Below, in pieces: positions 1 through 64,000 of a stretch of DNA of 64,000 nt. The notes under the pieces are model-generated. The model searched no databases and was not told where the DNA came from. It saw nothing but the letters and a program-made list of their open reading frames with translations. A program made the translations under genes and the position numbers. Source of the stretch: Nesterenkonia marinintestina (GTDB taxonomy: Bacteria; Actinomycetota; Actinomycetes; Actinomycetales; Micrococcaceae). How positions within the stretch are numbered: the stretch's first letter is position 1; each line of letters opens with the position of its first letter. Location: positions 1-64,000 of the forward strand of contig NZ_JAOEFD010000009.1 of NCBI RefSeq assembly GCF_025420485.1, read 5' to 3'.

Positions 1-132
1 CCTAGCGCGGGCCTGAGAGGCAGACGGGTCCGGTTACCCCCGGATCAGTGCGTGCTCTGCTCGTCCGTCGGATCGGAGTCTGCCGGCTGGTCGCGTTTGG
101 CCGTATCCGAGGCCCCCACCGACTTCGGGTGT

Positions 133-389
133 CTACCGCACACGGGTCTTACCAACTGGGGGGACTCCCGGGGCGTGGGCGATGCTGTGCAGGGTGGAGA
201 TCCTCGCTGCCACGCGGCCGGCCTCGATCTGGATGATCGACCTGCGATGCATGGCTGCGGCCTCTGCCAGTCGTTCGATGGACATGCCGCGCTCTCGGCG
301 CAGACGCGCGTGAAGTCGACGACATCCTTGAGGACGGGGCGGTAGTCGACTGTGAGACTGCCACTGACCGACGGGGTTAAGCGCGTCAC
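133..389 (-). pseudogene. XRE-family HTH regulator, apparently frameshifted
   Basis: The minus strand encodes an XRE-type helix-turn-helix split over two frames. From a GTG at 389 (AGAGG nearby) the first frame reads MTRLTPSVSG and DYRPVLKDVVDF. The HTH core, LRRERGMSIERLAEAA then MHRRSIIQIEAGRV, continues in the neighbouring frame to a stop at 133. The join must fall near 305-318. The pattern 'RRERGMSIERLAE...I.QIEAGR...LHSIAHAPGV' is typical of Cro/CI-like DNA-binding domains. No downstream target is apparent. It could be a broken regulator of mobile origin or a sequencing error; one indel restores a product of about 85 residues. Confidence 0.4.
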
Positions 390-701
390 TTAGCCTCTGC
401 GTCTCCTGTCCTGCGACGGTAACGCGCGTGAACCCCATGAGAGCCACTGCCCCTCCCAAGTGCAACATGCGAGTTCCGCTTGTGACTTCAAGGCTATCGT
501 TTACTGATCGGCTTCTTTGGCGTTTCTTGGATTGAACCTAGACCCCCAGGACCATCAAGTGACTGGGGGCAAACGATCACGCCCAGGAGCCGGACCAGAC
601 GACACCACTCATCTTCCCAGAGAACTGGTGCCCTTAGAAGCTAACGGGGCTGCGACGTCTAGAGGCGTGGGAGATCCAGCGTGCCGGTGGGATGGTTAGG
701 G
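390..701. other. No gene seen
   Basis: This stretch between the broken XRE gene and the lipoprotein gene has short open frames only, none with a recognisable domain or a convincing ribosome binding site. No tRNA-like fold or repeat was noticed. Confidence 0.4.
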
Positions 702-1631
702 TTAGCTGCGGTCCTGGAGCCACGACTCATAGGTGTCCAGATGCTCGGGGCACTCGTCGCGGACGGCCAGGGTGGCCCCGATGAGGAAGGTGTCACCGTT
801 CTCGCTGCTGTCGGCGGCGTATCCCAGGACCAATTCGAAGGCTTCCTGTTTGGTGCTCTCGCTGCCCGTGTCGGGAACCAGCGCACAGGTAGTGGTCACT
901 GTGTTGGCCGATCCGTCCCAGAAAGCCACCATAGATTCGGCGTCAGCCAGCGTAAGGTCGTCGGGCCATGTGGGACGGTCCATGAGCCACTGAGCGTCGT
1001 CACTGGCAGCGAGAACTTCCCACCCGTCGTCGAGAATGTCAGTAGCCCAGTCGATGAACTCCTCGGAGCGCTCAGGACACGCGACCTCAATGTCGTATAC
1101 CGAGCTCACCAGACCCCGGCTCCCTTCGGGGTTGCCCCAGATCTTTTCGAGCGCCTCGTCAGTCTTGGTCTCTATAAGCTGACCATGCCAGTACTCGCTG
1201 ATCGAGTGAGTGCCGTCGACCTCCTCGCCTCCATCAAGAGCGTTCAATGTCTCGCAATGCGAAGCCCCCAAGTCATGGCGGGCTTCCAGGCCAACGATGT
1301 CGTATGCTTCGCTCTCGGGCATGTCGGGTGGTGCGAGTTCGTGTTTCAGGATCCACTCGACTGCTCCCGCCACTTCCTCTTCGGACATGCCTGGGAAATC
1401 AGGATCCTCTTCGTCGTCCGGAGTCGCCGTCGTGTCGTCGTCCGATGAAGTCGGGCCTGTCGGCTCAGGTGTCGCGGAGGAAGACATGGTTGACGGAGAT
1501 GCTGACGCGGCCTGAGTGTCCGATGCGGGATCCGGATCTCCCAGGGCTACGCATCCGGAGACCAGGAAAGCCAGCCCTACGAGGAGAACTGTGGTGCCTG
1601 TGGCCGGAAAGGCATTGCGGACGTGACTCAT
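702..1631 (-). CDS. Putative secreted lipoprotein of unknown function
   Basis: This is a 309-residue protein with a lipoprotein signal: a hydrophobic stretch TTVLLVGLAFLVSGC in which LVSGC is the lipobox, so Cys27 is the predicted lipidated residue. A low-complexity Ser/Thr/Asp/Glu-rich linker (about residues 30-80) follows, then a mostly acidic helical domain with no recognised family. The protein should be anchored to the outer face of the membrane. Its start ATG is at 1631. It stands alone on the minus strand beside the broken SRAP gene. The function is unknown. Confidence 0.7.
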   Translation of the reverse strand: MSHVRNAFPATGTTVLLVGLAFLVSGCVALGDPDPASDTQAASASPSTMSSSATPEPTGPTSSDDDTTATPDDEEDPDFPGMSEEEVAGAVEWILKHELAPPDMPESEAYDIVGLEARHDLGASHCETLNALDGGEEVDGTHSISEYWHGQLIETKTDEALEKIWGNPEGSRGLVSSVYDIEVACPERSEEFIDWATDILDDGWEVLAASDDAQWLMDRPTWPDDLTLADAESMVAFWDGSANTVTTTCALVPDTGSESTKQEAFELVLGYAADSSENGDTFLIGATLAVRDECPEHLDTYESWLQDRS

Positions 1632-1684
1632 GGCAATGAGCTTATGTCCAGCTTCTGTTCACTTCAATACTAGGGTGTGCTGAC

Positions 1685-2406
1685 TCAAACTGGATCCAGC
1701 AGCTCCGCGGAGTTGTTCCGTATGTTGCCTACGGCCTTGTCGACTTCCCACATAGTCCACCCCGAGGCGACGTGTTCGGCCAGTGAGCGGACCGCCTTGA
1801 CCAGTTCGCCGGCCTGGTCCTTGCTGAGCTTCTCCGGGCTCACCCAGTCGGTGAGCATCTCGGAGCCGAGAGGCAGCGGCATCTGGTCGTGGAGTCCGGA
1901 CAACTGACCAAGGACACTGTCCGAGTCCGGGTCGGGGGAGGGGCCGGTGAGGATCGTGCAGGAGAGCAGCCACTGTTCGTCCTCCGGCGCGTCCGGGCCT
2001 TCCACCATTCGTAGAGCCCGGCGAAGGTGATCAAGGAATCGTCGGCCGGGGCCACGGCGAAGGGGCGCTTGGTGGAGCCTTCGTTGAGCCATTCGTAGTA
2101 GGCCTGGGCCGGGACTGCGCACCGCTTGGACCGGACGGCGGAGCGGAAGCTGGCCTTCTCGGTCACCGTCTCGCTGCGTGCGTTGAAGGTCCTGGAGCTG
2201 AAGGACTTCTCTTTGGCCCAGATGGGCAGCAGTCCCCAGCGGGAGGCATGGAGTTCCCGGCGGTCGCCGTGGTCGACCAGGATCGGTACTGTGGTGGTCG
2301 GGGCGATGTTGTAGGAGGTCCTGATCCGCTCAGGCTCAGTGACCTCGGCATCGAGGATGCCGGCGAGGTCACCGCCTCTCAGGGCCATCACGTAACGTCC
2401 GCACAT
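1685..2406 (-). pseudogene. SRAP-domain protein (YedK/HMCES type), frameshifted
   Basis: SRAP proteins crosslink through Cys2 to abasic sites in single-stranded DNA and protect them. The sequence begins MCGRYVMALRG at 2406 (catalytic Cys2 after Met removal), continues with FNARSETVTEKASF (conserved Asn) and RCAVPAQAYYEW (conserved Glu), then FAGLYEWWK. At about 1995-1997 the frame breaks: the rest, APEDEQWLLSCTILTGPS and LSGLHDQMPLPLG (conserved His), lies in another frame. Adding one C to the short run coding for 'KAPDAPED' restores the family sequence. All key residues survive on the two halves, so this is either a recent pseudogene or a one-base sequencing error. Confidence 0.75.
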
Positions 2407-2764
2407 GCCTTGAGTGTAGGGCGCGCCGGGAATCCCCACATGCCCCCACCGCACAGTGGATTTCCCAGGGTTTCCCGACTCGGAAGGAGAGCGCCGCGGT
2501 TGTGGACTACGAATAGCTGGAAAACAGATGTCGTCGCCCCAGCGGCTGTCGGCTTAGGAGGTCTCAGCCGTGCGCCCCCGGATTACTGGGGCAGGCCACT
2601 TCTTCGCAATCTCGACCCTCCGGCATTCCTGAGTAGTCACCTCAGGGCGAGGTCACAGGGTGTCGTACCTGCACTCGATCCACCTCCTCCCCAATGCGGG
2701 CCCAGTCTCGGACCTTGACTCGAGTGGTCACAGGCAGGACCGCACCCGGGGGTCGATCTCGCCA
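2407..2764. other. Intergenic region, no gene seen
   Basis: This is the 358 nt between the SRAP gene and the 3' end of hyuB. No open frame with family resemblance was found, and no tRNA or clear terminator was seen. Confidence 0.4.
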
Positions 2765-4732
2765 CTACGACCAATGCGATGACGAGCGTTGCCGCAGTGA
2801 CTCTCGGTACTGCTGCGTGGATTTCTCGAACAGCTCCCCGGTTCCCCAATCGAGGATTACTCCGTAACGCCGAAGGACGTCATGCAGAGCAATGCTACCG
2901 TCCCGATACTGCTGGGCGACCTCTTGGGGAGAGGCATCCAGCCAGGCGTGGCGTTGGCGACGGATCGACTCCCTGGTCCGTTGGGTAGCGTCCTCGTCGA
3001 CGTCGTAGTCGTCGACGTCTGGATCGTTAACGATGATGACGACACCGTAATCAAGCTCGGCGCGTTCCACGGAGACGTACTCATCGATGACGTCTTCCAG
3101 GACTTCTTCGGTGGGGCGGTCGAGGGGATCACCGAAGCCGCCGCCTCCGGCGGAGGGACGAGTGAAGGAATCGCCAGCCTTGACCTCAACGTTCGAGAAG
3201 GTCGCCCCAAGGTACCGCTCGTGGGAGGTGCCCTTGTTCAGCCACACCCCGTGCGGAACGGAAGGCAAGCCGCCGTCAACTCCCCAGGTGACGGAGCGTC
3301 CTCGGTCGCAGCAGTAGCTCATGACCGACTTGTCCACGTCGGTGAGGACGCCGCCCTTCTCCACTCCGCAACCTCCGCGATAGCGGCCCGGGCCACCGGA
3401 GTCGATGCTGATCTGGTGACGACTCGTCAGTACGGGGTTAAGGCGTTCCTGGCCTTCGACGGGCTGGACGGCCAGGCCGGTGCCGAAGACCGGAGACGTT
3501 GCTGAGGAGCCGTCCTTGGTGCGACGGCCTCCCCAGCCTCCTGCCATCCAGTCGTACCACATGAAGTAGGGGGCTTCTCGTTGGCGTTCGTCATTGCCTC
3601 CGATGAGCAGGTATTCGAGGTTGAACGCGCAGGCCATGGCCCGTTCAGGCATGATGGCGCTCCACAGCTCGAAGATCCCGTTCATGACCTTCTCATAGGG
3701 GCCGGAGCAGAACCCGGTGACGGCGTGGGGCCATCCGGCGTTGACCACTGTGCCTTCGTCGCCGATCTCTGCGGTGACGGCCCGGTAGAAGCCGGAGTTC
3801 AGCGGCACATCGGGAAAGAACGTCTTGGTGCCTGCGTAGATGGCCGAGTGGGTGGTGCCGTATCCGGAGTTCAGAAACGTGGCCACGGCGGCGGCCGAGC
3901 CGGTGAGGTCGTAGTGGATCCCTTGTCCGTCGAGAGTCAGCTTGATGCGGATGGGGACCAGACCCTCACCGACCGCTGGGTCGAAGTCAATATAATCGAC
4001 TGTTTCCCACTCGCCGTGGGGGAGACCCTCCAGACTCTTGAGCACCGTGCGTTCGACGTAGTCCTGTGTCTCCTGCATGGCCTTCACGACCGTGTCCTTC
4101 GAGTATTTGTCCACCAACCGCAGTACCTCTCGTTCGCAGACTGCGGTGGCCTCGGATTGGGCATAGAGGTCGCCCATCGCTTGGTCGGGTGCACGGGTGT
4201 TGGACACCAGCAGCTGGGCGACATCGTGGACGAAGCGGCCGTGGTGCCACACGCGGACCGGGGTGATCCTTAAGCCTTCGCTGAAGTGCGTCGTGGCGTT
4301 GACGTCGAAGGAACCGGGCACGTTGCCGCCGATGTCGGCCCAGTGGCCTTTGTTCTGGGCGAAGCCGATGATCTCGCCTTCGGAGAAGATAGGGCGGATG
4401 AAGCTCACGTCGTTAAGGTGTGTACCGCCCCGATAGGGATCGTTGACGGCGAAGACATCGCCGGGGTTGATGTCGTCCTCGAACTCCTCGATGACCGCTT
4501 TGCATTGGAAGTGCAGAGTGCCGACATGGACAGCGATATCGGCGCTTCCCTGCATGACGGTGTTGCCTTCGGCGTCACACAGTGCCGAGGAGAAGTCCCG
4601 CGAATAGATGACGAAGGAGTAGCAGGTTCGGAGGATTTGCTCGCTCATCAGATCGACGCTGGTCGCGAAAGCGTTCTTCAGGACCTCGAAAGTCACGGGG
4701 TCCAGGGTATTGTCCTGTCGCGGTGCCATCAC
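2765..4732 (-). CDS. hyuB: Hydantoinase/oxoprolinase B subunit
   Basis: This 655-residue protein belongs to the HyuB family, the partner of HyuA in ATP-dependent opening of cyclic amides and related carboxylase reactions (5-oxoprolinase, N-methylhydantoinase, caprolactamase, acetone/acetophenone carboxylase). Family features include the N-terminal DPVTFEVLKNAF, SRDFSSALCD, DIAVHVGTLHFQ, NDPYRGGTHLNDV and NKGHWADIGG, and the C-terminal RYRGGCGVEKGG and SAGGGGFGDPLDRP. The start is GTG at 4732 or ATG at 4729; either way the start overlaps the hyuA stop (GTGATG), so the two are translationally coupled. The exact substrate cannot be read from sequence. The neighbouring permease and amidohydrolase suggest an imported cyclic amide. 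Confidence 0.9.
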   Translation of the reverse strand: MMAPRQDNTLDPVTFEVLKNAFATSVDLMSEQILRTCYSFVIYSRDFSSALCDAEGNTVMQGSADIAVHVGTLHFQCKAVIEEFEDDINPGDVFAVNDPYRGGTHLNDVSFIRPIFSEGEIIGFAQNKGHWADIGGNVPGSFDVNATTHFSEGLRITPVRVWHHGRFVHDVAQLLVSNTRAPDQAMGDLYAQSEATAVCEREVLRLVDKYSKDTVVKAMQETQDYVERTVLKSLEGLPHGEWETVDYIDFDPAVGEGLVPIRIKLTLDGQGIHYDLTGSAAAVATFLNSGYGTTHSAIYAGTKTFFPDVPLNSGFYRAVTAEIGDEGTVVNAGWPHAVTGFCSGPYEKVMNGIFELWSAIMPERAMACAFNLEYLLIGGNDERQREAPYFMWYDWMAGGWGGRRTKDGSSATSPVFGTGLAVQPVEGQERLNPVLTSRHQISIDSGGPGRYRGGCGVEKGGVLTDVDKSVMSYCCDRGRSVTWGVDGGLPSVPHGVWLNKGTSHERYLGATFSNVEVKAGDSFTRPSAGGGGFGDPLDRPTEEVLEDVIDEYVSVERAELDYGVVIIVNDPDVDDYDVDEDATQRTRESIRRQRHAWLDASPQEVAQQYRDGSIALHDVLRRYGVILDWGTGELFEKSTQQYRESLRQRSSSHWS

Positions 4733-6774
4733 GAGTCATCTCCCTTACGTGCGACCTGCATTCTGATGTTCATCCATTCGTCCACCGTCGCCCTCGCTCC
4801 AGGAGGTACCAGGGTGGTGGCGTCCAGCTGCTCGACGACTGCGGGACCGTCGAACTCCACTCCGCAGTGGAGCTGGGCCCGGTCGAATATCGGGGTCGAG
4901 TGCCACGTCCCATCGAAGTACACCTCTCGGACGTGTTTGGCCTCGGGGAGAGGCGCGTCGGAGGCTGTGGCGGGAGTGAATGTGGGACGGGGAGTCTTAC
5001 CCACGGCACGAAGGTGGACCTGGTACACCTCGACAGGGTTGTCATCCTGCCGGAAGGCGAACTGCCGTTCGTGCTCTTCGTGAAAGGTCTCCACCGCCTG
5101 TTGCAAGGCCTCCTGCCCATGACCCATGGTCACCTGCAGCGAACGCCACTGGCCGAAGTACCTCATAGAGATACCGCGTTGGAGGATGATGTCGTCGTCA
5201 GCGACCTTCTCCTGCCGCAGACGATCGGCGGCCTCAGCCTCCATTTCGCGGTACTGCCTCTCGAGGTCTTCGACATCGACCTCGGAGGCCGGTGCCGAGT
5301 ACATCCTTGAAAGATCGTGCTGGATGTCGACGAGCAGGCATCCCATCGCTGAGGTCACTCCGGGGTTCGGCGGCACCACCACTGTTGGGATTCCCAGTTC
5401 TTTGGCGACTTCCGCGCCGTGAAGCGCACCGGCTCCTCCAAACGCGATCAAGGCGAAGTCTCGAGGGTCGAGTCCCCGCCGGATGGAGACGAGCCGCACC
5501 GCATCGGCCATGTTGGCATTGGCGACCCGAAGAATGGCCTGAGCCGCCTGTTCGCTTGAGAGGCCCAGCGGTTCGCCTATGACCTCGGTGATCGCCTTCT
5601 CCGCGTCGTCTCTGTTCAGTTGGAGAGCGCCGTCGGCGAGATCCTCGCCCAGACGTCGGAGAATGAGATTCGCGTCGGTGTTCGTCGGCTGATCGCCACC
5701 ACGTTCGTAACAGACCGGCCCTGGGACCGCACCAGCTGACTCCGGCCCATTGCGCAGTGCTCCGGCGACGTCGACATGGGCGAGCGACCCGCCTCCAGCT
5801 CCGATGGTGAGAACCTCAATGCTGGGGAAGGTGATGGGGTGACCGTACTCGACCTCCCATTGGTTGGTGATGCGTAGCTCCCCGTCATTGACCATAGAGA
5901 TGTCGGTGGAGGTGCCGCCCATATCCAGCCCCACAGCATTGTTTAATCCACACTGCTCGGCGATATGTTTGGCGGCGATAGCCCCGGCTGCGATGCCGGA
6001 GGCGGCCAGACGCACCGGGAACTGCTTCGCCAAGGGTGGGGTCATCGAACCACCGCCTGAGTGCAGCAGGAGTAGGTCGCTGGTGTATCCGTCGTCGGTC
6101 AGACGCCCGTCCAGGTCTTCGACGTACTTGGAGACCAATGGGCCAAGCACTGTGTTGGCCACAGCGGTGTGAAAGCGGTCGTGCTCGAAGATCTCGGGGA
6201 GGACCTCGGCCGAGGTAGTCACCGAGGCGTCCGGAATCTCCTCTTCGAGAATTTCCTTCATACGCCGTTCGTTATCGGCATTGGCGAAGGAGTTGAGGAA
6301 ACATACGGCGATAGTGGTGGTCTCACGGCGCTTGAGCTTCTGCGCGAGGGCCCGTGCGGCCGACTCGTCCAATGGAGTCACCACACGTCCGGCATAGTCG
6401 ACACGCTCGGGAACCTCGAAGCGGTCCCGGCGTCGGATGTAGGGCCCGGTGACGTCCTTGTAGGCGTCCCAAAGATTGTCCTTAGTCCCATCCCTGATTT
6501 CGATGACGTCGCGAAAACCCTCGGTGGTGACCAGGGACGCCTTCGGAAATCGTCGGGTGATCAGCGCGTTGGTCGCCACAGTCGTGCCGTGGAAGAACAG
6601 CTCCACGTCTTTCAGGTCGATCTCACCGCGTTCGACGCCGTTGACCACTGCCTCCCTTGGATTATCAGGGGTCGAGGGGACTTTCGTGACGCGGATGTCC
6701 TGGGTCTTTGCGTCGTAGATGCAGACATCGGTAAAGGTGCCGCCGGCATCGACGGCGACTCGCAGGTCTCCCAT
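4729..6774 (-). CDS. hyuA: Hydantoinase/oxoprolinase A subunit
   Basis: This 681-residue HyuA-type protein has an actin/hexokinase-like ATPase fold that phosphorylates the substrate before ring opening. The phosphate-binding motif VDAGGTFTDVCIYD lies near residues 7-20 and a second, GLDMGGTSTDISMVNDG, near 280. ELFFHGTTVATNALI, GAGGGSLAHVD and AFGGAGALHGAEVAKEL are also family-typical. Length and order match full-size HyuA. The ATG at 6774 was chosen because AGGAGG lies four bases upstream; an earlier start would add a non-homologous 41-residue extension. The gene is divergent from the PucR gene, and a CRP-like palindrome lies just upstream. The substrate is unknown: hydantoin, oxoproline or lactam are all possible. 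Confidence 0.92.
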   Translation of the reverse strand: MGDLRVAVDAGGTFTDVCIYDAKTQDIRVTKVPSTPDNPREAVVNGVERGEIDLKDVELFFHGTTVATNALITRRFPKASLVTTEGFRDVIEIRDGTKDNLWDAYKDVTGPYIRRRDRFEVPERVDYAGRVVTPLDESAARALAQKLKRRETTTIAVCFLNSFANADNERRMKEILEEEIPDASVTTSAEVLPEIFEHDRFHTAVANTVLGPLVSKYVEDLDGRLTDDGYTSDLLLLHSGGGSMTPPLAKQFPVRLAASGIAAGAIAAKHIAEQCGLNNAVGLDMGGTSTDISMVNDGELRITNQWEVEYGHPITFPSIEVLTIGAGGGSLAHVDVAGALRNGPESAGAVPGPVCYERGGDQPTNTDANLILRRLGEDLADGALQLNRDDAEKAITEVIGEPLGLSSEQAAQAILRVANANMADAVRLVSIRRGLDPRDFALIAFGGAGALHGAEVAKELGIPTVVVPPNPGVTSAMGCLLVDIQHDLSRMYSAPASEVDVEDLERQYREMEAEAADRLRQEKVADDDIILQRGISMRYFGQWRSLQVTMGHGQEALQQAVETFHEEHERQFAFRQDDNPVEVYQVHLRAVGKTPRPTFTPATASDAPLPEAKHVREVYFDGTWHSTPIFDRAQLHCGVEFDGPAVVEQLDATTLVPPGARATVDEWMNIRMQVARKGDDS

Positions 6775-6788
6775 GACTCCTCCTGAAT

Positions 6789-6804
6789 TGTGAGCGCACT
6801 CACA
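6789..6804. promoter_or_regulatory. CRP/GlxR-type operator upstream of hyuA
   Basis: The sequence TGTGAGCGCACTCACA is an exact TGTGA-N6-TCACA palindrome, the consensus for CRP and actinobacterial GlxR. It starts 15 nt upstream of the hyuA ATG and only a few bases before its ribosome binding site. Its position suggests an operator overlapping the start of transcription. Binding is inferred, not shown. Confidence 0.6.
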
Positions 6805-6915
6805 GTCTGCGGCGTTTCGTCGCTGCCACTCAATGGAGCAGACGAAAGAACACTGGAGAGCTATTGTGAGAACTACAAACCCGGGTGGGGCGAGCAACAG
6901 CAGAGGAGTCAGTGC

Positions 6916-8421
6916 GTGTCGGCACCATGGAGAGCGCTCGTCCAGGACGCGGAGCTGGATATCAAGGTGCTCACCACCGGGTCGAACTCTGTGCCGGTCA
7001 CAAGTGTCCAGTCAGGGTGGCCACCGAGTGGTGCAGAAGACCTTCAGGGGCTGATCCTGGTCGTCGTCGGAGCGCCAGGGGAAGAAGGACTCTCCTTACC
7101 GCTGACAGAGCCCGACGGGCACGAAACCAGACCTGCAGGGGTGGTGGTTTGCGAGGTCGAACCCGAGGCGACGATGCCGTCCTGGGTCGAGCAGTTACAG
7201 AGGAGTGGGGTGGGGGTGGCGCTAAGCGGCCATAACCACTCTCGAGTCTTCGAAGGTCTCGAACTCGCCTGTCGCAGGGCAGTGGCTCATGAACAGCGGA
7301 AGCTGCACATCGTCGAATCGTTGATCACGTCTATGGCTTCACCAGACCCGGTCCAGAGTGTCGTCGTGGGGCTGGCAACACTCTTTGAGGGAGCTGCTCT
7401 GCTCTATGACACAGCAGGCGAGGTAGTGCAGGCCTCGGGCGGTGCCCCCGTGAACCTCATCCGGCAGGCAGTAGCAAGTGTCGCTCAGGAACCTACCTTC
7501 GAGGTGGGGCGCTGGAACCTCCAACGGCATGAACTGTCAATCCGCACCCAGAACTATACGTTGGTCGTCGGGCAACGTGACGTCGAGGGTCCCGACGATC
7601 TGTTGAGCTATGCCTTGGAGACAGTCGCCCAACTCCTGAGATCGTTCCAATCGCTGGACAGCTTTGCCCGGCTCCAACAGATCCAGATTTCTGCCCAACT
7701 GCTCAGCGAACTGGAGCTCGGGATCCCGGCGGCGCGTGAGTCGCACATGTGGGAAAGGCTTCGCGAGTTCGGGTTCGTGCCATTCGAGCCGCTGTACCTC
7801 CTCACCGGCGCGCCCATGAGGATGGGGGAGCGACCATCTCGAGGGCTGACCCCAGTAGGTGAAGCACTCTCATATTCGGATGCCGCGGTGGTGGTCCACG
7901 AACGCGACTCGGAGTATCCCGGGGAAGGGGTGTTCCGCGTTCTGACCCAAGACCTCGCCGCACTTTCGGTACTGATGGACTGTGGTATCAACCCGTGTGC
8001 GATTGGAGTGTCAGAGCCGTTTACAGCTCTTGCTGATACGCCCAGCCAGACTAGGGCGGCGGAGATGGCCAGAACGAGCGCGCAGCGCCGGATGGCATTT
8101 CAGGACGCAATCGAATCGGTTGTAGTGCGGGTGGAGGAGATGAGACCCATCGACTGGTTACTCGCGCGAACGTCGTCCCTACGAGATGATCAGCGCCGAA
8201 CCCGGTACGCAGAGCCTCTCAGGGGACAACCTCAATTACTGGAAACTCTCCTGACGCACTTCTCGAATAGCTTCGATGTCGCGCGGACGGCTGGGCAACT
8301 TCACGTTCACCCCAACACTGTGCGATACCGGGTCAAGCAGGTCGAAGATCTCATGGATATCTCTCTTGCCGATCCTCATGACGTCACCAATCTGGTTCTA
8401 GCCCTCTATGAGGATCTCTAA
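6916..8421 (+). CDS. PucR-family transcriptional regulator
   Basis: This 501-residue regulator is of the PucR/CdaR type, which control purine, amino-acid and other nitrogen catabolism genes. The N-terminal part (RALVQDAELDIKVLTTGSN) resembles the PucR ligand domain. The C-terminus carries the helix-turn-helix: LETLLTHFSNSFDVARTA followed by LHVHPNTVRYRVKQVEDL. A GTG start at 6916 is preferred because AGGAG lies seven bases upstream and homology begins there. The gene is divergent from hyuA-hyuB across about 140 bp, the usual layout for a local regulator. The inducing ligand is unknown, but the setting points to the hydantoinase substrate or product. Confidence 0.88.
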   Translation: MSAPWRALVQDAELDIKVLTTGSNSVPVTSVQSGWPPSGAEDLQGLILVVVGAPGEEGLSLPLTEPDGHETRPAGVVVCEVEPEATMPSWVEQLQRSGVGVALSGHNHSRVFEGLELACRRAVAHEQRKLHIVESLITSMASPDPVQSVVVGLATLFEGAALLYDTAGEVVQASGGAPVNLIRQAVASVAQEPTFEVGRWNLQRHELSIRTQNYTLVVGQRDVEGPDDLLSYALETVAQLLRSFQSLDSFARLQQIQISAQLLSELELGIPAARESHMWERLREFGFVPFEPLYLLTGAPMRMGERPSRGLTPVGEALSYSDAAVVVHERDSEYPGEGVFRVLTQDLAALSVLMDCGINPCAIGVSEPFTALADTPSQTRAAEMARTSAQRRMAFQDAIESVVVRVEEMRPIDWLLARTSSLRDDQRRTRYAEPLRGQPQLLETLLTHFSNSFDVARTAGQLHVHPNTVRYRVKQVEDLMDISLADPHDVTNLVLALYEDL

Positions 8422-8544
8422 ATGCGCCTTGAGCGGAGCGCAACGCTGACCCCACGGACCGACAACTTCGGCCTGGTGCCAATGGTTCGAGACAACATGA
8501 GGCTGACCACTCCAGATCGACAGCTCCCACGAACGACCTCACTG

Positions 8545-8563
8545 CGCTCGGCGGCTACGAGCG
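8545..8563. terminator. Possible hairpin between convergent genes
   Basis: CGCTCG, then a seven-base loop, then CGAGCG, sits between the 3' ends of the PucR gene and the permease gene. A weakly T-rich stretch follows on the plus strand. The stem is short, so this is only a candidate. Confidence 0.3.
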
Positions 8564-8651
8564 ATCCCCTTTGACGAGCGCTCGAGTAGCTTACGCAGCG
8601 GCACGAATGCGTGAACAGGGTGGATGGGCGACGGGGTGTTGAATCTGCCGC

Positions 8652-10088
8652 TCAGTTACCATCCGCGTCGTTCCGTGATGTACCCGCCGACGTCACCTCC
8701 TGGGGAAGGTCTCGGCTCTTTGGTTTGGTCAGAAGGCTGACGACGACCAGTGCCACCAGGGCTGCTGGCAGGGAGATGACGACGGCGTTGAGTTCGCTGT
8801 CTGTCGTCTGTTCCCACCCGATGGTGACGATGACGCCCAGCGCCATGGAGCTGAGCACTCCTGGGGTGGTCGCTCTGCGCCAGAAGAAGGCGGAGAACAC
8901 TGCTGGAACCAGCGCGACCCCGTAGACGGTGTAGGAGTACATCTGGAGTTCCAGGACTGTGGGGAAGAAGGTTCCCAGGATGTAGGCGAGTACGCCGATG
9001 ACCAGGATGGTCAGTCGGTGGGTCACCAGTCGTGCTTTGTCCCCGAGGCCCTTGCCGAATCGGTCGAAGCCGTCGTAGACGATGTTGCCGCCGACGGACA
9101 GCAGGAACGAAGAACCGGTGGTGATGATGAAGGCCAAGGCGCTGGCCAGAATGATTCCACCTATCACGACGGGGAGCACGCCGTGGCCCGCGAGCCCGAG
9201 CACGGCGTTGTCCGGGGTCTCAAGGTCGGGGAGGATTGAGATCGCCGCGGTCGCCAGCAGTGTGACCGGCAGGTAGATCAGGAAGGAGGCGAAGAGCATT
9301 CCCGCCATCGATTTCCTGGCGGACGCGGGGTCCTTCGATGCGGAGAGTCGCTGATACATGTTTTGATCGGCCAGGATGAGCAGGAAGGTCGGCAGGAGGT
9401 ACCCGATCATGGCGAGCCAGGAGAGTCCTCCGGTGGCGGTGGTCTGTTCGGGGGCTAAGCCTTCCCACCAGCCGGTGAATCCGTCGGTCTCTCCGAGCAC
9501 GATCGGAATGGCGACGATGAGACCGACGATGATGATGATCGCTGAGAAGAAGTCGGACCATGCCACTGACTTGAGGCCGCCGCCCAGGGCGAGGAACGTG
9601 ATGATGACTGCAGCGATTATCGCGCCGGTTCCGGCGTCCAGGCCTGTCACCATGCCGATGATGTTGCCGCCGCCGGTGAACTGATACGCCGTGATTCCGA
9701 CGTATGCCAGCACCGTGATGAGTGCGGCCAGCATGCGGACGGACATGCCGAACCGAACCTCGAGCAGTTGGGGAACGGTATATGAGCTGGCTTGCCTGAT
9801 CCGGGCGGCCAAGAAGTACAGCAGCACCATCCCCACCGGAGCCGAAGAGAAGTAGATGAGCCCGGCGATCGGTCCGTAGGCGTAGACGAAGCTGGCACCG
9901 CCGATGATCGTCCCAGAGCCAACCCAGGTAGCGATGAGGGTGCCGACCATCACCACGATGGGGAGTTGGCGGCCAGCGAAGATGAAGTCGTCCCCTGTGG
10001 CGATCTTCTTCGATCGGCTGAACCAGATCCCCGTCCCCACCATTCCGATGAGGTAGAGGACCAGGATCACTACATGCGTTGTTTCCAT
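8652..10088 (-). CDS. Sodium:solute symporter (SSS family)
   Basis: This 478-residue integral membrane permease belongs to the SSS family (PanF/PutP-like), which uses the sodium gradient for uptake. Visible features are N-terminal TM1 (VVILVLYLIGMVGTGIWF), the substituted loop GDDFIFAGRQLP, WVGSGTIIGGASF, VPQLLEVRFG, ADQNMYQRLSA and repeated hydrophobic segments giving about 13 membrane spans. ATG 10088 was chosen over upstream starts because the hydrophobic N-terminus begins there and GCGAGG lies upstream. The gene is divergent from the amidohydrolase gene and convergent with the PucR gene. The likely cargo is the substrate of the hydantoinase/amidohydrolase pathway, by context only. Confidence 0.88.
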   Translation of the reverse strand: METTHVVILVLYLIGMVGTGIWFSRSKKIATGDDFIFAGRQLPIVVMVGTLIATWVGSGTIIGGASFVYAYGPIAGLIYFSSAPVGMVLLYFLAARIRQASSYTVPQLLEVRFGMSVRMLAALITVLAYVGITAYQFTGGGNIIGMVTGLDAGTGAIIAAVIITFLALGGGLKSVAWSDFFSAIIIIVGLIVAIPIVLGETDGFTGWWEGLAPEQTTATGGLSWLAMIGYLLPTFLLILADQNMYQRLSASKDPASARKSMAGMLFASFLIYLPVTLLATAAISILPDLETPDNAVLGLAGHGVLPVVIGGIILASALAFIITTGSSFLLSVGGNIVYDGFDRFGKGLGDKARLVTHRLTILVIGVLAYILGTFFPTVLELQMYSYTVYGVALVPAVFSAFFWRRATTPGVLSSMALGVIVTIGWEQTTDSELNAVVISLPAALVALVVVSLLTKPKSRDLPQEVTSAGTSRNDADGN

Positions 10089-10107
10089 GTCGAACCTCGC
10101 TAGGTAG

Positions 10108-10121
10108 TGTGAACGATCACA
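10108..10121. promoter_or_regulatory. TGTGA-N4-TCACA dyad between permease and amidohydrolase genes
   Basis: TGTGAACGATCACA lies 20 nt upstream of the permease ATG in the divergent promoter region. The half-sites equal those upstream of hyuA, but the spacer is four bases rather than six. It may be a degenerate CRP-like site or a GntR-type operator. Confidence 0.4.
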
Positions 10122-10231
10122 TGAGTTCGAAGTGATAGACACCATAGTGGAGAACCAATCGAGCAGGCGATGGGTGAGGGCAGGCGCGGACTGTGAGGAA
10201 CTGACCTTCCTGCCGTCGGAATGGAGTTCGG

Positions 10232-11740
10232 ATGCCTTACTTGTCGACACCCCAGATCGCGGCTTCGAACCGCGAAACTGGGCAGGGGCCCCATGAGCGG
10301 TTGATACTCCGCGACGTCATGGTTATCGATGGCACAGGTTCGGCACCCTATGGTCCCGCAGACGTGGTGATCGAAGGCGACACCATCGCAGGTATCTGGG
10401 AAGATGGCCATGCCCGAACCCTGACGGAGAAACCCTCAGGAGACGGTGCTGTGGAGATGGAACTCGCCGGGCACTATCTGATGCCGGGTTTCTGCGATTC
10501 GCACGCTCATATCGCCAATTGGAACCAAGCCCCCTCGGCACAGTACGTCTACAACCTGTGGCTGGGGCACGGGGTCACCAGCATCCGGGAGTTGGGATGC
10601 TTCAACGGTCTCGACTGGTCGGTCAGAGAAGCTGAACGGTCTGAGCGGGGGGAGATCGCAGCGCCGCGGATCCACCCGTATCCGGCATTTCAACCCGGTC
10701 CTGCCGGCCCCAGTCCCATCGTCGACGCTGAGGATGCCAGGGCCTGGGTCTATGATGTCGCAGAGCGTGGGGCCGCCGGCGTGAAGTTCTTCGCTCCCAC
10801 TCCGGAGGCCTTCAAAACTGGGCTTGCAGAGGTCAACCGTCTCGGACTTGGCAGCGCCTGCCACCACGATCAGCGACGAGCTTCCCAAGTTCATGCCCTG
10901 CAGTCGGCCAGGTGGGGACTCTCCAGCATCGAACACTGGTACGGCATGCCCGAAGCCATGTTCAGGGATCGCACAGTCCAGCACGTAGGTCCCGGCTATA
11001 ACCACAACGACGAACCCCAGCGCTTCGAGCAAGGCGCACACCTATGGCTACAGACGGCAGAACGTGGATCGCCCGCGTGGCAGGAGACCCTGGACGAGTT
11101 CCTCCAACTCGGAACGACGCTGAGTCCCACGTTCAACATCTACATCGGATCCCGAGACGCAGCTCGAGTCCGTAACGCCGAATGGCACCAAGACTTCACC
11201 GCACCGCAGCTCTGGGACTTCTTCCAGCCCTCTCCGGAGAACCACGGCTCCTACATGGGGAACTGGGGTACCGAGCAGGAAGTCTCCTGGCGACACGCCT
11301 ACCAGAAATGGATGGCATTCGTCAGTGACTACAAGAACCTCGGCGGACGGGTGACTGCCGGGTCAGACTCCGGGTTCATCTACAAGATCTATGGGTTCGG
11401 CTTCATCGAAGAGCTGGAACTACTGCGTGAAGCGGGATTCCACCCCTTGGAGGTCATCCGCGCCGCCACACTGCATGGAGCTGCCCTGATGGGGATCGAC
11501 GACCAAGTCGGTTCAGTAGAAGCGGGCAAGCGCGCTGACCTGCAGATCCTGTCAGAGAACCCCCTGGAGAATCTGAAGGTGCTCTACGGCAACGGACACC
11601 TGCGCCTGACGGAGGACGGTCTCCGCCGAGTCGGCGGAGTGGACCACGTGATACGCAACGGAATCGTCTTCGACGCCGTCCAACTCCGCGAAGACGTCAA
11701 GCGAGAGGTCGAGACGCAGCGCGACGAGTCGATTGGGTGA
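10232..11740 (+). CDS. Amidohydrolase (imidazolonepropionase/prolidase-like)
   Basis: This 502-residue protein is of the metal-dependent amidohydrolase superfamily. The N-terminal beta-sandwich signature LILRDVMVIDGTG is followed by the metal-binding HxH in GFCDSHAHIANWN, a VKFFAP strand with the candidate bridging Lys, conserved His residues in ACHHDQRR and SIEHWYG, and the Asp in TAGSDSGF. The C-terminus has GSVEAGKRADLQILSENPL, normal for this group. ATG 10232 gives the complete fold. The gene faces away from the permease and probably acts on the same compound or on a product of HyuAB. The substrate is unknown. The IS3 element begins only 23 bp after its stop. Confidence 0.88.
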   Translation: MPYLSTPQIAASNRETGQGPHERLILRDVMVIDGTGSAPYGPADVVIEGDTIAGIWEDGHARTLTEKPSGDGAVEMELAGHYLMPGFCDSHAHIANWNQAPSAQYVYNLWLGHGVTSIRELGCFNGLDWSVREAERSERGEIAAPRIHPYPAFQPGPAGPSPIVDAEDARAWVYDVAERGAAGVKFFAPTPEAFKTGLAEVNRLGLGSACHHDQRRASQVHALQSARWGLSSIEHWYGMPEAMFRDRTVQHVGPGYNHNDEPQRFEQGAHLWLQTAERGSPAWQETLDEFLQLGTTLSPTFNIYIGSRDAARVRNAEWHQDFTAPQLWDFFQPSPENHGSYMGNWGTEQEVSWRHAYQKWMAFVSDYKNLGGRVTAGSDSGFIYKIYGFGFIEELELLREAGFHPLEVIRAATLHGAALMGIDDQVGSVEAGKRADLQILSENPLENLKVLYGNGHLRLTEDGLRRVGGVDHVIRNGIVFDAVQLREDVKREVETQRDESIG

Positions 11741-11763
11741 CGTTCCACTTAGAGAGGAAGGGG

Positions 11764-11784
11764 CTGCCGCACCGATAGGTGACA
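11764..11784 (+). repeat. IS3 left inverted repeat
   Basis: This 21-bp terminal repeat is identical in reverse complement to 12994-13014. Confidence 0.85.
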
Positions 11785-11795
11785 TCTGATCTGGC

Positions 11796-12986
11796 TTGCC
11801 TGCCGGCGGCCTGGAAGGATGTCCCTGTGCCAAGCCCTATCCCGCTGAGTTCCGCGACGATGTTGTCCGCGTGGCCAGGAAGCGTGAACCCGGAGTCACG
11901 ATCGAACAGATCGCCAAAGACTTCGGCGTCCACCCCATGACACTGCAGAAATGGCTCAGCCGGGCCGAGATCGACGACGGCGCCAAGCCCGGTCAGACCC
12001 GCACCGAGGCAGCCGAGCTGCGCGAAGCCCGCAAACGGATCCGGCTCCTGGAACAAGAAGTCGAAGTCCTGCGCCGCGGCGTATCTCTCGCAGGCCAACC
12101 TGCCGGGAAAAGGCTCTACCCGCTCGTGAGTGAGCTCGCCGTCGATGGGATCCCCATCGCGGTGGCGTGCCGGGTCCTGAAGCTCGCTCGTCAGCCCTAC
12201 TACCGGTGGCTGGCCGACCCAATCACTGACGCTGAGCAGGTCCAGGCCCGCCGTGCGAACGCTCTATTCGATGCTCACCGCGATGACCCTGAACTCGGCT
12301 ACCGGTTCCCCCTGGACGAGGCCCGCGATGTTGGCCAGGCGATGGCAGATCGTATGGCGTGGCGGATCTGTCGAGACAACGGCTGGTGGAGCGAATTCGG
12401 GAAGAAAAAGGGCGGCAAGGGTCGCCGGCCCGGCCCGCCGGTTCACGATGATCGGGTCCTGCGCGACCTCGCCGCGCAGGCTCCCAATCAGCTCTGGCTC
12501 AGCGATATCACCGAACACAGAACCGCTGAAGGAAAGCTGTACCTCTGCGCGGTAAAGGACGTCTTGTCCAACCGGATCGTGGACTACTCGATCAGCGACC
12601 GGGTGAAGGCCCGACTAGCCGTGAACGCGGTCAACAACGCTGCAGCCCAGCGCGGCGATGTGGCTGGGTGTGTGTTCCACACCGACCGCGGATCGCAATT
12701 TCGAGCACGGAAACAAGTGCGTGCTCTGAACCGTCATGACCTGGTCGGATCGATGGGCCGAGTCGGCGCCGCCGGTGACAACGCCGTGATGGAGAGCTTC
12801 TTCTCGCTGCTTCAGAAGAACGTCCTGGATCGTCGTTCCTGGCAGACCCGGCAGGAGCTGCGGATCGCGATCGTCACCTGGATCGAACGGACCTATCACC
12901 GCCCCCGGGGGCAGAAGCGACTGTCGGGGTTGGCCCCTGTGGAGTACGAAGCAATTATGAACACCGACGTCGCTCTCGCGGCGTGA
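11796..12986 (+). CDS. IS3-family transposase, OrfA and OrfB in one frame
   Basis: The product has the OrfA-type HTH (PAEFRDDVVRVARKREPG...VHPMTLQKWL), a leucine-zipper-like stretch (ELREARKRIRLLEQEVEVLRR), and an OrfB integrase core with the DDE triad: Asp in LWLSDITEH, Asp in FHTDRGSQF, Glu in GDNAVMESFFSLL. In IS3 relatives these are two frames joined by programmed slippage. Here an indel near 12080 puts both in one frame; the expected OrfA tail (YLSQANLPGKGS) sits in another frame and stops at 12129. The family's usual start at GTG 11827 (expected MPKPYPAEF, behind GGAAGGA) lacks one A, so the open frame now depends on a weak TTG at 11796. It may be poorly expressed or inactive. Confidence 0.8.
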   Translation: MPAGGLEGCPCAKPYPAEFRDDVVRVARKREPGVTIEQIAKDFGVHPMTLQKWLSRAEIDDGAKPGQTRTEAAELREARKRIRLLEQEVEVLRRGVSLAGQPAGKRLYPLVSELAVDGIPIAVACRVLKLARQPYYRWLADPITDAEQVQARRANALFDAHRDDPELGYRFPLDEARDVGQAMADRMAWRICRDNGWWSEFGKKKGGKGRRPGPPVHDDRVLRDLAAQAPNQLWLSDITEHRTAEGKLYLCAVKDVLSNRIVDYSISDRVKARLAVNAVNNAAAQRGDVAGCVFHTDRGSQFRARKQVRALNRHDLVGSMGRVGAAGDNAVMESFFSLLQKNVLDRRSWQTRQELRIAIVTWIERTYHRPRGQKRLSGLAPVEYEAIMNTDVALAA

Positions 12987-12993
12987 CTACAAC

Positions 12994-13014
12994 TGTCACC
13001 TATCGGTGCGGCAG
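12994..13014 (+). repeat. IS3 right inverted repeat
   Basis: Perfect complement of the left end at 11764-11784. Confidence 0.85.
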
Positions 13015-13198
13015 ACCCCAGGTCGGGTTGAGATGGTTGAGCGGCTCGGGTCGATGACGAGCGTCGTGGTGCGCACAGCATCGTCTCCACTGCATCGTCT
13101 TGCTGAGTTCAGTCAGTCTGTACGATGAATCCATTGAGGCAGCTTCCAGCCATTGTGCGAGACCCGAACAATCGAACACCGAACGAGAGGTGGGCCCA

Positions 13199-13501
13199 GT
13201 GGTCGACCAGCCCCGTCATCAAGAACGTCGTCGGGACAACTTCCCCATCAGGTACCCGGAGCACTACCACTGGCCAGGCAGCGTCGGTATGTGGATCAGC
13301 GCCGGAGGTGTCCTTAGTCTGATCATCGGCACGGTGCTGCACATTCAGGCTTCTTACTTCGAAGACGTCGCTCTCGCCAGCGTGTTTGTATACCTTGGGG
13401 TAGGTCTGACCATCACCGGCATTATCGTCTACTTCCTGGAACAGTTGCTCTCCGTGCAGCGACAGATCCGGTACCTCCTGGAGCAGCAGCTCAAGAAGTA
13501 G
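13199..13501 (+). CDS. Small two-TM membrane protein
   Basis: The GTG at 13199, preceded by a purine-rich AGAGGTGGG, gives a protein of 100 residues. A longer start at 13100 is possible but adds a poorly structured N-terminus. Two hydrophobic segments are visible, WISAGGVLSLIIGTVLHI and ASVFVYLGVGLTITGIIVYF, and the protein ends in a basic, helical tail (QRQIRYLLEQQLKK). No family was recognised. It lies between the IS3 element and the HepT-MntA pair and is convergent with hepT. Confidence 0.6.
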   Translation: MVDQPRHQERRRDNFPIRYPEHYHWPGSVGMWISAGGVLSLIIGTVLHIQASYFEDVALASVFVYLGVGLTITGIIVYFLEQLLSVQRQIRYLLEQQLKK

Positions 13502-13540
13502 CCAAGTGCACGCCCGCTCGGTGGCGACGCCTGCGCTACT

Positions 13541-13900
13541 TCACGCAGTCGTGTCGGAAGGCGGCGGCTGCAGGTGCTGGGCCAGCCCCTCGGCCAGCGG
13601 AGGCAGGTGGACCTCGACGTCTTTCCGGATGATCTCGATGTCGACATCGAAGTACTTGTGGTTGAGGATGCTCCGGAAGCCGCGGATCTGAGCCCAGGCG
13701 GTCTCAGGGTGAGCATCGGTGATGGCCGGGGGCAGATGGTTCCACGTTTCTCCGATGATCTGGAGGTTGCGCTCGATGGCGTCCTCGGCCATGTCGACCA
13801 GGTCGCTTTCGTCAGCGGCCTCGATCAGACCGACGTACCATCTGCACCTCTCGATCGCCTCCAGGACATCGCTGATGCGCTGTTCCACGTGTCGCGTCAT
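13541..13900 (-). CDS. hepT: HepT-like HEPN ribonuclease toxin
   Basis: This 119-residue HEPN/DUF86 protein is of the HepT type. The RX4HXY catalytic motif of HEPN RNases is present as RSILNHKY (about residues 75-82), and AIERNLQIIGE is the family's central helix. HepT toxins cut RNA when not blocked by their MntA partner. The start codon overlaps the mntA stop by four bases (ATGA), so antitoxin and toxin are co-translated with the antitoxin first. All motif residues are intact, so the toxin should be functional. The pair sits beside an IS element at the edge of the accessory region. Confidence 0.88.
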   Translation of the reverse strand: MTRHVEQRISDVLEAIERCRWYVGLIEAADESDLVDMAEDAIERNLQIIGETWNHLPPAITDAHPETAWAQIRGFRSILNHKYFDVDIEIIRKDVEVHLPPLAEGLAQHLQPPPSDTTA

Positions 13901-14226
13901 ATGGCAAGAGCGTCATCGAGTGCCGACCGAGACACCTGAGCCTTAAGCAGCTGGGCCGGGAAGATGTCGATGTCGTCGCGGCCGAACAGCTCGCGAGTCT
14001 CCTCCATGAGACCTGAGGCCCGCATCAGCACGTTGCCCTCGGCAGGGTCCATCTCGACCACGATGTCAATGTCGCTGTCGCTTCGAGCATCGCCGCGGGC
14101 CACCGAACCGAACAGCTGCGGGCGGGTAGCGCCGTACTTCGCCAACAGCGCGAAGAAGTCCGCCCTCCGCGAGTCGAGGACCTCACGCAGGGCGATCGTC
14201 TCCGGAGTCGCCGCAGTCTCGGTCAT
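13897..14226 (-). CDS. mntA: MntA-like nucleotidyltransferase antitoxin
   Basis: This 109-residue minimal nucleotidyltransferase has the full GSX10DXD motif (GSVARGDARSDSDID, about residues 36-50). In type VII systems MntA inactivates HepT by adding AMP units to the tyrosine of the RX4HXY motif. The ATG at 14226 is chosen: it directly follows a TATCCT -10 element with six bases between, and an upstream start would add non-homologous sequence. It overlaps hepT by four bases. Confidence 0.88.
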   Translation of the reverse strand: MTETAATPETIALREVLDSRRADFFALLAKYGATRPQLFGSVARGDARSDSDIDIVVEMDPAEGNVLMRASGLMEETRELFGRDDIDIFPAQLLKAQVSRSALDDALAI

Positions 14227-14232
14227 GTACTC

Positions 14233-14238
14233 AGGATA
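14233..14238 (-). promoter_or_regulatory. -10 element for mntA-hepT (leaderless)
   Basis: On the minus strand TATCCT ends six bases before the mntA ATG, and no Shine-Dalgarno sequence is seen. Transcription should begin at or next to the start codon. Confidence 0.5.
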
Positions 14239-14370
14239 ACCAGCGGTCCGGCCGTGCACGAGGCACGGGCGTCTGACACCTCTACGACAGGTGCACCCGG
14301 ACGGTGATCCCACTTTGTGCAGTATGAGGGGACGCTCGTCGATCAAAGCCCTACGCATCACTCCGGAGTG

Positions 14371-15261
14371 CTATGTGGTCTGCACACCGGCTGGGCCGTC
14401 GGGCTCGGGCGGGTCGGGTGCGGCCCTGAGACCCCGGCGCTGCGCCCCGGCACCGGCCAGGACCACCAGCACGATGCCGACGACCTGCACCGCTGAGGGC
14501 ACCTGGTGGAGCACCAGCAGTCCCAGCAGCAGGCCGAACGCCGGCTCCAGTGCCATCAGCGTCCCGAAGGCCGTGTGCGTCATCCGACGCAGGGCGAGCA
14601 TCTCCAGGCCGAAGGGGATCACCGGTGCCAGCAGAGCCAGCCCCGCGGCGATCAGCAGCACCTTCAGGTCGATGCTGCCGGCCGCCTGAGGCACACCCAC
14701 GACGGCGGCGACCACCGCGGCGATCGGGATGGTCAGGGACAGCGCGCTGATCCCGGAGAACCGGTCGCCGACCTGCTGGGTCAGCAGGATGTAGAGCCCC
14801 CACCCCAGCCCCGCGAGCGCGGCGAAGCCCACGCCGACGGGATCCACCTCGCCCTGCCACGGTTCGGTCAGCATCGCCACACCCCCGAGCGCGAGGACCG
14901 GCCAGACGAGCATGCGACGGCTGCCGCTGCGCAGACCGGCGACGGTCAGCGGCCCCAGGAACTCGATCGCCACCGCGGTGCCCAGCGGGATCCTCTCGAT
15001 GGCGGCCAGGAAGGCCACGGTCATCAGCCCGGAGGCCGCACCGAGGGCGAGCAGCGGTGCGAGGTCTCGCCGCCGGATCCACCGCAGGGGAGGACGAGCC
15101 AGGAGCATGAACAGCAGGGCGCCCATGGTCAGACGCAGCCACGCGGTGCCGCCCGAACCGACCTTCTCGATGAGACCCACGGACAGGGCCGCGCTCAGCT
15201 GGATCATCATCATGGCGGAGACCGCCATCATCCACGGCGGTACGGCGTTACGGTTCCTCAC
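14371..15261 (-). CDS. EamA-family (RhtA-like) exporter
   Basis: This integral membrane protein of about 296 residues has two EamA repeats and about ten membrane spans. AIERIPLGTAVAIEFLGPL and ALEPAFGLLLGLLVL are typical of RhtA-type threonine/homoserine exporters of the drug/metabolite transporter superfamily. GTG 15261 is preferred because TATCCT lies at 15268-15273 and the first span follows closely; GTG starts at 15264 or 15294 remain possible. The C-terminus is a short charged tail. The transported metabolite is unknown. Confidence 0.82.
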   Translation of the reverse strand: MRNRNAVPPWMMAVSAMMMIQLSAALSVGLIEKVGSGGTAWLRLTMGALLFMLLARPPLRWIRRRDLAPLLALGAASGLMTVAFLAAIERIPLGTAVAIEFLGPLTVAGLRSGSRRMLVWPVLALGGVAMLTEPWQGEVDPVGVGFAALAGLGWGLYILLTQQVGDRFSGISALSLTIPIAAVVAAVVGVPQAAGSIDLKVLLIAAGLALLAPVIPFGLEMLALRRMTHTAFGTLMALEPAFGLLLGLLVLHQVPSAVQVVGIVLVVLAGAGAQRRGLRAAPDPPEPDGPAGVQTT

Positions 15262-15267
15262 CACGGC

Positions 15268-15273
15268 AGGATA
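15268..15273 (-). promoter_or_regulatory. -10 element for the EamA gene
   Basis: TATCCT on the minus strand ends six bases before the preferred GTG start, consistent with a leaderless mRNA. Confidence 0.4.
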
Positions 15274-15304
15274 GACCACTCCGGGGACGCCCACCGCCCA
15301 CCGA

Positions 15305-15376
15305 ATCGAGTCCCTGGATTCCGGTACATCTCGGGCCGAAATCGGCCCAGAATGTGCCGGAAACCGGGGACTCGAT
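15305..15376. repeat. 72-bp near-perfect palindrome
   Basis: Pairing base by base from both ends gives 36 positions per arm. The arms start ATCGAGTCCC and end GGGACTCGAT, and meet at GGCCGA-AA-TCGGCC. Only about three positions do not pair, apart from a few G-T pairs and the centre. It lies between the Lrv gene and the EamA gene, both on the minus strand. No T-run follows on that strand, so it is not a classical intrinsic terminator. Confidence 0.85.
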
Positions 15377-15396
15377 GGGAATGAGCAGGTGCGGCG

Positions 15397-16905
15397 TCAC
15401 CAGGTGCTGTTGCGGGAGGAGGAGAGGTTGATGCCCTCTCCGGTGAGCTTGTTCCAGCACGACATCTGGCTCTGGTAGGACGTGCAGGCGAAGTACTCAT
15501 TGCCCGCGGTCTCGCCGTATGCCAGCACCTGGCTCTGCTCGTCGGTGGAGACCGGGTTGTCGCAGTCCGGTGAGGCCGACTCGTCCAGCCGGATCGCGTA
15601 GGTGGCGCCGTCCTCGCAGCCGTCCGGCGCCTCGAAGGTGTGCTCCAGGACCGTACAGGTCAGCTCGTCGCCCATCTCGCACAGCACGTTGCCCGTCGGC
15701 GAGGAGAACAGGGTCAGCTCCTGCGCACCCGGGGCGTCGTAGTCCATGGTCAGCCAGTCGGTCCCCAGCCAGTCGACGGTCGAGGTGAGGTTCTCGGGAG
15801 CCTCGGTGTCCTCGGTGCCCAGATGCTGGTGGACCTGCGCGGCGTAGACGCCTCCGCACTCCTCCTGGATGCCCTCGAGGGTCTGGCGCACCGTGGGGGA
15901 GTCCTCCTCCCAGGCGTCCTCCTCGTCGGAGAAGGATGCGAACGCCGCGAAGGTGCGGGCGTCCTGCTCCGGCTCCCCGCATTCGGCAGACGAGCTGAGG
16001 TCCTCCATCGCCGTGCGCGCCTCGTCAAGGTCCCCCGGCAGGTCGTCGTCCTCCTCCTCCGGCTCCTCGTCCTCTTCGACGGTCACCCCGCCCTCGGCGA
16101 TCTGGGCGTCGTCGGTGAGCAGGTCGCGGGCCAGGGTGTTGATGACCACGGCGGCGATGACCACCAGCACGGCCAGAGGCATGACCACCATGAGCATGAT
16201 CGTCACCAGTCGAGAGCCGCCGCGGCCCTCGACGCCGTGCCCGGGGTCGGCGTGCGGATCGGCGACGGCGATGGGGCCCACGGCGGCCGGGGCCGCCTCC
16301 GCGTCCTTCGCGGCCTGCTTCTCCGCCTTCTTCTCGGCGCGCCTCTCGGCGCGGCGTCGTCCGCGTGAGGCCGCCGCCGCTGCGGCCGCCTCGGACCCGC
16401 GGGGCGAGTCGTCGCCCATGATGGAGCCGATGGTGCTGGTCGACTCCGGCTCGGCGGACTCAGGGCCGGTCGACTCAGGGCCGGTCGACTCGGGATCGGA
16501 GGCGGGGGGCCCGGGCGTCGTCGGAGCCGCCGCGCTGATCGCAGCGTCCTCGTCCTCGGCGGCGGCCGGCGCGGCCTCGTCCCGGGGCTCGGTCCCCTCC
16601 GCAGGGTCCGTCTCGTCGGGGTCGGCGGAAGCTCCGTCGAGCTCATCCTCGGCGGGGGAGTCGTCGGGGAGGTCCTCGGGCTCGTCGTCGGCGAAGATCT
16701 CCGGGGAGAAGCGGCGGGCCAGGGCGTCGTCGATGTCCGGATCACCCAGCTCGGCCAGGGCCTCGATCAGCTCCGGGTAGGTGGCGGGGTTCGATGCGAC
16801 CTCAGGGCGGAACTCAGGGTAGTCCTCTGCGATGCGGTGCAGGGTCTCCCAGTCGGTCGAAGGGTCCGCAGCGGCCCGTCGAAGTGCCTCGTAACTCTGA
16901 TCCAT
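15397..16905 (-). CDS. Lrv-type (variant leucine-rich repeat) membrane protein
   Basis: The 502-residue protein starts with an Lrv-like helical domain (about residues 1-70: AAADPSTDWETLHRIAEDYPEFR, then VASNPATYPELIEALAELGDPD). A long disordered Asp/Glu/Pro/Ser region follows (about 70-185) with repeated STGPE units and a Lys/Arg-rich patch (RRAERRAEKKAEKQA). One membrane span (VTIMLMVVMPLAVLVVIAAVV, near 235-255) leads to an extracytoplasmic domain containing several Cys residues that could form disulfides. This N-in/C-out layout is common in actinobacterial proteins of unknown function. ATG 16905 has GAGG upstream. Confidence 0.75.
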   Translation of the reverse strand: MDQSYEALRRAAADPSTDWETLHRIAEDYPEFRPEVASNPATYPELIEALAELGDPDIDDALARRFSPEIFADDEPEDLPDDSPAEDELDGASADPDETDPAEGTEPRDEAAPAAAEDEDAAISAAAPTTPGPPASDPESTGPESTGPESAEPESTSTIGSIMGDDSPRGSEAAAAAAASRGRRRAERRAEKKAEKQAAKDAEAAPAAVGPIAVADPHADPGHGVEGRGGSRLVTIMLMVVMPLAVLVVIAAVVINTLARDLLTDDAQIAEGGVTVEEDEEPEEEDDDLPGDLDEARTAMEDLSSSAECGEPEQDARTFAAFASFSDEEDAWEEDSPTVRQTLEGIQEECGGVYAAQVHQHLGTEDTEAPENLTSTVDWLGTDWLTMDYDAPGAQELTLFSSPTGNVLCEMGDELTCTVLEHTFEAPDGCEDGATYAIRLDESASPDCDNPVSTDEQSQVLAYGETAGNEYFACTSYQSQMSCWNKLTGEGINLSSSRNSTW

Positions 16906-16951
16906 CGATTCCTCGTCGCGTGCCGTCCTCGGACACTTCTGCTCTTGAGAA

Positions 16952-16957
16952 AGGGTA
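16952..16957 (-). promoter_or_regulatory. Possible -10 element for the Lrv gene
   Basis: TACCCT on the minus strand would give a 5' leader of about 40 nt containing the GAGG site. There is no clear -35. Confidence 0.25.
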
Positions 16958-17009
16958 CAAGCTGATGCGCGCAGACTCTACGCGGACGCCCCGCCGGCGT
17001 GCGGAGGGC

Positions 17010-17633
17010 TCAGGCGCCGGCCGGCTCCATCGCCCTCGGACGGTCACCGGCCTCGGCGATCTCGGCGAAGAGCCCGTGCAGGCGTCGGTCGGCGGTGAGC
17101 TCCGGATGGAAGCTCGCGCCCAGCAGACGCCCCTGCCGCACGGCGACCGGCGCGCCACGGTGCTCAGCCAGCACCTCGACGTCGACGCCGGCCCTCTCGA
17201 TCACCGGGGCGCGGATGAACACCGCCGGCAGCGGCTCCCGCAGCCCGGTGACCGGCAGTGCGGCGGAGAAGGAGTCCAGCTGGCTGCCGTATCCGTTGCG
17301 TCGCACCGTGACGTCCAACCCCCCGATGCGGTCATAGCCGGTCAGCGCCGCGGCGTCGGCGACATCCTCGGCCAGCAGGATCAGGCCCGCGCAGGTGCCG
17401 AACACCGCCATCCCGTCCTCGTGAGCGGCACACACTGCCGGAAACAGGCCGACCGGGTCCGCCAGGCGGGCCATCGTGGTCGACTCGCCCCCGGGCACCA
17501 CCAGGCCGTCGAGGCCTGCGAGCTCCGCCGGGCGACGCACGGTCCGGACCTGGGCGCCGCAGTCGCGCAGCGCGCGCACGTGCTCGGCGACCGCCCCCTG
17601 CAGGGCCAGCACGCCGAGCTGCGGGGCGCTCAC
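17010..17633 (-). CDS. pdxT: Pyridoxal 5'-phosphate synthase, glutaminase subunit
   Basis: PdxT releases ammonia from glutamine and passes it to PdxS for vitamin B6 synthesis by the DXP-independent route. The 207-residue sequence has the class I glutaminase features: [24 protein letters not shown], the nucleophile Cys in [11 protein letters not shown], and the His/Glu pair in GASFHPELT. Its start overlaps the pdxS stop by four bases, so the two are coupled. Length and motifs are normal, and the chorismate-like acidic inserts of neighbouring proteins are absent. Confidence 0.95.
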
Positions 17634-18559
17634 CAGCCCCGCTCGGCCAGCCGGTGCGGCGCAGGCAGGTCGGAGACGTTGAGTCCCACCATCGCCTCAC
17701 CGAGTCCGCGGGAGACCTCGGCGATCACCGCGGGGTCGTCGTAGTACGTGGTCGCCTTGACGATCGCCTCGGCGCGGGCGGCCGGGTTCCCGGACTTGAA
17801 GATGCCGGAGCCGACGAAGACGCCGTCGGCGCCCATCTGCATCATCATCGCCGCATCGGCCGGTGTGGCCACGCCGCCGGCGACGAAGAGCACCACGGGC
17901 AGTCGGCCGTCGCGCGCCACCTGGCGCACCAGCTCGTACGGCGCCTGCAGCTCCTTGGCCGCCACGTACAGCTCGTCCTCGGCCAGCGCGCTCAGACGGG
18001 CGATCTCCCCGGTGATGGTGCGGATGTGCTTCATCGCCTCGGAGACGTCACCGGTGCCGGCCTCGCCCTTCGAGCGGATCATCGAGGCGCCCTCGGTGAT
18101 CCGACGCAGCGCCTCACCCAGATCGGTCGCCCCGCAGACGAACGGCACCGAGAACTGCGACTTGTCAATGTGGTGGACGTAGTCGGCGGGGGAGAGGACC
18201 TCCGACTCGTCGATGTAGTCCACCCTCAGGTGCTCCAGCACCTGCGCCTCGACGAAGTGACCGATGCGGGCCTTGGCCATCACCGGGATCGAGACGGTGT
18301 CGATGATGCCCGCGATGAGGTCCGGGTCCGACATCCGTGCCACTCCGCCGGTGGACCGGATGTCGGCGGGAACCCGCTCCAGCGCCATGACCGCCACGGC
18401 CCCGGCCTGCTCTGCGATCTGCGCCTGCTCCGGGGTGACGACGTCCATGATCACCCCGCCCTTGAGCATGTGGGCCAGCCCGGCGTTCACGTCGGCGGCG
18501 ACGTCGGGGCGGTCCTCGGAGGCGGAATCATCGGTTCGGGCATCGGCGGCAACGGTCAC
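17630..18559 (-). CDS. pdxS: Pyridoxal 5'-phosphate synthase, lyase subunit
   Basis: PdxS condenses ribose 5-phosphate, glyceraldehyde 3-phosphate and ammonia into pyridoxal phosphate. The 309-residue protein has a short acidic N-terminal extension, then the TIM-barrel signature [47 protein letters not shown] (catalytic Lys region), [15 protein letters not shown] and [17 protein letters not shown]. The GTG start at 18559 has AAGGA seven bases upstream. It is the first gene of pdxS-pdxT. Confidence 0.96.
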
Positions 18560-18664
18560 GTGGCGTCCTTCGGGTGAGTGATGGCGGCCCGGCCCGGTGC
18601 CGGGTCGGGTGCGCAGGGGTCTCGGCAGTGCGGCGGCGCGACGGGGCCCGCCGCGCCGCCCAGG

Positions 18665-19480
18665 TCAGCGCTGCTGGTCGAGCTCGGCCTGCAGCTGGGC
18701 GAAGTCCTCGTCCATCGAGTCCTCACCTGTGCCCTGGCCGGACTCGATGGCGCCCCGGGAGCGGGATTCGCCCCCGGACTTCAGCGCCGCCAGCCGGGCG
18801 TCGATCTCGGTCTGCTCACCGAGGTCCTCCAGGGCCTCGAACTGCGAGTCCAGGCTGGAGGCCTGGATCTCGGCCTGACCGCGCACACGGGCCTCCTCGC
18901 GGCGGATCTTCTCCTCGAAGCGTCCGACCTCGGTGGTCGGGTCCATCACGTCGATGGACTTCACCGCGTCGTGGACCTGTGCCTGAGCATGGGCGGCCTT
19001 GGAGCGGGCCACCAGCTCGTCACGCTTGGAGACCAGCTGCTGACGCTTCTGCTTCATCTGATCGAGACCGGTCTTGAGCTTCTCGACGATCTCCCGCTGG
19101 GACTGGATCGTCGGCTCGGTGGCCTTGGCGGAGCTCTCGGCGTCCATCTGACGCTGGATGGCGACCTTGGCCAGGTTGTCGAACTTCGTCGAGTTCTCGC
19201 CGTCTCCGGAGTCGCGGAACTCGTCGGCCTTGCGGGAGGCGGCCAGGGCCTTCTGACCCCAGGAGCGCGCAGCCTCCATGTCCTCCTTGTAGTCGTCCTC
19301 CATCATGCGCAGATTGCCCACTGTCTGGGCCGCGGCCTCCTCGGCCTCTGCGATGTTGTTGGTGAAGTCCCTCACCATCTGGTCGAGCATTTTCTCCGGA
19401 TCCTCGGCCCGGTCCAGCATGGCGTTGACGTTGGCGCGGATCAGCTGGGACATCCGGCCGAAGATGGACTGCTTGGACAC
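18665..19480 (-). CDS. pspA: PspA/IM30-family membrane-stress protein
   Basis: This 271-residue, almost wholly helical coiled-coil protein is of the PspA/Vipp1 (ESCRT-III-like) family, which polymerises on the inner face of the membrane to limit damage. Family hallmarks are SIFGRMSQLIRANVNAMLDRAEDPEKML and MVRDFTNNIAEAEEA at the N-terminus and long heptad stretches after. The C-terminal 60 residues are acidic and Gly/Ser-rich. GTG 19480 is chosen because GAGAGGTG precedes it and SKQSIFGR matches the family start. The neighbours (TPM-like protein, HtrA-type protease) make an envelope-stress group. Confidence 0.88.
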   Translation of the reverse strand: MSKQSIFGRMSQLIRANVNAMLDRAEDPEKMLDQMVRDFTNNIAEAEEAAAQTVGNLRMMEDDYKEDMEAARSWGQKALAASRKADEFRDSGDGENSTKFDNLAKVAIQRQMDAESSAKATEPTIQSQREIVEKLKTGLDQMKQKRQQLVSKRDELVARSKAAHAQAQVHDAVKSIDVMDPTTEVGRFEEKIRREEARVRGQAEIQASSLDSQFEALEDLGEQTEIDARLAALKSGGESRSRGAIESGQGTGEDSMDEDFAQLQAELDQQR

Positions 19481-19552
19481 GGTGGTCACCTCTCGCAGAC
19501 GGGGACAATGGTCTGTCCGTGCGTCGCCGACTCGAAGCCGACGCACGGGGTC

Positions 19553-19558
19553 AGTCTA
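19553..19558 (-). promoter_or_regulatory. -10 element for pspA
   Basis: TAGACT on the minus strand lies about 70 nt upstream of the pspA start. It is the same hexamer found before the TPM-like gene and the chorismate mutase gene. Confidence 0.4.
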
Positions 19559-19611
19559 GTCAGTGCCGGGGCCCGGACACAGAGCGGGTCCGCTCGGAAT
19601 CGGCGCCGACC

Positions 19612-21207
19612 TCAGAACAGGGGGCCGCGACGACGACGTCGTCCGGGTCCTCGACCGCCTCCGATGCGGAAGCCGCCGCCGACGCCTCCGCCGGCACCGC
19701 CGAATCCGCCGCCCATCGGCCCGCCGAATCCGCCGCCGAAGCCGCCGCCGTAGCCGCGCCCGAACGCGTCGCCGGAGCCCCGGCCGTAGTACCGGCCCCC
19801 GTGGTCCCTCCCGCCGGGGCCCATGCCCATCCCCATGAGGTTCTCCTCGGAGCGCTCGCGGTCCACGGTCTCGGCGATCTGGGCGGCCTGGACGGCCAGG
19901 ACCTTGGCCTGCTGGGCGTGGTCCAGGGCGCGCGCCGGATGGCTCTCCCGCAGGTCGACGGCTTCGCGCAGGCACCGCTCGGCCTCCGACATCCGCGCCT
20001 GCGCCTCAGGACTGACGCGCATCCGCTTCGACCGGAGGAAGTCCATCGACGACTGGACCTGGTTCCGTGCGGTGAGGAGCTCGGTCTCCAGCGATTCTCG
20101 GGCCCGGCGGTCCCGGGCGTGCATGTCTCGGACGGAGTTCAGCGGTTCGTCGAGCTCCCGGTGCGCCTCCTCGAGCTGGGAGAGCAGGTCCAGGGGATCC
20201 GTGCGTTCGGACTCCTCGACGGTGCGTCGGATCCTGGCGACCGCGCTGCGGGCCGCGGCGACGGGACCCGCCAGCTCGGGCGCCTGGCCGGCCTCCAGCG
20301 TGGCCTCGGCCTGGGCGATGTCCTGCTCAGTCTGTCCGAGCTCGCGCTCCAGGCTCCGGTGGGCCTGGATCAGCCGCTCGTCGGTCGATTCGGCGGAGCT
20401 GAGCTGCTCGCCGGCGTCGTCGATGCTCTCCTCACCGCGGTGGATGGCGACCACGGCGGCGCTGGCGTCCGAAGATTCGGCGGAGGTGCGCGCCTCGCCC
20501 AGTGCGGAGTCGGCGATCTCCACCAGCCGGCGGGCCTCACGCAGGTTCTCCTGGAGCGGCTGGAGGGCCGAGGCGCTGAAGTCCTGCTCGAGGACCGGGA
20601 TGCGGGCCTGGGCGCTCTTCAGACGATCTCGGACGTCGGCGACCGTGGAGGCGAGCTGCTCGATGGCGGGCTCCGGGCGGTTCTCCAGGTCCCGCAGAGA
20701 CTCGAACTCCTCCCGGTGGGACTCGAGGGTCTCGTGGATGCGCCGACAGCTGTCCAGGATCTCGATGAACAGGTCCTTGGCACGCTCCTCGTCCTCCGGA
20801 GGGTCACGATCGACGCTGTGCTGAGACCTGAACGCCGCGGAGAGATGCTCCTTGGACTCCTCGATGTCCCGGCGGAACACCTCCACCTCCTCGGACCCGT
20901 AGGAGGCCTCGGCGAACAGCACCTCCTGCTCCGAGCTGCGGATCGCCTGGTCCGCCTCCATCAGCAGCGAACCGGCCTCCCGGCGCAGCTCATCCACGCC
21001 GCGGTCCCGGCGCGGATCATGCTGCTCGTCGTCGGCCCCGGGCCGACCGGACAGGCTCGGCCGGGAGCCGGAGGGCAGGCTGCGGCGTCCGGAGCCGCGC
21101 GAGAGATAGAGGGCCCCGAGCCCGATGAGCACGAGCACGGCGGCGCCGATCATCAGCGGACCGACGATGACCGCGGCCACCGGAGGGGAGGAGGAGGCCA
21201 AGAGCAT
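19612..21207 (-). CDS. TPM-family membrane protein lacking the TPM domain
   Basis: The 531-residue protein begins with a single membrane span (PLMIGAAVLVLIGLGALYL), followed by about 400 residues of charged coiled-coil (REAGSLLMEADQAIRSSEQE, EEFESLRDLENRPEPAIEQL), and ends in a Gly-rich tail (GGGFGGGFGGPMGGGFGG) and a basic end. This matches the C-terminal two thirds of actinobacterial TPM/YgcG-type proteins, but the extracytoplasmic TPM domain and signal peptide that normally come first are absent. The 250 nt upstream do not encode them either. A -10 element TAGACT lies six bases before the ATG. It is probably membrane-anchored with the coiled-coil in the cytoplasm, beside pspA. Confidence 0.7.
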   Translation of the reverse strand: MLLASSSPPVAAVIVGPLMIGAAVLVLIGLGALYLSRGSGRRSLPSGSRPSLSGRPGADDEQHDPRRDRGVDELRREAGSLLMEADQAIRSSEQEVLFAEASYGSEEVEVFRRDIEESKEHLSAAFRSQHSVDRDPPEDEERAKDLFIEILDSCRRIHETLESHREEFESLRDLENRPEPAIEQLASTVADVRDRLKSAQARIPVLEQDFSASALQPLQENLREARRLVEIADSALGEARTSAESSDASAAVVAIHRGEESIDDAGEQLSSAESTDERLIQAHRSLERELGQTEQDIAQAEATLEAGQAPELAGPVAAARSAVARIRRTVEESERTDPLDLLSQLEEAHRELDEPLNSVRDMHARDRRARESLETELLTARNQVQSSMDFLRSKRMRVSPEAQARMSEAERCLREAVDLRESHPARALDHAQQAKVLAVQAAQIAETVDRERSEENLMGMGMGPGGRDHGGRYYGRGSGDAFGRGYGGGFGGGFGGPMGGGFGGAGGGVGGGFRIGGGRGPGRRRRRGPLF

Positions 21208-21213
21208 GGTCCA

Positions 21214-21219
21214 AGTCTA
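21214..21219 (-). promoter_or_regulatory. -10 element, leaderless start of the TPM-like gene
   Basis: TAGACT on the minus strand ends six bases before ATG 21207, and no ribosome binding site intervenes. Confidence 0.45.
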
Positions 21220-21464
21220 GGATCGACCCCCGACACGGTCCACGAGGACCGCCTGGACGACCGGAGCTGACCGGAGTCGACCGGTCCGGCGGGCCAGCCT
21301 GGGGCCTCCGGCCGGCCTCCGGAGCGGGTCCCGGAAGCTTCCAGGGACCGGTCAGGAGACTGTCGCCGGAGTGTCAGCCGAGACTGGCACACTGAGGGAC
21401 AGACACTCCGACCCGAGGCCGGAGCCGCTTCAGCAACGACGGGACAGACAGGCAGAGTGATCCC

Positions 21465-23087
21465 ATGGCGTCAGACCAGCACGACCCGCACCGCGACGGA
21501 CCGCGCCCTGACGGCCCGAGGTCAGAGGGGCCGAGATCAGAGGGGCCGGACCATGACGTCACCCGGCCGATGCCCGCGCGGCGTCCTGACTACGGCGGTG
21601 CCCCGACACAGCCCCCTTCGGCCCACCAGCCGCCTCGGCGACAGCCCGCGCCTCCGCAGCAGGCGCCCTTGCACCAGCCGCCCACCCAGCAGCCGGGATA
21701 TCCCGGACACCCTGGTCCTCATCCACAGTCCGGCCGTCCCTCACAGCCCGCTCAGCCCGGACACGTCCCACCGGGACACGTCCAGCCGGCCTTCGGAACA
21801 CCCGCCCCCTACTACGGCCCACCGCCCGGGCACGGCCACGATGCGGCGCCGCCCGGTCATGAGAGGCTCCGCCGTCGCGTCGGCCTCGGCGCACTCGTCG
21901 CCTGCGTGGCCGCGGCCGGACTCATCGGAGGGGGGATCGGAGCCGGCGCGGTGGGACTCATCGGCTCCGGCGACGTGGCTCCGGGCATCGAGCTGAACAA
22001 CCCGGAGAGCGCCACAGAGGTCAGCGCGGCGGCGGCCAAGGCCTCGCCGTCGGTGGTGACCCTCAGCGTGCAGGACGGAGCCGACGCCGGAAGCGGATCG
22101 GGGATCATCCTGGACGACGACGGCCACATCCTCACCAACACCCACGTCGTCACCCTCGGAGGAGCCACCGCCGACCCGGAGGTGACCGTGCAGATGAACG
22201 ACGGATCGGCGCGCACCGCCGAGGTGGTGGGCACCGACCCGCTCTCGGACCTCGCCGTGGTCCAGCTCGACGACACCTCCGACATCACCCCGGCCGAGCT
22301 GGGGGAGTCCTCCGAGCTCAACGTCGGAGACACCGCCATCGCCATCGGAGCACCGCTGGGCCTCTCCGGCACGGTCACCGACGGCATCGTCTCCACCCTG
22401 GACCGCACGATCTCCGTGGCCTCGGCCGCCGCCGAGGGACAGGGCTCGGAGGACGACGCCCCGGAGGAGCCGCCCGAGGGGGCTCCCGAGGAGCAAGGTC
22501 CGGGCGAGGAGCAAGGTCCGGGCGAGGAGGACGGCTTCGAGTTCTACTTCCCCGACCAGGGCTCCCAGCAGGCGCAGGAATCCATCTACCTCAACGTCAT
22601 CCAGACCGACGCGGCCATCAATCAGGGCAACTCCGGCGGCGCACTCGTCGACGCCGAGGGACGCGTCATCGGAGTCAACGTGGCCATCGCCTCGGCCGGC
22701 GGCACCTCCGCCGGCGAAGGGGCGGGCAACATCGGTGTCGGGTTCTCGATCCCGATCGACTATGCCCAGCGCGTCGCCGACGACCTCATCGCCGACGGCG
22801 AAGCCAGCCACGGTCTGCTCGGTGTGACCGTCGAGGCCGGCCAGGCGCAGTCGGCCGAGGAGCTGACCGCCGGAGCGCACGTGGCTGATGTCGCGGACGG
22901 CTCACCGGCCGCCGATGCCGGCATCGAGGAGGGCGACGTCATCACCGCCGTCGACGACCGCCCGGTGCACGACACGGTGTCGCTCACCGCCCTGGTGCGG
23001 GAGCACCCGGCCGGGTCCGAGGTCACCCTGACCTACCTGCGCGACGACGAGGAGCAGACCGCCGAGGTCACGCTCACCGGCATGTGA
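21465..23087 (+). CDS. HtrA/DegP-like serine protease with PDZ domain
   Basis: This 540-residue membrane-anchored protease has a disordered Pro/Gln/His-rich cytoplasmic N-terminus (about 1-135), one membrane span (VGLGALVACVAAAGLIGGG), and a trypsin-like domain with the full triad: His227 in NTHVV, Asp262 in SDLAVVQL and Ser390 in GNSGGAL. A C-terminal PDZ domain follows (LLGVTVEAG to TLTYLRDDEEQ). Between the His/Asp half and the Ser half lies an acidic insert of about 40 residues with a duplicated EEQGPGE unit. It should degrade or hold damaged extracytoplasmic proteins. It is divergent from the TPM-like gene. Confidence 0.92.
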   Translation: MASDQHDPHRDGPRPDGPRSEGPRSEGPDHDVTRPMPARRPDYGGAPTQPPSAHQPPRRQPAPPQQAPLHQPPTQQPGYPGHPGPHPQSGRPSQPAQPGHVPPGHVQPAFGTPAPYYGPPPGHGHDAAPPGHERLRRRVGLGALVACVAAAGLIGGGIGAGAVGLIGSGDVAPGIELNNPESATEVSAAAAKASPSVVTLSVQDGADAGSGSGIILDDDGHILTNTHVVTLGGATADPEVTVQMNDGSARTAEVVGTDPLSDLAVVQLDDTSDITPAELGESSELNVGDTAIAIGAPLGLSGTVTDGIVSTLDRTISVASAAAEGQGSEDDAPEEPPEGAPEEQGPGEEQGPGEEDGFEFYFPDQGSQQAQESIYLNVIQTDAAINQGNSGGALVDAEGRVIGVNVAIASAGGTSAGEGAGNIGVGFSIPIDYAQRVADDLIADGEASHGLLGVTVEAGQAQSAEELTAGAHVADVADGSPAADAGIEEGDVITAVDDRPVHDTVSLTALVREHPAGSEVTLTYLRDDEEQTAEVTLTGM

Positions 23088-23141
23088 CGGATCGGCACGC
23101 CGGGCGACCGGCGGTGCAGAGGGGGCTAGTGTGGTTCAGCG

Positions 23142-23951
23142 ATGGACACGCTGCGACACCTCACCCCAGATGAGCTCCTCTCCGGGCTCGGCGTCCGCCG
23201 AGTGCTGGCCTTCGCCGCCCACCCCGACGACCTCGACTTCGGTGCGGCCGCCACCATGGCGGCCCTGGCCGAACGGGGTGCGGAGATCACCCTGTGCCTG
23301 CTCACCGCCGGCGACGCCGGGGGCTTCTCTCCCGACGAGGACAGGGAGGGGGTCCCGGCCCGGCGCGCCGCCGAGCAGCGGGAGGCCGCCGAGCTGCTCG
23401 GCATCCCCGAGGTGGTCCTGCTGGACGAGCGGGACGGGTTCGTCGAACCCACCCATGACCTGATCCGCAGCATCGTCCGACTGATGCGCCGGTGCCGCCC
23501 CGATGTGGTCGTCTCCACCCACCCCGAACGGGCCTGGGAGCGGCTGCAGAAGGCGCATCCCGATCACCTCGCCTGCGGAGAGGCTGTGGTCCGGGCGTGC
23601 TATCCGGCGGTCGAGAACCCCTTCGCCTACCCCGAGCTGCTCTCGGAGGAGGGACTCGAGGCCTACCGGGTCCCGCACCTGCTGCTGATGACGGCCCCGC
23701 AGGAGCGGCACAACACCTGGGTCTCGGTGGCCGGGTACGAGAGCACGAAGGTCGACGCCCTGCGGCGGCACCTCAGCCAGCACCCCGATCCGGGGCAGAT
23801 GGAGCGCTTCGTCCTGGAGCAGATGCGCGCCTCGGCCGCCGACGCGGACCGCCGCGGGGCACAGCGGTCTCCGCACGTCCCCGACGACGCTCCCGCCGAA
23901 GCGTTCCACCTGGTCACCGTCAACGGGCAGGGGACGTTCGCCGGGTTCTGA
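23142..23951 (+). CDS. PIG-L/LmbE-family N-deacetylase
   Basis: This 269-residue zinc-dependent deacetylase family protein has the family motif AAHPDDLDFG near residues 26-35 (His and Asp metal ligands) and HPDHLACGEAV later, which supplies a further His. Relatives remove acetyl groups from GlcNAc-type sugars; MshB and Mca act in mycothiol metabolism. The sequence is not specific enough to name MshB or Mca. ATG 23142 has a TAGTGT hexamer nine bases upstream and no strong ribosome binding site. Confidence 0.85.
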   Translation: MDTLRHLTPDELLSGLGVRRVLAFAAHPDDLDFGAAATMAALAERGAEITLCLLTAGDAGGFSPDEDREGVPARRAAEQREAAELLGIPEVVLLDERDGFVEPTHDLIRSIVRLMRRCRPDVVVSTHPERAWERLQKAHPDHLACGEAVVRACYPAVENPFAYPELLSEEGLEAYRVPHLLLMTAPQERHNTWVSVAGYESTKVDALRRHLSQHPDPGQMERFVLEQMRASAADADRRGAQRSPHVPDDAPAEAFHLVTVNGQGTFAGF

Positions 23952-23962
23952 GCCCGGCGAAC
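23936..23962. terminator. Bidirectional hairpin between convergent genes
   Basis: GTTCGCCGGG, a seven-base loop and CCCGGCGAAC form a perfect 10-bp stem. It overlaps the stop of the deacetylase gene and ends just before the 3' end of the sigma/anti-sigma gene on the other strand. Confidence 0.7.
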
Positions 23963-23963
23963 C

Positions 23964-25703
23964 TCAGCCGCCGGTCGGACCGCCGTAGGTGGGTCCGGAG
24001 GAGGCCTCCGTGCTCAGCGGGATCTCGACGACCACCTCGCCCGTGGGACGCTCCGCCCCGGCGATCTCCTCGGCCGTCACCGAGAGCCTGTCGTAGGTCC
24101 CGATGCCGCGCAGCTCCACAGTCTCCTCGCTCAGCTCCTCGGCGGAGAAGCTGCCCAGGGAGCTCGGCTGGCCCTCTCCGTCGGGGAGCAGCCAGACCTG
24201 GTACGTCATGCCGTCGACCGGCGCCACCTCGTCGAACTCGGCGTAGCCGAGGTCCTCCTCCTCGGAGACCACCAGCTGCGCGGTGCCGCCCTCGGCCATC
24301 TCGACCTCGTCCGAGGAGGCCACGTCATCGGCCTCGTCCACCCGCTCCTGGACGTCCTGGCCGATGGTGAGCCGCCAGATCATCACCGCGGCGAGCACGA
24401 CCACCACGATCAGCCCTGTGACCACCATCCACCGCTTGACCACCGGCTGCCGCTTCGGCCCCTCCTCGGTGTGGGTGGAGACCTCCTCGACCATCGTCAT
24501 CCCGACCTCCTGGTCGGAGAGGTCGAGCATCATCTCCTCGAGCAGGTGTCGCGGCGGGTCCACCGGGTGCGAGGTGAAGATCTCGGCCAGGGTGCGGCGG
24601 GCCGCCAGCACACGGGTGTCCCAGCGCTGGGCCACGGATTCGGAGGCGTTGAGGGCCTCCTCGTCGAGCAGGGAGCGCTCGCGGTCGTCGACGGCGTCCA
24701 TCGCGTAGACCTCGGAGAGCTCCACGAGCAGCTCACGCCGCAGGTCGGTGTCGATGCGGTCGGAGAAGTTGCGGTTCACTCCGGCGCCCCGCTCCAGGTC
24801 CCGACGGGTCACTGCGGCACGCAGGATGGGGTCGTCCACATCGACCCGCCCCGAACGGACGGTGTGCAGGCGGGTCATGGCATCGCGCAGCCGGGACTTC
24901 ACCGCGGGCAGCGCCGAGTTCACCTGGGCGGCCGCCTCGTGGTGGTTCATGCCGCTGAGGTAGCACAGCGCCAGCACCTGGATCTGCGAATCCGAGAGCG
25001 GGGCGAAGTCCTCGAGCACCTCTTCGGGCAGACCGGCGACGCCGCCGGAGTCCACGACGGTGAGTTCGATGGGCCGGACCGCACCCTCGCGGAACCGCTC
25101 GACCATGATCCGGTGGGCCAGCGGGATCAGCCACTCCAGGACGAGCTCGTGCTCCTCGGGGCGGTAGGCCGGCTCGTCGGAATCGGGCCCCTCCTCCTGG
25201 GCGGCCACGTGGTCGGCCAGGGACTCCGCCGCGGCCGACTGCAGCCGCAGGTCGCGGGCCCGCTCGTCGGCCTGGTCCCACAGGTGGTGGTAGACGGCGA
25301 CCATGGCCGTCTGCGCGCCGTCGACGTCCTCGTGCATCAGCAGCGCCAGCCCGTAGACGACGTCGGCGGTGGCCTCGTAGAACTGGGCGAAGGCGGCCTG
25401 GTCGCCGCGCGCGGTGCGGGTCAGCAGGCGTGCCAGCGTGGGCTGGGAGTCTTCGGCCGACTCGGTGGCCGACTCGGTGGCCGACTCGGTGGCAGGCTGC
25501 GGAGCCGGGCCGTCGGGCGCCTGGTCCGGGGCCTCGTCCGGTGCCTCGTCCGGTGTCTCATCCTGCGTGCCGACCGGGGCTTCGTCGGTCGTGCCGGCCG
25601 CGCCGTCGCCCGCCTGCTCGGTGCCGTCGGTCGTCGGACTGCCCCCGTCGAGGTCCTCGGGGCGTGCGGCATCGTCGTCAGGGCGCGGGGAAGCGTCGGT
25701 CAT
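23964..25703 (-). CDS. ECF sigma-like / RskA-type anti-sigma fusion protein
   Basis: The protein has 579 residues. After a disordered Asp/Glu/Pro head (about 1-85, with repeated DEAP and SATE units), LARLLTRTARGDQAAFAQFY resembles sigma region 2 of SigK-like ECF factors. LSDSQIQVLALCYLSGM followed by SALPAVKSRLRDAMTRL resembles region 4. LLVELSEVYAMDAVDDRER matches the N-terminal part of RskA-type anti-sigma factors but has no zinc-binding His-Cys set. A membrane span (WMVVTGLIVVVVLAAVMIW) and an extracytoplasmic RskA domain (GMTYQVWLLPDGEG...ERPTGEVVVEI) follow. Sigma region 2.4 is poorly conserved, so promoter binding is not certain. TAAGCT at 25711-25716 suggests a leaderless start. Confidence 0.75.
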   Translation of the reverse strand: MTDASPRPDDDAARPEDLDGGSPTTDGTEQAGDGAAGTTDEAPVGTQDETPDEAPDEAPDQAPDGPAPQPATESATESATESAEDSQPTLARLLTRTARGDQAAFAQFYEATADVVYGLALLMHEDVDGAQTAMVAVYHHLWDQADERARDLRLQSAAAESLADHVAAQEEGPDSDEPAYRPEEHELVLEWLIPLAHRIMVERFREGAVRPIELTVVDSGGVAGLPEEVLEDFAPLSDSQIQVLALCYLSGMNHHEAAAQVNSALPAVKSRLRDAMTRLHTVRSGRVDVDDPILRAAVTRRDLERGAGVNRNFSDRIDTDLRRELLVELSEVYAMDAVDDRERSLLDEEALNASESVAQRWDTRVLAARRTLAEIFTSHPVDPPRHLLEEMMLDLSDQEVGMTMVEEVSTHTEEGPKRQPVVKRWMVVTGLIVVVVLAAVMIWRLTIGQDVQERVDEADDVASSDEVEMAEGGTAQLVVSEEEDLGYAEFDEVAPVDGMTYQVWLLPDGEGQPSSLGSFSAEELSEETVELRGIGTYDRLSVTAEEIAGAERPTGEVVVEIPLSTEASSGPTYGGPTGG

Positions 25704-25710
25704 AGGCCCC

Positions 25711-25716
25711 AGCTTA
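25711..25716 (-). promoter_or_regulatory. -10 element of the sigma/anti-sigma gene
   Basis: TAAGCT on the minus strand ends seven bases before ATG 25703. No Shine-Dalgarno sequence is present. Confidence 0.4.
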
Positions 25717-25775
25717 GTGAAGCGGAGCCCCTCCGACCGGCAGGGACGCTCCGTGTGGCGCCACGGATCCGGGTC

Positions 25776-26249
25776 TCAGACCGCTCCGGGGAACCCCTGA
25801 CGGCGCCACGCATCGTAGACCACCACGGAGACGGCGTTGGCCAGGTTCAGCGACCGGCGGGAGGGCAGCATCGGGATGCGCACCCGCGCGGCGACGCGCG
25901 GATCCTCCAGGACGTGCTCGTCCAGGCCGATCGACTCCCGTCCGAAGAGCAGCACGTCGCCCTCGCGGTGCTCGACGTCGGTGTACGCGGACTCGCCGCC
26001 GCCGGTGTAGGCGAGGACCCTCTGCGGCCGCAGCACCCGGTAGGCCTCGTCCAGGCTCGGGTGCACCGTGAGGACGGCGAGGTCATGGTAGTCGAGCCCG
26101 GCGCGGCGCAGCTTGGCGTCGTCGAAGTCGAATCCCACAGGCTCGGCCAGGTGCAGCTCCATCCCGGTGACGGCCGCGAGACGGATCAGGTTCCCCGTGT
26201 TGCCGGGGATCTCGGGCTGGTCGACGAGGACGCGCAGGGGAGCAGGCAC
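25776..26249 (-). CDS. trmL: tRNA (cytidine/uridine-34 2'-O)-methyltransferase
   Basis: This 157-residue minimal SPOUT methyltransferase is of the TrmL type, which 2'-O-methylates the wobble base of tRNA-Leu isoacceptors. Family motifs are PEIPGNTGNLIRLA near the start, LLFGRESIGLDEHVL (motif 2) and IPMLPSRRSLNLANAVSVVVYDAWRR (motif 3, with the knot). The length is that of the stand-alone family without a separate RNA-binding domain. It lies in a minus-strand run with the J-domain gene upstream. Confidence 0.9.
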   Translation of the reverse strand: MPAPLRVLVDQPEIPGNTGNLIRLAAVTGMELHLAEPVGFDFDDAKLRRAGLDYHDLAVLTVHPSLDEAYRVLRPQRVLAYTGGGESAYTDVEHREGDVLLFGRESIGLDEHVLEDPRVAARVRIPMLPSRRSLNLANAVSVVVYDAWRRQGFPGAV

Positions 26250-26286
26250 GCGGGGAGTCTACTGCCTCAGGCGTCGTCGGGTGTGC

Positions 26287-27366
26287 TCAGGCGTCGTCGG
26301 GCCGGACCAGCTGATCACGCAGGGCGGCCAGCAGATGCCGATCGATGTGGTTGGCCCGCTCCGAGGCCGCCAGCGCGGCGACCACGGACTTCGCCGCACG
26401 CGCGGTCGCCTGAGGGGTGGCCGTCCCGGACCCGAGGGTCTCCACCACAGGGCTCATCGGACTGCCGTCGGGGGAGACCAGGAAGACCTGACCATGGATC
26501 GACAGCGCCACCTCCCGGCCGGCCTCGGCGAGTCGACGGGTCAGCGTCGCCCGCAGGGTCCTGGCCTGGTCGACGACGTCGGGAACTGTCATCGCCCGCC
26601 CGGCGGCCCGCAGGGTGCGGCCGTCCCATGAGGCCGTCGCGGCGGGGACCTCGACGACGGCGGCGACCACGATCGCATCGCCGCACACCAGGACGAGCTC
26701 CGCACGCGGAGCCGACCGTGAGACCCGGGGCCGACCCCGTCGGTCGACCTCCGGTGCGGCCAGCGAGACGTCGTGGAACAGGCGGGCGGCGGGCAGCTCG
26801 CTCAGGACCAGCCGGTCGACCATCTCCACCGACCGCTGCGCCCGACGGGACGGCCCGCCCGAGAACAGGCCGCCCAGCCCGGCGGGGGAGAGGTCTCCGT
26901 GGACGCGCTGGCTGGTCAGGGTCAGCGACAGCGGCTCCGGCTCGGAGAGGTCCGGCACGTACACCGGAGGCAGATGGGCGGCGCCGCTTGGCCGGTGGCC
27001 GCCGGTGCGCTCGGCGCCCGCCGAGGAGCCGCGGGTGCCGGCGGTGAAGGTGCCGCGGCCGTAGCCGCCCCAGCCGGTGCGGTCGTCCTCATCGTCGTCC
27101 CCGCCGCCGCCGGCCGAACGTCGTCGCAGCGACCGGTCGTAGGCGCTGCGGGACTCGTCGTCGCCGAGGACCTCGAAGGCATGACGCACCCTCTGGAACT
27201 GGGCGGCGGAACCGCCCCGGTCGGGATGGGAGTCCCGGACGCGGCGGCGGTAGGCGCGGCGGATCTGCTGGAGGTCCGCTTCGGCCGGCACGCCGAGCAC
27301 GCTGTAGAGGTCGGCCTCGGGGCCGTCGTCGGCACGGCCGGAGGATCCGGGAGGCTGTGTGTCCAT
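26287..27366 (-). CDS. J-domain (DnaJ-like) protein
   Basis: The 359-residue protein has a J domain near residues 18-80 (DLYSVLGVPAEADLQQIRRAY) with the essential HPD in RDSHPDRGG; this stimulates an Hsp70 partner. There is no zinc-finger or usual DnaJ C-terminal domain. After a Gly/Arg-rich linker comes a domain that includes ERVGGHRPSG-like basic sequence and LVLVCGDAIVVAAVVEVPAA, not recognised. It may be a specialised co-chaperone. ATG 27366 is chosen because MDTQPPG precedes the J domain directly and TATCCT lies nine bases upstream. It is divergent from the cysteine desulfurase gene. Confidence 0.8.
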   Translation of the reverse strand: MDTQPPGSSGRADDGPEADLYSVLGVPAEADLQQIRRAYRRRVRDSHPDRGGSAAQFQRVRHAFEVLGDDESRSAYDRSLRRRSAGGGGDDDEDDRTGWGGYGRGTFTAGTRGSSAGAERTGGHRPSGAAHLPPVYVPDLSEPEPLSLTLTSQRVHGDLSPAGLGGLFSGGPSRRAQRSVEMVDRLVLSELPAARLFHDVSLAAPEVDRRGRPRVSRSAPRAELVLVCGDAIVVAAVVEVPAATASWDGRTLRAAGRAMTVPDVVDQARTLRATLTRRLAEAGREVALSIHGQVFLVSPDGSPMSPVVETLGSGTATPQATARAAKSVVAALAASERANHIDRHLLAALRDQLVRPDDA

Positions 27367-27375
27367 CGACCGTCC

Positions 27376-27381
27376 AGGATA
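27376..27381 (-). promoter_or_regulatory. -10 element of the J-domain gene
   Basis: TATCCT on the minus strand ends nine bases before ATG 27366, which would give a leader of only a few bases. Confidence 0.4.
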
Positions 27382-27430
27382 TCGCTTCGCGAGGGCGGCC
27401 CGAGCACCTCGGGCGCCTCGCGGACGCCGG

Positions 27431-27436
27431 TAGGAT
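27431..27436 (+). promoter_or_regulatory. -10 element of the cysteine desulfurase gene
   Basis: TAGGAT ends eight bases before ATG 27445. It lies back to back with the promoter of the divergent J-domain gene. Confidence 0.4.
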
Positions 27437-27444
27437 CGTCGGTG

Positions 27445-28689
27445 ATGGAGACCATGCCGAGTCCGACCGGCGGCGGAGCGGACGAGCAGCCGCGCTACTT
27501 CGACCATGCCGCGACCTCCCCCGCACGTCCGACGGCCGTGCGGGTGCTCACCGAGGCGATGGCGCTGTCGAACCCCTCAGCCCTGCACGCCGCCGGACGC
27601 AGGGCCCGCGCCGCCGTCGACGCCTCCCGGGCGCAGCTGGCCGCCGCCGTCGGCGCGCACCCCTCCGAGGTGATCTTCACCTCCGGCGGCACCGAGGCCG
27701 ACAACCAGGCCGTCAAAGGTCTCTACTGGACACGCCGCGGCCAGGACGATCGGCGTCGCACCATCCTGCTGCCGGGGATCGAGCACTCCGCGGTGTTCGA
27801 GACCGCCGAATGGCTCGAGACCCACCAGGGCGCCGAGGTCCGGCTGCTGCCCGTGGACGGGGAGGGTCGGCTCGACCTCGACGCGGCGGAGGCTCTGATG
27901 GTCGATCTGCTCTCCGAGGATCCGGAGTCGGTGGCCCTGGCCACCCTCATGTGGGCCAACAGCGAGGTCGGAGCGCTGCAGCCGGTGGCCGAGTTCGTGC
28001 GCCTCTGCGCCCGATGGTCCGTGCCCGTCCACACCGACGCCGTCCAGGGCATGACCTCCACCGCTGTGGACTTCGCCGCCTGCGGGGCGGCCACCATGGC
28101 GATCACCGCCCATAAGCTGGGCGGCCCGGTCGGCGTCGGCGCGCTGCTCGTCCGCAGAGACGTGGCCCTGACCCCGGTCCTCCACGGCGGCGGCCAGGAG
28201 CGCGACATCCGCTCCGGCACCCTCGACGTCGCCGGGATCTGCGCGTTCGCCGCCGTGGCCGAGGAGGTCGTCGCCGCACGGGAGGACGAGGCCCGTCGGC
28301 TGGGCGCACTGCGGGACCGACTGCTCGAGGCCGCGGTCGGGATCCCCGGAGTCACCCTGCGCGGCCCCGACCCGCGCACCGCCCCGGAGCGGCGACTGCC
28401 GCAGAACCTGCACATCACCGTCGACGGCGCCGAGGGGGACTCGCTGCTCTTCATGCTGGACATGGCCGGCTTCGCCACCGCCACAGGCTCCGCCTGCTCG
28501 GCCGGGGTGCCGCGCCCCTCACGGGTGCTGCTGGCGATGGGCCTGACGGAGGAGCAGGCCCGCGGCGCTCAGCGCTTCACAGTGGGACACACGACCACCG
28601 AGGACGACGTCGACGCGCTCATCGCGGCGCTGCCCGACGTCGTCGCCCGTGCCCGCACCGCCGGGATGGCCGCCTCCCGCAGCCGCTGA
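27445..28689 (+). CDS. Cysteine desulfurase (IscS/NifS-like)
   Basis: This 414-residue PLP enzyme takes sulfur from cysteine for iron-sulfur clusters and thiolated tRNA. It has the class V aminotransferase layout: YFDHAATSPARP at the N-terminus, FTSGGTEADNQAVKG, the PLP Lys224 in TAHKLGGP and the active-site Cys351 in GSACSAGVPRPS. The nearby mnmA needs exactly this kind of sulfur donor. ATG 27445 lies just after a -10 element; ATG 27454, with GGAG closer, is an alternative. The reading frame is open far upstream, but that part is the antisense of the J-domain gene. Confidence 0.93.
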   Translation: METMPSPTGGGADEQPRYFDHAATSPARPTAVRVLTEAMALSNPSALHAAGRRARAAVDASRAQLAAAVGAHPSEVIFTSGGTEADNQAVKGLYWTRRGQDDRRRTILLPGIEHSAVFETAEWLETHQGAEVRLLPVDGEGRLDLDAAEALMVDLLSEDPESVALATLMWANSEVGALQPVAEFVRLCARWSVPVHTDAVQGMTSTAVDFAACGAATMAITAHKLGGPVGVGALLVRRDVALTPVLHGGGQERDIRSGTLDVAGICAFAAVAEEVVAAREDEARRLGALRDRLLEAAVGIPGVTLRGPDPRTAPERRLPQNLHITVDGAEGDSLLFMLDMAGFATATGSACSAGVPRPSRVLLAMGLTEEQARGAQRFTVGHTTTEDDVDALIAALPDVVARARTAGMAASRSR

Positions 28690-28695
28690 GGGTCG

Positions 28696-29808
28696 TCAGG
28701 AGGCCTGCCGCCGCCGATCCTCCAGGGCTTCCGCGGCGTCCCTGACCCGAGTCACCGTGCGCAGCGCAGAGACGAGGCTCAGCCGGGCCAGACCGTCCCT
28801 CGTCAGACCACCTCTCACCGGCCCGCCGCGGCCGACGACCTCCGCCCCGACGGCGGTGAGGGTGAGATCGTCCAGGCTGCTCAGGGGCATGCCCATCGCC
28901 TGCCAGGGACCGGCGACCCGTTCGGCCAGCGTGCTCACCTCCGGGAGGAGCTGGGCGCCGAGGTCCTCGGCGCCGAGCACGGAGAAGGCGCAGCGTGCTC
29001 CGGCCTCGGTCAGCTCGGCCGCCCGCTCCCAATCCGGGGGACGCATCGTCGTCGTCGGCAGCACGAAGCCGTCGGCGCGGGCCTCGGACCGGGCGAGGAG
29101 ATCCTGCACCGCCTCATCCTCCGGCGCCCGGCCGAGATCGATGAGCACCTCGTCGGCGGCGGCCCCCTCGGCACGTACGGCGGCGAGCACCGTGCCCAGC
29201 ATCGCCCGGGCATCATCCCTGGGCAGCGCCCTGATGCTCCGGTAGCCGCTGACCGTGGGGACGCCGCCGGTGCGCACCCGGTGGTGGTCCGGCTCCAGGA
29301 GCACCAGGCGCAGCTGGGACGGCGACGCCGTCCTCCGCAGCCGGGCCAGCAGCTCGGAGACGCCGTCGGCGAGCGACTCGGTCACATCACGCCGGGCGCC
29401 GTGGTCGATGAGCGTCTTCTCTCCGTCGGGCAGGGCCAGCGCGGCGCACAGGCTCACCGGGCCCAGCACGAAGACGGTCAGCGGCGGGGAGGCCTCGGCC
29501 GCGCCGGATTCGAGGCGCTCGCCGCGGACGTCGGCCAGGGCGTCGACGTCGGCGCGCAGCAGCGTGCTCGCTCGACGCGCGTCTGAGCCCGGCCCGGAGG
29601 CCAGACGCCAGCCGTAGGAGGTCAGATCGGTGGGCATCTCGGGCAGCATCGCCGCCGCACGCCCCATCAGGCCCGCCGCATGACCACGGGCGGGAAGCTC
29701 CGGCAGGGCGGGAGAGTGCGGGGCGGGAAGCTCGGCCTCGAGCGCGCGGGCGGACTCGGAGGGGTCGGTCCCGGGCATCACGCCCGGGGCGAAGGAGACG
29801 ATCGCCAT
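28696..29808 (-). CDS. MetE-like (cobalamin-independent methionine synthase family) protein
   Basis: This 370-residue protein resembles the C-terminal UROD/MetE-like barrel, as in mycobacterial Rv3015c, which also lies near mnmA and iscS. Features are SFAPGVMPGTDPSESARAL at the start, GPVSLCAALALPDGE, LVLLEPDHH, and a C-terminal region (LGAEDLGAQLLPEVS). The zinc-binding Cys/His set of true methionine synthases is not obvious, so activity is uncertain. ATG 29808 shares one base with the chorismate mutase stop. It may act in one-carbon or methyl transfer. Confidence 0.75.
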   Translation of the reverse strand: MAIVSFAPGVMPGTDPSESARALEAELPAPHSPALPELPARGHAAGLMGRAAAMLPEMPTDLTSYGWRLASGPGSDARRASTLLRADVDALADVRGERLESGAAEASPPLTVFVLGPVSLCAALALPDGEKTLIDHGARRDVTESLADGVSELLARLRRTASPSQLRLVLLEPDHHRVRTGGVPTVSGYRSIRALPRDDARAMLGTVLAAVRAEGAAADEVLIDLGRAPEDEAVQDLLARSEARADGFVLPTTTMRPPDWERAAELTEAGARCAFSVLGAEDLGAQLLPEVSTLAERVAGPWQAMGMPLSSLDDLTLTAVGAEVVGRGGPVRGGLTRDGLARLSLVSALRTVTRVRDAAEALEDRRRQAS

Positions 29809-30197
29809 CAGCGGTCGCGGTCGTCGGTCGCGGGGTCCTGTGCCTCGCCGCTGGTGGCGGAGATCGCCTGATGGTGGCGGATGACCTCGTCGATGATGAA
29901 GTTGAGGAACTTCTCGGCGAACTCCGGATCCAGGTGGGCGTCGGCGGCCAGGCGCTTCAGCCGCTCGATCTGACGGCGCTCGCGCTGCGGGTCGCCCGGG
30001 GGGAGGCGGTGGGCCGCCTTGAGGTGGCCGACGCGCTGGGTCGCCTTGAAGCGCTCGGCCAGCAGATACACCAGAGTCGCATCGATGTTGTCGATGCTGG
30101 CACGCATCGCGGTGAGCTCCTCCATGACCTCGGTGCCGACGAGTGCGGCGGCGGAAGGCCCGGCCGCAGGGGTCCCGGGGGCGTCGGAGGGGCACAT
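29808..30197 (-). CDS. Chorismate mutase (AroQ type)
   Basis: The 129-residue AroQ-fold enzyme converts chorismate to prephenate for phenylalanine and tyrosine synthesis. Helix 1 (MEELTAMRASIDNIDATLVYLLAERFK) carries the conserved Arg and Asp, followed by VGHLKAAHRLPPGDPQRERRQIERL and FLNFIIDEVIRHHQ. This is close to the actinobacterial short chorismate mutase, with an extra 25-residue N-terminus. A TAGACT promoter sits inside the 3' end of the mnmA gene. The gene overlaps the MetE-like gene by one base. Confidence 0.88.
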   Translation of the reverse strand: MCPSDAPGTPAAGPSAAALVGTEVMEELTAMRASIDNIDATLVYLLAERFKATQRVGHLKAAHRLPPGDPQRERRQIERLKRLAADAHLDPEFAEKFLNFIIDEVIRHHQAISATSGEAQDPATDDRDR

Positions 30198-30202
30198 GGC
30201 CG

Positions 30203-31366
30203 TCAGTCTACTGATCCGGCTGGGGTGTAGTCGCGCGAGCGCGCGGTGTCGATCGTCGCCTGTCCGAGCACCCGGGTGCCCTGGTACATCACCGCAGTCT
30301 GACCGGGGGCGACCCCGCGCAGCGGTTCGAGAAGCTCGACGACGAGTTCGGCCCTTCGATCCTCGGGGCCTTCTGACTCGGCCGCCCCCTCCTGCGGCAC
30401 CCGTGCCCGTGCCGGCACCGGGTCGGCGTGGGCACGGATCTGCAGCTCGATGTCGAAGGTCCCTCCCGAGTCGGCCTCGGCCACCGGGGCCCCGGCCCAG
30501 GAGAGGCGGATTCCGGTGATCCGGTCGATCTCGAGCAGCTCACGGGGTCCGGCGACGACGGTGTTGTCCTTCGGCCGGATCTCCAGGACGAACCTCGGCT
30601 TCCCGTCCGGCGCCGGGTGCCCGAGCTTCAGCCCGCGCCGCTGCCCGACCGTGTACGCCTGGGAGCCTTCGTGCTCGCCGATCCTCCGGCCCTCGGGATC
30701 CACGATGGGTCCGGAGGTCATATCGATCTGCTCGGCCAGCCAGCCGCGGGTGTCCCCGTCGGGGATGAAGCAGATGTCGTGCGAATCGGGCTTCTTCGCC
30801 ACGGAGAGTCCGCGCTCGGCGGCCTCCGCGCGCACCGCCTCCTTGGAGGGGGTGCGGCCCAGCGGGAACATGGAGTGGCGCAGCTGGTCCTCGGTGAGCA
30901 CGCCCAGCACATAGGACTGGTCCTTGGCCCAGTCGGCGGCGCGGTGCAGCTCGGGCACGCCGTCGTCGTCGTGGACCAGCTCGGCGTAGTGGCCGGTGCA
31001 CACCGCGTCGAACCCCAGGGCGATCGCCTTCTCCAGCAGGGCCTCGAACTTGATCTTCTCGTTGCAGCGCATGCACGGGTTCGGCGTCCGGCCGGCGGCG
31101 TACTCGGCGATGAAGTCGTCGACCACGTCCTCCTTGAACCGGGAGGAGAAGTCCCACACGTAGAAGGGGATGCCCAGGGTCTCGCAGGCCCGCCACGCAT
31201 CGGAGGAGTCCTCGATGGTGCAGCAGCCCCGGGACCCGGTGCGCAGGGTTCCGGGCATCCGTGACAGCGCCAGGTGGACCCCGACGACGTCGTGGCCGGC
31301 CTCCACGGCGCGCGCGGCGGCCACCGCGGAGTCCACTCCTCCGGACATGGCGGCCAGAACCTTCAC
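30203..31366 (-). CDS. mnmA: tRNA-specific 2-thiouridylase
   Basis: MnmA thiolates U34 of tRNA-Lys/Glu/Gln. The 387-residue protein has the ATP pyrophosphatase P-loop [11 protein letters not shown] near residue 8, the catalytic Cys in [13 protein letters not shown] and the second Cys in [13 protein letters not shown]. The C-terminal [12 protein letters not shown] and [10 protein letters not shown] regions belong to the tRNA-binding barrel; a Glu/Pro-rich insert near residue 340 ([18 protein letters not shown]) breaks this domain. ATG 31366 gives the full family N-terminus ([10 protein letters not shown]). Confidence 0.95.
30205..30210 (-). promoter_or_regulatory. -10 element for the chorismate mutase gene
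   Basis: TAGACT on the minus strand ends seven bases before the ATG and overlaps the mnmA stop codon. This points to a promoter inside the end of mnmA. Confidence 0.4.
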
Positions 31367-31506
31367 CGGTCTCCTCCTCGGACGGGATGCGGGACGACGG
31401 CCGAGATCGGCCGGGATGACTGCTCAACGATACGGAACGAGTACGGATGCTTCAACGGCTCCGGTCCGGCCCGCGGGCTCAGTCCGGGGTCCTTCCCCGT
31501 GCGGGA

Positions 31507-32799
31507 TCAGAGCCGTCCGGCGGCCTTGAGACGGATGTAGGCGTCGGCGAGCTCCGGCGGCAGCTCGTGGGGCGGGGCCTCCACGACCTCGACGCCCAGG
31601 GAGGTCAGCTGGGCCCGCAGCGCCCGACGTTCGATCAGGGAGCGCTCCGCCGCCGCGGCGCGATACACCTCGCCCACGGTCTCCCGGGCGAGGGTGCGCC
31701 GATCGAGCTCCGGATCCCGGACCGAGGCGATGAGGACCAGGTGTCGGCGGGTCAGCGTCGGCAGCGTCGGCAGCAGCCCCTCCTCGAACGACGCCGAGTC
31801 CAGGGAGGTGAGGATGACGACCAGTGACCGCTGGGAGGTCACCGACTCCACGTACCCCGGCAGTCGGGAGAAGTCGGCCTCGACCAGCTCAGGGGTGATC
31901 GGTGCCATGGCCGTGACCATCGAGTGCAGGAAGTCGGTGCCCGTGGTGGACCTGGCACGGGCCACCAGACGGCGGTCGAAGCCCAGCAGGTCGACGCGGT
32001 CTCCGGCCCCTGCGGCGAGCACTCCGAGCAGCAGGGCGGCCTCCATCCCCGTGTCCAGCCGCGGCTCGTCCTCGATCCGGGCCGCCGAGGTGCGGGAGGA
32101 GTCGAGGCACAGCACCACACGGCGGTCGCGCTCCGGCCGCCAGGTCCGTACGACCAGGTGCTGGCGTCGGGCGGTGGCGCGCCAGTCGATGGACCGGACG
32201 TCGTCGCCGCGGACGTAGTCGCGCAGCGAGTCGAACTCGGTGCCGGCCCCGCGGATCTGCACCGCGGTCTGGCCGTCGAGCTCCCGCAGCCGATGCCGCT
32301 TCGAGGGCAGATGCCGACGGGCGCGGAACGGGGGCAGCACCCGCTGCAGGTGCGGCACCCGGTGGGTGACCTGTCGTCCGGCCATTCCCAGCGGCCCGAG
32401 GGAACGCACCGCCACCGTCTCGGAGCGCAGGTCGCCGCGACGCCGCGGGACCAGCACCGTGCGCAGCGTGTGGCTGCCGCCGGGCGCCAGTCGGACTTCT
32501 GCGATTTGTCGGACGGCTCCGGCCGAGGGCTGCCAGCCGTCCTTCGCCGAACCTGTCAGCCGACGTCGCCCCGTGTGGTGCAGCACGGTCTCCGCGGTCG
32601 TGCGCTGATCCAGGCGCACCGCATCGGTGGGGACCCGCTCGACGCGCACCGTCCGCGGTGAGCCGGCCAGCAGCATGTCCGCGGCGGCCAGCAGCACCAC
32701 CGCCGCCAGGCACAGCCACACGGTGGCCTGCGCCGGCAGGGCGACGACCACGATGCTGAGCCCCAGGGCGACGATCAGCAGACGGCGGGTGAGGACCAT
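31507..32799 (-). CDS. DUF58-domain protein
   Basis: The 430-residue protein has two membrane spans at the N-terminus (LLIVALGLSIVVVALPAQATVW and LAAVVLLAAADMLLAG), then a beta-rich part and the DUF58 signature FDSLRDYVRGDDVRSIDWRATAR followed by LVVRTWRPERDRRVVLCLDSS, which begins a von Willebrand A-like domain. DUF58 proteins are always found with MoxR ATPases. ATG 32799 overlaps the MoxR stop by one base. It ends the five-gene minus-strand operon. Confidence 0.88.
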   Translation of the reverse strand: MVLTRRLLIVALGLSIVVVALPAQATVWLCLAAVVLLAAADMLLAGSPRTVRVERVPTDAVRLDQRTTAETVLHHTGRRRLTGSAKDGWQPSAGAVRQIAEVRLAPGGSHTLRTVLVPRRRGDLRSETVAVRSLGPLGMAGRQVTHRVPHLQRVLPPFRARRHLPSKRHRLRELDGQTAVQIRGAGTEFDSLRDYVRGDDVRSIDWRATARRQHLVVRTWRPERDRRVVLCLDSSRTSAARIEDEPRLDTGMEAALLLGVLAAGAGDRVDLLGFDRRLVARARSTTGTDFLHSMVTAMAPITPELVEADFSRLPGYVESVTSQRSLVVILTSLDSASFEEGLLPTLPTLTRRHLVLIASVRDPELDRRTLARETVGEVYRAAAAERSLIERRALRAQLTSLGVEVVEAPPHELPPELADAYIRLKAAGRL

Positions 32800-33836
32800 C
32801 AGCGCGGCACCGGCACCGTGGCGAGGATCCCCTGCAGCACGTCGTCGGCGGCCACGCCGTCCATGGAGGCCTCCGGGCGCAGGGAGACGCGGTGCCGCAG
32901 ACAGGGGAGGGCCAGCGCCTTGACGTCGTCGGGGGTGACGAAGTCGCGGCCGGATAGCCAGGCCCAGGCCTTGGCCGAGTTCATCAGGGCGGTCGCCCCG
33001 CGGGGCGAGACGCCGAGCTGGAAGCTCGGCGACTGCCGGGTGGCCCGGGCGACGTCGACGATGTAGGCGATGACCTCCGGCGAGACGGTCACCTGCCACA
33101 CCGCGCGTCGGGCGGCGAGGACCTCCTCGGCGCCGGCCACCGCGCGGACCCCGGCGTCGGCGAGGTCGGAGGGGTTGAATCCTGCGGAGTGGCGGCGGAT
33201 CACTTCGATCTCCTCGCCGCGCTGGGGCAGATCCAGGCTCACCTTCAGCAGGAAACGGTCCAGCTGGGCCTCCGGCAGCGGATAGGTGCCCTCGTACTCC
33301 ACCGGGTTCTGGGTCGCGGCGACGAGGAAGGGGTCGGGGAGGGGGCGTCCGATGCCGTCGACCGACACCTGCCGCTCCTCCATGGCCTCCAACAGCGACG
33401 CCTGGGTCTTCGGCGGGGTGCGGTTGATCTCATCGGCGAGCATCAGGTGGGTGAACACCGGCCCCTCGCGGAAGGTGAAGTCCCCGGTGGTGGAGTCGTA
33501 GACCAGGGAGCCGGTGACGTCTCCGGGCATGAGGTCCGGGGTGAACTGCACGCGGGCCGTGTCCAGGGACAGCGAGGCCGAGATCGAGCGGACCAGCAGG
33601 GTCTTCGCCACCCCGGGCACACCTTCGAGGAGGACGTGGCCGCGCACCAGCAGGCCGATGAGCACGCCGGTGACCGCTCCGTCCTGACCGACCACCGCCT
33701 TGGCCACCTCCCGGCGCACCTGATGGAACCGCTCACGCAGGTCACCGCCGGCTCCGGGGGCCGACGGCGAAGGACCCTGTCCGGGCGTCTGCTCCGGTCC
33801 TCGGTCCGGCTGCGGTGCGGGGGGATTCTCAGTCAC
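32799..33836 (-). CDS. MoxR-family AAA+ ATPase
   Basis: The 345-residue MoxR ATPase has Walker A in LEGVPGVAKTLLV and Walker B in MLADEINRTPPK, plus the sensor region PFLVAATQNPVEYEGTYPLPEAQLDRFL. The N-terminal 25 residues are Pro/Gln-rich and disordered. MoxR proteins are thought to act as chaperones that mature partner proteins with vWA domains, here DUF58. It overlaps the DUF4350 gene by 8 bp (start 33836, DUF4350 stop 33829) and the DUF58 gene by one base. Confidence 0.93.
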   Translation of the reverse strand: MTENPPAPQPDRGPEQTPGQGPSPSAPGAGGDLRERFHQVRREVAKAVVGQDGAVTGVLIGLLVRGHVLLEGVPGVAKTLLVRSISASLSLDTARVQFTPDLMPGDVTGSLVYDSTTGDFTFREGPVFTHLMLADEINRTPPKTQASLLEAMEERQVSVDGIGRPLPDPFLVAATQNPVEYEGTYPLPEAQLDRFLLKVSLDLPQRGEEIEVIRRHSAGFNPSDLADAGVRAVAGAEEVLAARRAVWQVTVSPEVIAYIVDVARATRQSPSFQLGVSPRGATALMNSAKAWAWLSGRDFVTPDDVKALALPCLRHRVSLRPEASMDGVAADDVLQGILATVPVPR

Positions 33837-35133
33837 GTGATGCTCCGTCCTCCGGGCTCGTGCCGGATCGTCGGTCTCGGGGCGGGGCCCCGTGGTCTGT
33901 GGACGCGTCCTCGCCCAGGATCTGCTCCGACCGCCTGGTCAGACCTGCACGGACGCGCAGCTCGTCCTCGAAGTCGGCGATCCGCCGGGCGAAGGCGACC
34001 AGGTCGCGGTTCGACCGCAGCCCGTCGACGTCGAGCAGCCGCCGCACCTGCTGGGCGGGACGGCCGGTCTGCCGCGCGGCGGCCTCGACGACCACCTGCT
34101 CGTCGGCGGCGCCCAGACGCAGCAGGCGGGCGCTGCGGACCAGGGCCGCGGCGCGCAGGGTCCGCGCTGAGGGCACGATCGCGTCGGACTGCTGATACAT
34201 CCTTCCGCGCCCTTCGGCGGACTCCGAGGCCGGGACCAGCACGGGCAGGGATTCCGAGACCACCGGACCGTGCCGTCGTCCGGCCACGACGATGAACAGG
34301 CCGGTGCAGACCAGCAGCCAGACCGCGAGGAGTCCGAACCACTCCGGAAGCAGGTCCGTGGGGTCCTCCACGCCCTGGTCCCCGGTCGGGCCCACGTCCC
34401 ACTGGGCCGGGGAGTACCAGACGACCCGGTCCTCCGCGCCGAAGAGGTGCAGGGCCAGCGCCGCGCCGCCCTCCTCGACGATCTCTCGGTTCGTGAAGGC
34501 CGCAGGGGTGCCCAGGACGATGCCGTGGTCGGTCTCGATCATCGCGTAGGCCTCCGAGGCGTCCTCGGTCTCGAAGCACAGCGCCTCCGCCGACGAGCCC
34601 TCCAGGCTGAACAGCTCCACCGGCGGCGGGACCGACTCCGCAGCCTCGGCGGCGGGGTGCGCGCACCGGGACCCGGCGGACAGGGGAGCACCCACCGCGA
34701 GGTCCGCACCGACGGCGTACCGCGACACACCGTCCAGCTCGGGCAGCCCCAGAGCGCTGTTCGGTGAGATCCACACCGTCGGACGGTCCTCGGAGACCAG
34801 GTCGTCCAGGGTTTCGGGGTTCGCCGGGCGGTTGCCCTCGTGGACCACGAGCATGGCGTCCGGGTCGTCCTCCAGGGCCTGCAGCGCCGCGACGCCGGAG
34901 CGCACGGTCACCACGTCGGTGCCGCGGTCCTCCAACACCTCGACCATCGCCCCGTAGCCGTCGAGCCGGGGGGAGTCGGTGGCATAGCGCTCCGGGGCGT
35001 CGTCCTGCAGCACGACGTACACGACGCCGGCGAGGATGGCCGCGAGGCCGAGGACCAGCCAGAAGCGCCGACGGGAGAGCCAGCGGCGCAGCGCGGCAGG
35101 TGCGGCCGTCGCGGTCGCGGTCGGGGAGCTCAT
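33829..35133 (-). CDS. DUF4350-domain membrane protein
   Basis: The 434-residue protein has an N-terminal span (WLVLGLAAILAGVVYVVLQDD), an extracytoplasmic DUF4350 part (RYATDSPRLDGYGAMVEVL, LVVHEGNRPANPETLDDLVSEDR), a second span (LLAVWLLVCTGLFIVVAG) and a basic cytoplasmic tail. ATG 35133 overlaps the DUF4129 stop as ATGA, which decides the start. Its role in this MoxR operon is unknown. Confidence 0.82.
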   Translation of the reverse strand: MSSPTATATAAPAALRRWLSRRRFWLVLGLAAILAGVVYVVLQDDAPERYATDSPRLDGYGAMVEVLEDRGTDVVTVRSGVAALQALEDDPDAMLVVHEGNRPANPETLDDLVSEDRPTVWISPNSALGLPELDGVSRYAVGADLAVGAPLSAGSRCAHPAAEAAESVPPPVELFSLEGSSAEALCFETEDASEAYAMIETDHGIVLGTPAAFTNREIVEEGGAALALHLFGAEDRVVWYSPAQWDVGPTGDQGVEDPTDLLPEWFGLLAVWLLVCTGLFIVVAGRRHGPVVSESLPVLVPASESAEGRGRMYQQSDAIVPSARTLRAAALVRSARLLRLGAADEQVVVEAAARQTGRPAQQVRRLLDVDGLRSNRDLVAFARRIADFEDELRVRAGLTRRSEQILGEDASTDHGAPPRDRRSGTSPEDGASRD

Positions 35134-35834
35134 CGGGGCGCCACCACCTGCGGTGCGCTCCATCCGGCGGCCCCGGTCGTCGGCTCGGCGGCCCCCAGGG
35201 CGCGATCCAGTTCCCGGAGGTCCTCGACGTCGTCGCGGCGCAGGTGCCGTCCCCCATAGCGGGAGAGGTTGAACAGGTCCGCGGCCCGCCGGATGCGGCT
35301 CTGGTCCTCGGAGAAGGCGCCGCCGAGCTCGGCGGCGGCCTCGGTGGCGGTGCGGCCGGGCAGCTCGGGCAGCAGCTCACGCTCCTCGGCCGCCCGCACC
35401 AGCGCGCGGAACAGGTCGCGGTAGGCCTCGTCCACGGCCCCGGTCTCGAGGTGCGCCGCGGCGCGCGCCCGCAGCTGATCGGCGCTGATGCCCGGCTCGG
35501 CGTCGAGGGGCGCCTCGGCGCGACCGCGCTGCAGGCGCGGCCGCACGATCAGCAGCGTCACCGTCACCGCCGCGACGATGAGCAGCAGAAGGACCACCGG
35601 GCCCCAGGAGACCTGGATGCCGGTGGTGGAGTGGATGCCGTCTCCGAGTCGGTCCATGAGCGACTCCACGAAATCGCGGATCGTGACGCCGATGCCCTCA
35701 CGGTGGTACCTGCCGTCCTCGAGCTCCTCCTCGAGCAGCCGGCGCGCCTCATCGCGGTCGGGCGACGGGGACGCCGCGGCTCCGACGGTGCTGGGCGCGG
35801 CGCTGAGCGGCGTGGCGCTGGCGGGGACGGACAT
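35130..35834 (-). CDS. DUF4129-domain membrane protein
   Basis: This is a 234-residue protein with an amphipathic N-terminal region, one span (GPVVLLLLIVAAVTVTLLIV) near residues 78-97, and a DUF4129 cytoplasmic domain: LRARAAAHLETGAVDEAYRDLFRALVR, LPGRTATEAAAELG and RRAADLFNLSRYGGRHL. DUF4129 in other bacteria is a partner of transglutaminase/MoxR loci. ATG 35834 follows the upstream stop by ten bases. Confidence 0.85.
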   Translation of the reverse strand: MSVPASATPLSAAPSTVGAAASPSPDRDEARRLLEEELEDGRYHREGIGVTIRDFVESLMDRLGDGIHSTTGIQVSWGPVVLLLLIVAAVTVTLLIVRPRLQRGRAEAPLDAEPGISADQLRARAAAHLETGAVDEAYRDLFRALVRAAEERELLPELPGRTATEAAAELGGAFSEDQSRIRRAADLFNLSRYGGRHLRRDDVEDLRELDRALGAAEPTTGAAGWSAPQVVAPR

Positions 35835-35844
35835 CTGCGGGGCG

Positions 35845-37272
35845 TCAGTGCGGTCGGGCGGGCCCGCCGGGGCCCTCGGAGCCGTCGTCGGGCCGCCGCC
35901 CCCACTGAGGTGCGCCGTAGCCCCCCTGAGGAGGGTTCTGCCCGTAGGGACCCTGCCCGTAGGGACCCTGGCCGTAGGGACCCTGGCCGTAGGGACCCTG
36001 GCCGTACGGGTTCTGCTGGTACGGGTTCTGCTGGTACGGGTTCTGCTGGTACGGGTTCTGCTGGTACGGGTTCTGCTGGTACGGGTTCTGCTGGTACGGG
36101 TTCTGCTGGTACGGGTTCTGCTGGTACGGGTTCTGGCCGTAGGGGTACTGCCCCTGGCCGGGAGGGGGCCCGTACCCCGGGGGCGGCCCGTAGCCCGGAG
36201 GCGGACCGTACCCGCCGCCGGGATGCCGCGGCCCGCCGTGGTGTGCGGTCGGCAGGTGCTCGGCCGATGCGGGGATGACACGACCGTCGTCGTGGGCGCC
36301 CTCGGCCGCGCTGAGCAGGGCCACGTCGAGCCCCTCCTGCTCGAACCGCGCATTGAGCATCATCACGGCGACGCAGGCTCCGAACACGGCCGTGAGCAGG
36401 ACGTTGACGACCATGCCGATCACGGACTGCACGATCAGTCCGGCGGTCGGCGCGGCCCCCGGCTCACCGGTGGGATCCATGCTGAGGCCGGTGATGAGCA
36501 TGCTGGGGATCATGAGGGCCACGCTGGCTGCGATGCCCATCAGCATCAGCAGCAGCAGGGTGCCGATGTGGCGCCACCACCGTCCGCGGTTCAGGCTCCA
36601 GGATCGCCCGACGGCGGCCAGGGCCGAGCGCCCCTCCACCACGACGGCGTAGGGGCCGAACATCACACCGGAGGTGAGCCAGGCGGACAGCAGGATCAGC
36701 CCGGGGATGACGACGATCAGTCCGATGCCGAGGGTCACGACGGTCAGCACACCGGCGACCAGCAGGGCCAGGAGCATCACCACGACCGCGGCGACGACGA
36801 GCACCAGCATCTGCAGTGCCAGGGCGGGGAACCGTCCGGTCGAGAGGCCCACCGCCTGGCCGAAGCTCGTGCGGTAGCCGTAGACGGCGCGGAACACCGG
36901 CACGGCGAGCGTGGCGAACGCGAGGTAGACCAGCAGGTACTGGATGATGCTGGCGGCGAGGAACAGGACGACCGCCGTACCGTCGACGGCGGTGTTGAGC
37001 ATGAGGTCCGGGTCGGTGGTCGGGCTGTACGCCGCGCTGAGGAAGTCCCGGCTCGGCGGGTACAGCAGGATCAGGCTGGTCAGGACCGTGCCGACGGCGG
37101 AGGCGGCGAGCGGGACGCCGATGACCGTACGCGGTGAGTGGCGCAGCATCGCGAACCCGGCGCCGAAGACCTCGCCCAGGGTCATGCGTCTCAGCGGAAA
37201 GACCGCTCCGGGCCGGGCCGGCTCGCCGGCCGTCCCCCCAGGTCCCTGCTGCTGCCACGATGCGCTGCTCAC
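35845..37272 (-). CDS. Multi-span membrane protein with repeat tail
   Basis: The 475-residue protein has PLRRMTLGEVFGAGFAMLRHSP near the start and about six to eight membrane spans, similar to the membrane domain of glycerophosphodiester phosphodiesterase-related proteins. The C-terminal 130 residues are low-complexity: eight NPYQQ units, then NPYGQ and four GPYGQ units, and Gly/Pro runs. The GTG at 37272 is decided by AGGAGG in good position. It is the first gene of the MoxR operon. The tail resembles adhesion- or scaffold-type low-complexity sequence; its function is unknown. Confidence 0.8.
   Translation of the reverse strand: MSSASWQQQGPGGTAGEPARPGAVFPLRRMTLGEVFGAGFAMLRHSPRTVIGVPLAASAVGTVLTSLILLYPPSRDFLSAAYSPTTDPDLMLNTAVDGTAVVLFLAASIIQYLLVYLAFATLAVPVFRAVYGYRTSFGQAVGLSTGRFPALALQMLVLVVAAVVVMLLALLVAGVLTVVTLGIGLIVVIPGLILLSAWLTSGVMFGPYAVVVEGRSALAAVGRSWSLNRGRWWRHIGTLLLLMLMGIAASVALMIPSMLITGLSMDPTGEPGAAPTAGLIVQSVIGMVVNVLLTAVFGACVAVMMLNARFEQEGLDVALLSAAEGAHDDGRVIPASAEHLPTAHHGGPRHPGGGYGPPPGYGPPPGYGPPPGQGQYPYGQNPYQQNPYQQNPYQQNPYQQNPYQQNPYQQNPYQQNPYQQNPYGQGPYGQGPYGQGPYGQGPYGQNPPQGGYGAPQWGRRPDDGSEGPGGPARPH
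35940..36137 (-). repeat. In-frame 15-bp tandem repeats
   Basis: About thirteen 15-bp units (plus strand GTTCTGCTGGTACGG, then CCGTAGGGACCCTGG) encode NPYQQ and GPYGQ. The DNA copies are near-identical, so copy number is likely to change by slippage. Confidence 0.85.
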
Positions 37273-37500
37273 TCGACCCCTCCTGCTGATGATCCTCTGC
37301 GACGCCTCTGCGGCGTCGCCCTCGCCGGTCCGTCCGGCCGGCGCTCCCCGGCTCACAGTCTGTCACCTGCGCGCGCCGAGGGGGAAGCATCACACACGGG
37401 GGACACGGCCTCGTCGGATATCCTGGGCCACGGAGCCGCCGCCCGTCACCCCGGTCCGGGCCGCGGGCCGCCGACCGTCGACGGGGGAGAGGGAGAGCAG

Positions 37501-38190
37501 ATGAGAGCCAGCATTCTGGTCGTCGACGACGACGAGGCGCTGTCCGAGATGATCGGCATCGTGCTTCGCAACGACGGATTCGAGCCCACCTTCTGCGCCA
37601 CCGGACACGGCGCACTGGAGGCCTTCCGCTCGACCAAGCCGGACGTGGTGCTGCTGGACCTGATGCTCCCGGGCAAGGACGGCATCGAGGTGTGTCGGGA
37701 GATCCGTGAGGAGGCCGACACCCCCATCGTGATGCTGACCGCGAAGTCGGACACCGCCGACGTGGTCCGGGGGCTCGAGGCCGGCGCGGACGACTACGTG
37801 CCCAAGCCCTTCAAGCCTGCCGAGCTCGTCGCCCGGGTGCGGGCCCGGCTGCGGCCATCCGAGGGCAGCCACCGTCAGGAGGCCGAGCAGCTGACCATCG
37901 GTGATCTGACCATCGACGTGGCCGGCCATGAGGTCCGCCGCGGAGACACGAAGATCTCACTGACCCCGCTGGAGTTCGACCTGCTCACCGCCCTGGCGAA
38001 GAAGCCCTGGCAGGTCTGGAACCGGGAGATGCTGCTGGAGGAGGTCTGGGGATACCGCCACCAGGCCGACACCCGTCTGGTCAACGTGCACGTGCAGAGG
38101 CTGCGGTCGAAGATCGAGCGCGACCCCGAGCACCCCGAGCTCGTGCAGACCGTGCGCGGAGTGGGGTACAAGGCGGGCGGGCAGGGCTGA
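37501..38190 (+). CDS. mtrA: Response regulator MtrA
   Basis: The 229-residue OmpR-family regulator controls cell-wall and osmotic functions in actinobacteria. The receiver domain has the acidic pocket (VVDDDEALSE), phospho-acceptor Asp53 in VVLLDLMLPGKDG, and the conserved Lys in YVPKPFKP. The C-terminal winged helix has LTPLEFDLLTALAKKPWQVWNREMLLEEVWGY and RLVNVHVQRLRSKIERDPEHP, the MtrA type. It heads mtrA-mtrB-lpqB. The stop is in the same frame as mtrB. Confidence 0.96.
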   Translation: MRASILVVDDDEALSEMIGIVLRNDGFEPTFCATGHGALEAFRSTKPDVVLLDLMLPGKDGIEVCREIREEADTPIVMLTAKSDTADVVRGLEAGADDYVPKPFKPAELVARVRARLRPSEGSHRQEAEQLTIGDLTIDVAGHEVRRGDTKISLTPLEFDLLTALAKKPWQVWNREMLLEEVWGYRHQADTRLVNVHVQRLRSKIERDPEHPELVQTVRGVGYKAGGQG

Positions 38191-38337
38191 CCCATCGCCG
38201 CACGTGAGGACGAGGAGAGCGCGGACGACCGCAGGCCCGCCGCCGGCCACCGACAGGTCGCCCAGACGACGGGATCCATCCCCGTCGTCTCCGCCTCGTC
38301 CCCGTCGGAGGTCCCCTCCGGCGCGCAGCGGGCCGGC

Positions 38338-40239
38338 ATGGCGACGGCCGACCGCGCTGCGGTGGGCCGGAGCCCGGGGGAGCACCCCGACGACGACGCG
38401 GCCGGGGCCACCGACCATGCCGAGGCCGTCGACACCGCCGATTCCACCGCCGATCCCACCACCGACCCCGCCGAGGGCGCCGCCTCTCCGGACGAGCCCG
38501 TCGGCGGGGCACGGGCCGACCGCGGAACCGAGGGTGCCGCGACGCCGACGCCGGCGTCCCCGCGGGATCGGCTGCGGGCGGGACTGCGCGTCGTCGGACG
38601 TCTTCCCCGTCTGTGGAGCCGTTCCCTGCTGTTCCGCGCGGTGGCGTTCACCGGTCTGCTGACCATGGTGGGCACTCTGCTCGTGGCCGTGTTCCTGACC
38701 CACCAGGTGACCAGCGGCCTGTTCCAGGAGCGGTTCGACCAGGTGGAGACCGAGGCGACCAACGGCCTCGACGACCTGCGGAACTTCTTCGCCAACGCCT
38801 CCACCGCCGACCGGACGCAGACCGAGGAGCTGCTGGCGGGTTCGGACGCCATGCTCGAGGGCTCCGGCACCGAGGCCCGCCGCTACTACATCCTGGAGCC
38901 GCTGGACGAGTCGCAGTCCGTCTACGTCTCACCCCGGTCCTCGCAGGGCGTCGACGCCGACATCATCTCCGACGAGCTCGCCGAGGCCGTGGCCTCGGGC
39001 AGCGGTCAGTACTGGCAGTCGGTGGCCCTGGAGCGCGACGGCGCCACGGTCCCCGGGGTGGCCTTCGGCACGCAGGTGACCATCCCGCCGGGCCACGCCT
39101 GGGCGCTCTACTTCGTCTACGACTTCGAGTCCGTCCAGGAGTCCCTCGCGTTCGTCCTGCGGATCCTCTTCCTCGCCGGTGCGGCCCTGCTGGTGATGAA
39201 CATGACCATCGCCGCCTGGGTCACCCGCTCAGTGGTGGCCCCGATCTCCCAGGCCGCCGAGGTCTCGGAGCGCATCGCCGCCGGCCAGCTCGATCAGCGC
39301 CTGGCCGTCCGCGGGGAGGACGAGATCGCCCGCCTGGGGGTCTCCTTCAACCGGATGGCCTCCAACCTGCAGGACCAGATCACCCAGCTGGCGAACCTGT
39401 CGAAGATGCAGCAGCGCTTCGTCTCCGACGTCTCCCACGAGCTGCGCACGCCGCTGACCACCGTCCGGATGGCGGCCGAGGTGCTCCACGAGTCGAGGGA
39501 GGAGTTCGACCCCATCAACCAGCGCTCCGCCGAACTGCTGTACCACCAGGTCGAACGGTTCCAGGCGCTGCTGGCGGACCTGCTGGAGATGTCCCGCTTC
39601 GACGCCGGCGCGGCCGAACTGGCGCTGGCCGAGGTGGACCTGCGGCAGGTCGCCGAACAGGTGCTGACCACCGCACAGCCCCTGGCGCAGAACGCCGGGG
39701 CCCCGCTGTCGCTGGTGGTGCAGGGCGAGGACTTCCGCGCCGAGGCGGACGCCCGGCGCGTCGACCGCATCCTGCGGAACCTGGTCAACAACGCCGTCGA
39801 GCATTCGGAGGGCCGACCGGTCGACCTGGTCATCGGCTCCTCGCCCACGGCGGTCGGATTCGCGGTGCGGGACCACGGCATCGGCATGAGCCCCTCCGAG
39901 ATGGCCCACGTCTTCGACCGCTTCTGGCGTGCGGATCCGGCCCGCGCCCGCACCACCGGCGGCTCGGGCCTGGGACTGGCCATCGCCACCGAGGACACCC
40001 GGCTGCACCAGGGAGCCCTCGACGCCTGGGGGGAGAAGGGCCGAGGGTCCTGCTTCCGACTGGTGCTGCCGCGGCGGCAGGACGCCCCCTACAGGGCATC
40101 GCCGTTGGCGCTGCCGCCGACCTACGACCCTCTGGACAGGAGCCCGGCGGAGCAGATCGTCGCCGAGGTCATCAGCGGCGAGGTCGACCATGACAGGGTC
40201 AGCGAGCAGTCCCTCCACCAGCACGGGGGCGACTCATGA
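38338..40239 (+). CDS. mtrB: Sensor histidine kinase MtrB
   Basis: This 633-residue sensor kinase phosphorylates MtrA. It has a long acidic cytoplasmic N-terminus, two spans (VAFTGLLTMVGTLLVAVFLTH and ILFLAGAALLVMNMTIAAWV) around an extracytoplasmic sensor, a HAMP domain (SVVAPISQAAEVSERIAAGQL), the H-box with His367 (VSDVSHELRTPLT), and ATPase boxes LRNLVNNAVEHSEG, VRDHGIGMSPSE and GGSGLGLAIATE. The start is the first ATG in a frame that is open from the mtrA stop. It overlaps lpqB by four bases. Confidence 0.95.
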   Translation: MATADRAAVGRSPGEHPDDDAAGATDHAEAVDTADSTADPTTDPAEGAASPDEPVGGARADRGTEGAATPTPASPRDRLRAGLRVVGRLPRLWSRSLLFRAVAFTGLLTMVGTLLVAVFLTHQVTSGLFQERFDQVETEATNGLDDLRNFFANASTADRTQTEELLAGSDAMLEGSGTEARRYYILEPLDESQSVYVSPRSSQGVDADIISDELAEAVASGSGQYWQSVALERDGATVPGVAFGTQVTIPPGHAWALYFVYDFESVQESLAFVLRILFLAGAALLVMNMTIAAWVTRSVVAPISQAAEVSERIAAGQLDQRLAVRGEDEIARLGVSFNRMASNLQDQITQLANLSKMQQRFVSDVSHELRTPLTTVRMAAEVLHESREEFDPINQRSAELLYHQVERFQALLADLLEMSRFDAGAAELALAEVDLRQVAEQVLTTAQPLAQNAGAPLSLVVQGEDFRAEADARRVDRILRNLVNNAVEHSEGRPVDLVIGSSPTAVGFAVRDHGIGMSPSEMAHVFDRFWRADPARARTTGGSGLGLAIATEDTRLHQGALDAWGEKGRGSCFRLVLPRRQDAPYRASPLALPPTYDPLDRSPAEQIVAEVISGEVDHDRVSEQSLHQHGGDS

Positions 40240-41990
40240 GCGCCCGCCTGAGCACCGACCCCACCGCCGCACCGATGCGTCGGCTGCTGCCGGCGCTGCT
40301 CGCCGCCGCCGCACTGGTGCTCTCGGCCTGCGCCCCGGTCATCCCCACCGACGGGCCGGTCGGCACCACCGAACCCGACACCGGCGACGACGCCGAGCCG
40401 CAGATCCAGCCGCAGTCCCCGGGGGAGGGGGCCGACGCCGACAGCATCATCGAAGGTTTCATCCAGGCCGGCGTCGGTCCGCAGGACGAATTCTCCGTGG
40501 CCCGGGAGTACCTGACCCCGGAGCTGGCGGACTCCTGGCGCCCCGCCCAGCGGACCTGGGTGTACTCCGCGGATCCGGTGTTCTTCCCCGACGGTGAGGA
40601 CTCCTACACCGTGCAGATGGAGGTCGAGGCGGTGGTCGACGCCGACGGCATCATGACCCCGCTGCCGGAGGGCCGCAGCGAGTCCTTCGACATCGAGGTC
40701 GAGGAGCGGGGCGACGAGGTCCGCATCTCACAGGCACCGGACTTCACCATGATCGACTCAGTCAACTTCAACAGGATCTACGCCTCCCACACCCTGTACT
40801 TCTACGACCCGCAGTACCGGTACGCGGTGCCGGACCAGCGGTGGTTCGCCAGTCGGGCAGGCACGGCGTCGCGGGTGGTCGCCGCCCTGCTGGACGGCCC
40901 GGCCCCGTACCTGGATCCCGCGGTCTCCTCGGCGTTCCCCGAGGGCGCGGCCCTGGAGCACGCCTCGGTGCCGATCGACGACGGCCGGGCTGAGGTGGAC
41001 CTGGAGTCCGACACGCTGCAGGACACCTCCGACGAACAGCGCCGGCTGATGGAGCACCAGCTGGACCTGGCCCTGACCCAGCTCAACGACGTGTCCTCCG
41101 TGGAGGTCTCGGCCGGTCAGCGCGGACTCGAGGTGGACGACGACCTCGATCCCCTCGAAGTCATCGACGAGCCCGTGGTCACCGCCCCGCAGGTCGGGGT
41201 GCTGGACGGCCAGCTCGGGCGCCTGGACGGCTACCACGAGCTGTCGATCCCCAACCTGCCCGACCTGGAGGACCTGGAGCCCCAGCAGCCGGCGGTCTCC
41301 GAGGCCGAGGACGACGTCTTCGCCTTCCTCGACGGGGAGGGGGAGCGGCTCTTCCACGTCCGCTCCGAGGGCGAACCGCAGGAGGCGCTCGCGGGAGAGT
41401 CGCTGACCCGGCCGTCGATGGACAACTTCGGATGGACGTGGACGGCCTCCGACGGAGACGACGCGGCCTCCGTCCACGCCCTGCCCCACGACGACGAGAC
41501 CGAGGCCGCCGCGGTCGAACTCTCGGTGGACTGGCTCGACGGTGTCGGGGTCAGTTCGCTGCGGATCTCCCAGGACGGCGCGCGCGCCGCGATCGTGCTG
41601 GAGGAGGGCGACGAGCACTCCCTGTACGTGGCCGGGGTCATCCGTGACTCCTCGGGAGTGCCCTACGGCCTGGGCTCGCCCATCCGGCTGCCGGTGACGG
41701 TGGACCTGGAGGAGGCCCGGTGGATCGCCTCGGACGAGCTGGTGGTCTGGGCGCCCTCAGACGACGACTCGCGCAATATCGAACGGGTCAGCTTCTCGGG
41801 CACGACCCAGGCGGTCGGCCCGGTGCTGCTGGGCCTGCAGAACGTCTCCGTGGGCGAAGGCACCTCGGTCGGCGGCGGGCAGCGGCAGCTGTTCGCCGAG
41901 ACCGTCGAGGTGCCGGTGCAGGTGCTGCCCGGTCAGCTCTGGAGCACCGAGAACGACGTCGAGATGCGCGACTACTCCTACCCGGGCTGA
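40236..41990 (+). CDS. lpqB: Lipoprotein LpqB
   Basis: LpqB binds MtrB outside the cell and modulates MtrAB signalling. The 584-residue protein has a lipoprotein signal (LLPALLAAAALVLSAC, with LSAC as lipobox), a GerMN-like region (WVYSADPVFFPDG, RWFASRAGTASRVVAALLDGP) and a C-terminal beta-propeller part rich in acidic residues. It overlaps the mtrB stop (ATGA), so the complex is made in a coupled way. Length and order match the family. Confidence 0.93.
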   Translation: MSARLSTDPTAAPMRRLLPALLAAAALVLSACAPVIPTDGPVGTTEPDTGDDAEPQIQPQSPGEGADADSIIEGFIQAGVGPQDEFSVAREYLTPELADSWRPAQRTWVYSADPVFFPDGEDSYTVQMEVEAVVDADGIMTPLPEGRSESFDIEVEERGDEVRISQAPDFTMIDSVNFNRIYASHTLYFYDPQYRYAVPDQRWFASRAGTASRVVAALLDGPAPYLDPAVSSAFPEGAALEHASVPIDDGRAEVDLESDTLQDTSDEQRRLMEHQLDLALTQLNDVSSVEVSAGQRGLEVDDDLDPLEVIDEPVVTAPQVGVLDGQLGRLDGYHELSIPNLPDLEDLEPQQPAVSEAEDDVFAFLDGEGERLFHVRSEGEPQEALAGESLTRPSMDNFGWTWTASDGDDAASVHALPHDDETEAAAVELSVDWLDGVGVSSLRISQDGARAAIVLEEGDEHSLYVAGVIRDSSGVPYGLGSPIRLPVTVDLEEARWIASDELVVWAPSDDDSRNIERVSFSGTTQAVGPVLLGLQNVSVGEGTSVGGGQRQLFAETVEVPVQVLPGQLWSTENDVEMRDYSYPG

Positions 41991-42093
41991 GGCTCCTCCC
42001 CAACCGTCGGGCCGGACCGCTGAGCGCGGCCGTCGTCCACAGCCGCCCCGGATCCACCGCATGCCCCAGCCGTGCGGCATCCAGGATGGAGAC

Positions 42094-42987
42094 ATGACCC
42101 CCGACCGAGCGACCGACCGGCTCTCCGCGGCGGCCGACCGTCTCTGGACCTCGGAGGCCGGTCGCGCGGTCCGCATCGCCGGCGACGCGCTCGCCGGCCT
42201 GGTCTCCCCGGTCTGGTGCGCCGGGTGTCTGGCCGAGGACGTGGTCCTCTGTCAGGACTGCGCCGCCGAGCTGCGCCGTGCGCTGCGACGTCCCTTCGGT
42301 GCGGAGGACGCGGCGCTGGCCCTGCCGATCGTGCCCCGCGGCGGCCAAGCGGACAGTGGAGGTCACGGAGGAGGGCACGGAGGAGGGCACGGAGGAGGGC
42401 ACGGAGGAGGGCACGGAGGAGGGCACGGGGGAGGGGACGAGCGCCTCGAGGTGCTGCCTGTGACCGCCGCCGGGCGCTATGCGGGTCTGCTGAGCCGGCT
42501 CGTCGTCGGGTACAAGGACCGGGAGCAGGTCGGCCTGGGCCGGCTGTTCGCCCCGGGCATGGGCCGAGCCGTCGACGCGGCGCTGGCCCGTTCGGCTCCG
42601 GCGTCGGTCTCGGAGGTGCTGCTGCTTCGACCTCCGACCCGGCTGCGCAGCAGGCTGCGCCGCAGCATCGAGCCGGTCGACGCGATCCTCGCGGCGGACG
42701 GTCGGCGCACCGCGCCGGGTCTGATCGGCCGAGCCTCCGGCGGCGCGCAGAAGACCCGCGACCTCCGCGCCCGACGCCGGGCGGGCCGAGGGTCGCTGCG
42801 TCCGACGGCCCGCGGTCGTCGGGAGCTTCCCGGCCGTCAGGTGCTGCTCGTCGACGACGTCCTCACCACCGGTGCGACCCTGGCGGCGCTGTATTCGGCC
42901 GCAGACTCCGCCGGTGCCCACGTCCTCGGCGCGGCGGTGCTCGCCGCGGCTCCGAGACCGGTCTCCGAACAGGCGCGGGCCTTCTGA
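42094..42987 (+). CDS. ComF-family phosphoribosyltransferase-like protein
   Basis: The 297-residue protein of the ComF family has a zinc-ribbon start (PVWCAGCLAEDVVLCQDCAAELR, two CxxC pairs), and the PRPP-binding motif VLLVDDVLTTGATLAALYSAA at the C-terminus. Between them, residues about 90-113 are six (GHGG) units that other ComF proteins lack. ComF-like proteins are linked to DNA uptake and phosphoribosyl chemistry. ATG 42094 is chosen because GGATGGAG precedes it; an upstream start at 42061 is weaker. It follows lpqB. Confidence 0.86.
   Translation: MTPDRATDRLSAAADRLWTSEAGRAVRIAGDALAGLVSPVWCAGCLAEDVVLCQDCAAELRRALRRPFGAEDAALALPIVPRGGQADSGGHGGGHGGGHGGGHGGGHGGGHGGGDERLEVLPVTAAGRYAGLLSRLVVGYKDREQVGLGRLFAPGMGRAVDAALARSAPASVSEVLLLRPPTRLRSRLRRSIEPVDAILAADGRRTAPGLIGRASGGAQKTRDLRARRRAGRGSLRPTARGRRELPGRQVLLVDDVLTTGATLAALYSAADSAGAHVLGAAVLAAAPRPVSEQARAF
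42361..42432 (+). repeat. 12-bp tandem repeats within comF
   Basis: Six units of GGGCACGGAGGA (first and last slightly different) encode a Gly-His-Gly-Gly run inserted between the zinc ribbon and the transferase part. Confidence 0.9.
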
Positions 42988-43192
42988 GGTGCGGGACGTC
43001 CCACCCCGCCGCAGACGGGGCCGCACGGGTCCGACGGACCCCGCGGATCGGGGCGACGGGGCACGGATGACGGGGTCCGGGATTCGACATATGGTGGGGT
43101 ATGGGCACTTACCTGATGAGTCCCATCACAGCGGTGACGGGACGTGAGACGGTCCTCTCCGCTGTGCCGACGTCAGAACCGAGGAGGACACC

Positions 43193-43894
43193 ATGACCCT
43201 TCAGGTCAGCTACACCGGACGCAACATCCAGATCCCCTCAGACTTCAAGGAACACGTCGAGGAGAAGGTCGACAAGATCGACCAGCTCGCCGACAAGGGG
43301 CAGCGTCTCGAGGTCAAGGTCTCCAGTGAGAACTCCCACCGTCGCGCCGACACCTCGCTCACCGTCGAGCTCACCGTCATCGGCCGGGGGAAGGTCGTCC
43401 GCTCCGAGGCACAGGCCGAGGACAAGTTCCAGGCCTTCGAGGTGTCGCTGAACAAGCTGACCGAGCGTCTGCGCCGCGCCCGCGACAAGAAGAAGTCCCG
43501 CGCCCACCAGGGAGGCGCAGCTCCGGACGTGGCCACCGCGCTGGCCGGTCTGCCGCCTGTGGCCACGGACCGTCCCCTCTACGAACAGGTCCTCGACGCC
43601 GAGCGCGCCCACGACGTCCCGCCGGGAGAGGAGCACGACGACGACGCCCCCATCCGCATCCGGCGCAAGGTGTTCCCCGCCGAGCCGATGACCGTCGACG
43701 CCGCCGTCGACGCGATGGAGCTCATCGGACACGACTTCTTCCTCTACATCGATGCCGAGACCCAGCTGGCCTCGGCGGTCTACCGGCGCCGCGGGTGGAC
43801 CTACGGAGTCATCTCCCTGGACGCCGGCAAGGCCGCAGAGGACGGGCCGACCACCGAGGAGCGGACCTACCGGGCGGAGAACGGCGCCGCCTGA
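43193..43894 (+). CDS. hpf: Ribosome hibernation promoting factor, long form
   Basis: Long HPF dimerises 70S ribosomes in stationary phase. The N-terminal S30AE domain reads MTLQVSYTGRNIQIPSDFKEHVEEKVDKI, with conserved Lys/Arg near the RNA; a linker then leads to the C-terminal dimerisation domain (RRKVFPAEPMTVDAAVDAMELIGHDFFLYIDAET). The 233-residue length is normal for actinobacteria. ATG 43193 has GGAGGA upstream. It sits between comF and secA, as in Mycobacterium. Confidence 0.95.
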   Translation: MTLQVSYTGRNIQIPSDFKEHVEEKVDKIDQLADKGQRLEVKVSSENSHRRADTSLTVELTVIGRGKVVRSEAQAEDKFQAFEVSLNKLTERLRRARDKKKSRAHQGGAAPDVATALAGLPPVATDRPLYEQVLDAERAHDVPPGEEHDDDAPIRIRRKVFPAEPMTVDAAVDAMELIGHDFFLYIDAETQLASAVYRRRGWTYGVISLDAGKAAEDGPTTEERTYRAENGAA

Positions 43895-43977
43895 CCGGCT
43901 CCCGCGGCCGCACGACCGCGCCTCCGGTGCCCGTCCGAGGACCGCCGCACAGCGGCCTCGGACGGGCACCGTCGCGC

Positions 43978-44007
43978 TTCGACGCCCTCAGGGCCGGAGC
44001 GTAGTAT
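43978..44007 (+). promoter_or_regulatory. Putative promoter of secA
   Basis: TTCGAC (43978-43983) and TAGTAT (44002-44007) are separated by 18 bp, giving a leader of about 90 nt before secA. Confidence 0.45.
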
Positions 44008-44103
44008 GGATCTCTGGACCGGACCGTCCGGGTCGCTCCGTCATGCCCTCGATGAGAGGGGCGCCAGCGCCCGACGTCCTGACGACCTGATGGAGAACCG
44101 ACT

Positions 44104-46766
<2,663 letters not shown>

Positions 46767-46773
<7 letters not shown>

Positions 46774-46798
46774 GTCCCGCCGGCTCGAGCCTCAGCCG
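46767..46798. terminator. Hairpin between convergent secA and Rv3235-like gene
   Basis: CGGCTGAG and CTCAGCCG form an 8-bp stem that overlaps both stop codons. It could end transcription from both sides. Confidence 0.5.
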
Positions 46799-47517
46799 AG
46801 CTCGAGGGCGCAGACCCGCCACCGTCCGCCGTGCGCCTGCAGCCGCATGGCGCAGGCCCGGGTGCGCACTCCGTCGTCGAGCACGACGGAGACCTCCCAG
46901 CTGGCGGTCCCCACCCGGTCGCACCGGATCCTCCGGACCGCGCGCGACGGCGGCGTCGGCAGGGCCTCGGCCCCTCGGGAGGAGCTCGACGACGCCGCCG
47001 TCCGCGCCGACCGCCGCAGCGGTGCGCGCACGTGGCGGACGAGCTCGGCCCGTTCGGCGACCTTCTCCCAGACCGACGGCTCGAGCCAGCGCTGCAGCTG
47101 GGAGGCCGGACGCACGCCGGCCAAGGTCTCCAGGGTGGCCTGGCAGACGATCGTGGAGATCGCGGTGATCTGACGGCGCTCCTCCCGGTCGGAGGCCAGG
47201 GCGGTGGGTCGGCGTCCGTCGGCGGGCGGCCCCTGCGGCGCGCCGTCCTCCTCGCCTGAGGCGGGGGCGAGTTCGGACTCGGGGCAGAGCCGCCGCAGCA
47301 GCGCAGGGACCTCCTTCTCGCGACGCAGACCGAAGACGCTCGGCTCCCGCGGGGTCGCGGCGTTCCATGCCGGACCGTCCTCCACGGTGAGTCGGGCGTC
47401 CCATCGGACGAGCGGCTCCCATGCCGCGGCGCGGGCGGGACGACGACCGGCGGGGGCGGTGGTCGTGTCAGAGGTGCGAGTGGTCACGTCGGAGGTCTCC
47501 ACGGTCAGGGCTGTCAT
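46792..47517 (-). CDS. Rv3235-family protein
   Basis: The 241-residue protein has a disordered Thr/Arg/Ala-rich N-terminus and a C-terminal conserved part: ITAISTIVCQATLETLAGVRPASQL, LEPSVWEKVAERAELVRH and VVLDDGVRTRACAMRLQAHGGRWRVCALELG. This resembles a family known as Rv3235 in Mycobacterium, which also lies by secA. The role is unknown. It is the downstream gene of the LysM gene, with a repeat-filled gap between. Confidence 0.72.
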   Translation of the reverse strand: MTALTVETSDVTTRTSDTTTAPAGRRPARAAAWEPLVRWDARLTVEDGPAWNAATPREPSVFGLRREKEVPALLRRLCPESELAPASGEEDGAPQGPPADGRRPTALASDREERRQITAISTIVCQATLETLAGVRPASQLQRWLEPSVWEKVAERAELVRHVRAPLRRSARTAASSSSSRGAEALPTPPSRAVRRIRCDRVGTASWEVSVVLDDGVRTRACAMRLQAHGGRWRVCALELG

Positions 47518-47536
47518 CGGGGCGTCCTCTCTGGGC

Positions 47537-47592
47537 CGGTCGTGTGCGGTGCGGTCGTGTGCGGTGCGGTCGTGTGCTGTGCGGTCGTGTCG
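47537..47592. repeat. 15-bp tandem repeats between two genes
   Basis: Three copies of CGGTCGTGTGCGGTG (third with one change) and a partial fourth fill the gap between the LysM gene stop and the Rv3235-like start. Confidence 0.85.
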
Positions 47593-47608
47593 TCGGGAGG
47601 GTCGGGGG

Positions 47609-48493
47609 TCAGCCGTGCTGGGGCGCCGGTCGCTCGAGCACCGTGCCGGGGTTCAGCAGGGCGGGGTCCTCGCCGATGAGATGGACGTTGGCCTCGTGCC
47701 AGCGCGGCCACTCCTCGGCGATCTCCCAGTCGCAGGCCCCGGGGCCGAGTCCGGCGGCGGCGATGTCCCAGAGCGTGTCGCCCGGGCGGACGGTGACGGT
47801 CGAGTCGCCGTCGGGGGAGGGTCTGGTCTCGGCCTGCTGATGGCGGTCCTCCGCCGGTTCGGGCGACTGGGGGATGAAGAGCGGAGCCACAGGGTCCTCC
47901 TGCTGATCGGAGATGTGCTGGTCGGTGTCGGACGCATCGTGCTGGTCGGTGTCGGGAGCCTGGTCCTGGTCGGTCGCCCCGGGCTCCTCCGACTCTTCGG
48001 CCACGACGGGGGTGAGAGGCGCCTGCTGCGCGGGGGCGGCAAGCGCACTCGGAGCGGCGATGCCGCCCACGGCCATCTGCAGACCGAGGGTGAGGGCGAT
48101 GCCGCGGCGCATATAGGCCGGTGACAGCGCCTCCACGCCGGCCGGGACCGAACGGCCGAGGCGCAGCACCAGGACCATGACCAGGGAGGCGGCGCCGGCG
48201 ACGGCCGAGCCGAGGCTCAGGGCCGCCCCCACGAGGGCGGCCGAGAGGCCGATCAGCAGCTCGGCCGCACGGGGACCGCCGACCGACGTGCCGAGCAGAT
48301 CCCCGGCGCTGAGCCCGGTGAGGCCGCGTCCGACCCAGGGGCCCGATTCGAGGAGGCTGAGTCCGCAGAGCACGAGCACCGGGCCGGCCAGGACGGTCGC
48401 CGCGGTGAGCACCGCGTCCGTCCGGGATCCGGAGTCCTCCCTCGTGCCGCGCCCCGGATGCGCTCCGGAGGTGGTGGGGGTGCTCCTGCGCAT
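47609..48493 (-). CDS. LysM-domain membrane protein
   Basis: The 294-residue protein has several hydrophobic segments in the first 130 residues (VLTAATVLAGPVLVLCGL and AALVGAALSLGSAVAGAASLVMVLVLRL), a signal-like stretch, an acidic linker (DQDQAPDTDQHDASDTDQH) and a C-terminal LysM domain (VTVRPGDTLWDIAAAGLG...NPGTVLERP), which binds peptidoglycan. ATG 48493 has GGAGG upstream. It resembles BTAD/transglycosylase-associated LysM proteins of actinobacteria; role unknown. Confidence 0.8.
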   Translation of the reverse strand: MRRSTPTTSGAHPGRGTREDSGSRTDAVLTAATVLAGPVLVLCGLSLLESGPWVGRGLTGLSAGDLLGTSVGGPRAAELLIGLSAALVGAALSLGSAVAGAASLVMVLVLRLGRSVPAGVEALSPAYMRRGIALTLGLQMAVGGIAAPSALAAPAQQAPLTPVVAEESEEPGATDQDQAPDTDQHDASDTDQHISDQQEDPVAPLFIPQSPEPAEDRHQQAETRPSPDGDSTVTVRPGDTLWDIAAAGLGPGACDWEIAEEWPRWHEANVHLIGEDPALLNPGTVLERPAPQHG

Positions 48494-48522
48494 CGTGGTC
48501 CTCCCTATCCGGTCCCGTTGCA

Positions 48523-48577
48523 AGCATTTCATGCTGTTTGATGGTGTTTGATGATCTTAGAGCACTTCGCATAGTAC
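48523..48577. promoter_or_regulatory. Repeat-rich divergent promoter region
   Basis: An inverted repeat (AGCAT-TTC-ATGCT, 48523-48535) is followed by two 10-bp direct repeats (TGTTTGATGG and TGTTTGATGA, 48535-48554). TTGATG at 48548-48553 and TAGTAC at 48572-48577, 18 bp apart, form a promoter for the plus-strand gene, whose ATG 48587 begins nine bases after the -10. Confidence 0.55.
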
Positions 48578-48586
48578 ACAATGACC

Positions 48587-49216
48587 ATGGGTTTGGATAG
48601 GCTGTGGCCGACCGAGAGGACGCCGGCCACGATCGGGCAGGGGGAGTCAGCCGTGCGATGGGATGCGCTGTTCGCCGACCTCCAGGCGCAGTGGGAGGCT
48701 GAGGCCTCGGCGGAGCTGGACCGCGAGATCGCTGAGGCGGTCAGGGTCGAACAGTCCACCGTGCGCCTGATCGACCGGCTCCGCGGTCATCGGGACGTGA
48801 CGCTCGGCTTCCGTCTGCTGTCGGGCGGACACGTGGCGATGGCGCCCCAGCTGGTGGGCGAGGACTGGGTCGCCGGGACGGAGGCCGGCGCGGGCATCGT
48901 CCTGCCCGCCTCGTCCATCGCCGTCGTGGACGGCCTGGGTCGACGGGCGTCCACCGAGCCGAGCCGGGCCCGTCGGGGCCTGGGCATCGGGACCGTGCTC
49001 CGTGCGCTCTCCCGCGACCGCGCAGTGATCACCGTGCAGGGCGCGGACGGCTCACAGCTGGCGCAGGGTCTGAGCGCCGGAGTCGGACGCGATCATCTCG
49101 AGGTGCTCCCGACCCACGGGGGCGAGGTGCCGAGGTCCCGCAGCATGCAGGCGGTCCGCGCGATCCCATTCTCCGCGCTGGGGCTGGTCCGGGCCGATGT
49201 GGCGGCTCGGATCTGA
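48587..49216 (+). CDS. Conserved-looking protein of unknown function
   Basis: The protein is 209 residues if it starts at ATG 48587, or 211 from ATG 48581. A helical acidic N-terminal part (LFADLQAQWEAEASAELDREIAEAVRVEQ) precedes a beta-rich domain (TLGFRLLSGGHVAMAPQLVGEDWVAG) and AIPFSALGLVRADVAARI at the end. There is no signal peptide or span. It resembles proteins that follow LysM/Rv3235-like genes in Micrococcales, but I cannot name the family. The near-leaderless start is described under its promoter. Confidence 0.6.
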   Translation: MGLDRLWPTERTPATIGQGESAVRWDALFADLQAQWEAEASAELDREIAEAVRVEQSTVRLIDRLRGHRDVTLGFRLLSGGHVAMAPQLVGEDWVAGTEAGAGIVLPASSIAVVDGLGRRASTEPSRARRGLGIGTVLRALSRDRAVITVQGADGSQLAQGLSAGVGRDHLEVLPTHGGEVPRSRSMQAVRAIPFSALGLVRADVAARI

Positions 49217-49256
49217 GCTCCCCGCCTCGGGACGCAGGTCAGATGTGGGGCAGACG

Positions 49257-49523
49257 TCAGTCGTGCGGGTCGGCCGGTGCGGCAGGCGCTGCGCGTGCCG
49301 CGGGGGCACCGACCTCGGAGCGATCGGCCTCGCCGCGGGCGGCCGCCTGCTCGGCGTAGCGCGCCTCGATGTACTCGTCGAGCTTGGCCTCCTCCACGCG
49401 CCACTGGCCGCGTCCGCCCACCTGGATGGCCTCCAGCTCGCCGCTGCGGACGAGTCCCCGGATCGCCGACATCGAGATGTTGAGGCTCTCGGCGACGTCG
49501 GACAGCGTGAGGAAGCGGCGCAT
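49257..49523 (-). CDS. Excisionase/MerR-type winged-helix DNA-binding protein
   Basis: The 88-residue protein has an HTH17/excisionase-type domain: FLTLSDVAESLNISMSAIRGLVRSGELEAIQVGGRGQWRVEEAKLDEYIE. This is similar to the BldC and AlpA-like class. A disordered Ala/Pro tail follows. There is no adjacent integrase, so it is more likely a developmental or local regulator than a phage excisionase. ATG 49523 has AGGAG upstream. Confidence 0.78.
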   Translation of the reverse strand: MRRFLTLSDVAESLNISMSAIRGLVRSGELEAIQVGGRGQWRVEEAKLDEYIEARYAEQAAARGEADRSEVGAPAARAAPAAPADPHD

Positions 49524-49683
49524 CGTGAGGTCTCCTGCTCATCGTCGTGAGTGGCGTCAGGTGGTGGGTGCCTACCAGTGATTGTCCCACAGCGCGTTCG
49601 ATGCCGGATGAGGATACACAGGGCTGTGGAGGACGTTTCGCATCGTTCGGTGCGTCTCGGCTACCCTGGCGCACCGAGACGAG

Positions 49684-49725
49684 AGCACTGAACTGACAGC
49701 ACTGAACTGACAGCACTGAACTGAG
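49684..49725. repeat. 14-bp tandem repeats upstream of the SAF gene
   Basis: Three copies of the unit AGCACTGAACTGAC (third ending in GAG) lie 66-107 nt before the SAF-domain gene. They fall in the promoter region and may be an operator or a variable spacer. Confidence 0.8.
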
Positions 49726-49791
49726 AGACTCCGGCGGATCGCCACGGCTGGTCCGTCGGGAGGGACGACGAACACCACCGGGGGGTCAGCA

Positions 49792-50520
49792 ATGTCGGCG
49801 TACCGGGACACCGGCGATCTGCACAGCGGGAAGCACACGGGCCGCCGTCCAGGCGGGGGCGAGGCCGGACACGATGAGGAGCCGGCCGTCGCCGAACGGC
49901 TGCGTCGTCCCGGGTGGCGGGATCCGCGGCTGCTCGCCGGAATCATGATCGTGCTGGTCTCCGTCGCCGGCGTCGTCGCCCTGGTCGCCTCCCAGGACCG
50001 GACGACGTCGGTCTACGCGGCGGCCGAAGACCTCGACGTCGGCTCACCGGTGACCGCGGACGACCTGCGGGTGGAGCAGGTGCGCCTCGACGGCGCCGAA
50101 GACCGCTATCTGACCACCGAGGACGACCTGGACGAGGGGACGCAGATCGTCGCCGCCGTCGAGGAGGGGGAGCTGCTTCCCCAGCGCGTGGTCGACGACT
50201 CCGATCCGCAGGGCCGCCAGGCCGTGATCCTCGAGGTCGACCACACGCTCGCGACGGCGGTGGAGTCGGGCCGCGCCGTCGACGTCTGGGCCACCTACCC
50301 CTCGACCTCGACCTCCGACTCGCCCGCCCGCGCCGAGCAGCTGGTCGACGCGGCGAAGGTCGCCTCGGTCTCGGAGGACAGCTCCGCCTTCGGCTCGCAG
50401 AGCCGCACCAGCGTGGAGGTGCTCATCGACCCCGAGGACATGGCCACGGTCCTCGAAGCCCGCGGGGAGGCTCAGATCGCCGTGGTCCCGGCCGGCGTCG
50501 ACCCGGAGACCCAGCTGTGA
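49792..50520 (+). CDS. SAF-domain (CpaB/RcpC-like) protein
   Basis: The 242-residue membrane-anchored protein has one span (LLAGIMIVLVSVAGVVALVAS) near residues 43-63, then a SAF-type domain (VYAAAEDLDVGSPVTADDLRVEQVRL) as in CpaB/RcpC of tight-adherence pili and in sialic-acid/antifreeze-like proteins, then an acidic C-terminal domain with VVPAGVDPETQL. It overlaps the next gene (GTGA). A full pilus locus is not present in the window. Confidence 0.8.
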   Translation: MSAYRDTGDLHSGKHTGRRPGGGEAGHDEEPAVAERLRRPGWRDPRLLAGIMIVLVSVAGVVALVASQDRTTSVYAAAEDLDVGSPVTADDLRVEQVRLDGAEDRYLTTEDDLDEGTQIVAAVEEGELLPQRVVDDSDPQGRQAVILEVDHTLATAVESGRAVDVWATYPSTSTSDSPARAEQLVDAAKVASVSEDSSAFGSQSRTSVEVLIDPEDMATVLEARGEAQIAVVPAGVDPETQL

Positions 50521-52124
50521 GCCGCTGCGCCGTCGTGACCGCAGGGCGTCTGCGCACCGATCACATCGCCGCCGTCGAAGGGCGCCAGGGTGCGGTCACC
50601 GTGGAGCGCCGCTGCGCCGACCTGGCCGAAGTGGTGGCCGTGGCCCGCGCCGGTTGGGCCGACGCCGCCCTGCTGATCGGCTCCACCGAGGACCTGACCG
50701 GGTCTCTGGTGGAGGAGCTGCGCCGGGCCGAGGTGACCATCGTCGTGGTCTCGGACGTGGCCGGCGAACGGGGCCGACTCCTCCGTCTCGGGGTCTGCGC
50801 CCTGCCCGACGAGGTCGACACCGATACTCTGCTCGCGGCGCTGCGCGGCGACCTCGAGCTGCCCGAGCCCCCTGCGGAGTCCGCCGAGTCCGGCGTCGAC
50901 CTCGGAGCCGAGGTCCGCGTCGATGGCCGCGTCGTAGAGACGGAGGCCGAGGCCGCTGCGGAGGCGGCGTCCCGCGATGAGGAGGACACCGCCGCCGACG
51001 GCGGGACCGACGCCGCGTCCGACGCGCCGGACGACGTCAGCGGGCCCGACGACGAGATCATGTCCGACGAAGAACACAGGTCCGCCGACGAACACGGGCC
51101 TGGCGATGAGCCGGCGTCCGACGATGAGGCCGTGGAACCGGGTGGGTCGCAGGATGCCCGACCACGGGGCGTCCTGACCGTCTGGGGAGCCCACGGAAGT
51201 CCCGGACGCACGACCCTGGCCGTCAACATCGCCGCCGAACTCGCCGCAGAGGGCTCTCGCGTCCTGCTCATCGACGCCGACACCGTCGCCTCCTCCGCCG
51301 CGGCGCACCTGGGTCTGCTCGAGGAGTCCGCAGGACTCGCACAGGCGTGCCGACAGGCTGAGCTCGGCCGGCTCACACCCCGGCGGCTGAGGCGCTGTGC
51401 GACGGCCGTCGACGTCGCCGGCGGACGGTTCCACCTGCTCACCGGCATCCCCCGGGCGGAGCGCTGGCGCGAGCTCCGTGAACACGGACTGCGTGAGGTG
51501 CTGCAGACGGCGCGGCAGGAGTACGACGTCGCCGTCGTGGACATCGCCTCACCGCTGGAGCAGGACGAGGAGCTCACCTTCGACACCCAGGCGCCCCAGC
51601 GCCACGCCGCCGGACTCACCGCCCTGCGGTGCTCCGACCGGGTGCTCGCCGTCGGAGCCGCCGACCCGGTCGGATTCACACGTCTGGTGCGTGCGCTCGA
51701 GGACTACGGCCTCAGCGTCCCGGAGGCACCGCGCCCGCAGGTCGTCGTCAACCAGGTCCGCCGGGAGGTCGTCGGGCGGGACCCCGAGCAGCATCTGCAC
51801 CAGGCGTGGCGACGCTTCGGTCCCGACCGTCCGATCGATCGGCTGCTGCCGTGGGACCGCGAAGCATGCGACGGGGCCCTGCGCCACGGACGGGCCCTGA
51901 GCGAGGCCGCACCCCACTCGACCCTGCGGGACGGCATCGCCGAGCTGGCCGGGCTGCCCTCGCCGCGGCCGCAGGGACTCTGGGGACGCCTGTCCGAAAT
52001 CCTCCCCGGGACCCTGTCCGAAACCCTCTCCGGAGCTCTGCCCGGCACGCGGGCCGGGGGTCGGCGCAGGTCCGGACGGGCCGACCGTCGCGGGACAGTG
52101 GGAAGCGGCACGACGAGCAGTTAG
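50517..52124 (+). CDS. CpaE-like MinD/ParA-family ATPase
   Basis: The 535-residue protein has a degenerate receiver-like N-terminal part (residues 1-120), a long acidic disordered linker (about 120-215), then a ParA/MinD-type ATPase with the deviant Walker A GAHGSPGRTTLAVNIAAELA and DADTVASSAAAHLGLL, and a late AVVDIASPLEQDEE Walker B. CpaE proteins position pilus machinery. The C-terminal 90 residues are basic and Pro/Gly-rich. GTG 50517 overlaps the SAF gene stop, which decides the start. Confidence 0.82.
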   Translation: MSRCAVVTAGRLRTDHIAAVEGRQGAVTVERRCADLAEVVAVARAGWADAALLIGSTEDLTGSLVEELRRAEVTIVVVSDVAGERGRLLRLGVCALPDEVDTDTLLAALRGDLELPEPPAESAESGVDLGAEVRVDGRVVETEAEAAAEAASRDEEDTAADGGTDAASDAPDDVSGPDDEIMSDEEHRSADEHGPGDEPASDDEAVEPGGSQDARPRGVLTVWGAHGSPGRTTLAVNIAAELAAEGSRVLLIDADTVASSAAAHLGLLEESAGLAQACRQAELGRLTPRRLRRCATAVDVAGGRFHLLTGIPRAERWRELREHGLREVLQTARQEYDVAVVDIASPLEQDEELTFDTQAPQRHAAGLTALRCSDRVLAVGAADPVGFTRLVRALEDYGLSVPEAPRPQVVVNQVRREVVGRDPEQHLHQAWRRFGPDRPIDRLLPWDREACDGALRHGRALSEAAPHSTLRDGIAELAGLPSPRPQGLWGRLSEILPGTLSETLSGALPGTRAGGRRRSGRADRRGTVGSGTTSS

Positions 52125-52197
52125 GCTGAGGTCATCGAGCGGCGGACGACGTGGTCCGCCCGAGGCGACGGGACGTGCACCCGAGAAGAGGATGGAC

Positions 52198-55100
52198 ATG
52201 TCATCAGAGCTGACCCTCTGGACCCGCGGAGACTCGGACCTGGGGGAGGTGGCACGGGCCTACTTCTCGCACATCGCGGCGGAGGACCTCAGCACCGTCG
52301 ACGACGACGAGCGCCTCGCCCGCGTCGAAGCCCACCTGCAGCTCTCCTCCGACCGCACCGGCGAGCAGCCCGCTGTGCGCGTCGCCGAGGTCGACGGCCG
52401 CAGCATCGCCATGGTGGTCACCGAGGACATGCCCCACCTGGTCGACTCCGTGTCCGGCGAGGTCTCCCGACAGGGCCATGCGATGTCGATGGTCGTCCAC
52501 CCGATCTTCCTCATCGGCCGCAGCGCCGAGGAGGAGCGCCGCCTGCTCTCGGTGCGCCGGGTCGCCGCCGACCAGCGGGGACTGGCCTCGGGCGACACGC
52601 AGACGATGCCGGACCTCGCCGAGCTGCTCGAGGACGAACACCGCACGGTCGTGGAGTCATGGATCGCCGTCGAGCTCGACCATCCCATCGACGATGAGCA
52701 GGCCGGGAGCCTCGTCGAGGGCCTCCACGCCGTCCTCGCCGATGTGGCGGTCAGCCATCGGGACCAGGACCGCATGCGGTCCCGCGCCCGAGGCACCGCC
52801 GGCAACCTCCGCGAGACCGAGGACCTGGTGGAGGGTCCGGAGGCCGCCGATCTGCTGGAGTGGATGTCGGACGAGCACTTCCTCTTCCTGGGCTTCCGCG
52901 AGTATCAGTTCGACGTCCCGGGCGACCCCACGAGTCAGCTCAGCCCGGTGACGGCCGGGGGGCTGGGGATCCTCGCCCCCGGCCGCGACGACCACCTGAC
53001 GCGGCTGCACGACCTGCCCGGCGACCACCTCGGGTCCGACTCCCTCGACGACGACCGCCGCCCGATGGCCATCACCAAGGCCGATGCCCACTCCACGGTG
53101 CGGCGGCGCACCTACATGGACTATGTGGCGGTGAAGACATACTCCTCCGACGGCTCGGTCCGCGGTGAGCGGCGCTTCGTCGGCCTGTTCAACGAGCAGG
53201 CCTACACCCAGTCGATCACCACCATCCCCCTGCTGCGCTCCCGCGCCCACGAGCTGCTCCGCCGGTCCGGATTCACCCAGGACTCCCACTCGGGCTCGGA
53301 CCTGATGCAGATCCTGGAAACCTACCCGCGCGACGAGCTGCTGCAGATGGGCATCGACGAGATCGAGGCCGCCGCGTGGCAGGTGCTGCAGCTGCAGGAG
53401 CGCCGCCGCATCCGCCTGATCCTGCGCCGAGACCCCTACGGCCGCTTCATGACCGCCCTGCTCTACATGCCCAGGGACAGGTACAACACCGCGGTCCGTC
53501 GTCGGGTCGAGGACACTCTGATGCGTCACATCGACGCCGAGTCCATCGAGTTCACCGTCCGCCTCACCGAGTCGGTCCTGGCCAGGGTCTTCTTCCGGAT
53601 GCGCCTGAAGGAGGGTGCCGGCGAGCCCGAGATCACCCATGAGGAGCTGGAGCGTCGGCTGGCCGACACCATCCGCTCCTGGCCCGACGCGGTGGCCGGA
53701 CAGATCGAGGCCCGCTACGAGGAGAGCCGGGCGCCGCAGGTGGCCGCACGCTGGCAGGAGGCCTTCCCGGCCGACTACCGGGTCATCTACGAGCTGGACG
53801 AGGCGATGGACGACATCGCCGAGTTCGAGTCCCTCCTCGGCGAACCGCAGGCCGGACCGCGGATGCGGTTCTGCTCACCGGGCGCCGACGACGGCGCGGA
53901 CATGCGGCTGAAGCTCTACCTCACCGAGCCGAAGACGCTGACCGACACGCTGCCGGTCCTCGACGCGTTCGGACTGTCGATCCTCGACGAGCGCTCCTAC
54001 ACCCTCACCCTCGGCGGCTCCGAGGGCTCCCTCCACCTCTACGACCTGGGGCTGCGGTACCCGGAGGGGGTCGACGCCGAGTCCACGATCCCGCTGCTGG
54101 GGGAGGCCTACGGCGCGGTGCTCGCCGGCCGGGCCGAGTCCGACATCTTCTCCTCGCTGGTCCTGCATCTGGGGCTGAATAGCCGGAAGGTGACCGTGCT
54201 GCGCGCCTACGCCGGGTATATGCGACAGCTCGGGATCACCCACTCCTACGACTTCATCGCGGAGGCGCTGCGTCAGAACGCACCGGTGGCGTCCGCACTC
54301 GTGGAATACTTCGAGGCCCGCTTCGACCCCAAGCCCGACGGCGAGCCCATCGACGAGGAGGACCGGGACCGGCGGATGACCGAGGCGCGGGATGCGGTCG
54401 AGTCGGCGATGGAGTCGGTGCGCACCCTGGACGCCGACCGTGTGCTGAGCCTGTACCTGAACCTCATCGACTCCACCCAGCGCACCAACGCCTACCACCG
54501 GCGTCCGTGGCTCGCGCTGAAGCTCACACCGCCCACGATCGACGCGGCACCGCTGCCGCGCCCGGCCCATGAGATCTACGTGTACTCCCCGCAGGTCGAG
54601 GGCGTGCACCTGCGCTTCGCCAAGGTCGCCCGCGGCGGCCTCCGGTGGTCGGACCGTCCGGAGGACTTCCGCACCGAGGTCCTGGGGCTGGTGAAGGCCC
54701 AGATGGTGAAGAACTCCGTCATCGTGCCCTCCGGGGCGAAGGGCGGATTCTTCGCCAAGCAGCTGCCGGACCCCGCCGCGGACCGCGGGGCGTGGTTCGA
54801 GGCCGGCCGGGAGGCGTACAAGGTCTTCATCCGCGCACTGCTGGACATCACCGACAACCAGCAGGAGCGTGACGGTGAGATGGTCGTGACGCCTCCGGAC
54901 GACGTCATCCGTCACGACGGTGACGACCCGTACCTCGTGGTCGCCGCCGACAAGGGCACGGCCACCTTCTCCGACACGGCCAACGAGCTCTCCCTGGAGT
55001 ACGGCCACTGGCTGGGCGACGCCTTCGCCTCAGGCGGTTCGGTGGGCTATGACCACAAGGCCATGGGCATCACCGCACGGGGAGCCTGGGAGTCGGTGAA

Positions 55101-57045
55101 GTCGCACTTCTCCGAGCTCGGGATCGACTGCCAGTCGGAGGAGTTCACCGCGGTGGCCGTCGGGGACATGGCCGGAGACGTCTTCGGCAACGGCATGCTG
55201 CGCTCCGAGCACACGCTGCTGGTCGGCGCATTCAACCACCAGCACATCTTCGTCGACCCGAATCCCGACGCGGCCGCGTCCTTCGAGGAGCGGAGCCGCC
55301 TGTTCGCCGCTGACCAGTCCGGCTGGGACGCCTACGACACCTCGCTCATCTCCGAGGGCGGCGGTGTGTTCTCCCGCTCGGACAAGACCGTCAGGGTGAC
55401 CCCTCAGATGCGGGAGCGGTTCGACATCGACGGGTCCGTCTCCTCGATGACTCCTCCGGAGCTCATCAATGCGATGCTCCGCGCTCCGTCGGACCTGCTC
55501 TACAACGGCGGGATCGGCACCTACGTCAAGGGATCCGACGAGACCCATGAGTCGGTCGGCGACCGAGCGAACAACGCCGTGCGCGTCGACGGACGCGACG
55601 TGCGGGCACGGGTGATCGGCGAGGGCGGAAACCTCGGCATGACCCAGGCCGGACGCATCGAGGCCGCCCAGGCCGGAACCCTGCTGAACACCGACGCCAT
55701 CGACAACTCCGCCGGCGTCGACTGCTCCGACCATGAGGTCAACATCAAGATCCTGGTCGACCAGCTCATCGCCTCCGGTCACTTCGACGCCGACGACCGG
55801 GCGCAGCTGCTCAGGGACATGACCGACGACGTCGCCGAGCTGGTCCTGCGGAACAACCGGGACCAGAACGTGCTGCTGCTGACCGACAGGCACCGGATGG
55901 GGGACTGGTCGCCGTCGTTCCAGCGCCTGATGGTGTGGCTCGAGGAGGTCGCCGGTCTCGACCGCCGGCTCGAGGTGCTCCCCGACGATACGGACCTCGA
56001 GGCTCGCCGGGAGGCCGAACAGCCGCTGACCGCGCCCGAGCTCGCAGTGCTCGTCGCCTACGCGAAGATCCAGCTGAAGCAACAGCTGGTGTCCTCCGAC
56101 CTGCCCGACGACCCGTGGTTCCACGGCACCCTGGAGGCGTACTTCCCGGATCAGCTCTCGGAACGCTTCGCCGAGGAGCTGGGACGGCACCCCCTGCAGC
56201 GGGAGATCATCGCCAACGCCGCGGCGAACGACGTCATCAACATGGGTGGGGCGACGTTCGTCTTCCGCGCCATGGAGGAGACCTTCGCCTCCGAGGCGCA
56301 GGTCGTCCGGGCGTTCCTCATCGTCAGGGAGATCTTCGGACTGGAACGCTTCGATCAGCGGATGCGTGAGCTGCCGGTGAGCTTCCCCCGGGAGAAGTGG
56401 GCGCTGGTCTACCTGGACATGCGCCGACTGCTGGACCGGGCCGTGCGTTGGGTGCTCAACCACGGCATGTCGGCGGAGAGCATCGCCGAGGACGTCGAAG
56501 AGCTGGCCCAGCACGTCCGACCGCTGTACCGCACGCTGAGCGACCGCCTGGTCGGCACGGACCAGGAGCGGGTGGAGATCGCCCGGTCGAAGGCCGTCGC
56601 CGACGGGATGCCCGACGACCTGGCCGCCTGGGTGTCGGAGATGTTCGAGGCGTTCACCCTGCTGGACGTGGCCGATCTGGCGCGCAGCCTGGAGATGGAC
56701 TCCGAGGACGTCGCGGACGTCTACTATGCGATCTACCGGGAGTTCAGCGCCGACGCCATGCTGCAGCGGATCACCATGCTGCCCAGGAAGGACAAGTGGC
56801 AGGCGTTGGCCCGAGGGGCGCTGCGCGACGAGCTCTACCACGCCCTCCGGGAGATCTCGGAGTCGGTCCTGGTCTCCACCGAGTCCGGTGCCGCGGAGGA
56901 CCGGCTGGCGCAGTGGCGGGAGGCCAACGCCGACAAGATCACCCGCACGGAGCGGCTGGCGGCCGAGGTCGATGAGCTCACCACCGACAACATCGCCTCG
57001 CTGACGGTGCTGATGCGGCACCTGCGCGGTCTGATCGGGGTCTAG
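52198..57045 (+). CDS. NAD-specific glutamate dehydrogenase (large, 180-kDa class)
   Basis: The 1615-residue enzyme oxidises glutamate to 2-oxoglutarate and ammonia. The long N-terminal regulatory region carries ACT-like parts ([36 protein letters not shown]). The catalytic core has [43 protein letters not shown] with the conserved Lys residues, and [15 protein letters not shown] and [15 protein letters not shown] of the dinucleotide fold. ATG 52198 has AGAGG at a good distance; ATG 52192 is an alternative. It belongs to the family found in Streptomyces and mycobacteria. Confidence 0.95.
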   Translation: [1615 protein letters not shown]

Positions 57046-57053
57046 ACCGACCC

Positions 57054-58640
57054 ATGGCGATCGACGACGGGCCGCTCGCCGACCATCCCCATCTGCACGC
57101 CTCGGATCTGGAGTGGCTGCGGGCGCTGGTCGCCGACTGGCAGATGGTGGCCGACCTCGCGTTCTCGGACCTGGTGCTGTGGTTCCCGCACACCGATGAC
57201 GGCTTCGTGTCCCCCGAAGGGCGGTCCTTCCGCGCCCTGGCCCAGGCGCGTCCGTCGACGACGCAGACCGTGGTGCATCGTGACGTCGTGGGGGACAGGA
57301 TCCGTGCGGACCTGCGGCCCATGGTGGAGCGGGCCTGGCGCTATCAGGTGGAGACCCACTCCTCCGACGAGGGCCGTCCGGCTCCGGCGAGGCTGCGGGT
57401 GCGGGCGATGCCCCTGACGCGCGGCGGCCGGACCCTGGGCGTCATGACGCTGCACTACTCGGTCATCGCCCTGCGTGCCCCCTCCCGGCTGGAGCTGGTG
57501 TATCAGCAGTGCGCGGAGGATCTGCTGGCCATGGCCGCCTCGGGCCGGTGGCCCGACGTCGACCAGGAGTTCACCGGGTACGGGGGTGCGCCGCGGGTGG
57601 GCGACGGGCTGCTGCGCCTGGACGTGGAGGGCACGGTGGACTTCGCCAGCCCCAATGCGACCTCGGCGCTGTCCCGCCTGGGAGTGTCCGAGGCGCTGGA
57701 GGGTCGGTCGCTGGCCGGGATCTGTGCCGAGCTGCGCCGTGCGGTGGGCGGGATGGTCGATGAGTCCGAGCCCCTGGCGCTGACCGGGCGCCGGGCGATG
57801 CGCACCGAAGTGGAGGCCCACGGTGCGACCGTCGCCCTGCGATCGCTGCCGCTGTACCGCGGGCGTGAGCGGTTCGGCGCGATCGTGCTGTGCCGGGACA
57901 TCACCGAGCTGCGTCGTCGGGACAAGCAGCTGATGAGCAAGGACGCCACGATCAAGGAGATCCACCACCGGGTCAAGAACAACCTGCAGACGGTCTCCGC
58001 CCTGCTGCGCATGCAGTCTCGACGGATGGAGTCCGAGGACGGGCGCAGCGGACTGGCGCGGGCGATGCGCCGGGTGGAGACGATCGCGATCGTGCATGAT
58101 TCGCTGTCGAAGGGCCTGGAGGACAGCGTCGACGTCGACGAGCTGATGGGCCGGCAGCTGCGCCTGGCCGCCGAGATGGCGGAGTCGGGGCATCGGGCGC
58201 GCACGGTGCTCGACGGATCCTTCGGCCACCTCCCTCCCGACATGGTGACCCCGCTGGCGCTGGTGATCACCGAGGTGGTGGCCAATGCGGTCGAGCACGG
58301 CTTCGGCGACGATCCGCACCGCGCGGAGATCGAGGTGGTGATGAGGGTGCGCCGTCGCACCGACGCCGCGGGCCGTCAGAGCCTGGAGCTGGAGATCGTC
58401 GACGACGGCGTCGGAGTCCCCGAGGGGGAGTGGACTCCGGGGCTCGGACTGCAGATCGTGCGCACCCTGGTGCGCGGCGAACTGTCCGGGACCATCGAGT
58501 GGACGGCGCCGGTCACCGGGGACGCCTCGGGGGCTGCGGAGGCGGCTGCGGTGGCGGCTGCGGGAACCTCCGGACAGACGACGGAGAGGACCGGTACGCG
58601 CGTGCTGCTGCGCGCTCCGATCCTCTCCGTGCAGAGCTGA
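57054..58640 (+). CDS. pdtaS: Sensor histidine kinase PdtaS
   Basis: The 528-residue cytosolic kinase has a GAF-like N-terminal domain (EWLRALVADWQMVADLAFSDLVLWF), a PAS domain (LRLDVEGTVDFASPNATSALSRLG...LPLYRGRERFGAIVLCRDIT), a HisKA_2 H-box with His304/His305 in KEIHHRVKNNLQTVSALLRMQSRRM, and the ATPase (EVVANAVEHGF, DDGVGVPEGEW, LGLQIVRTLV). A C-terminal Ala-rich insert (AAEAAAVAAAGTSGQTTERTG) interrupts the last strand. In Mycobacterium PdtaS lies next to whiB1, as here; the partner PdtaR is not in the window. Confidence 0.92.
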   Translation: MAIDDGPLADHPHLHASDLEWLRALVADWQMVADLAFSDLVLWFPHTDDGFVSPEGRSFRALAQARPSTTQTVVHRDVVGDRIRADLRPMVERAWRYQVETHSSDEGRPAPARLRVRAMPLTRGGRTLGVMTLHYSVIALRAPSRLELVYQQCAEDLLAMAASGRWPDVDQEFTGYGGAPRVGDGLLRLDVEGTVDFASPNATSALSRLGVSEALEGRSLAGICAELRRAVGGMVDESEPLALTGRRAMRTEVEAHGATVALRSLPLYRGRERFGAIVLCRDITELRRRDKQLMSKDATIKEIHHRVKNNLQTVSALLRMQSRRMESEDGRSGLARAMRRVETIAIVHDSLSKGLEDSVDVDELMGRQLRLAAEMAESGHRARTVLDGSFGHLPPDMVTPLALVITEVVANAVEHGFGDDPHRAEIEVVMRVRRRTDAAGRQSLELEIVDDGVGVPEGEWTPGLGLQIVRTLVRGELSGTIEWTAPVTGDASGAAEAAAVAAAGTSGQTTERTGTRVLLRAPILSVQS

Positions 58641-58659
58641 AGGTCTGAGGTGAGTCGCC

Positions 58660-58908
58660 TCAGGAGGCCCGGCGCGCCCGGGCGGCGCGACGCTTGAGGG
58701 CGCGGCGCTCGTCCTCGCTCATCCCGCCCCAGACTCCGGCGTCCTGGCCGGTCTCCATGGCCCACTGCAGGCAGGTGTCCATCACCGGGCACCGGCGGCA
58801 GACGCTCTTGGCCTCTTCGATCTGAAGAAGGGCGGGGCCGGTGTTGCCGACCGGGAAGAAGAGCTCGGGGTCCTTGTCCAGGCATGCTGCGCGGCTGCGC
58901 CAGTCCAT
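58660..58908 (-). CDS. whiB1: WhiB1-type iron-sulfur regulator
   Basis: The 82-residue WhiB protein has the four cluster Cys (AAC, CRRC, DTC), the turn GVWGGMSEDERRALKRR and the start DWRSRAACLDKDPELFFPVGN, which nearly matches mycobacterial WhiB1. WhiB1 binds an NO-sensitive [4Fe-4S] cluster and sigma-A. ATG 58908 (MDWRS) matches WhiB1; a GTG three codons upstream has AGGAG closer. It is convergent with pdtaS. Confidence 0.94.
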   Translation of the reverse strand: MDWRSRAACLDKDPELFFPVGNTGPALLQIEEAKSVCRRCPVMDTCLQWAMETGQDAGVWGGMSEDERRALKRRAARARRAS

Positions 58909-59282
58909 CGTGATCACTACTCCTCGTGCTGTTCGAGCACCGGTGCCGTCGGGGGCCGCATCCGGCGTCGGTGGGCATGTCGTCCCGCGACCGGTCCGGG
59001 ATGATGCGGTCAGGGGCGTCGTGTCCGGGCCCCGACAGGGCCGGTCACGGATCTCGGACGATCCGTCCGGCTGTGTGCGGGTGGGGAGGGGTCAGGACGC
59101 ACCTGTCTTGCTGTTCACTCAAGCGTGTCACGTGAACAGTGGGCGAACAAGGGGTGTTCGTCACAGCTCGTCGCCCAGACCTGTGGCGTTGATCACCTGT
59201 GTGGGCCGCTTCCGGCGTCACCGGGGTCCGCCGGCCCGGCGCGACGACGGTCGTGTGGTCGGACGGGTGGTTGAATGGGGCC
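58909..59282. other. whiB1 upstream region
   Basis: The 374 nt between whiB1 and the membrane protein gene hold no gene. The stretch contains GTGCT-GTTCG-AGCAC (58926-58940), GTGATCAC (58910-58917) and the dyads listed at 59111-59160, so it is mainly regulatory. Confidence 0.5.
59111..59160. promoter_or_regulatory. Two inverted repeats between whiB1 and the next gene
   Basis: CTGTTCAC (59111-59118) and GTGAACAG (59132-59139) form an 8-bp dyad with 13 bp between. CGAACA-AGGGG-TGTTCG (59144-59160) follows. Both use TGTTC/GAACA half-sites, so one factor could bind both. Confidence 0.5.
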
Positions 59283-59759
59283 ATGGCAACCGGCTCCGGG
59301 GAGGATCTCACCCCAGACTTCAACAGGCCTCAGCAGCCCCGCCGCTTCACGCAGGCCCGACCGCGCCCCGTCGCCGTCTGGGTGCTCTTCCTGATCCTGT
59401 TCGTCCAGGGCGTCGCGGTCCTGTGGACGACGGTCGGCTCCGTCGTCGCCGGGGAGGCCGAGGTGCTCGACGCCGTCGGTCAGATCATGCTGATCGGGCT
59501 CTACGTCGCCGTCGGGATCCTGCTGATCGTCCTCGGCTTCCGCCTGTTCCTGGGCCATCCCGGTGCGCGTACCCCCACCGTGCTCGCGCAGTTCATGATC
59601 GTCGTGCTGTCCTTCAGCTTCTTCGCCGGAGGGGCGCCGCTGGTCGGCATGCTGTTCCTGGTCCCGGCCGCGACGGCGCTGCTGCTGGCCTTCATCCGCC
59701 CCACTCAGAAGTGGTTGGACCAGGACTCCGGCCTGCCCGAGGACTCCGCGGGAGCCTGA
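59283..59759 (+). CDS. Small membrane protein, unknown function
   Basis: The 158-residue protein has a short hydrophilic N-terminus (SGEDLTPDFNRPQQPRRF) and four spans, e.g. VAVWVLFLILFVQGVAVLW, LIGLYVAVGILLIVLGFRL and VLAQFMIVVLSFSFF. It resembles widespread actinobacterial four-helix membrane proteins without a known role. ATG 59283 is chosen since the frame upstream lacks homology. It is convergent with the DUF1844 gene. Confidence 0.75.
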   Translation: MATGSGEDLTPDFNRPQQPRRFTQARPRPVAVWVLFLILFVQGVAVLWTTVGSVVAGEAEVLDAVGQIMLIGLYVAVGILLIVLGFRLFLGHPGARTPTVLAQFMIVVLSFSFFAGGAPLVGMLFLVPAATALLLAFIRPTQKWLDQDSGLPEDSAGA

Positions 59760-59779
59760 CCCGGGCAGGGCCGAGCGGC

Positions 59780-60211
59780 TCAGCTGACGGGGCCGGTCCA
59801 CTTCTCGCCCGGGCCCCTGCCGGGAGCATCGGGGACCGACGAGGCCTCCCGGAAGGCGAGCTGCAGGGAGCGGAGCCCGTCCCGCAGGGGAGCGGCATGG
59901 GTCCCGCCCACCTCGGGGGCGGCCGCGGTCACCAGTCCGGCCAGAGCGGTGATGAGCTTCCGCGCCTCGTCGAGGTCCTGGAGCTCATCGGCCCGCTCGT
60001 CGTCGGCCAGTCCGGTCTTCACCGCGGCGGCGCTCATCAGGTGCACGCAGACGGTGTTGATCAGCTCCACCGCCGGGACTTCGGCGATGTCGCGAGACTG
60101 CTGGTCCACGGCCTCCCGCACCTGGTCCTGCCGGGCCTCGTCGGCGTCTGCACCGACAGTGCCGGCGGGCTCCCGGGCCGCTTCGGGGCGGCTGTTCTGC
60201 TGACTCTCCAT
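59780..60211 (-). CDS. DUF1844-domain protein
   Basis: The 143-residue protein has the DUF1844 pattern: a charged N-terminus, then IAEVPAVELINTVCVHLMSAAAVKTGL and LDEARKLITALAGLVTAA, followed by LRSLQLAFREAS. It is found next to infC in many actinobacteria, here divergent from it. No enzyme motif is seen. ATG 60211 fits the family start. Confidence 0.85.
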   Translation of the reverse strand: MESQQNSRPEAAREPAGTVGADADEARQDQVREAVDQQSRDIAEVPAVELINTVCVHLMSAAAVKTGLADDERADELQDLDEARKLITALAGLVTAAAPEVGGTHAAPLRDGLRSLQLAFREASSVPDAPGRGPGEKWTGPVS

Positions 60212-60385
60212 GCTGGTAAGCTTGTCACAGTCCCTGTCCAGCGTGTGCAGTGAGTCGCCGCAAGTCGGCATGCCTCCGCCCGGATCTCTCGTCCGAGGTG
60301 CGGAGGGGCTCCCGGCCAGAGCGCCCGGCACCCGGACGGCAGACGCATCACTCGTCATATCCACTCATTCACAGGAGTCAGCAAG

Positions 60386-61072
60386 ATCAGCGAACCACGC
60401 ATCAATGAACGGATCCGAGTCCCGGAGGTCCGACTGGTCGGCCCGCAGGGCGAGCAGGTCGGCATCGTGCGAGTCGAGGACGCCATGCGGCTCGCGGCAG
60501 AGGCGGATCTGGACCTCGTGGAGGTGGCGCCGAGGGCCAAGCCTCCGGTCTGCAAGCTGATGGACTTCGGCAAGTGGAAGTATGAGGCGGCGGTCAAGGC
60601 CCGCGAGTCGCGGAAGAACCAGACGACCACCACCCTCAAGGAAGTCCGCTTCCGACTGAAGATCGACGACCACGACTATGAGACCAAGGTCGGTCACGCC
60701 CGGCGCTTCCTGGCGGCCGGCGACAAGGTCAAGTCCATGATCCAGTTCCGCGGCCGTGAGCAGCAGCGCCCGGAGATGGGCGTGAGGCTGCTGCAGCGCT
60801 TCGCGGCCGACGTCGAGGACCTGGGCTCGGTCGAATCCGCTCCGCGCCAGGACGGCCGTCACATGGTCATGGTCGTCGGCCCGCTGAAGACCAAGGCCGA
60901 GGCCAAGAAGGAGGAGGCTGCGCAGGCCTCCGAGGAGAAGGACGAGCGGAAGAGCCAGGGTTCCCGCCGCCAGCGGAAGAACCAGGAGCAGAAGCCGCAG
61001 GTCTCCACCGAGAAGAAGCCGCTGTCGAACTCGATGGCGGACTACCTTCCGGACGAGCTCAAGAACCTCTGA
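60386..61072 (+). CDS. infC: Translation initiation factor IF-3
   Basis: IF-3 controls start-codon choice and subunit splitting. Family sequence begins [19 protein letters not shown] from ATC at 60386, with AGGAG at 60373-60377. The nearest ATG/GTG/TTG start in frame is GTG 60467, which would cut the first 27 residues, including the conserved [13 protein letters not shown]. So the real start is very probably the non-standard ATC, as with the AUU of E. coli infC, which is used for self-regulation. The rest is normal: [59 protein letters not shown], and a Lys/Glu-rich C-terminal extension. It is 228 residues long. Confidence 0.9.
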
Positions 61073-61107
61073 GCACCGCCCGGCTCCCCATCCTGCGCCC
61101 GATGGCG

Positions 61108-61393
61108 TAGGATGGGTCGTCGGGTTCGAGGCGGATCCGCGCCCCCGGGCTGAGACGACGACGTCGTCGCGTCCCAAACAGGGGCGCCCAGGGATCCGCC
61201 TCACCCGTACAAGGGGGCCGCAGTCCGGCACCGCAGCATCGTCGCCGTGCGACGGAGCCGCCGGTCGACGGGCTGATCGGCCCCACCTCTGCGCCGCCGC
61301 GCAGGACCACGTGGGTCGGCTCCGAGCCGGTCCCCCGGGTCCGCCGCGCACAGGTGCTGCAGGTCCGCACGAAAGACAAGGGAGAACGGCACC
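61108..61393 (+). promoter_or_regulatory. Structured leader of rpmI-rplT with promoter
   Basis: TAGGAT at 61108-61113 is a plausible -10. Downstream, GAGGCGGATCC (61128-61138) pairs with GGATCCGCCTC (61192-61202), and inside it GCGCCCC (61139-61145) with GGGGCGC (61181-61187), around a third stem CGACGACGTCGTCG at 61155-61168. The 280-nt leader has no ORF. Ribosomal protein L20 leaders occur at this place in other phyla, so autoregulation is likely. Confidence 0.6.
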
Positions 61394-61588
61394 ATGCCGA
61401 AGATGAAGACCCACAGCGGGGCCAAGAAGCGGTTCAAGCTGACCGGCTCCGGCAAGATCAAGCGCCAGCAGGCCAACCGCCGGCACTACCTGGAGCACAA
61501 GTCTTCGCGCCTGACGCGCCGTCTGGCCGGTGACCGCATCGTCACCAAGGCCGACGAGCACCGCATCAGGCGGATGCTGGGCATCTGA
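61394..61588 (+). CDS. rpmI: 50S ribosomal protein L35
   Basis: The 64-residue protein is basic throughout: [20 protein letters not shown] and [15 protein letters not shown] are characteristic of L35. GGAGAACGGC gives the ribosome binding site before ATG 61394. It is part of infC-rpmI-rplT, the usual operon. Confidence 0.97.
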
Positions 61589-61676
61589 TCACCCTTCGGG
61601 GGACCGATGCGCCGACGGCGCCCGCCGTCGTCGGCCGAGCGACAGACGAAGACTTCGAGACTCGAGGAGATCGCAC

Positions 61677-62063
61677 ATGGCACGTGTGAAGAGGGCGATG
61701 AACGCCCACAAGAAGCGCCGGGTGGTCCTGTCCCGCGCGTCGGGCTACCGCGGACAGCGCTCGCGCCTGTACCGCAAGGCCAAGGAGCAGCTGCTCCACT
61801 CGTACACCTACAACTACCAGCACCGCCGCAAGCGCAAGGGCGACTTCCGTCGCCTGTGGATCCAGCGCATCAATGCCGCCGCGCGCGCCCACGGCATGAC
61901 CTACAACCGCTTCATCCAGGGCCTGAAGGCCGCTGAGGTCGAGGTGGACCGTCGCATGCTGGCCGAGCTGGCCGTCTCCGACGCCGAGGCCTTCAAGGCC
62001 CTCGTCGAGCAGGCCCGTGCTGCTCTGCCGCAGGACGTCAACGCTCCGAAGTCCGCAGCCTGA
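61677..62063 (+). CDS. rplT: 50S ribosomal protein L20
   Basis: The 128-residue assembly protein binds 23S rRNA and in many bacteria represses its own operon. It begins [29 protein letters not shown], followed by [33 protein letters not shown]-type sequence (observed [16 protein letters not shown]). ATG 61677 with GAGGAG upstream. It lies 88 nt after rpmI. Confidence 0.97.
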
Positions 62064-62100
62064 GCCGGTTCCGGCTTCGACACCACGGACTGACCGCGCG

Positions 62101-63054
62101 ATGACGGTCGCAGAACGCCCCGCCGAGAGGCTGACCAACCCCCGGGCCGACCGGGTCAGGAAGGTCGCCTCCCTGGCGGGGCGTTCTGCGCGTCAGCGCA
62201 CCGGTCTCTTCCTCGTCGAGGGACCTCAGGCCGTCCGAGAGGCCCTGCTGGCCTGGTTGGCGGAGCACGAGAGTCCCGGCGACGACGCCTCCGCCCACGG
62301 CGCTCGGTTCCGAGCGTCCCAGCTCGACGCGGTCTACTTCGACGACGACGTCCTCTCCCGCCACGCGGACGTGGCCGCGCTCGTCGAACGGCTGCGCACG
62401 GTCCTCTTCGACCCCGCCCGGGAGCTCGCGCGGGAGGACCGGATCTTCCTGCGAGAAGCCTCGGGTGAGGTCATCGCCGCGATGTGCGACGCCGTCGCTC
62501 CGCAGGGGATCGTCGCGGTGTGCCGCATCCCCGGTCGGGGTCGCGGCACGGGGTTCGACGTTCAGGGGCTGCGCCTGGGAGCGGCGCTGTGCCGCCTGCA
62601 GGATCCGGGGAACGTCGGCACCGTGATCCGGACCGCCGATGCCGCCGGGGCCGACGTCGTGCTGCTGAGCGAGGGGACTGTGGACGTCTTCAGCCCCAAG
62701 GTCGTCCGCTCCGCCGCCGGCTCGCACTTCCACCTGCCGCTGGTCCCGGCCGCCGCGCTGACCGAGCAGGTCTCGGAGCTCCGCGCAGCCGGAGTGCAGG
62801 TCCTCGCCGCCGCGGGGGAGGGGCCGACCTCCCTGACCGACGGCGGACTGCGGCTCGGGGCGCCGACCCTCTGGCTCTTCGGCAACGAGGGTGCCGGCCT
62901 CTCCGCCGAGGAGCAGGAGCTGGCCGACGATCGGGTCTCCATACCGCTCTACGGACGTGCGGAGTCCCTGAACGTGGCCACCGCCGCCACCGTATGCCTG
63001 TACGCCTCCGCGATGGCGCAGAACGCCGAGCCCTCCGACGGCGACGCCGCATGA
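62101..63054 (+). CDS. SpoU-family (TrmH-like) RNA 2'-O-methyltransferase
   Basis: The 317-residue protein has an N-terminal substrate-binding part (SARQRTGLFLVEGPQAVREALLA) and a SPOUT fold: LCRLQDPGNVGTVIRTADAAGADVVLL (motif 1), LWLFGNEGAGLSAEEQELAD (motif 2) and IPLYGRAESLNVATAATVCLYASA (motif 3). This is typical of the rRNA methyltransferase placed after rplT in actinobacteria. ATG 62101 is chosen because the frame before it is a rplT shadow. Confidence 0.92.
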   Translation: MTVAERPAERLTNPRADRVRKVASLAGRSARQRTGLFLVEGPQAVREALLAWLAEHESPGDDASAHGARFRASQLDAVYFDDDVLSRHADVAALVERLRTVLFDPARELAREDRIFLREASGEVIAAMCDAVAPQGIVAVCRIPGRGRGTGFDVQGLRLGAALCRLQDPGNVGTVIRTADAAGADVVLLSEGTVDVFSPKVVRSAAGSHFHLPLVPAAALTEQVSELRAAGVQVLAAAGEGPTSLTDGGLRLGAPTLWLFGNEGAGLSAEEQELADDRVSIPLYGRAESLNVATAATVCLYASAMAQNAEPSDGDAA

Positions 63055-63356
63055 GCCGCTCCGCCGAGAACACGGGCTTCACCTGCCTCAGCTGCGGGAC
63101 CGAGGTCCGCGCCCAGTCCGGAGGCAGCTATCGGAACCACTGCCCCGTGTGCCTGCACTCCTGCCACGTGGATATGACGCCGGGGGACCGGGCCGCCGGC
63201 TGCGGTGCCGTCATGGCCCCGGTGGCGGTGGACCATTCGGGGAAGAAGGGCTTCGTCCTGGTCCACCGCTGCACCGCCTGCGGGAGCGAGGACCGGAACC
63301 GGCTGGCCCCCGACGACGACATGGACGCCGTCATCGCCCTCCAGCGCCCCCGCTGA
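63051..63356 (+). CDS. RNHCP-domain protein
   Basis: The 101-residue protein has a zinc-ribbon-like pattern (TCLSCGTEVRAQ, RNHCPVCLHSCHVD, HRCTACGSEDRNRLAPDD) that defines the RNHCP family. Four Cys pairs suggest two metal sites. Its ATG overlaps the stop of the methyltransferase gene (ATGA), suggesting a functional link to RNA modification or ribosomes. Confidence 0.9.
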   Translation: MSRSAENTGFTCLSCGTEVRAQSGGSYRNHCPVCLHSCHVDMTPGDRAAGCGAVMAPVAVDHSGKKGFVLVHRCTACGSEDRNRLAPDDDMDAVIALQRPR

Positions 63357-63519
63357 GCCCGGGACCGCTCAGTCGGCGGGAGTGAAGCCGGTGCTGACGT
63401 CGAACTCTGGTGTGCATTCGATCCGGAGTCTCGCGAGACGACCTTGTCAGGCCCTGTAGCCTGAAGAGTGTCGACAGCTCAGCGATGTCGCCGAAAGGTC
63501 TCGGCGGCGCAGAGGGAGG

Positions 63520-64000
63520 ATGACACCGACCGACGTGGCACAGTACGGCATAGGCCTGACGCGGTACTCTCAGCGAGACCTGGTGGTGGGGACCTTCGGC
63601 GGAGCGTCCCTTCTGAGCCTGGGCTTCGCCGGAATCGCACTTGTCGATCCCACGCCGCCTGATGTCACGGCAGGGACGGCGGCGTTCTCGCTGCTGGTGC
63701 CGTTCGGAGTGATGTGCACCGTGCTCGGATACAGGCGAGGCATGGCCAGAGGTGGGTTCCGATCCGCAGGTTCGACCGCCGCACTCATCGTCGTGTCCGT
63801 CAGTGTCGCCGGCATCCTGATTTCCGCGCTCGATCGCCTTCCTTGGGAGGCCGAGGGGGTAGGCGCGTGGCTCGCCGTCGCCGCCGTCTGGTGTCTGTCG
63901 GCAGTCGGCGCGGGCCTGCTGTGGAGGCCGACATCGACCCAAGACCGACGCGAGGAGAACTCAGCGCTCGATGACGACGATTGGACGGCTGCGTTCCGGG
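63520..64000 (+). CDS. Membrane protein of unknown function (cut by right edge)
   Basis: A continuous frame runs from ATG 63520 (GGGAGG just before it) to the end of the window, 160 codons without a stop. It reads MTPTDVAQYGIGLTRYSQRD, then four hydrophobic segments such as LVVGTFGGASLLSLGFAGIAL, AAFSLLVPFGVMCTVLG and STAALIVVSVSVAGILIS, then an acidic part (ENSALDDDDWTAAFR). No family was recognised. The 3' end is outside the window. Confidence 0.7.
   Translation, partial: MTPTDVAQYGIGLTRYSQRDLVVGTFGGASLLSLGFAGIALVDPTPPDVTAGTAAFSLLVPFGVMCTVLGYRRGMARGGFRSAGSTAALIVVSVSVAGILISALDRLPWEAEGVGAWLAVAAVWCLSAVGAGLLWRPTSTQDRREENSALDDDDWTAAFR

Follow-up and report, generated by a model that had tools for sequence, protein, structure and literature searches.

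Fusions of a sigma factor with an anti-sigma factor are usually regarded as tethered sigma factors awaiting release. A gene of Nesterenkonia marinintestina raises the question whether this holds for a SigK-type sigma part joined to an RskA-type anti-sigma part, or whether the sigma half, having lost much of the sigma machinery, may now do a different job. The gene lies in the window, i.e. the whole stretch of 64,000 nucleotides that was analysed (contig NZ_JAOEFD010000009.1, positions 1 to 64,000), and occupies positions 23964 to 25703 of the minus strand, where one frame is unbroken for 579 amino acids plus stop. One and the same locus offers two-gene relatives, near-fusions with a single stop between the genes and several post-fusion stages, so that one can test directly what becomes of a sigma factor unable to leave its inhibitor.

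Domain architecture of the fusion protein

The gene, delimited by translation of the open reading frame and by its orthologs, had originally been predicted to encode an ECF sigma-like and an RskA-type part in one polypeptide. Pfam, NCBIfam and phmmer against the M. tuberculosis SigK-RskA structure 4nqw agree on this assignment. A phmmer search of the PDB aligns SigK (4nqw_A) with residues 89-147 and 189-280 (E = 6e-12) and RskA (4nqw_B) with residues 326-390 (E = 1.4e-5), while the SigK model of NCBIfam is matched with E = 8e-22 but, at 77.9 bits, far under its cut-off of 226. All parts of the fusion lie on the minus strand. Sigma region 2, placed by the SigK match and by alignments at residues 88-207 (25083-25442), is degraded in region 2.2 and partly so in regions 2.3-2.4, and no Pfam sigma region 2 model matches the window protein up to E = 10; together with the SigK alignment this means that the similarity of region 2 is real but weak. 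Region 4 (residues 233-283; 24855-25007), placed by Pfam, phmmer and alignments, contains the genus-conserved motif KSRLRD, and Sigma70_r4 matches residues 236-279 with E = 6e-5 and 22.9 bits, just under the cut-off of 24.1. The domain searches thus do find sigma similarity within residues 85-300.

Two acidic segments accompany the sigma domains. The N-terminal tail (residues 1-84; 25452-25703) is of low complexity and little conserved by alignment and dN/dS; with dN/dS values of 0.17-1.87 across 13 pairs of orthologs it evolves fast, and it contains short acidic repeats (TES, DEAP). An acidic insertion separates region 2.2 from region 2.4 (residues 149-186; 25146-25259); it is confined to Nesterenkonia and Garicola rows in the one alignment of fused and two-gene rows from which it was identified.

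The fusion point is marked by a linker, defined by alignments, with a DP-x-x-x-x-x-VT motif (residues 284-322; 24738-24854). It leads into the anti-sigma domain (residues 323-395; 24519-24737; Pfam, phmmer and cysteine count), in which RskA_N is matched over its Pfam cut-off at residues 326-373 (E = 7e-7). A membrane span follows at about residues 425-446 (24366-24431), read from the sequence and coinciding with model helix 340-364, which corresponds to residues 423-447. The RskA_C match (residues 432-557; 24033-24410; Pfam E = 9e-15, over cut-off) covers part of the span and the extracytoplasmic domain. Hence the RskA-type layout is complete, with RskA_N and RskA_C over their Pfam cut-offs and a span between. 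The only cysteine of the whole fusion is at position 247 in sigma region 4, so that the anti-sigma part has none and its description as zinc-less is correct; Pfam, cysteine count and sequence together bear out the predicted order of zinc-less anti-sigma region, membrane span and RskA domain.

Distribution and genomic neighbourhood

A search of 58 genomes retrieved the fusion from its own genome and from 29 of 29 other Nesterenkonia genomes. Outside the genus it was found in G030, over most of its length, and in G032, where the match consists of two pieces within a single frame. All 32 genomes have an open frame that spans most of the fusion; among these loci L029 is without a start, L021 contains unknown bases and L032, from a genome that is 62% complete, has a deviating C-terminus. 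The sigma and anti-sigma parts likewise share one open reading frame in each of 29 named loci, comprising 23 of Nesterenkonia (one Candidatus, one uncultured), one of Garicola, three of Citricoccus and two labelled Micrococcus (one of them M. terreus). The fusion is therefore a conserved single gene in the genus, and an assembly join, which the original prediction had allowed for in case orthologs were always encoded as two genes, is ruled out by these 29/29 genomes and 29/29 named loci.

A survey of the family covered 295 genomes. Among the matches listed, 50 genomes show a single near full-length one, and they fall into 6 of 32 genera (g1, g2, g4, g35, g37 and g42), again among the matches listed; g35 adds two imperfect matches. 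The fusion is thus present in five more genera beyond Nesterenkonia, and the locus is the same in every case in which its neighbours were examined. A single open frame is seen in 15 fetched loci of other genera (L034, L035, L101-L107 and L109-L114), and TrmL-like and PIG-L genes flank each of these and also the broken locus L108. The bacteria with the fusion are Nesterenkonia and its relatives from soil and salt habitats. Two of the g35 loci deviate: in L107 (2790-4043) the fused protein of genome G184 stops right past the membrane span, and a match to RskA_C was found nowhere in that genome; in L108 (2735-4267) an in-frame stop lies within the sigma part of genome G230 (91% complete, 6% contaminated), perhaps an assembly matter since there are unknown bases near by.

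In the window, four neighbour families were confirmed by Pfam. Upstream of the fusion lies a gene for a SpoU-type RNA methylase (25776-26249, minus strand), the TrmL-like neighbour, with 72 bp between it and the ATG of the fusion, followed by a DnaJ-domain gene (26287-27507, minus strand). On the other side lie a convergent PIG-L de-N-acetylase gene (23142-23951, plus strand) and an HtrA-like trypsin/PDZ protease gene (21465-23087, plus strand). PIG-L, HtrA-like and TrmL-like genes are found near the fusion in 29/29 named loci and the DnaJ gene in 28, and in some of these loci 0.5 to 3 kb separate the fusion from PIG-L. The constant HtrA-like neighbour may be a site-1 protease or a case of mere synteny.

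Two-gene relatives and origin of the fusion

In the genera g52 and g46, separate sigK and rskA genes lie in this order between TrmL-like and PIG-L in five of five fetched loci; for two of these the fetched stretch also includes HtrA. The g31 locus L119 and three g5 loci also have two genes, these neighbours being absent from the fetched stretch. In L118 the sigK stop immediately precedes the rskA start; a class I methyltransferase gene (L118, 1456-2250) lies there between trmL and sigK, while the fusion in the window adjoins trmL. In the g52 locus L115, the sequence shows sigK and rskA sharing one frame, separated by no more than one TGA (3283-3285), and by its coordinates L116 has the same layout (3181-3183). 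These two loci are one stop codon short of a fusion.

In a tree of 36 RskA parts, rooted with four paralogous RskA, three of which have long branches (two of these meeting), 23 fused rows make up one clade (100/99) and nine two-gene rows another (81/73). An unrooted RskA tree separates the same 23 fused from the nine two-gene rows by one branch (100/100), and a TrmL tree, computed with no outgroup, likewise separates 24 from five rows (92/84); the trees without outgroup could not show one fusion, because a midpoint root splits the fused rows. The DP and VT residues of the linker are present in 37 of 44 fused rows, the seven exceptions all belonging to g35. None of 13 two-gene sigma rows has them, nor does any of 13 RskA rows that are two-gene or outgroup. 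Given the fused clade in the rooted tree, a single fusion event is the simplest reading of these sequences.

Decay of the sigma half

Region 2.2 of a sigma factor serves core polymerase binding, and regions 2.3-2.4 serve recognition and melting of the -10 element. As reference for these regions we used 13 two-gene sigma factors, five syntenic and eight others (three of the eight share a genome, and two belong to the genome that contains the window); those at the locus are canonical. The percentages below compare 22 fused rows, seven of them Nesterenkonia-type, with four ordinary sigma controls that belong to the 13, while residue and charge counts refer to 44 fused rows (29 Nesterenkonia-type and 15 other).

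Of the conserved positions in regions 2.3-2.4, 14-43% are kept in the fused genera versus 86-100% in the controls, and of those in region 4.2, 59-77% (43% in g35, where this region is eroded as well) versus 69-100%. The region 2.2 Gln is found in 2/44 fused rows and 13/13 two-gene rows, and the region 2.4 Arg at reference position 141 in 0/44 and 13/13, respectively. The net charge of regions 2.3-2.4 ranges from -9 to 0 in 44/44 fused rows versus +1 to +5 in 13/13 two-gene rows. A salt-adapted, acidic proteome is unlikely to be the sole cause, since both ordinary SigK paralogs that this genome encodes carry charges of +3 and +2 in this stretch. Part of the sigma machinery is nevertheless retained in the Nesterenkonia-type rows: 29/29 have a Trp, a His and two Arg in region 2.4 and the Lys, Arg and Arg in region 4.2, and 25/29 have another region 2.4 Arg. 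Doubt about a poorly conserved region 2.4 had thus been well placed in the original prediction, but in Nesterenkonia this region is only partly lost, and region 2.2 is affected as well.

The Pfam scan of six fused proteins is in line with these counts. Sigma70_r2 reaches E = 8e-17 in the two-gene L118 and is over cut-off in 0/6 fused proteins (L035 comes to 0.018); sigma region 4 is over cut-off in 2/6 (L034 and L035), with no Pfam region 4 match in the g35 protein L101; and RskA_C is over cut-off in 6/6. RskA_N exceeds its cut-off in one of the six, that of the window, compared with 68 bits in L118, and is below cut-off or absent in 5/5 fused proteins from other genera. Outside Nesterenkonia the anti-sigma domain has therefore diverged too, and a kept anti-sigma lock can be claimed for Nesterenkonia only. 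Judged by the residues that define regions 2.2 and 2.3-2.4 and by the positive charge, the sigma half has decayed since the fusion, and its sigma activity would have been lost with them.

Selection on the two halves

For 13 independent Nesterenkonia-type pairs drawn from 27 rows (L021, L029 and L032 being left out), dN/dS is 0-0.33 in sigma regions 2.1, 2.2-2.4 and 4; for the anti-sigma domain the range is 0-0.34. Purifying selection in Nesterenkonia is strong on both halves. Compared with region 2.2-2.4, dN of the anti-sigma domain is lower in nine pairs, higher in three and equal in one. In each of four two-gene pairs sigma is better conserved than its partner, with sigma/anti-sigma identities of 0.90/0.68, 0.88/0.55, 0.75/0.51 and 0.99/0.96, these controls being few and sharing loci (L118 is in three of the four, and the last pair are near-copies). 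Seven fused pairs from other genera, likewise few and with loci in common, show no clear sigma excess (sigma 0.66-0.88 versus anti-sigma 0.65-0.88). Sigma dN/dS is 0.04-0.06 in two-gene relatives, 0.30-0.51 in g35 (three pairs) and 0.30 in g4; at 0.05-0.09, close to the two-gene relatives but with dS near saturation, g42 is by this measure an exception to the weakened constraint. Together, dN/dS and pair identities indicate that the protein is kept by selection while the excess constraint on sigma has weakened.

Structural model

AlphaFold2 predicts the cytoplasmic half with a pTM of 0.85, one of the five models being poor (pLDDT 56.3). Over both sigma domains the model superimposes on 4nqw_A, i.e. 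SigK held by RskA, with an rmsd of 2.8 (144 residues), versus 25.0 (138 residues) on the polymerase-bound 6jbq_F. The sigma domains are thus predicted in the anti-sigma-bound pose, a placement that may echo 4nqw from the training of the program, and the anti-sigma domain would dock between them.

RskA_C paralogs

Besides the fusion, the genome of N. marinintestina encodes two ordinary SigK/RskA pairs. The fusion is the sole RskA_C protein found in 9/30 genomes of the genus (6/26 of those at least 90% complete) and in 15/22 fused genomes of other genera; in 21 of the latter 22 RskA_C is over cut-off, the exception being G184 with none. Three RskA_C proteins occur in the genome that corresponds by coordinates to Nesterenkonia sp. 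Act20 (G028/L048), for which the accessible part of PMC8965627 reports an RskA in the proteome that drops under UV and returns afterwards; it may be the fusion or one of the two other RskA_C proteins.

Proposed function

We put at about 0.5 the probability that the fusion arose from an ordinary sigK-rskA operon of two genes at this very locus and that its product is a membrane-tethered, self-locked pseudo-sigma switch. The cytoplasmic half would be a SigK:RskA-like complex made in cis, in which sigma folds against the anti-sigma domain, and the single membrane span would anchor the chain to the RskA_C domain outside. The sigma half would have ceased, since the fusion, to be a complete sigma factor; in Nesterenkonia strong constraint persists on region 4 and on the anti-sigma domain. 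A signal at RskA_C might alter how region 4 docks on the anti-sigma domain, perhaps once the chain has been cleaved within the membrane, and we infer for this switch an output via region 4 or another partner and not via promoter opening by a sigma holoenzyme. As a tentative extension, the pair may after a single fusion have become a new receptor class, in which the anti-sigma domain has a dead sigma in the same chain as its ligand and signals pass without a holoenzyme, with successive stages of this process surviving in living genera of one family.

Several observations count against a pseudo-sigma switch: the sigma half of Nesterenkonia is under purifying selection as in a working part, sigma dN/dS in g42 is close to that of two-gene relatives, Nesterenkonia retains region 2.4 and 4.2 residues, and outside this genus the anti-sigma domain decays too. 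The selection and the retained residues in Nesterenkonia fit the main rival for this genus, a functional sigma factor that stays tethered to its anti-sigma domain until regulated intramembrane proteolysis frees it, as in IutY and as proposed for ECF48, ECF52 and ECF53, which we consider possible but doubtful. The IutY-type precedent (accessible part of PMC8999054), the retained region 4 and part of region 2.4 and the HtrA-like gene in 29/29 named loci also speak for such a release. Matches to M50 peptidases in the genome, one of them strong (E = 2.6e-40), point the same way, but they occur in 14/14 control genomes as well, so that their presence shows little. A released sigma factor is, on the other hand, disfavoured by the loss of the region 2.2 Gln/Glu and of the charge of regions 2.3-2.4, by Pfam region 2 over cut-off in none of the six fused proteins and by the seven fused pairs that lack a clear sigma-specific excess of conservation.

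A PhyR-like decoy, also considered in the original prediction, would have the pseudo-sigma occupy either the anti-sigma domain of its own chain or, in trans, another RskA and thereby free or buffer real SigK paralogs. Sigma mimicry by PhyR is established, two ordinary SigK/RskA pairs are at hand in the same genome and the sigma domains are modelled in the anti-sigma-bound arrangement; no other RskA_C was found, however, in 6 of the 26 Nesterenkonia genomes with a completeness of at least 90% and in 15/22 fused genomes of other genera, so that a role in trans is not general, and we judge the decoy unlikely. As a decoy for an RskA paralog in particular it is unlikely to be a general explanation, the fusion being the sole RskA_C protein found in those genomes. 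Equally improbable is a decaying relic, i.e. a system inactivated by the fusion of which the envelope part alone, or nothing, is still used. The state of g35, with 43% of region 4.2 kept, sigma dN/dS of 0.30-0.51, one genome without RskA_C after the span and one with an in-frame sigma stop, would suit it, as would RskA_N below cut-off or absent in 5/5 fused proteins of other genera. Against it stand the long open frame in 29/29 other genomes of the genus, the low dN/dS there and RskA_C over cut-off in 21/22 fused genomes of other genera.

Comparison with known systems

One of the known systems closest to the proposed pseudo-sigma switch is SigK-RskA of M. tuberculosis (ECF19 with AS19; 4nqw). 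Both halves are related to it in sequence, the anti-sigma part is zinc-less, RskA_C lies outside and the two sigma domains are placed alike in the model. In contrast, the window protein is one polypeptide and not a sigma gene beside rskA, its regions 2.2 and 2.3-2.4 are degraded, and it has a single Cys whereas a redox pair is reported for SigK (accessible part of PMC7509140). According to the same source, RskA acts on SigK as inhibitor and as activator, and in M. tuberculosis it is cleaved by Rip1. ECF sigma factors contact anti-sigma domains through regions 2.2 and 4.1-4.2, as stated in the accessible part of PMC7406223, so that loss of region 2.2 may affect polymerase and anti-sigma binding alike.

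The likeness to the sigma-like domain of PhyR, a sigma fold that serves anti-sigma binding, is an analogy only.

The layout of sigma, anti-sigma domain and span in one chain is that of IutY and ECF52. In IutY (ECF243, Pseudomonas putida) a membrane anti-sigma factor is likewise fused to the C-terminal end of sigma; unlike the window protein, it belongs to another ECF group with another signal, aerobactin in cell-surface signalling. In this characterised fusion cleavage by Prc and RseP yields active sigma, and ECF48, ECF52 and ECF53 are expected to act in the same way (accessible part of PMC8999054). These three groups, including SCO4117 (ECF52), similarly combine an actinobacterial sigma with a C-terminal anti-sigma-like region and one or more spans, but are described there with zinc-finger and other outer domains rather than RskA. 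Our literature searches, which did not reach the 2021 ECF re-classification paper, found no described SigK-RskA fusion. In conclusion, sigma/anti-sigma fusions are already known, and what is new is this lineage and its decay.
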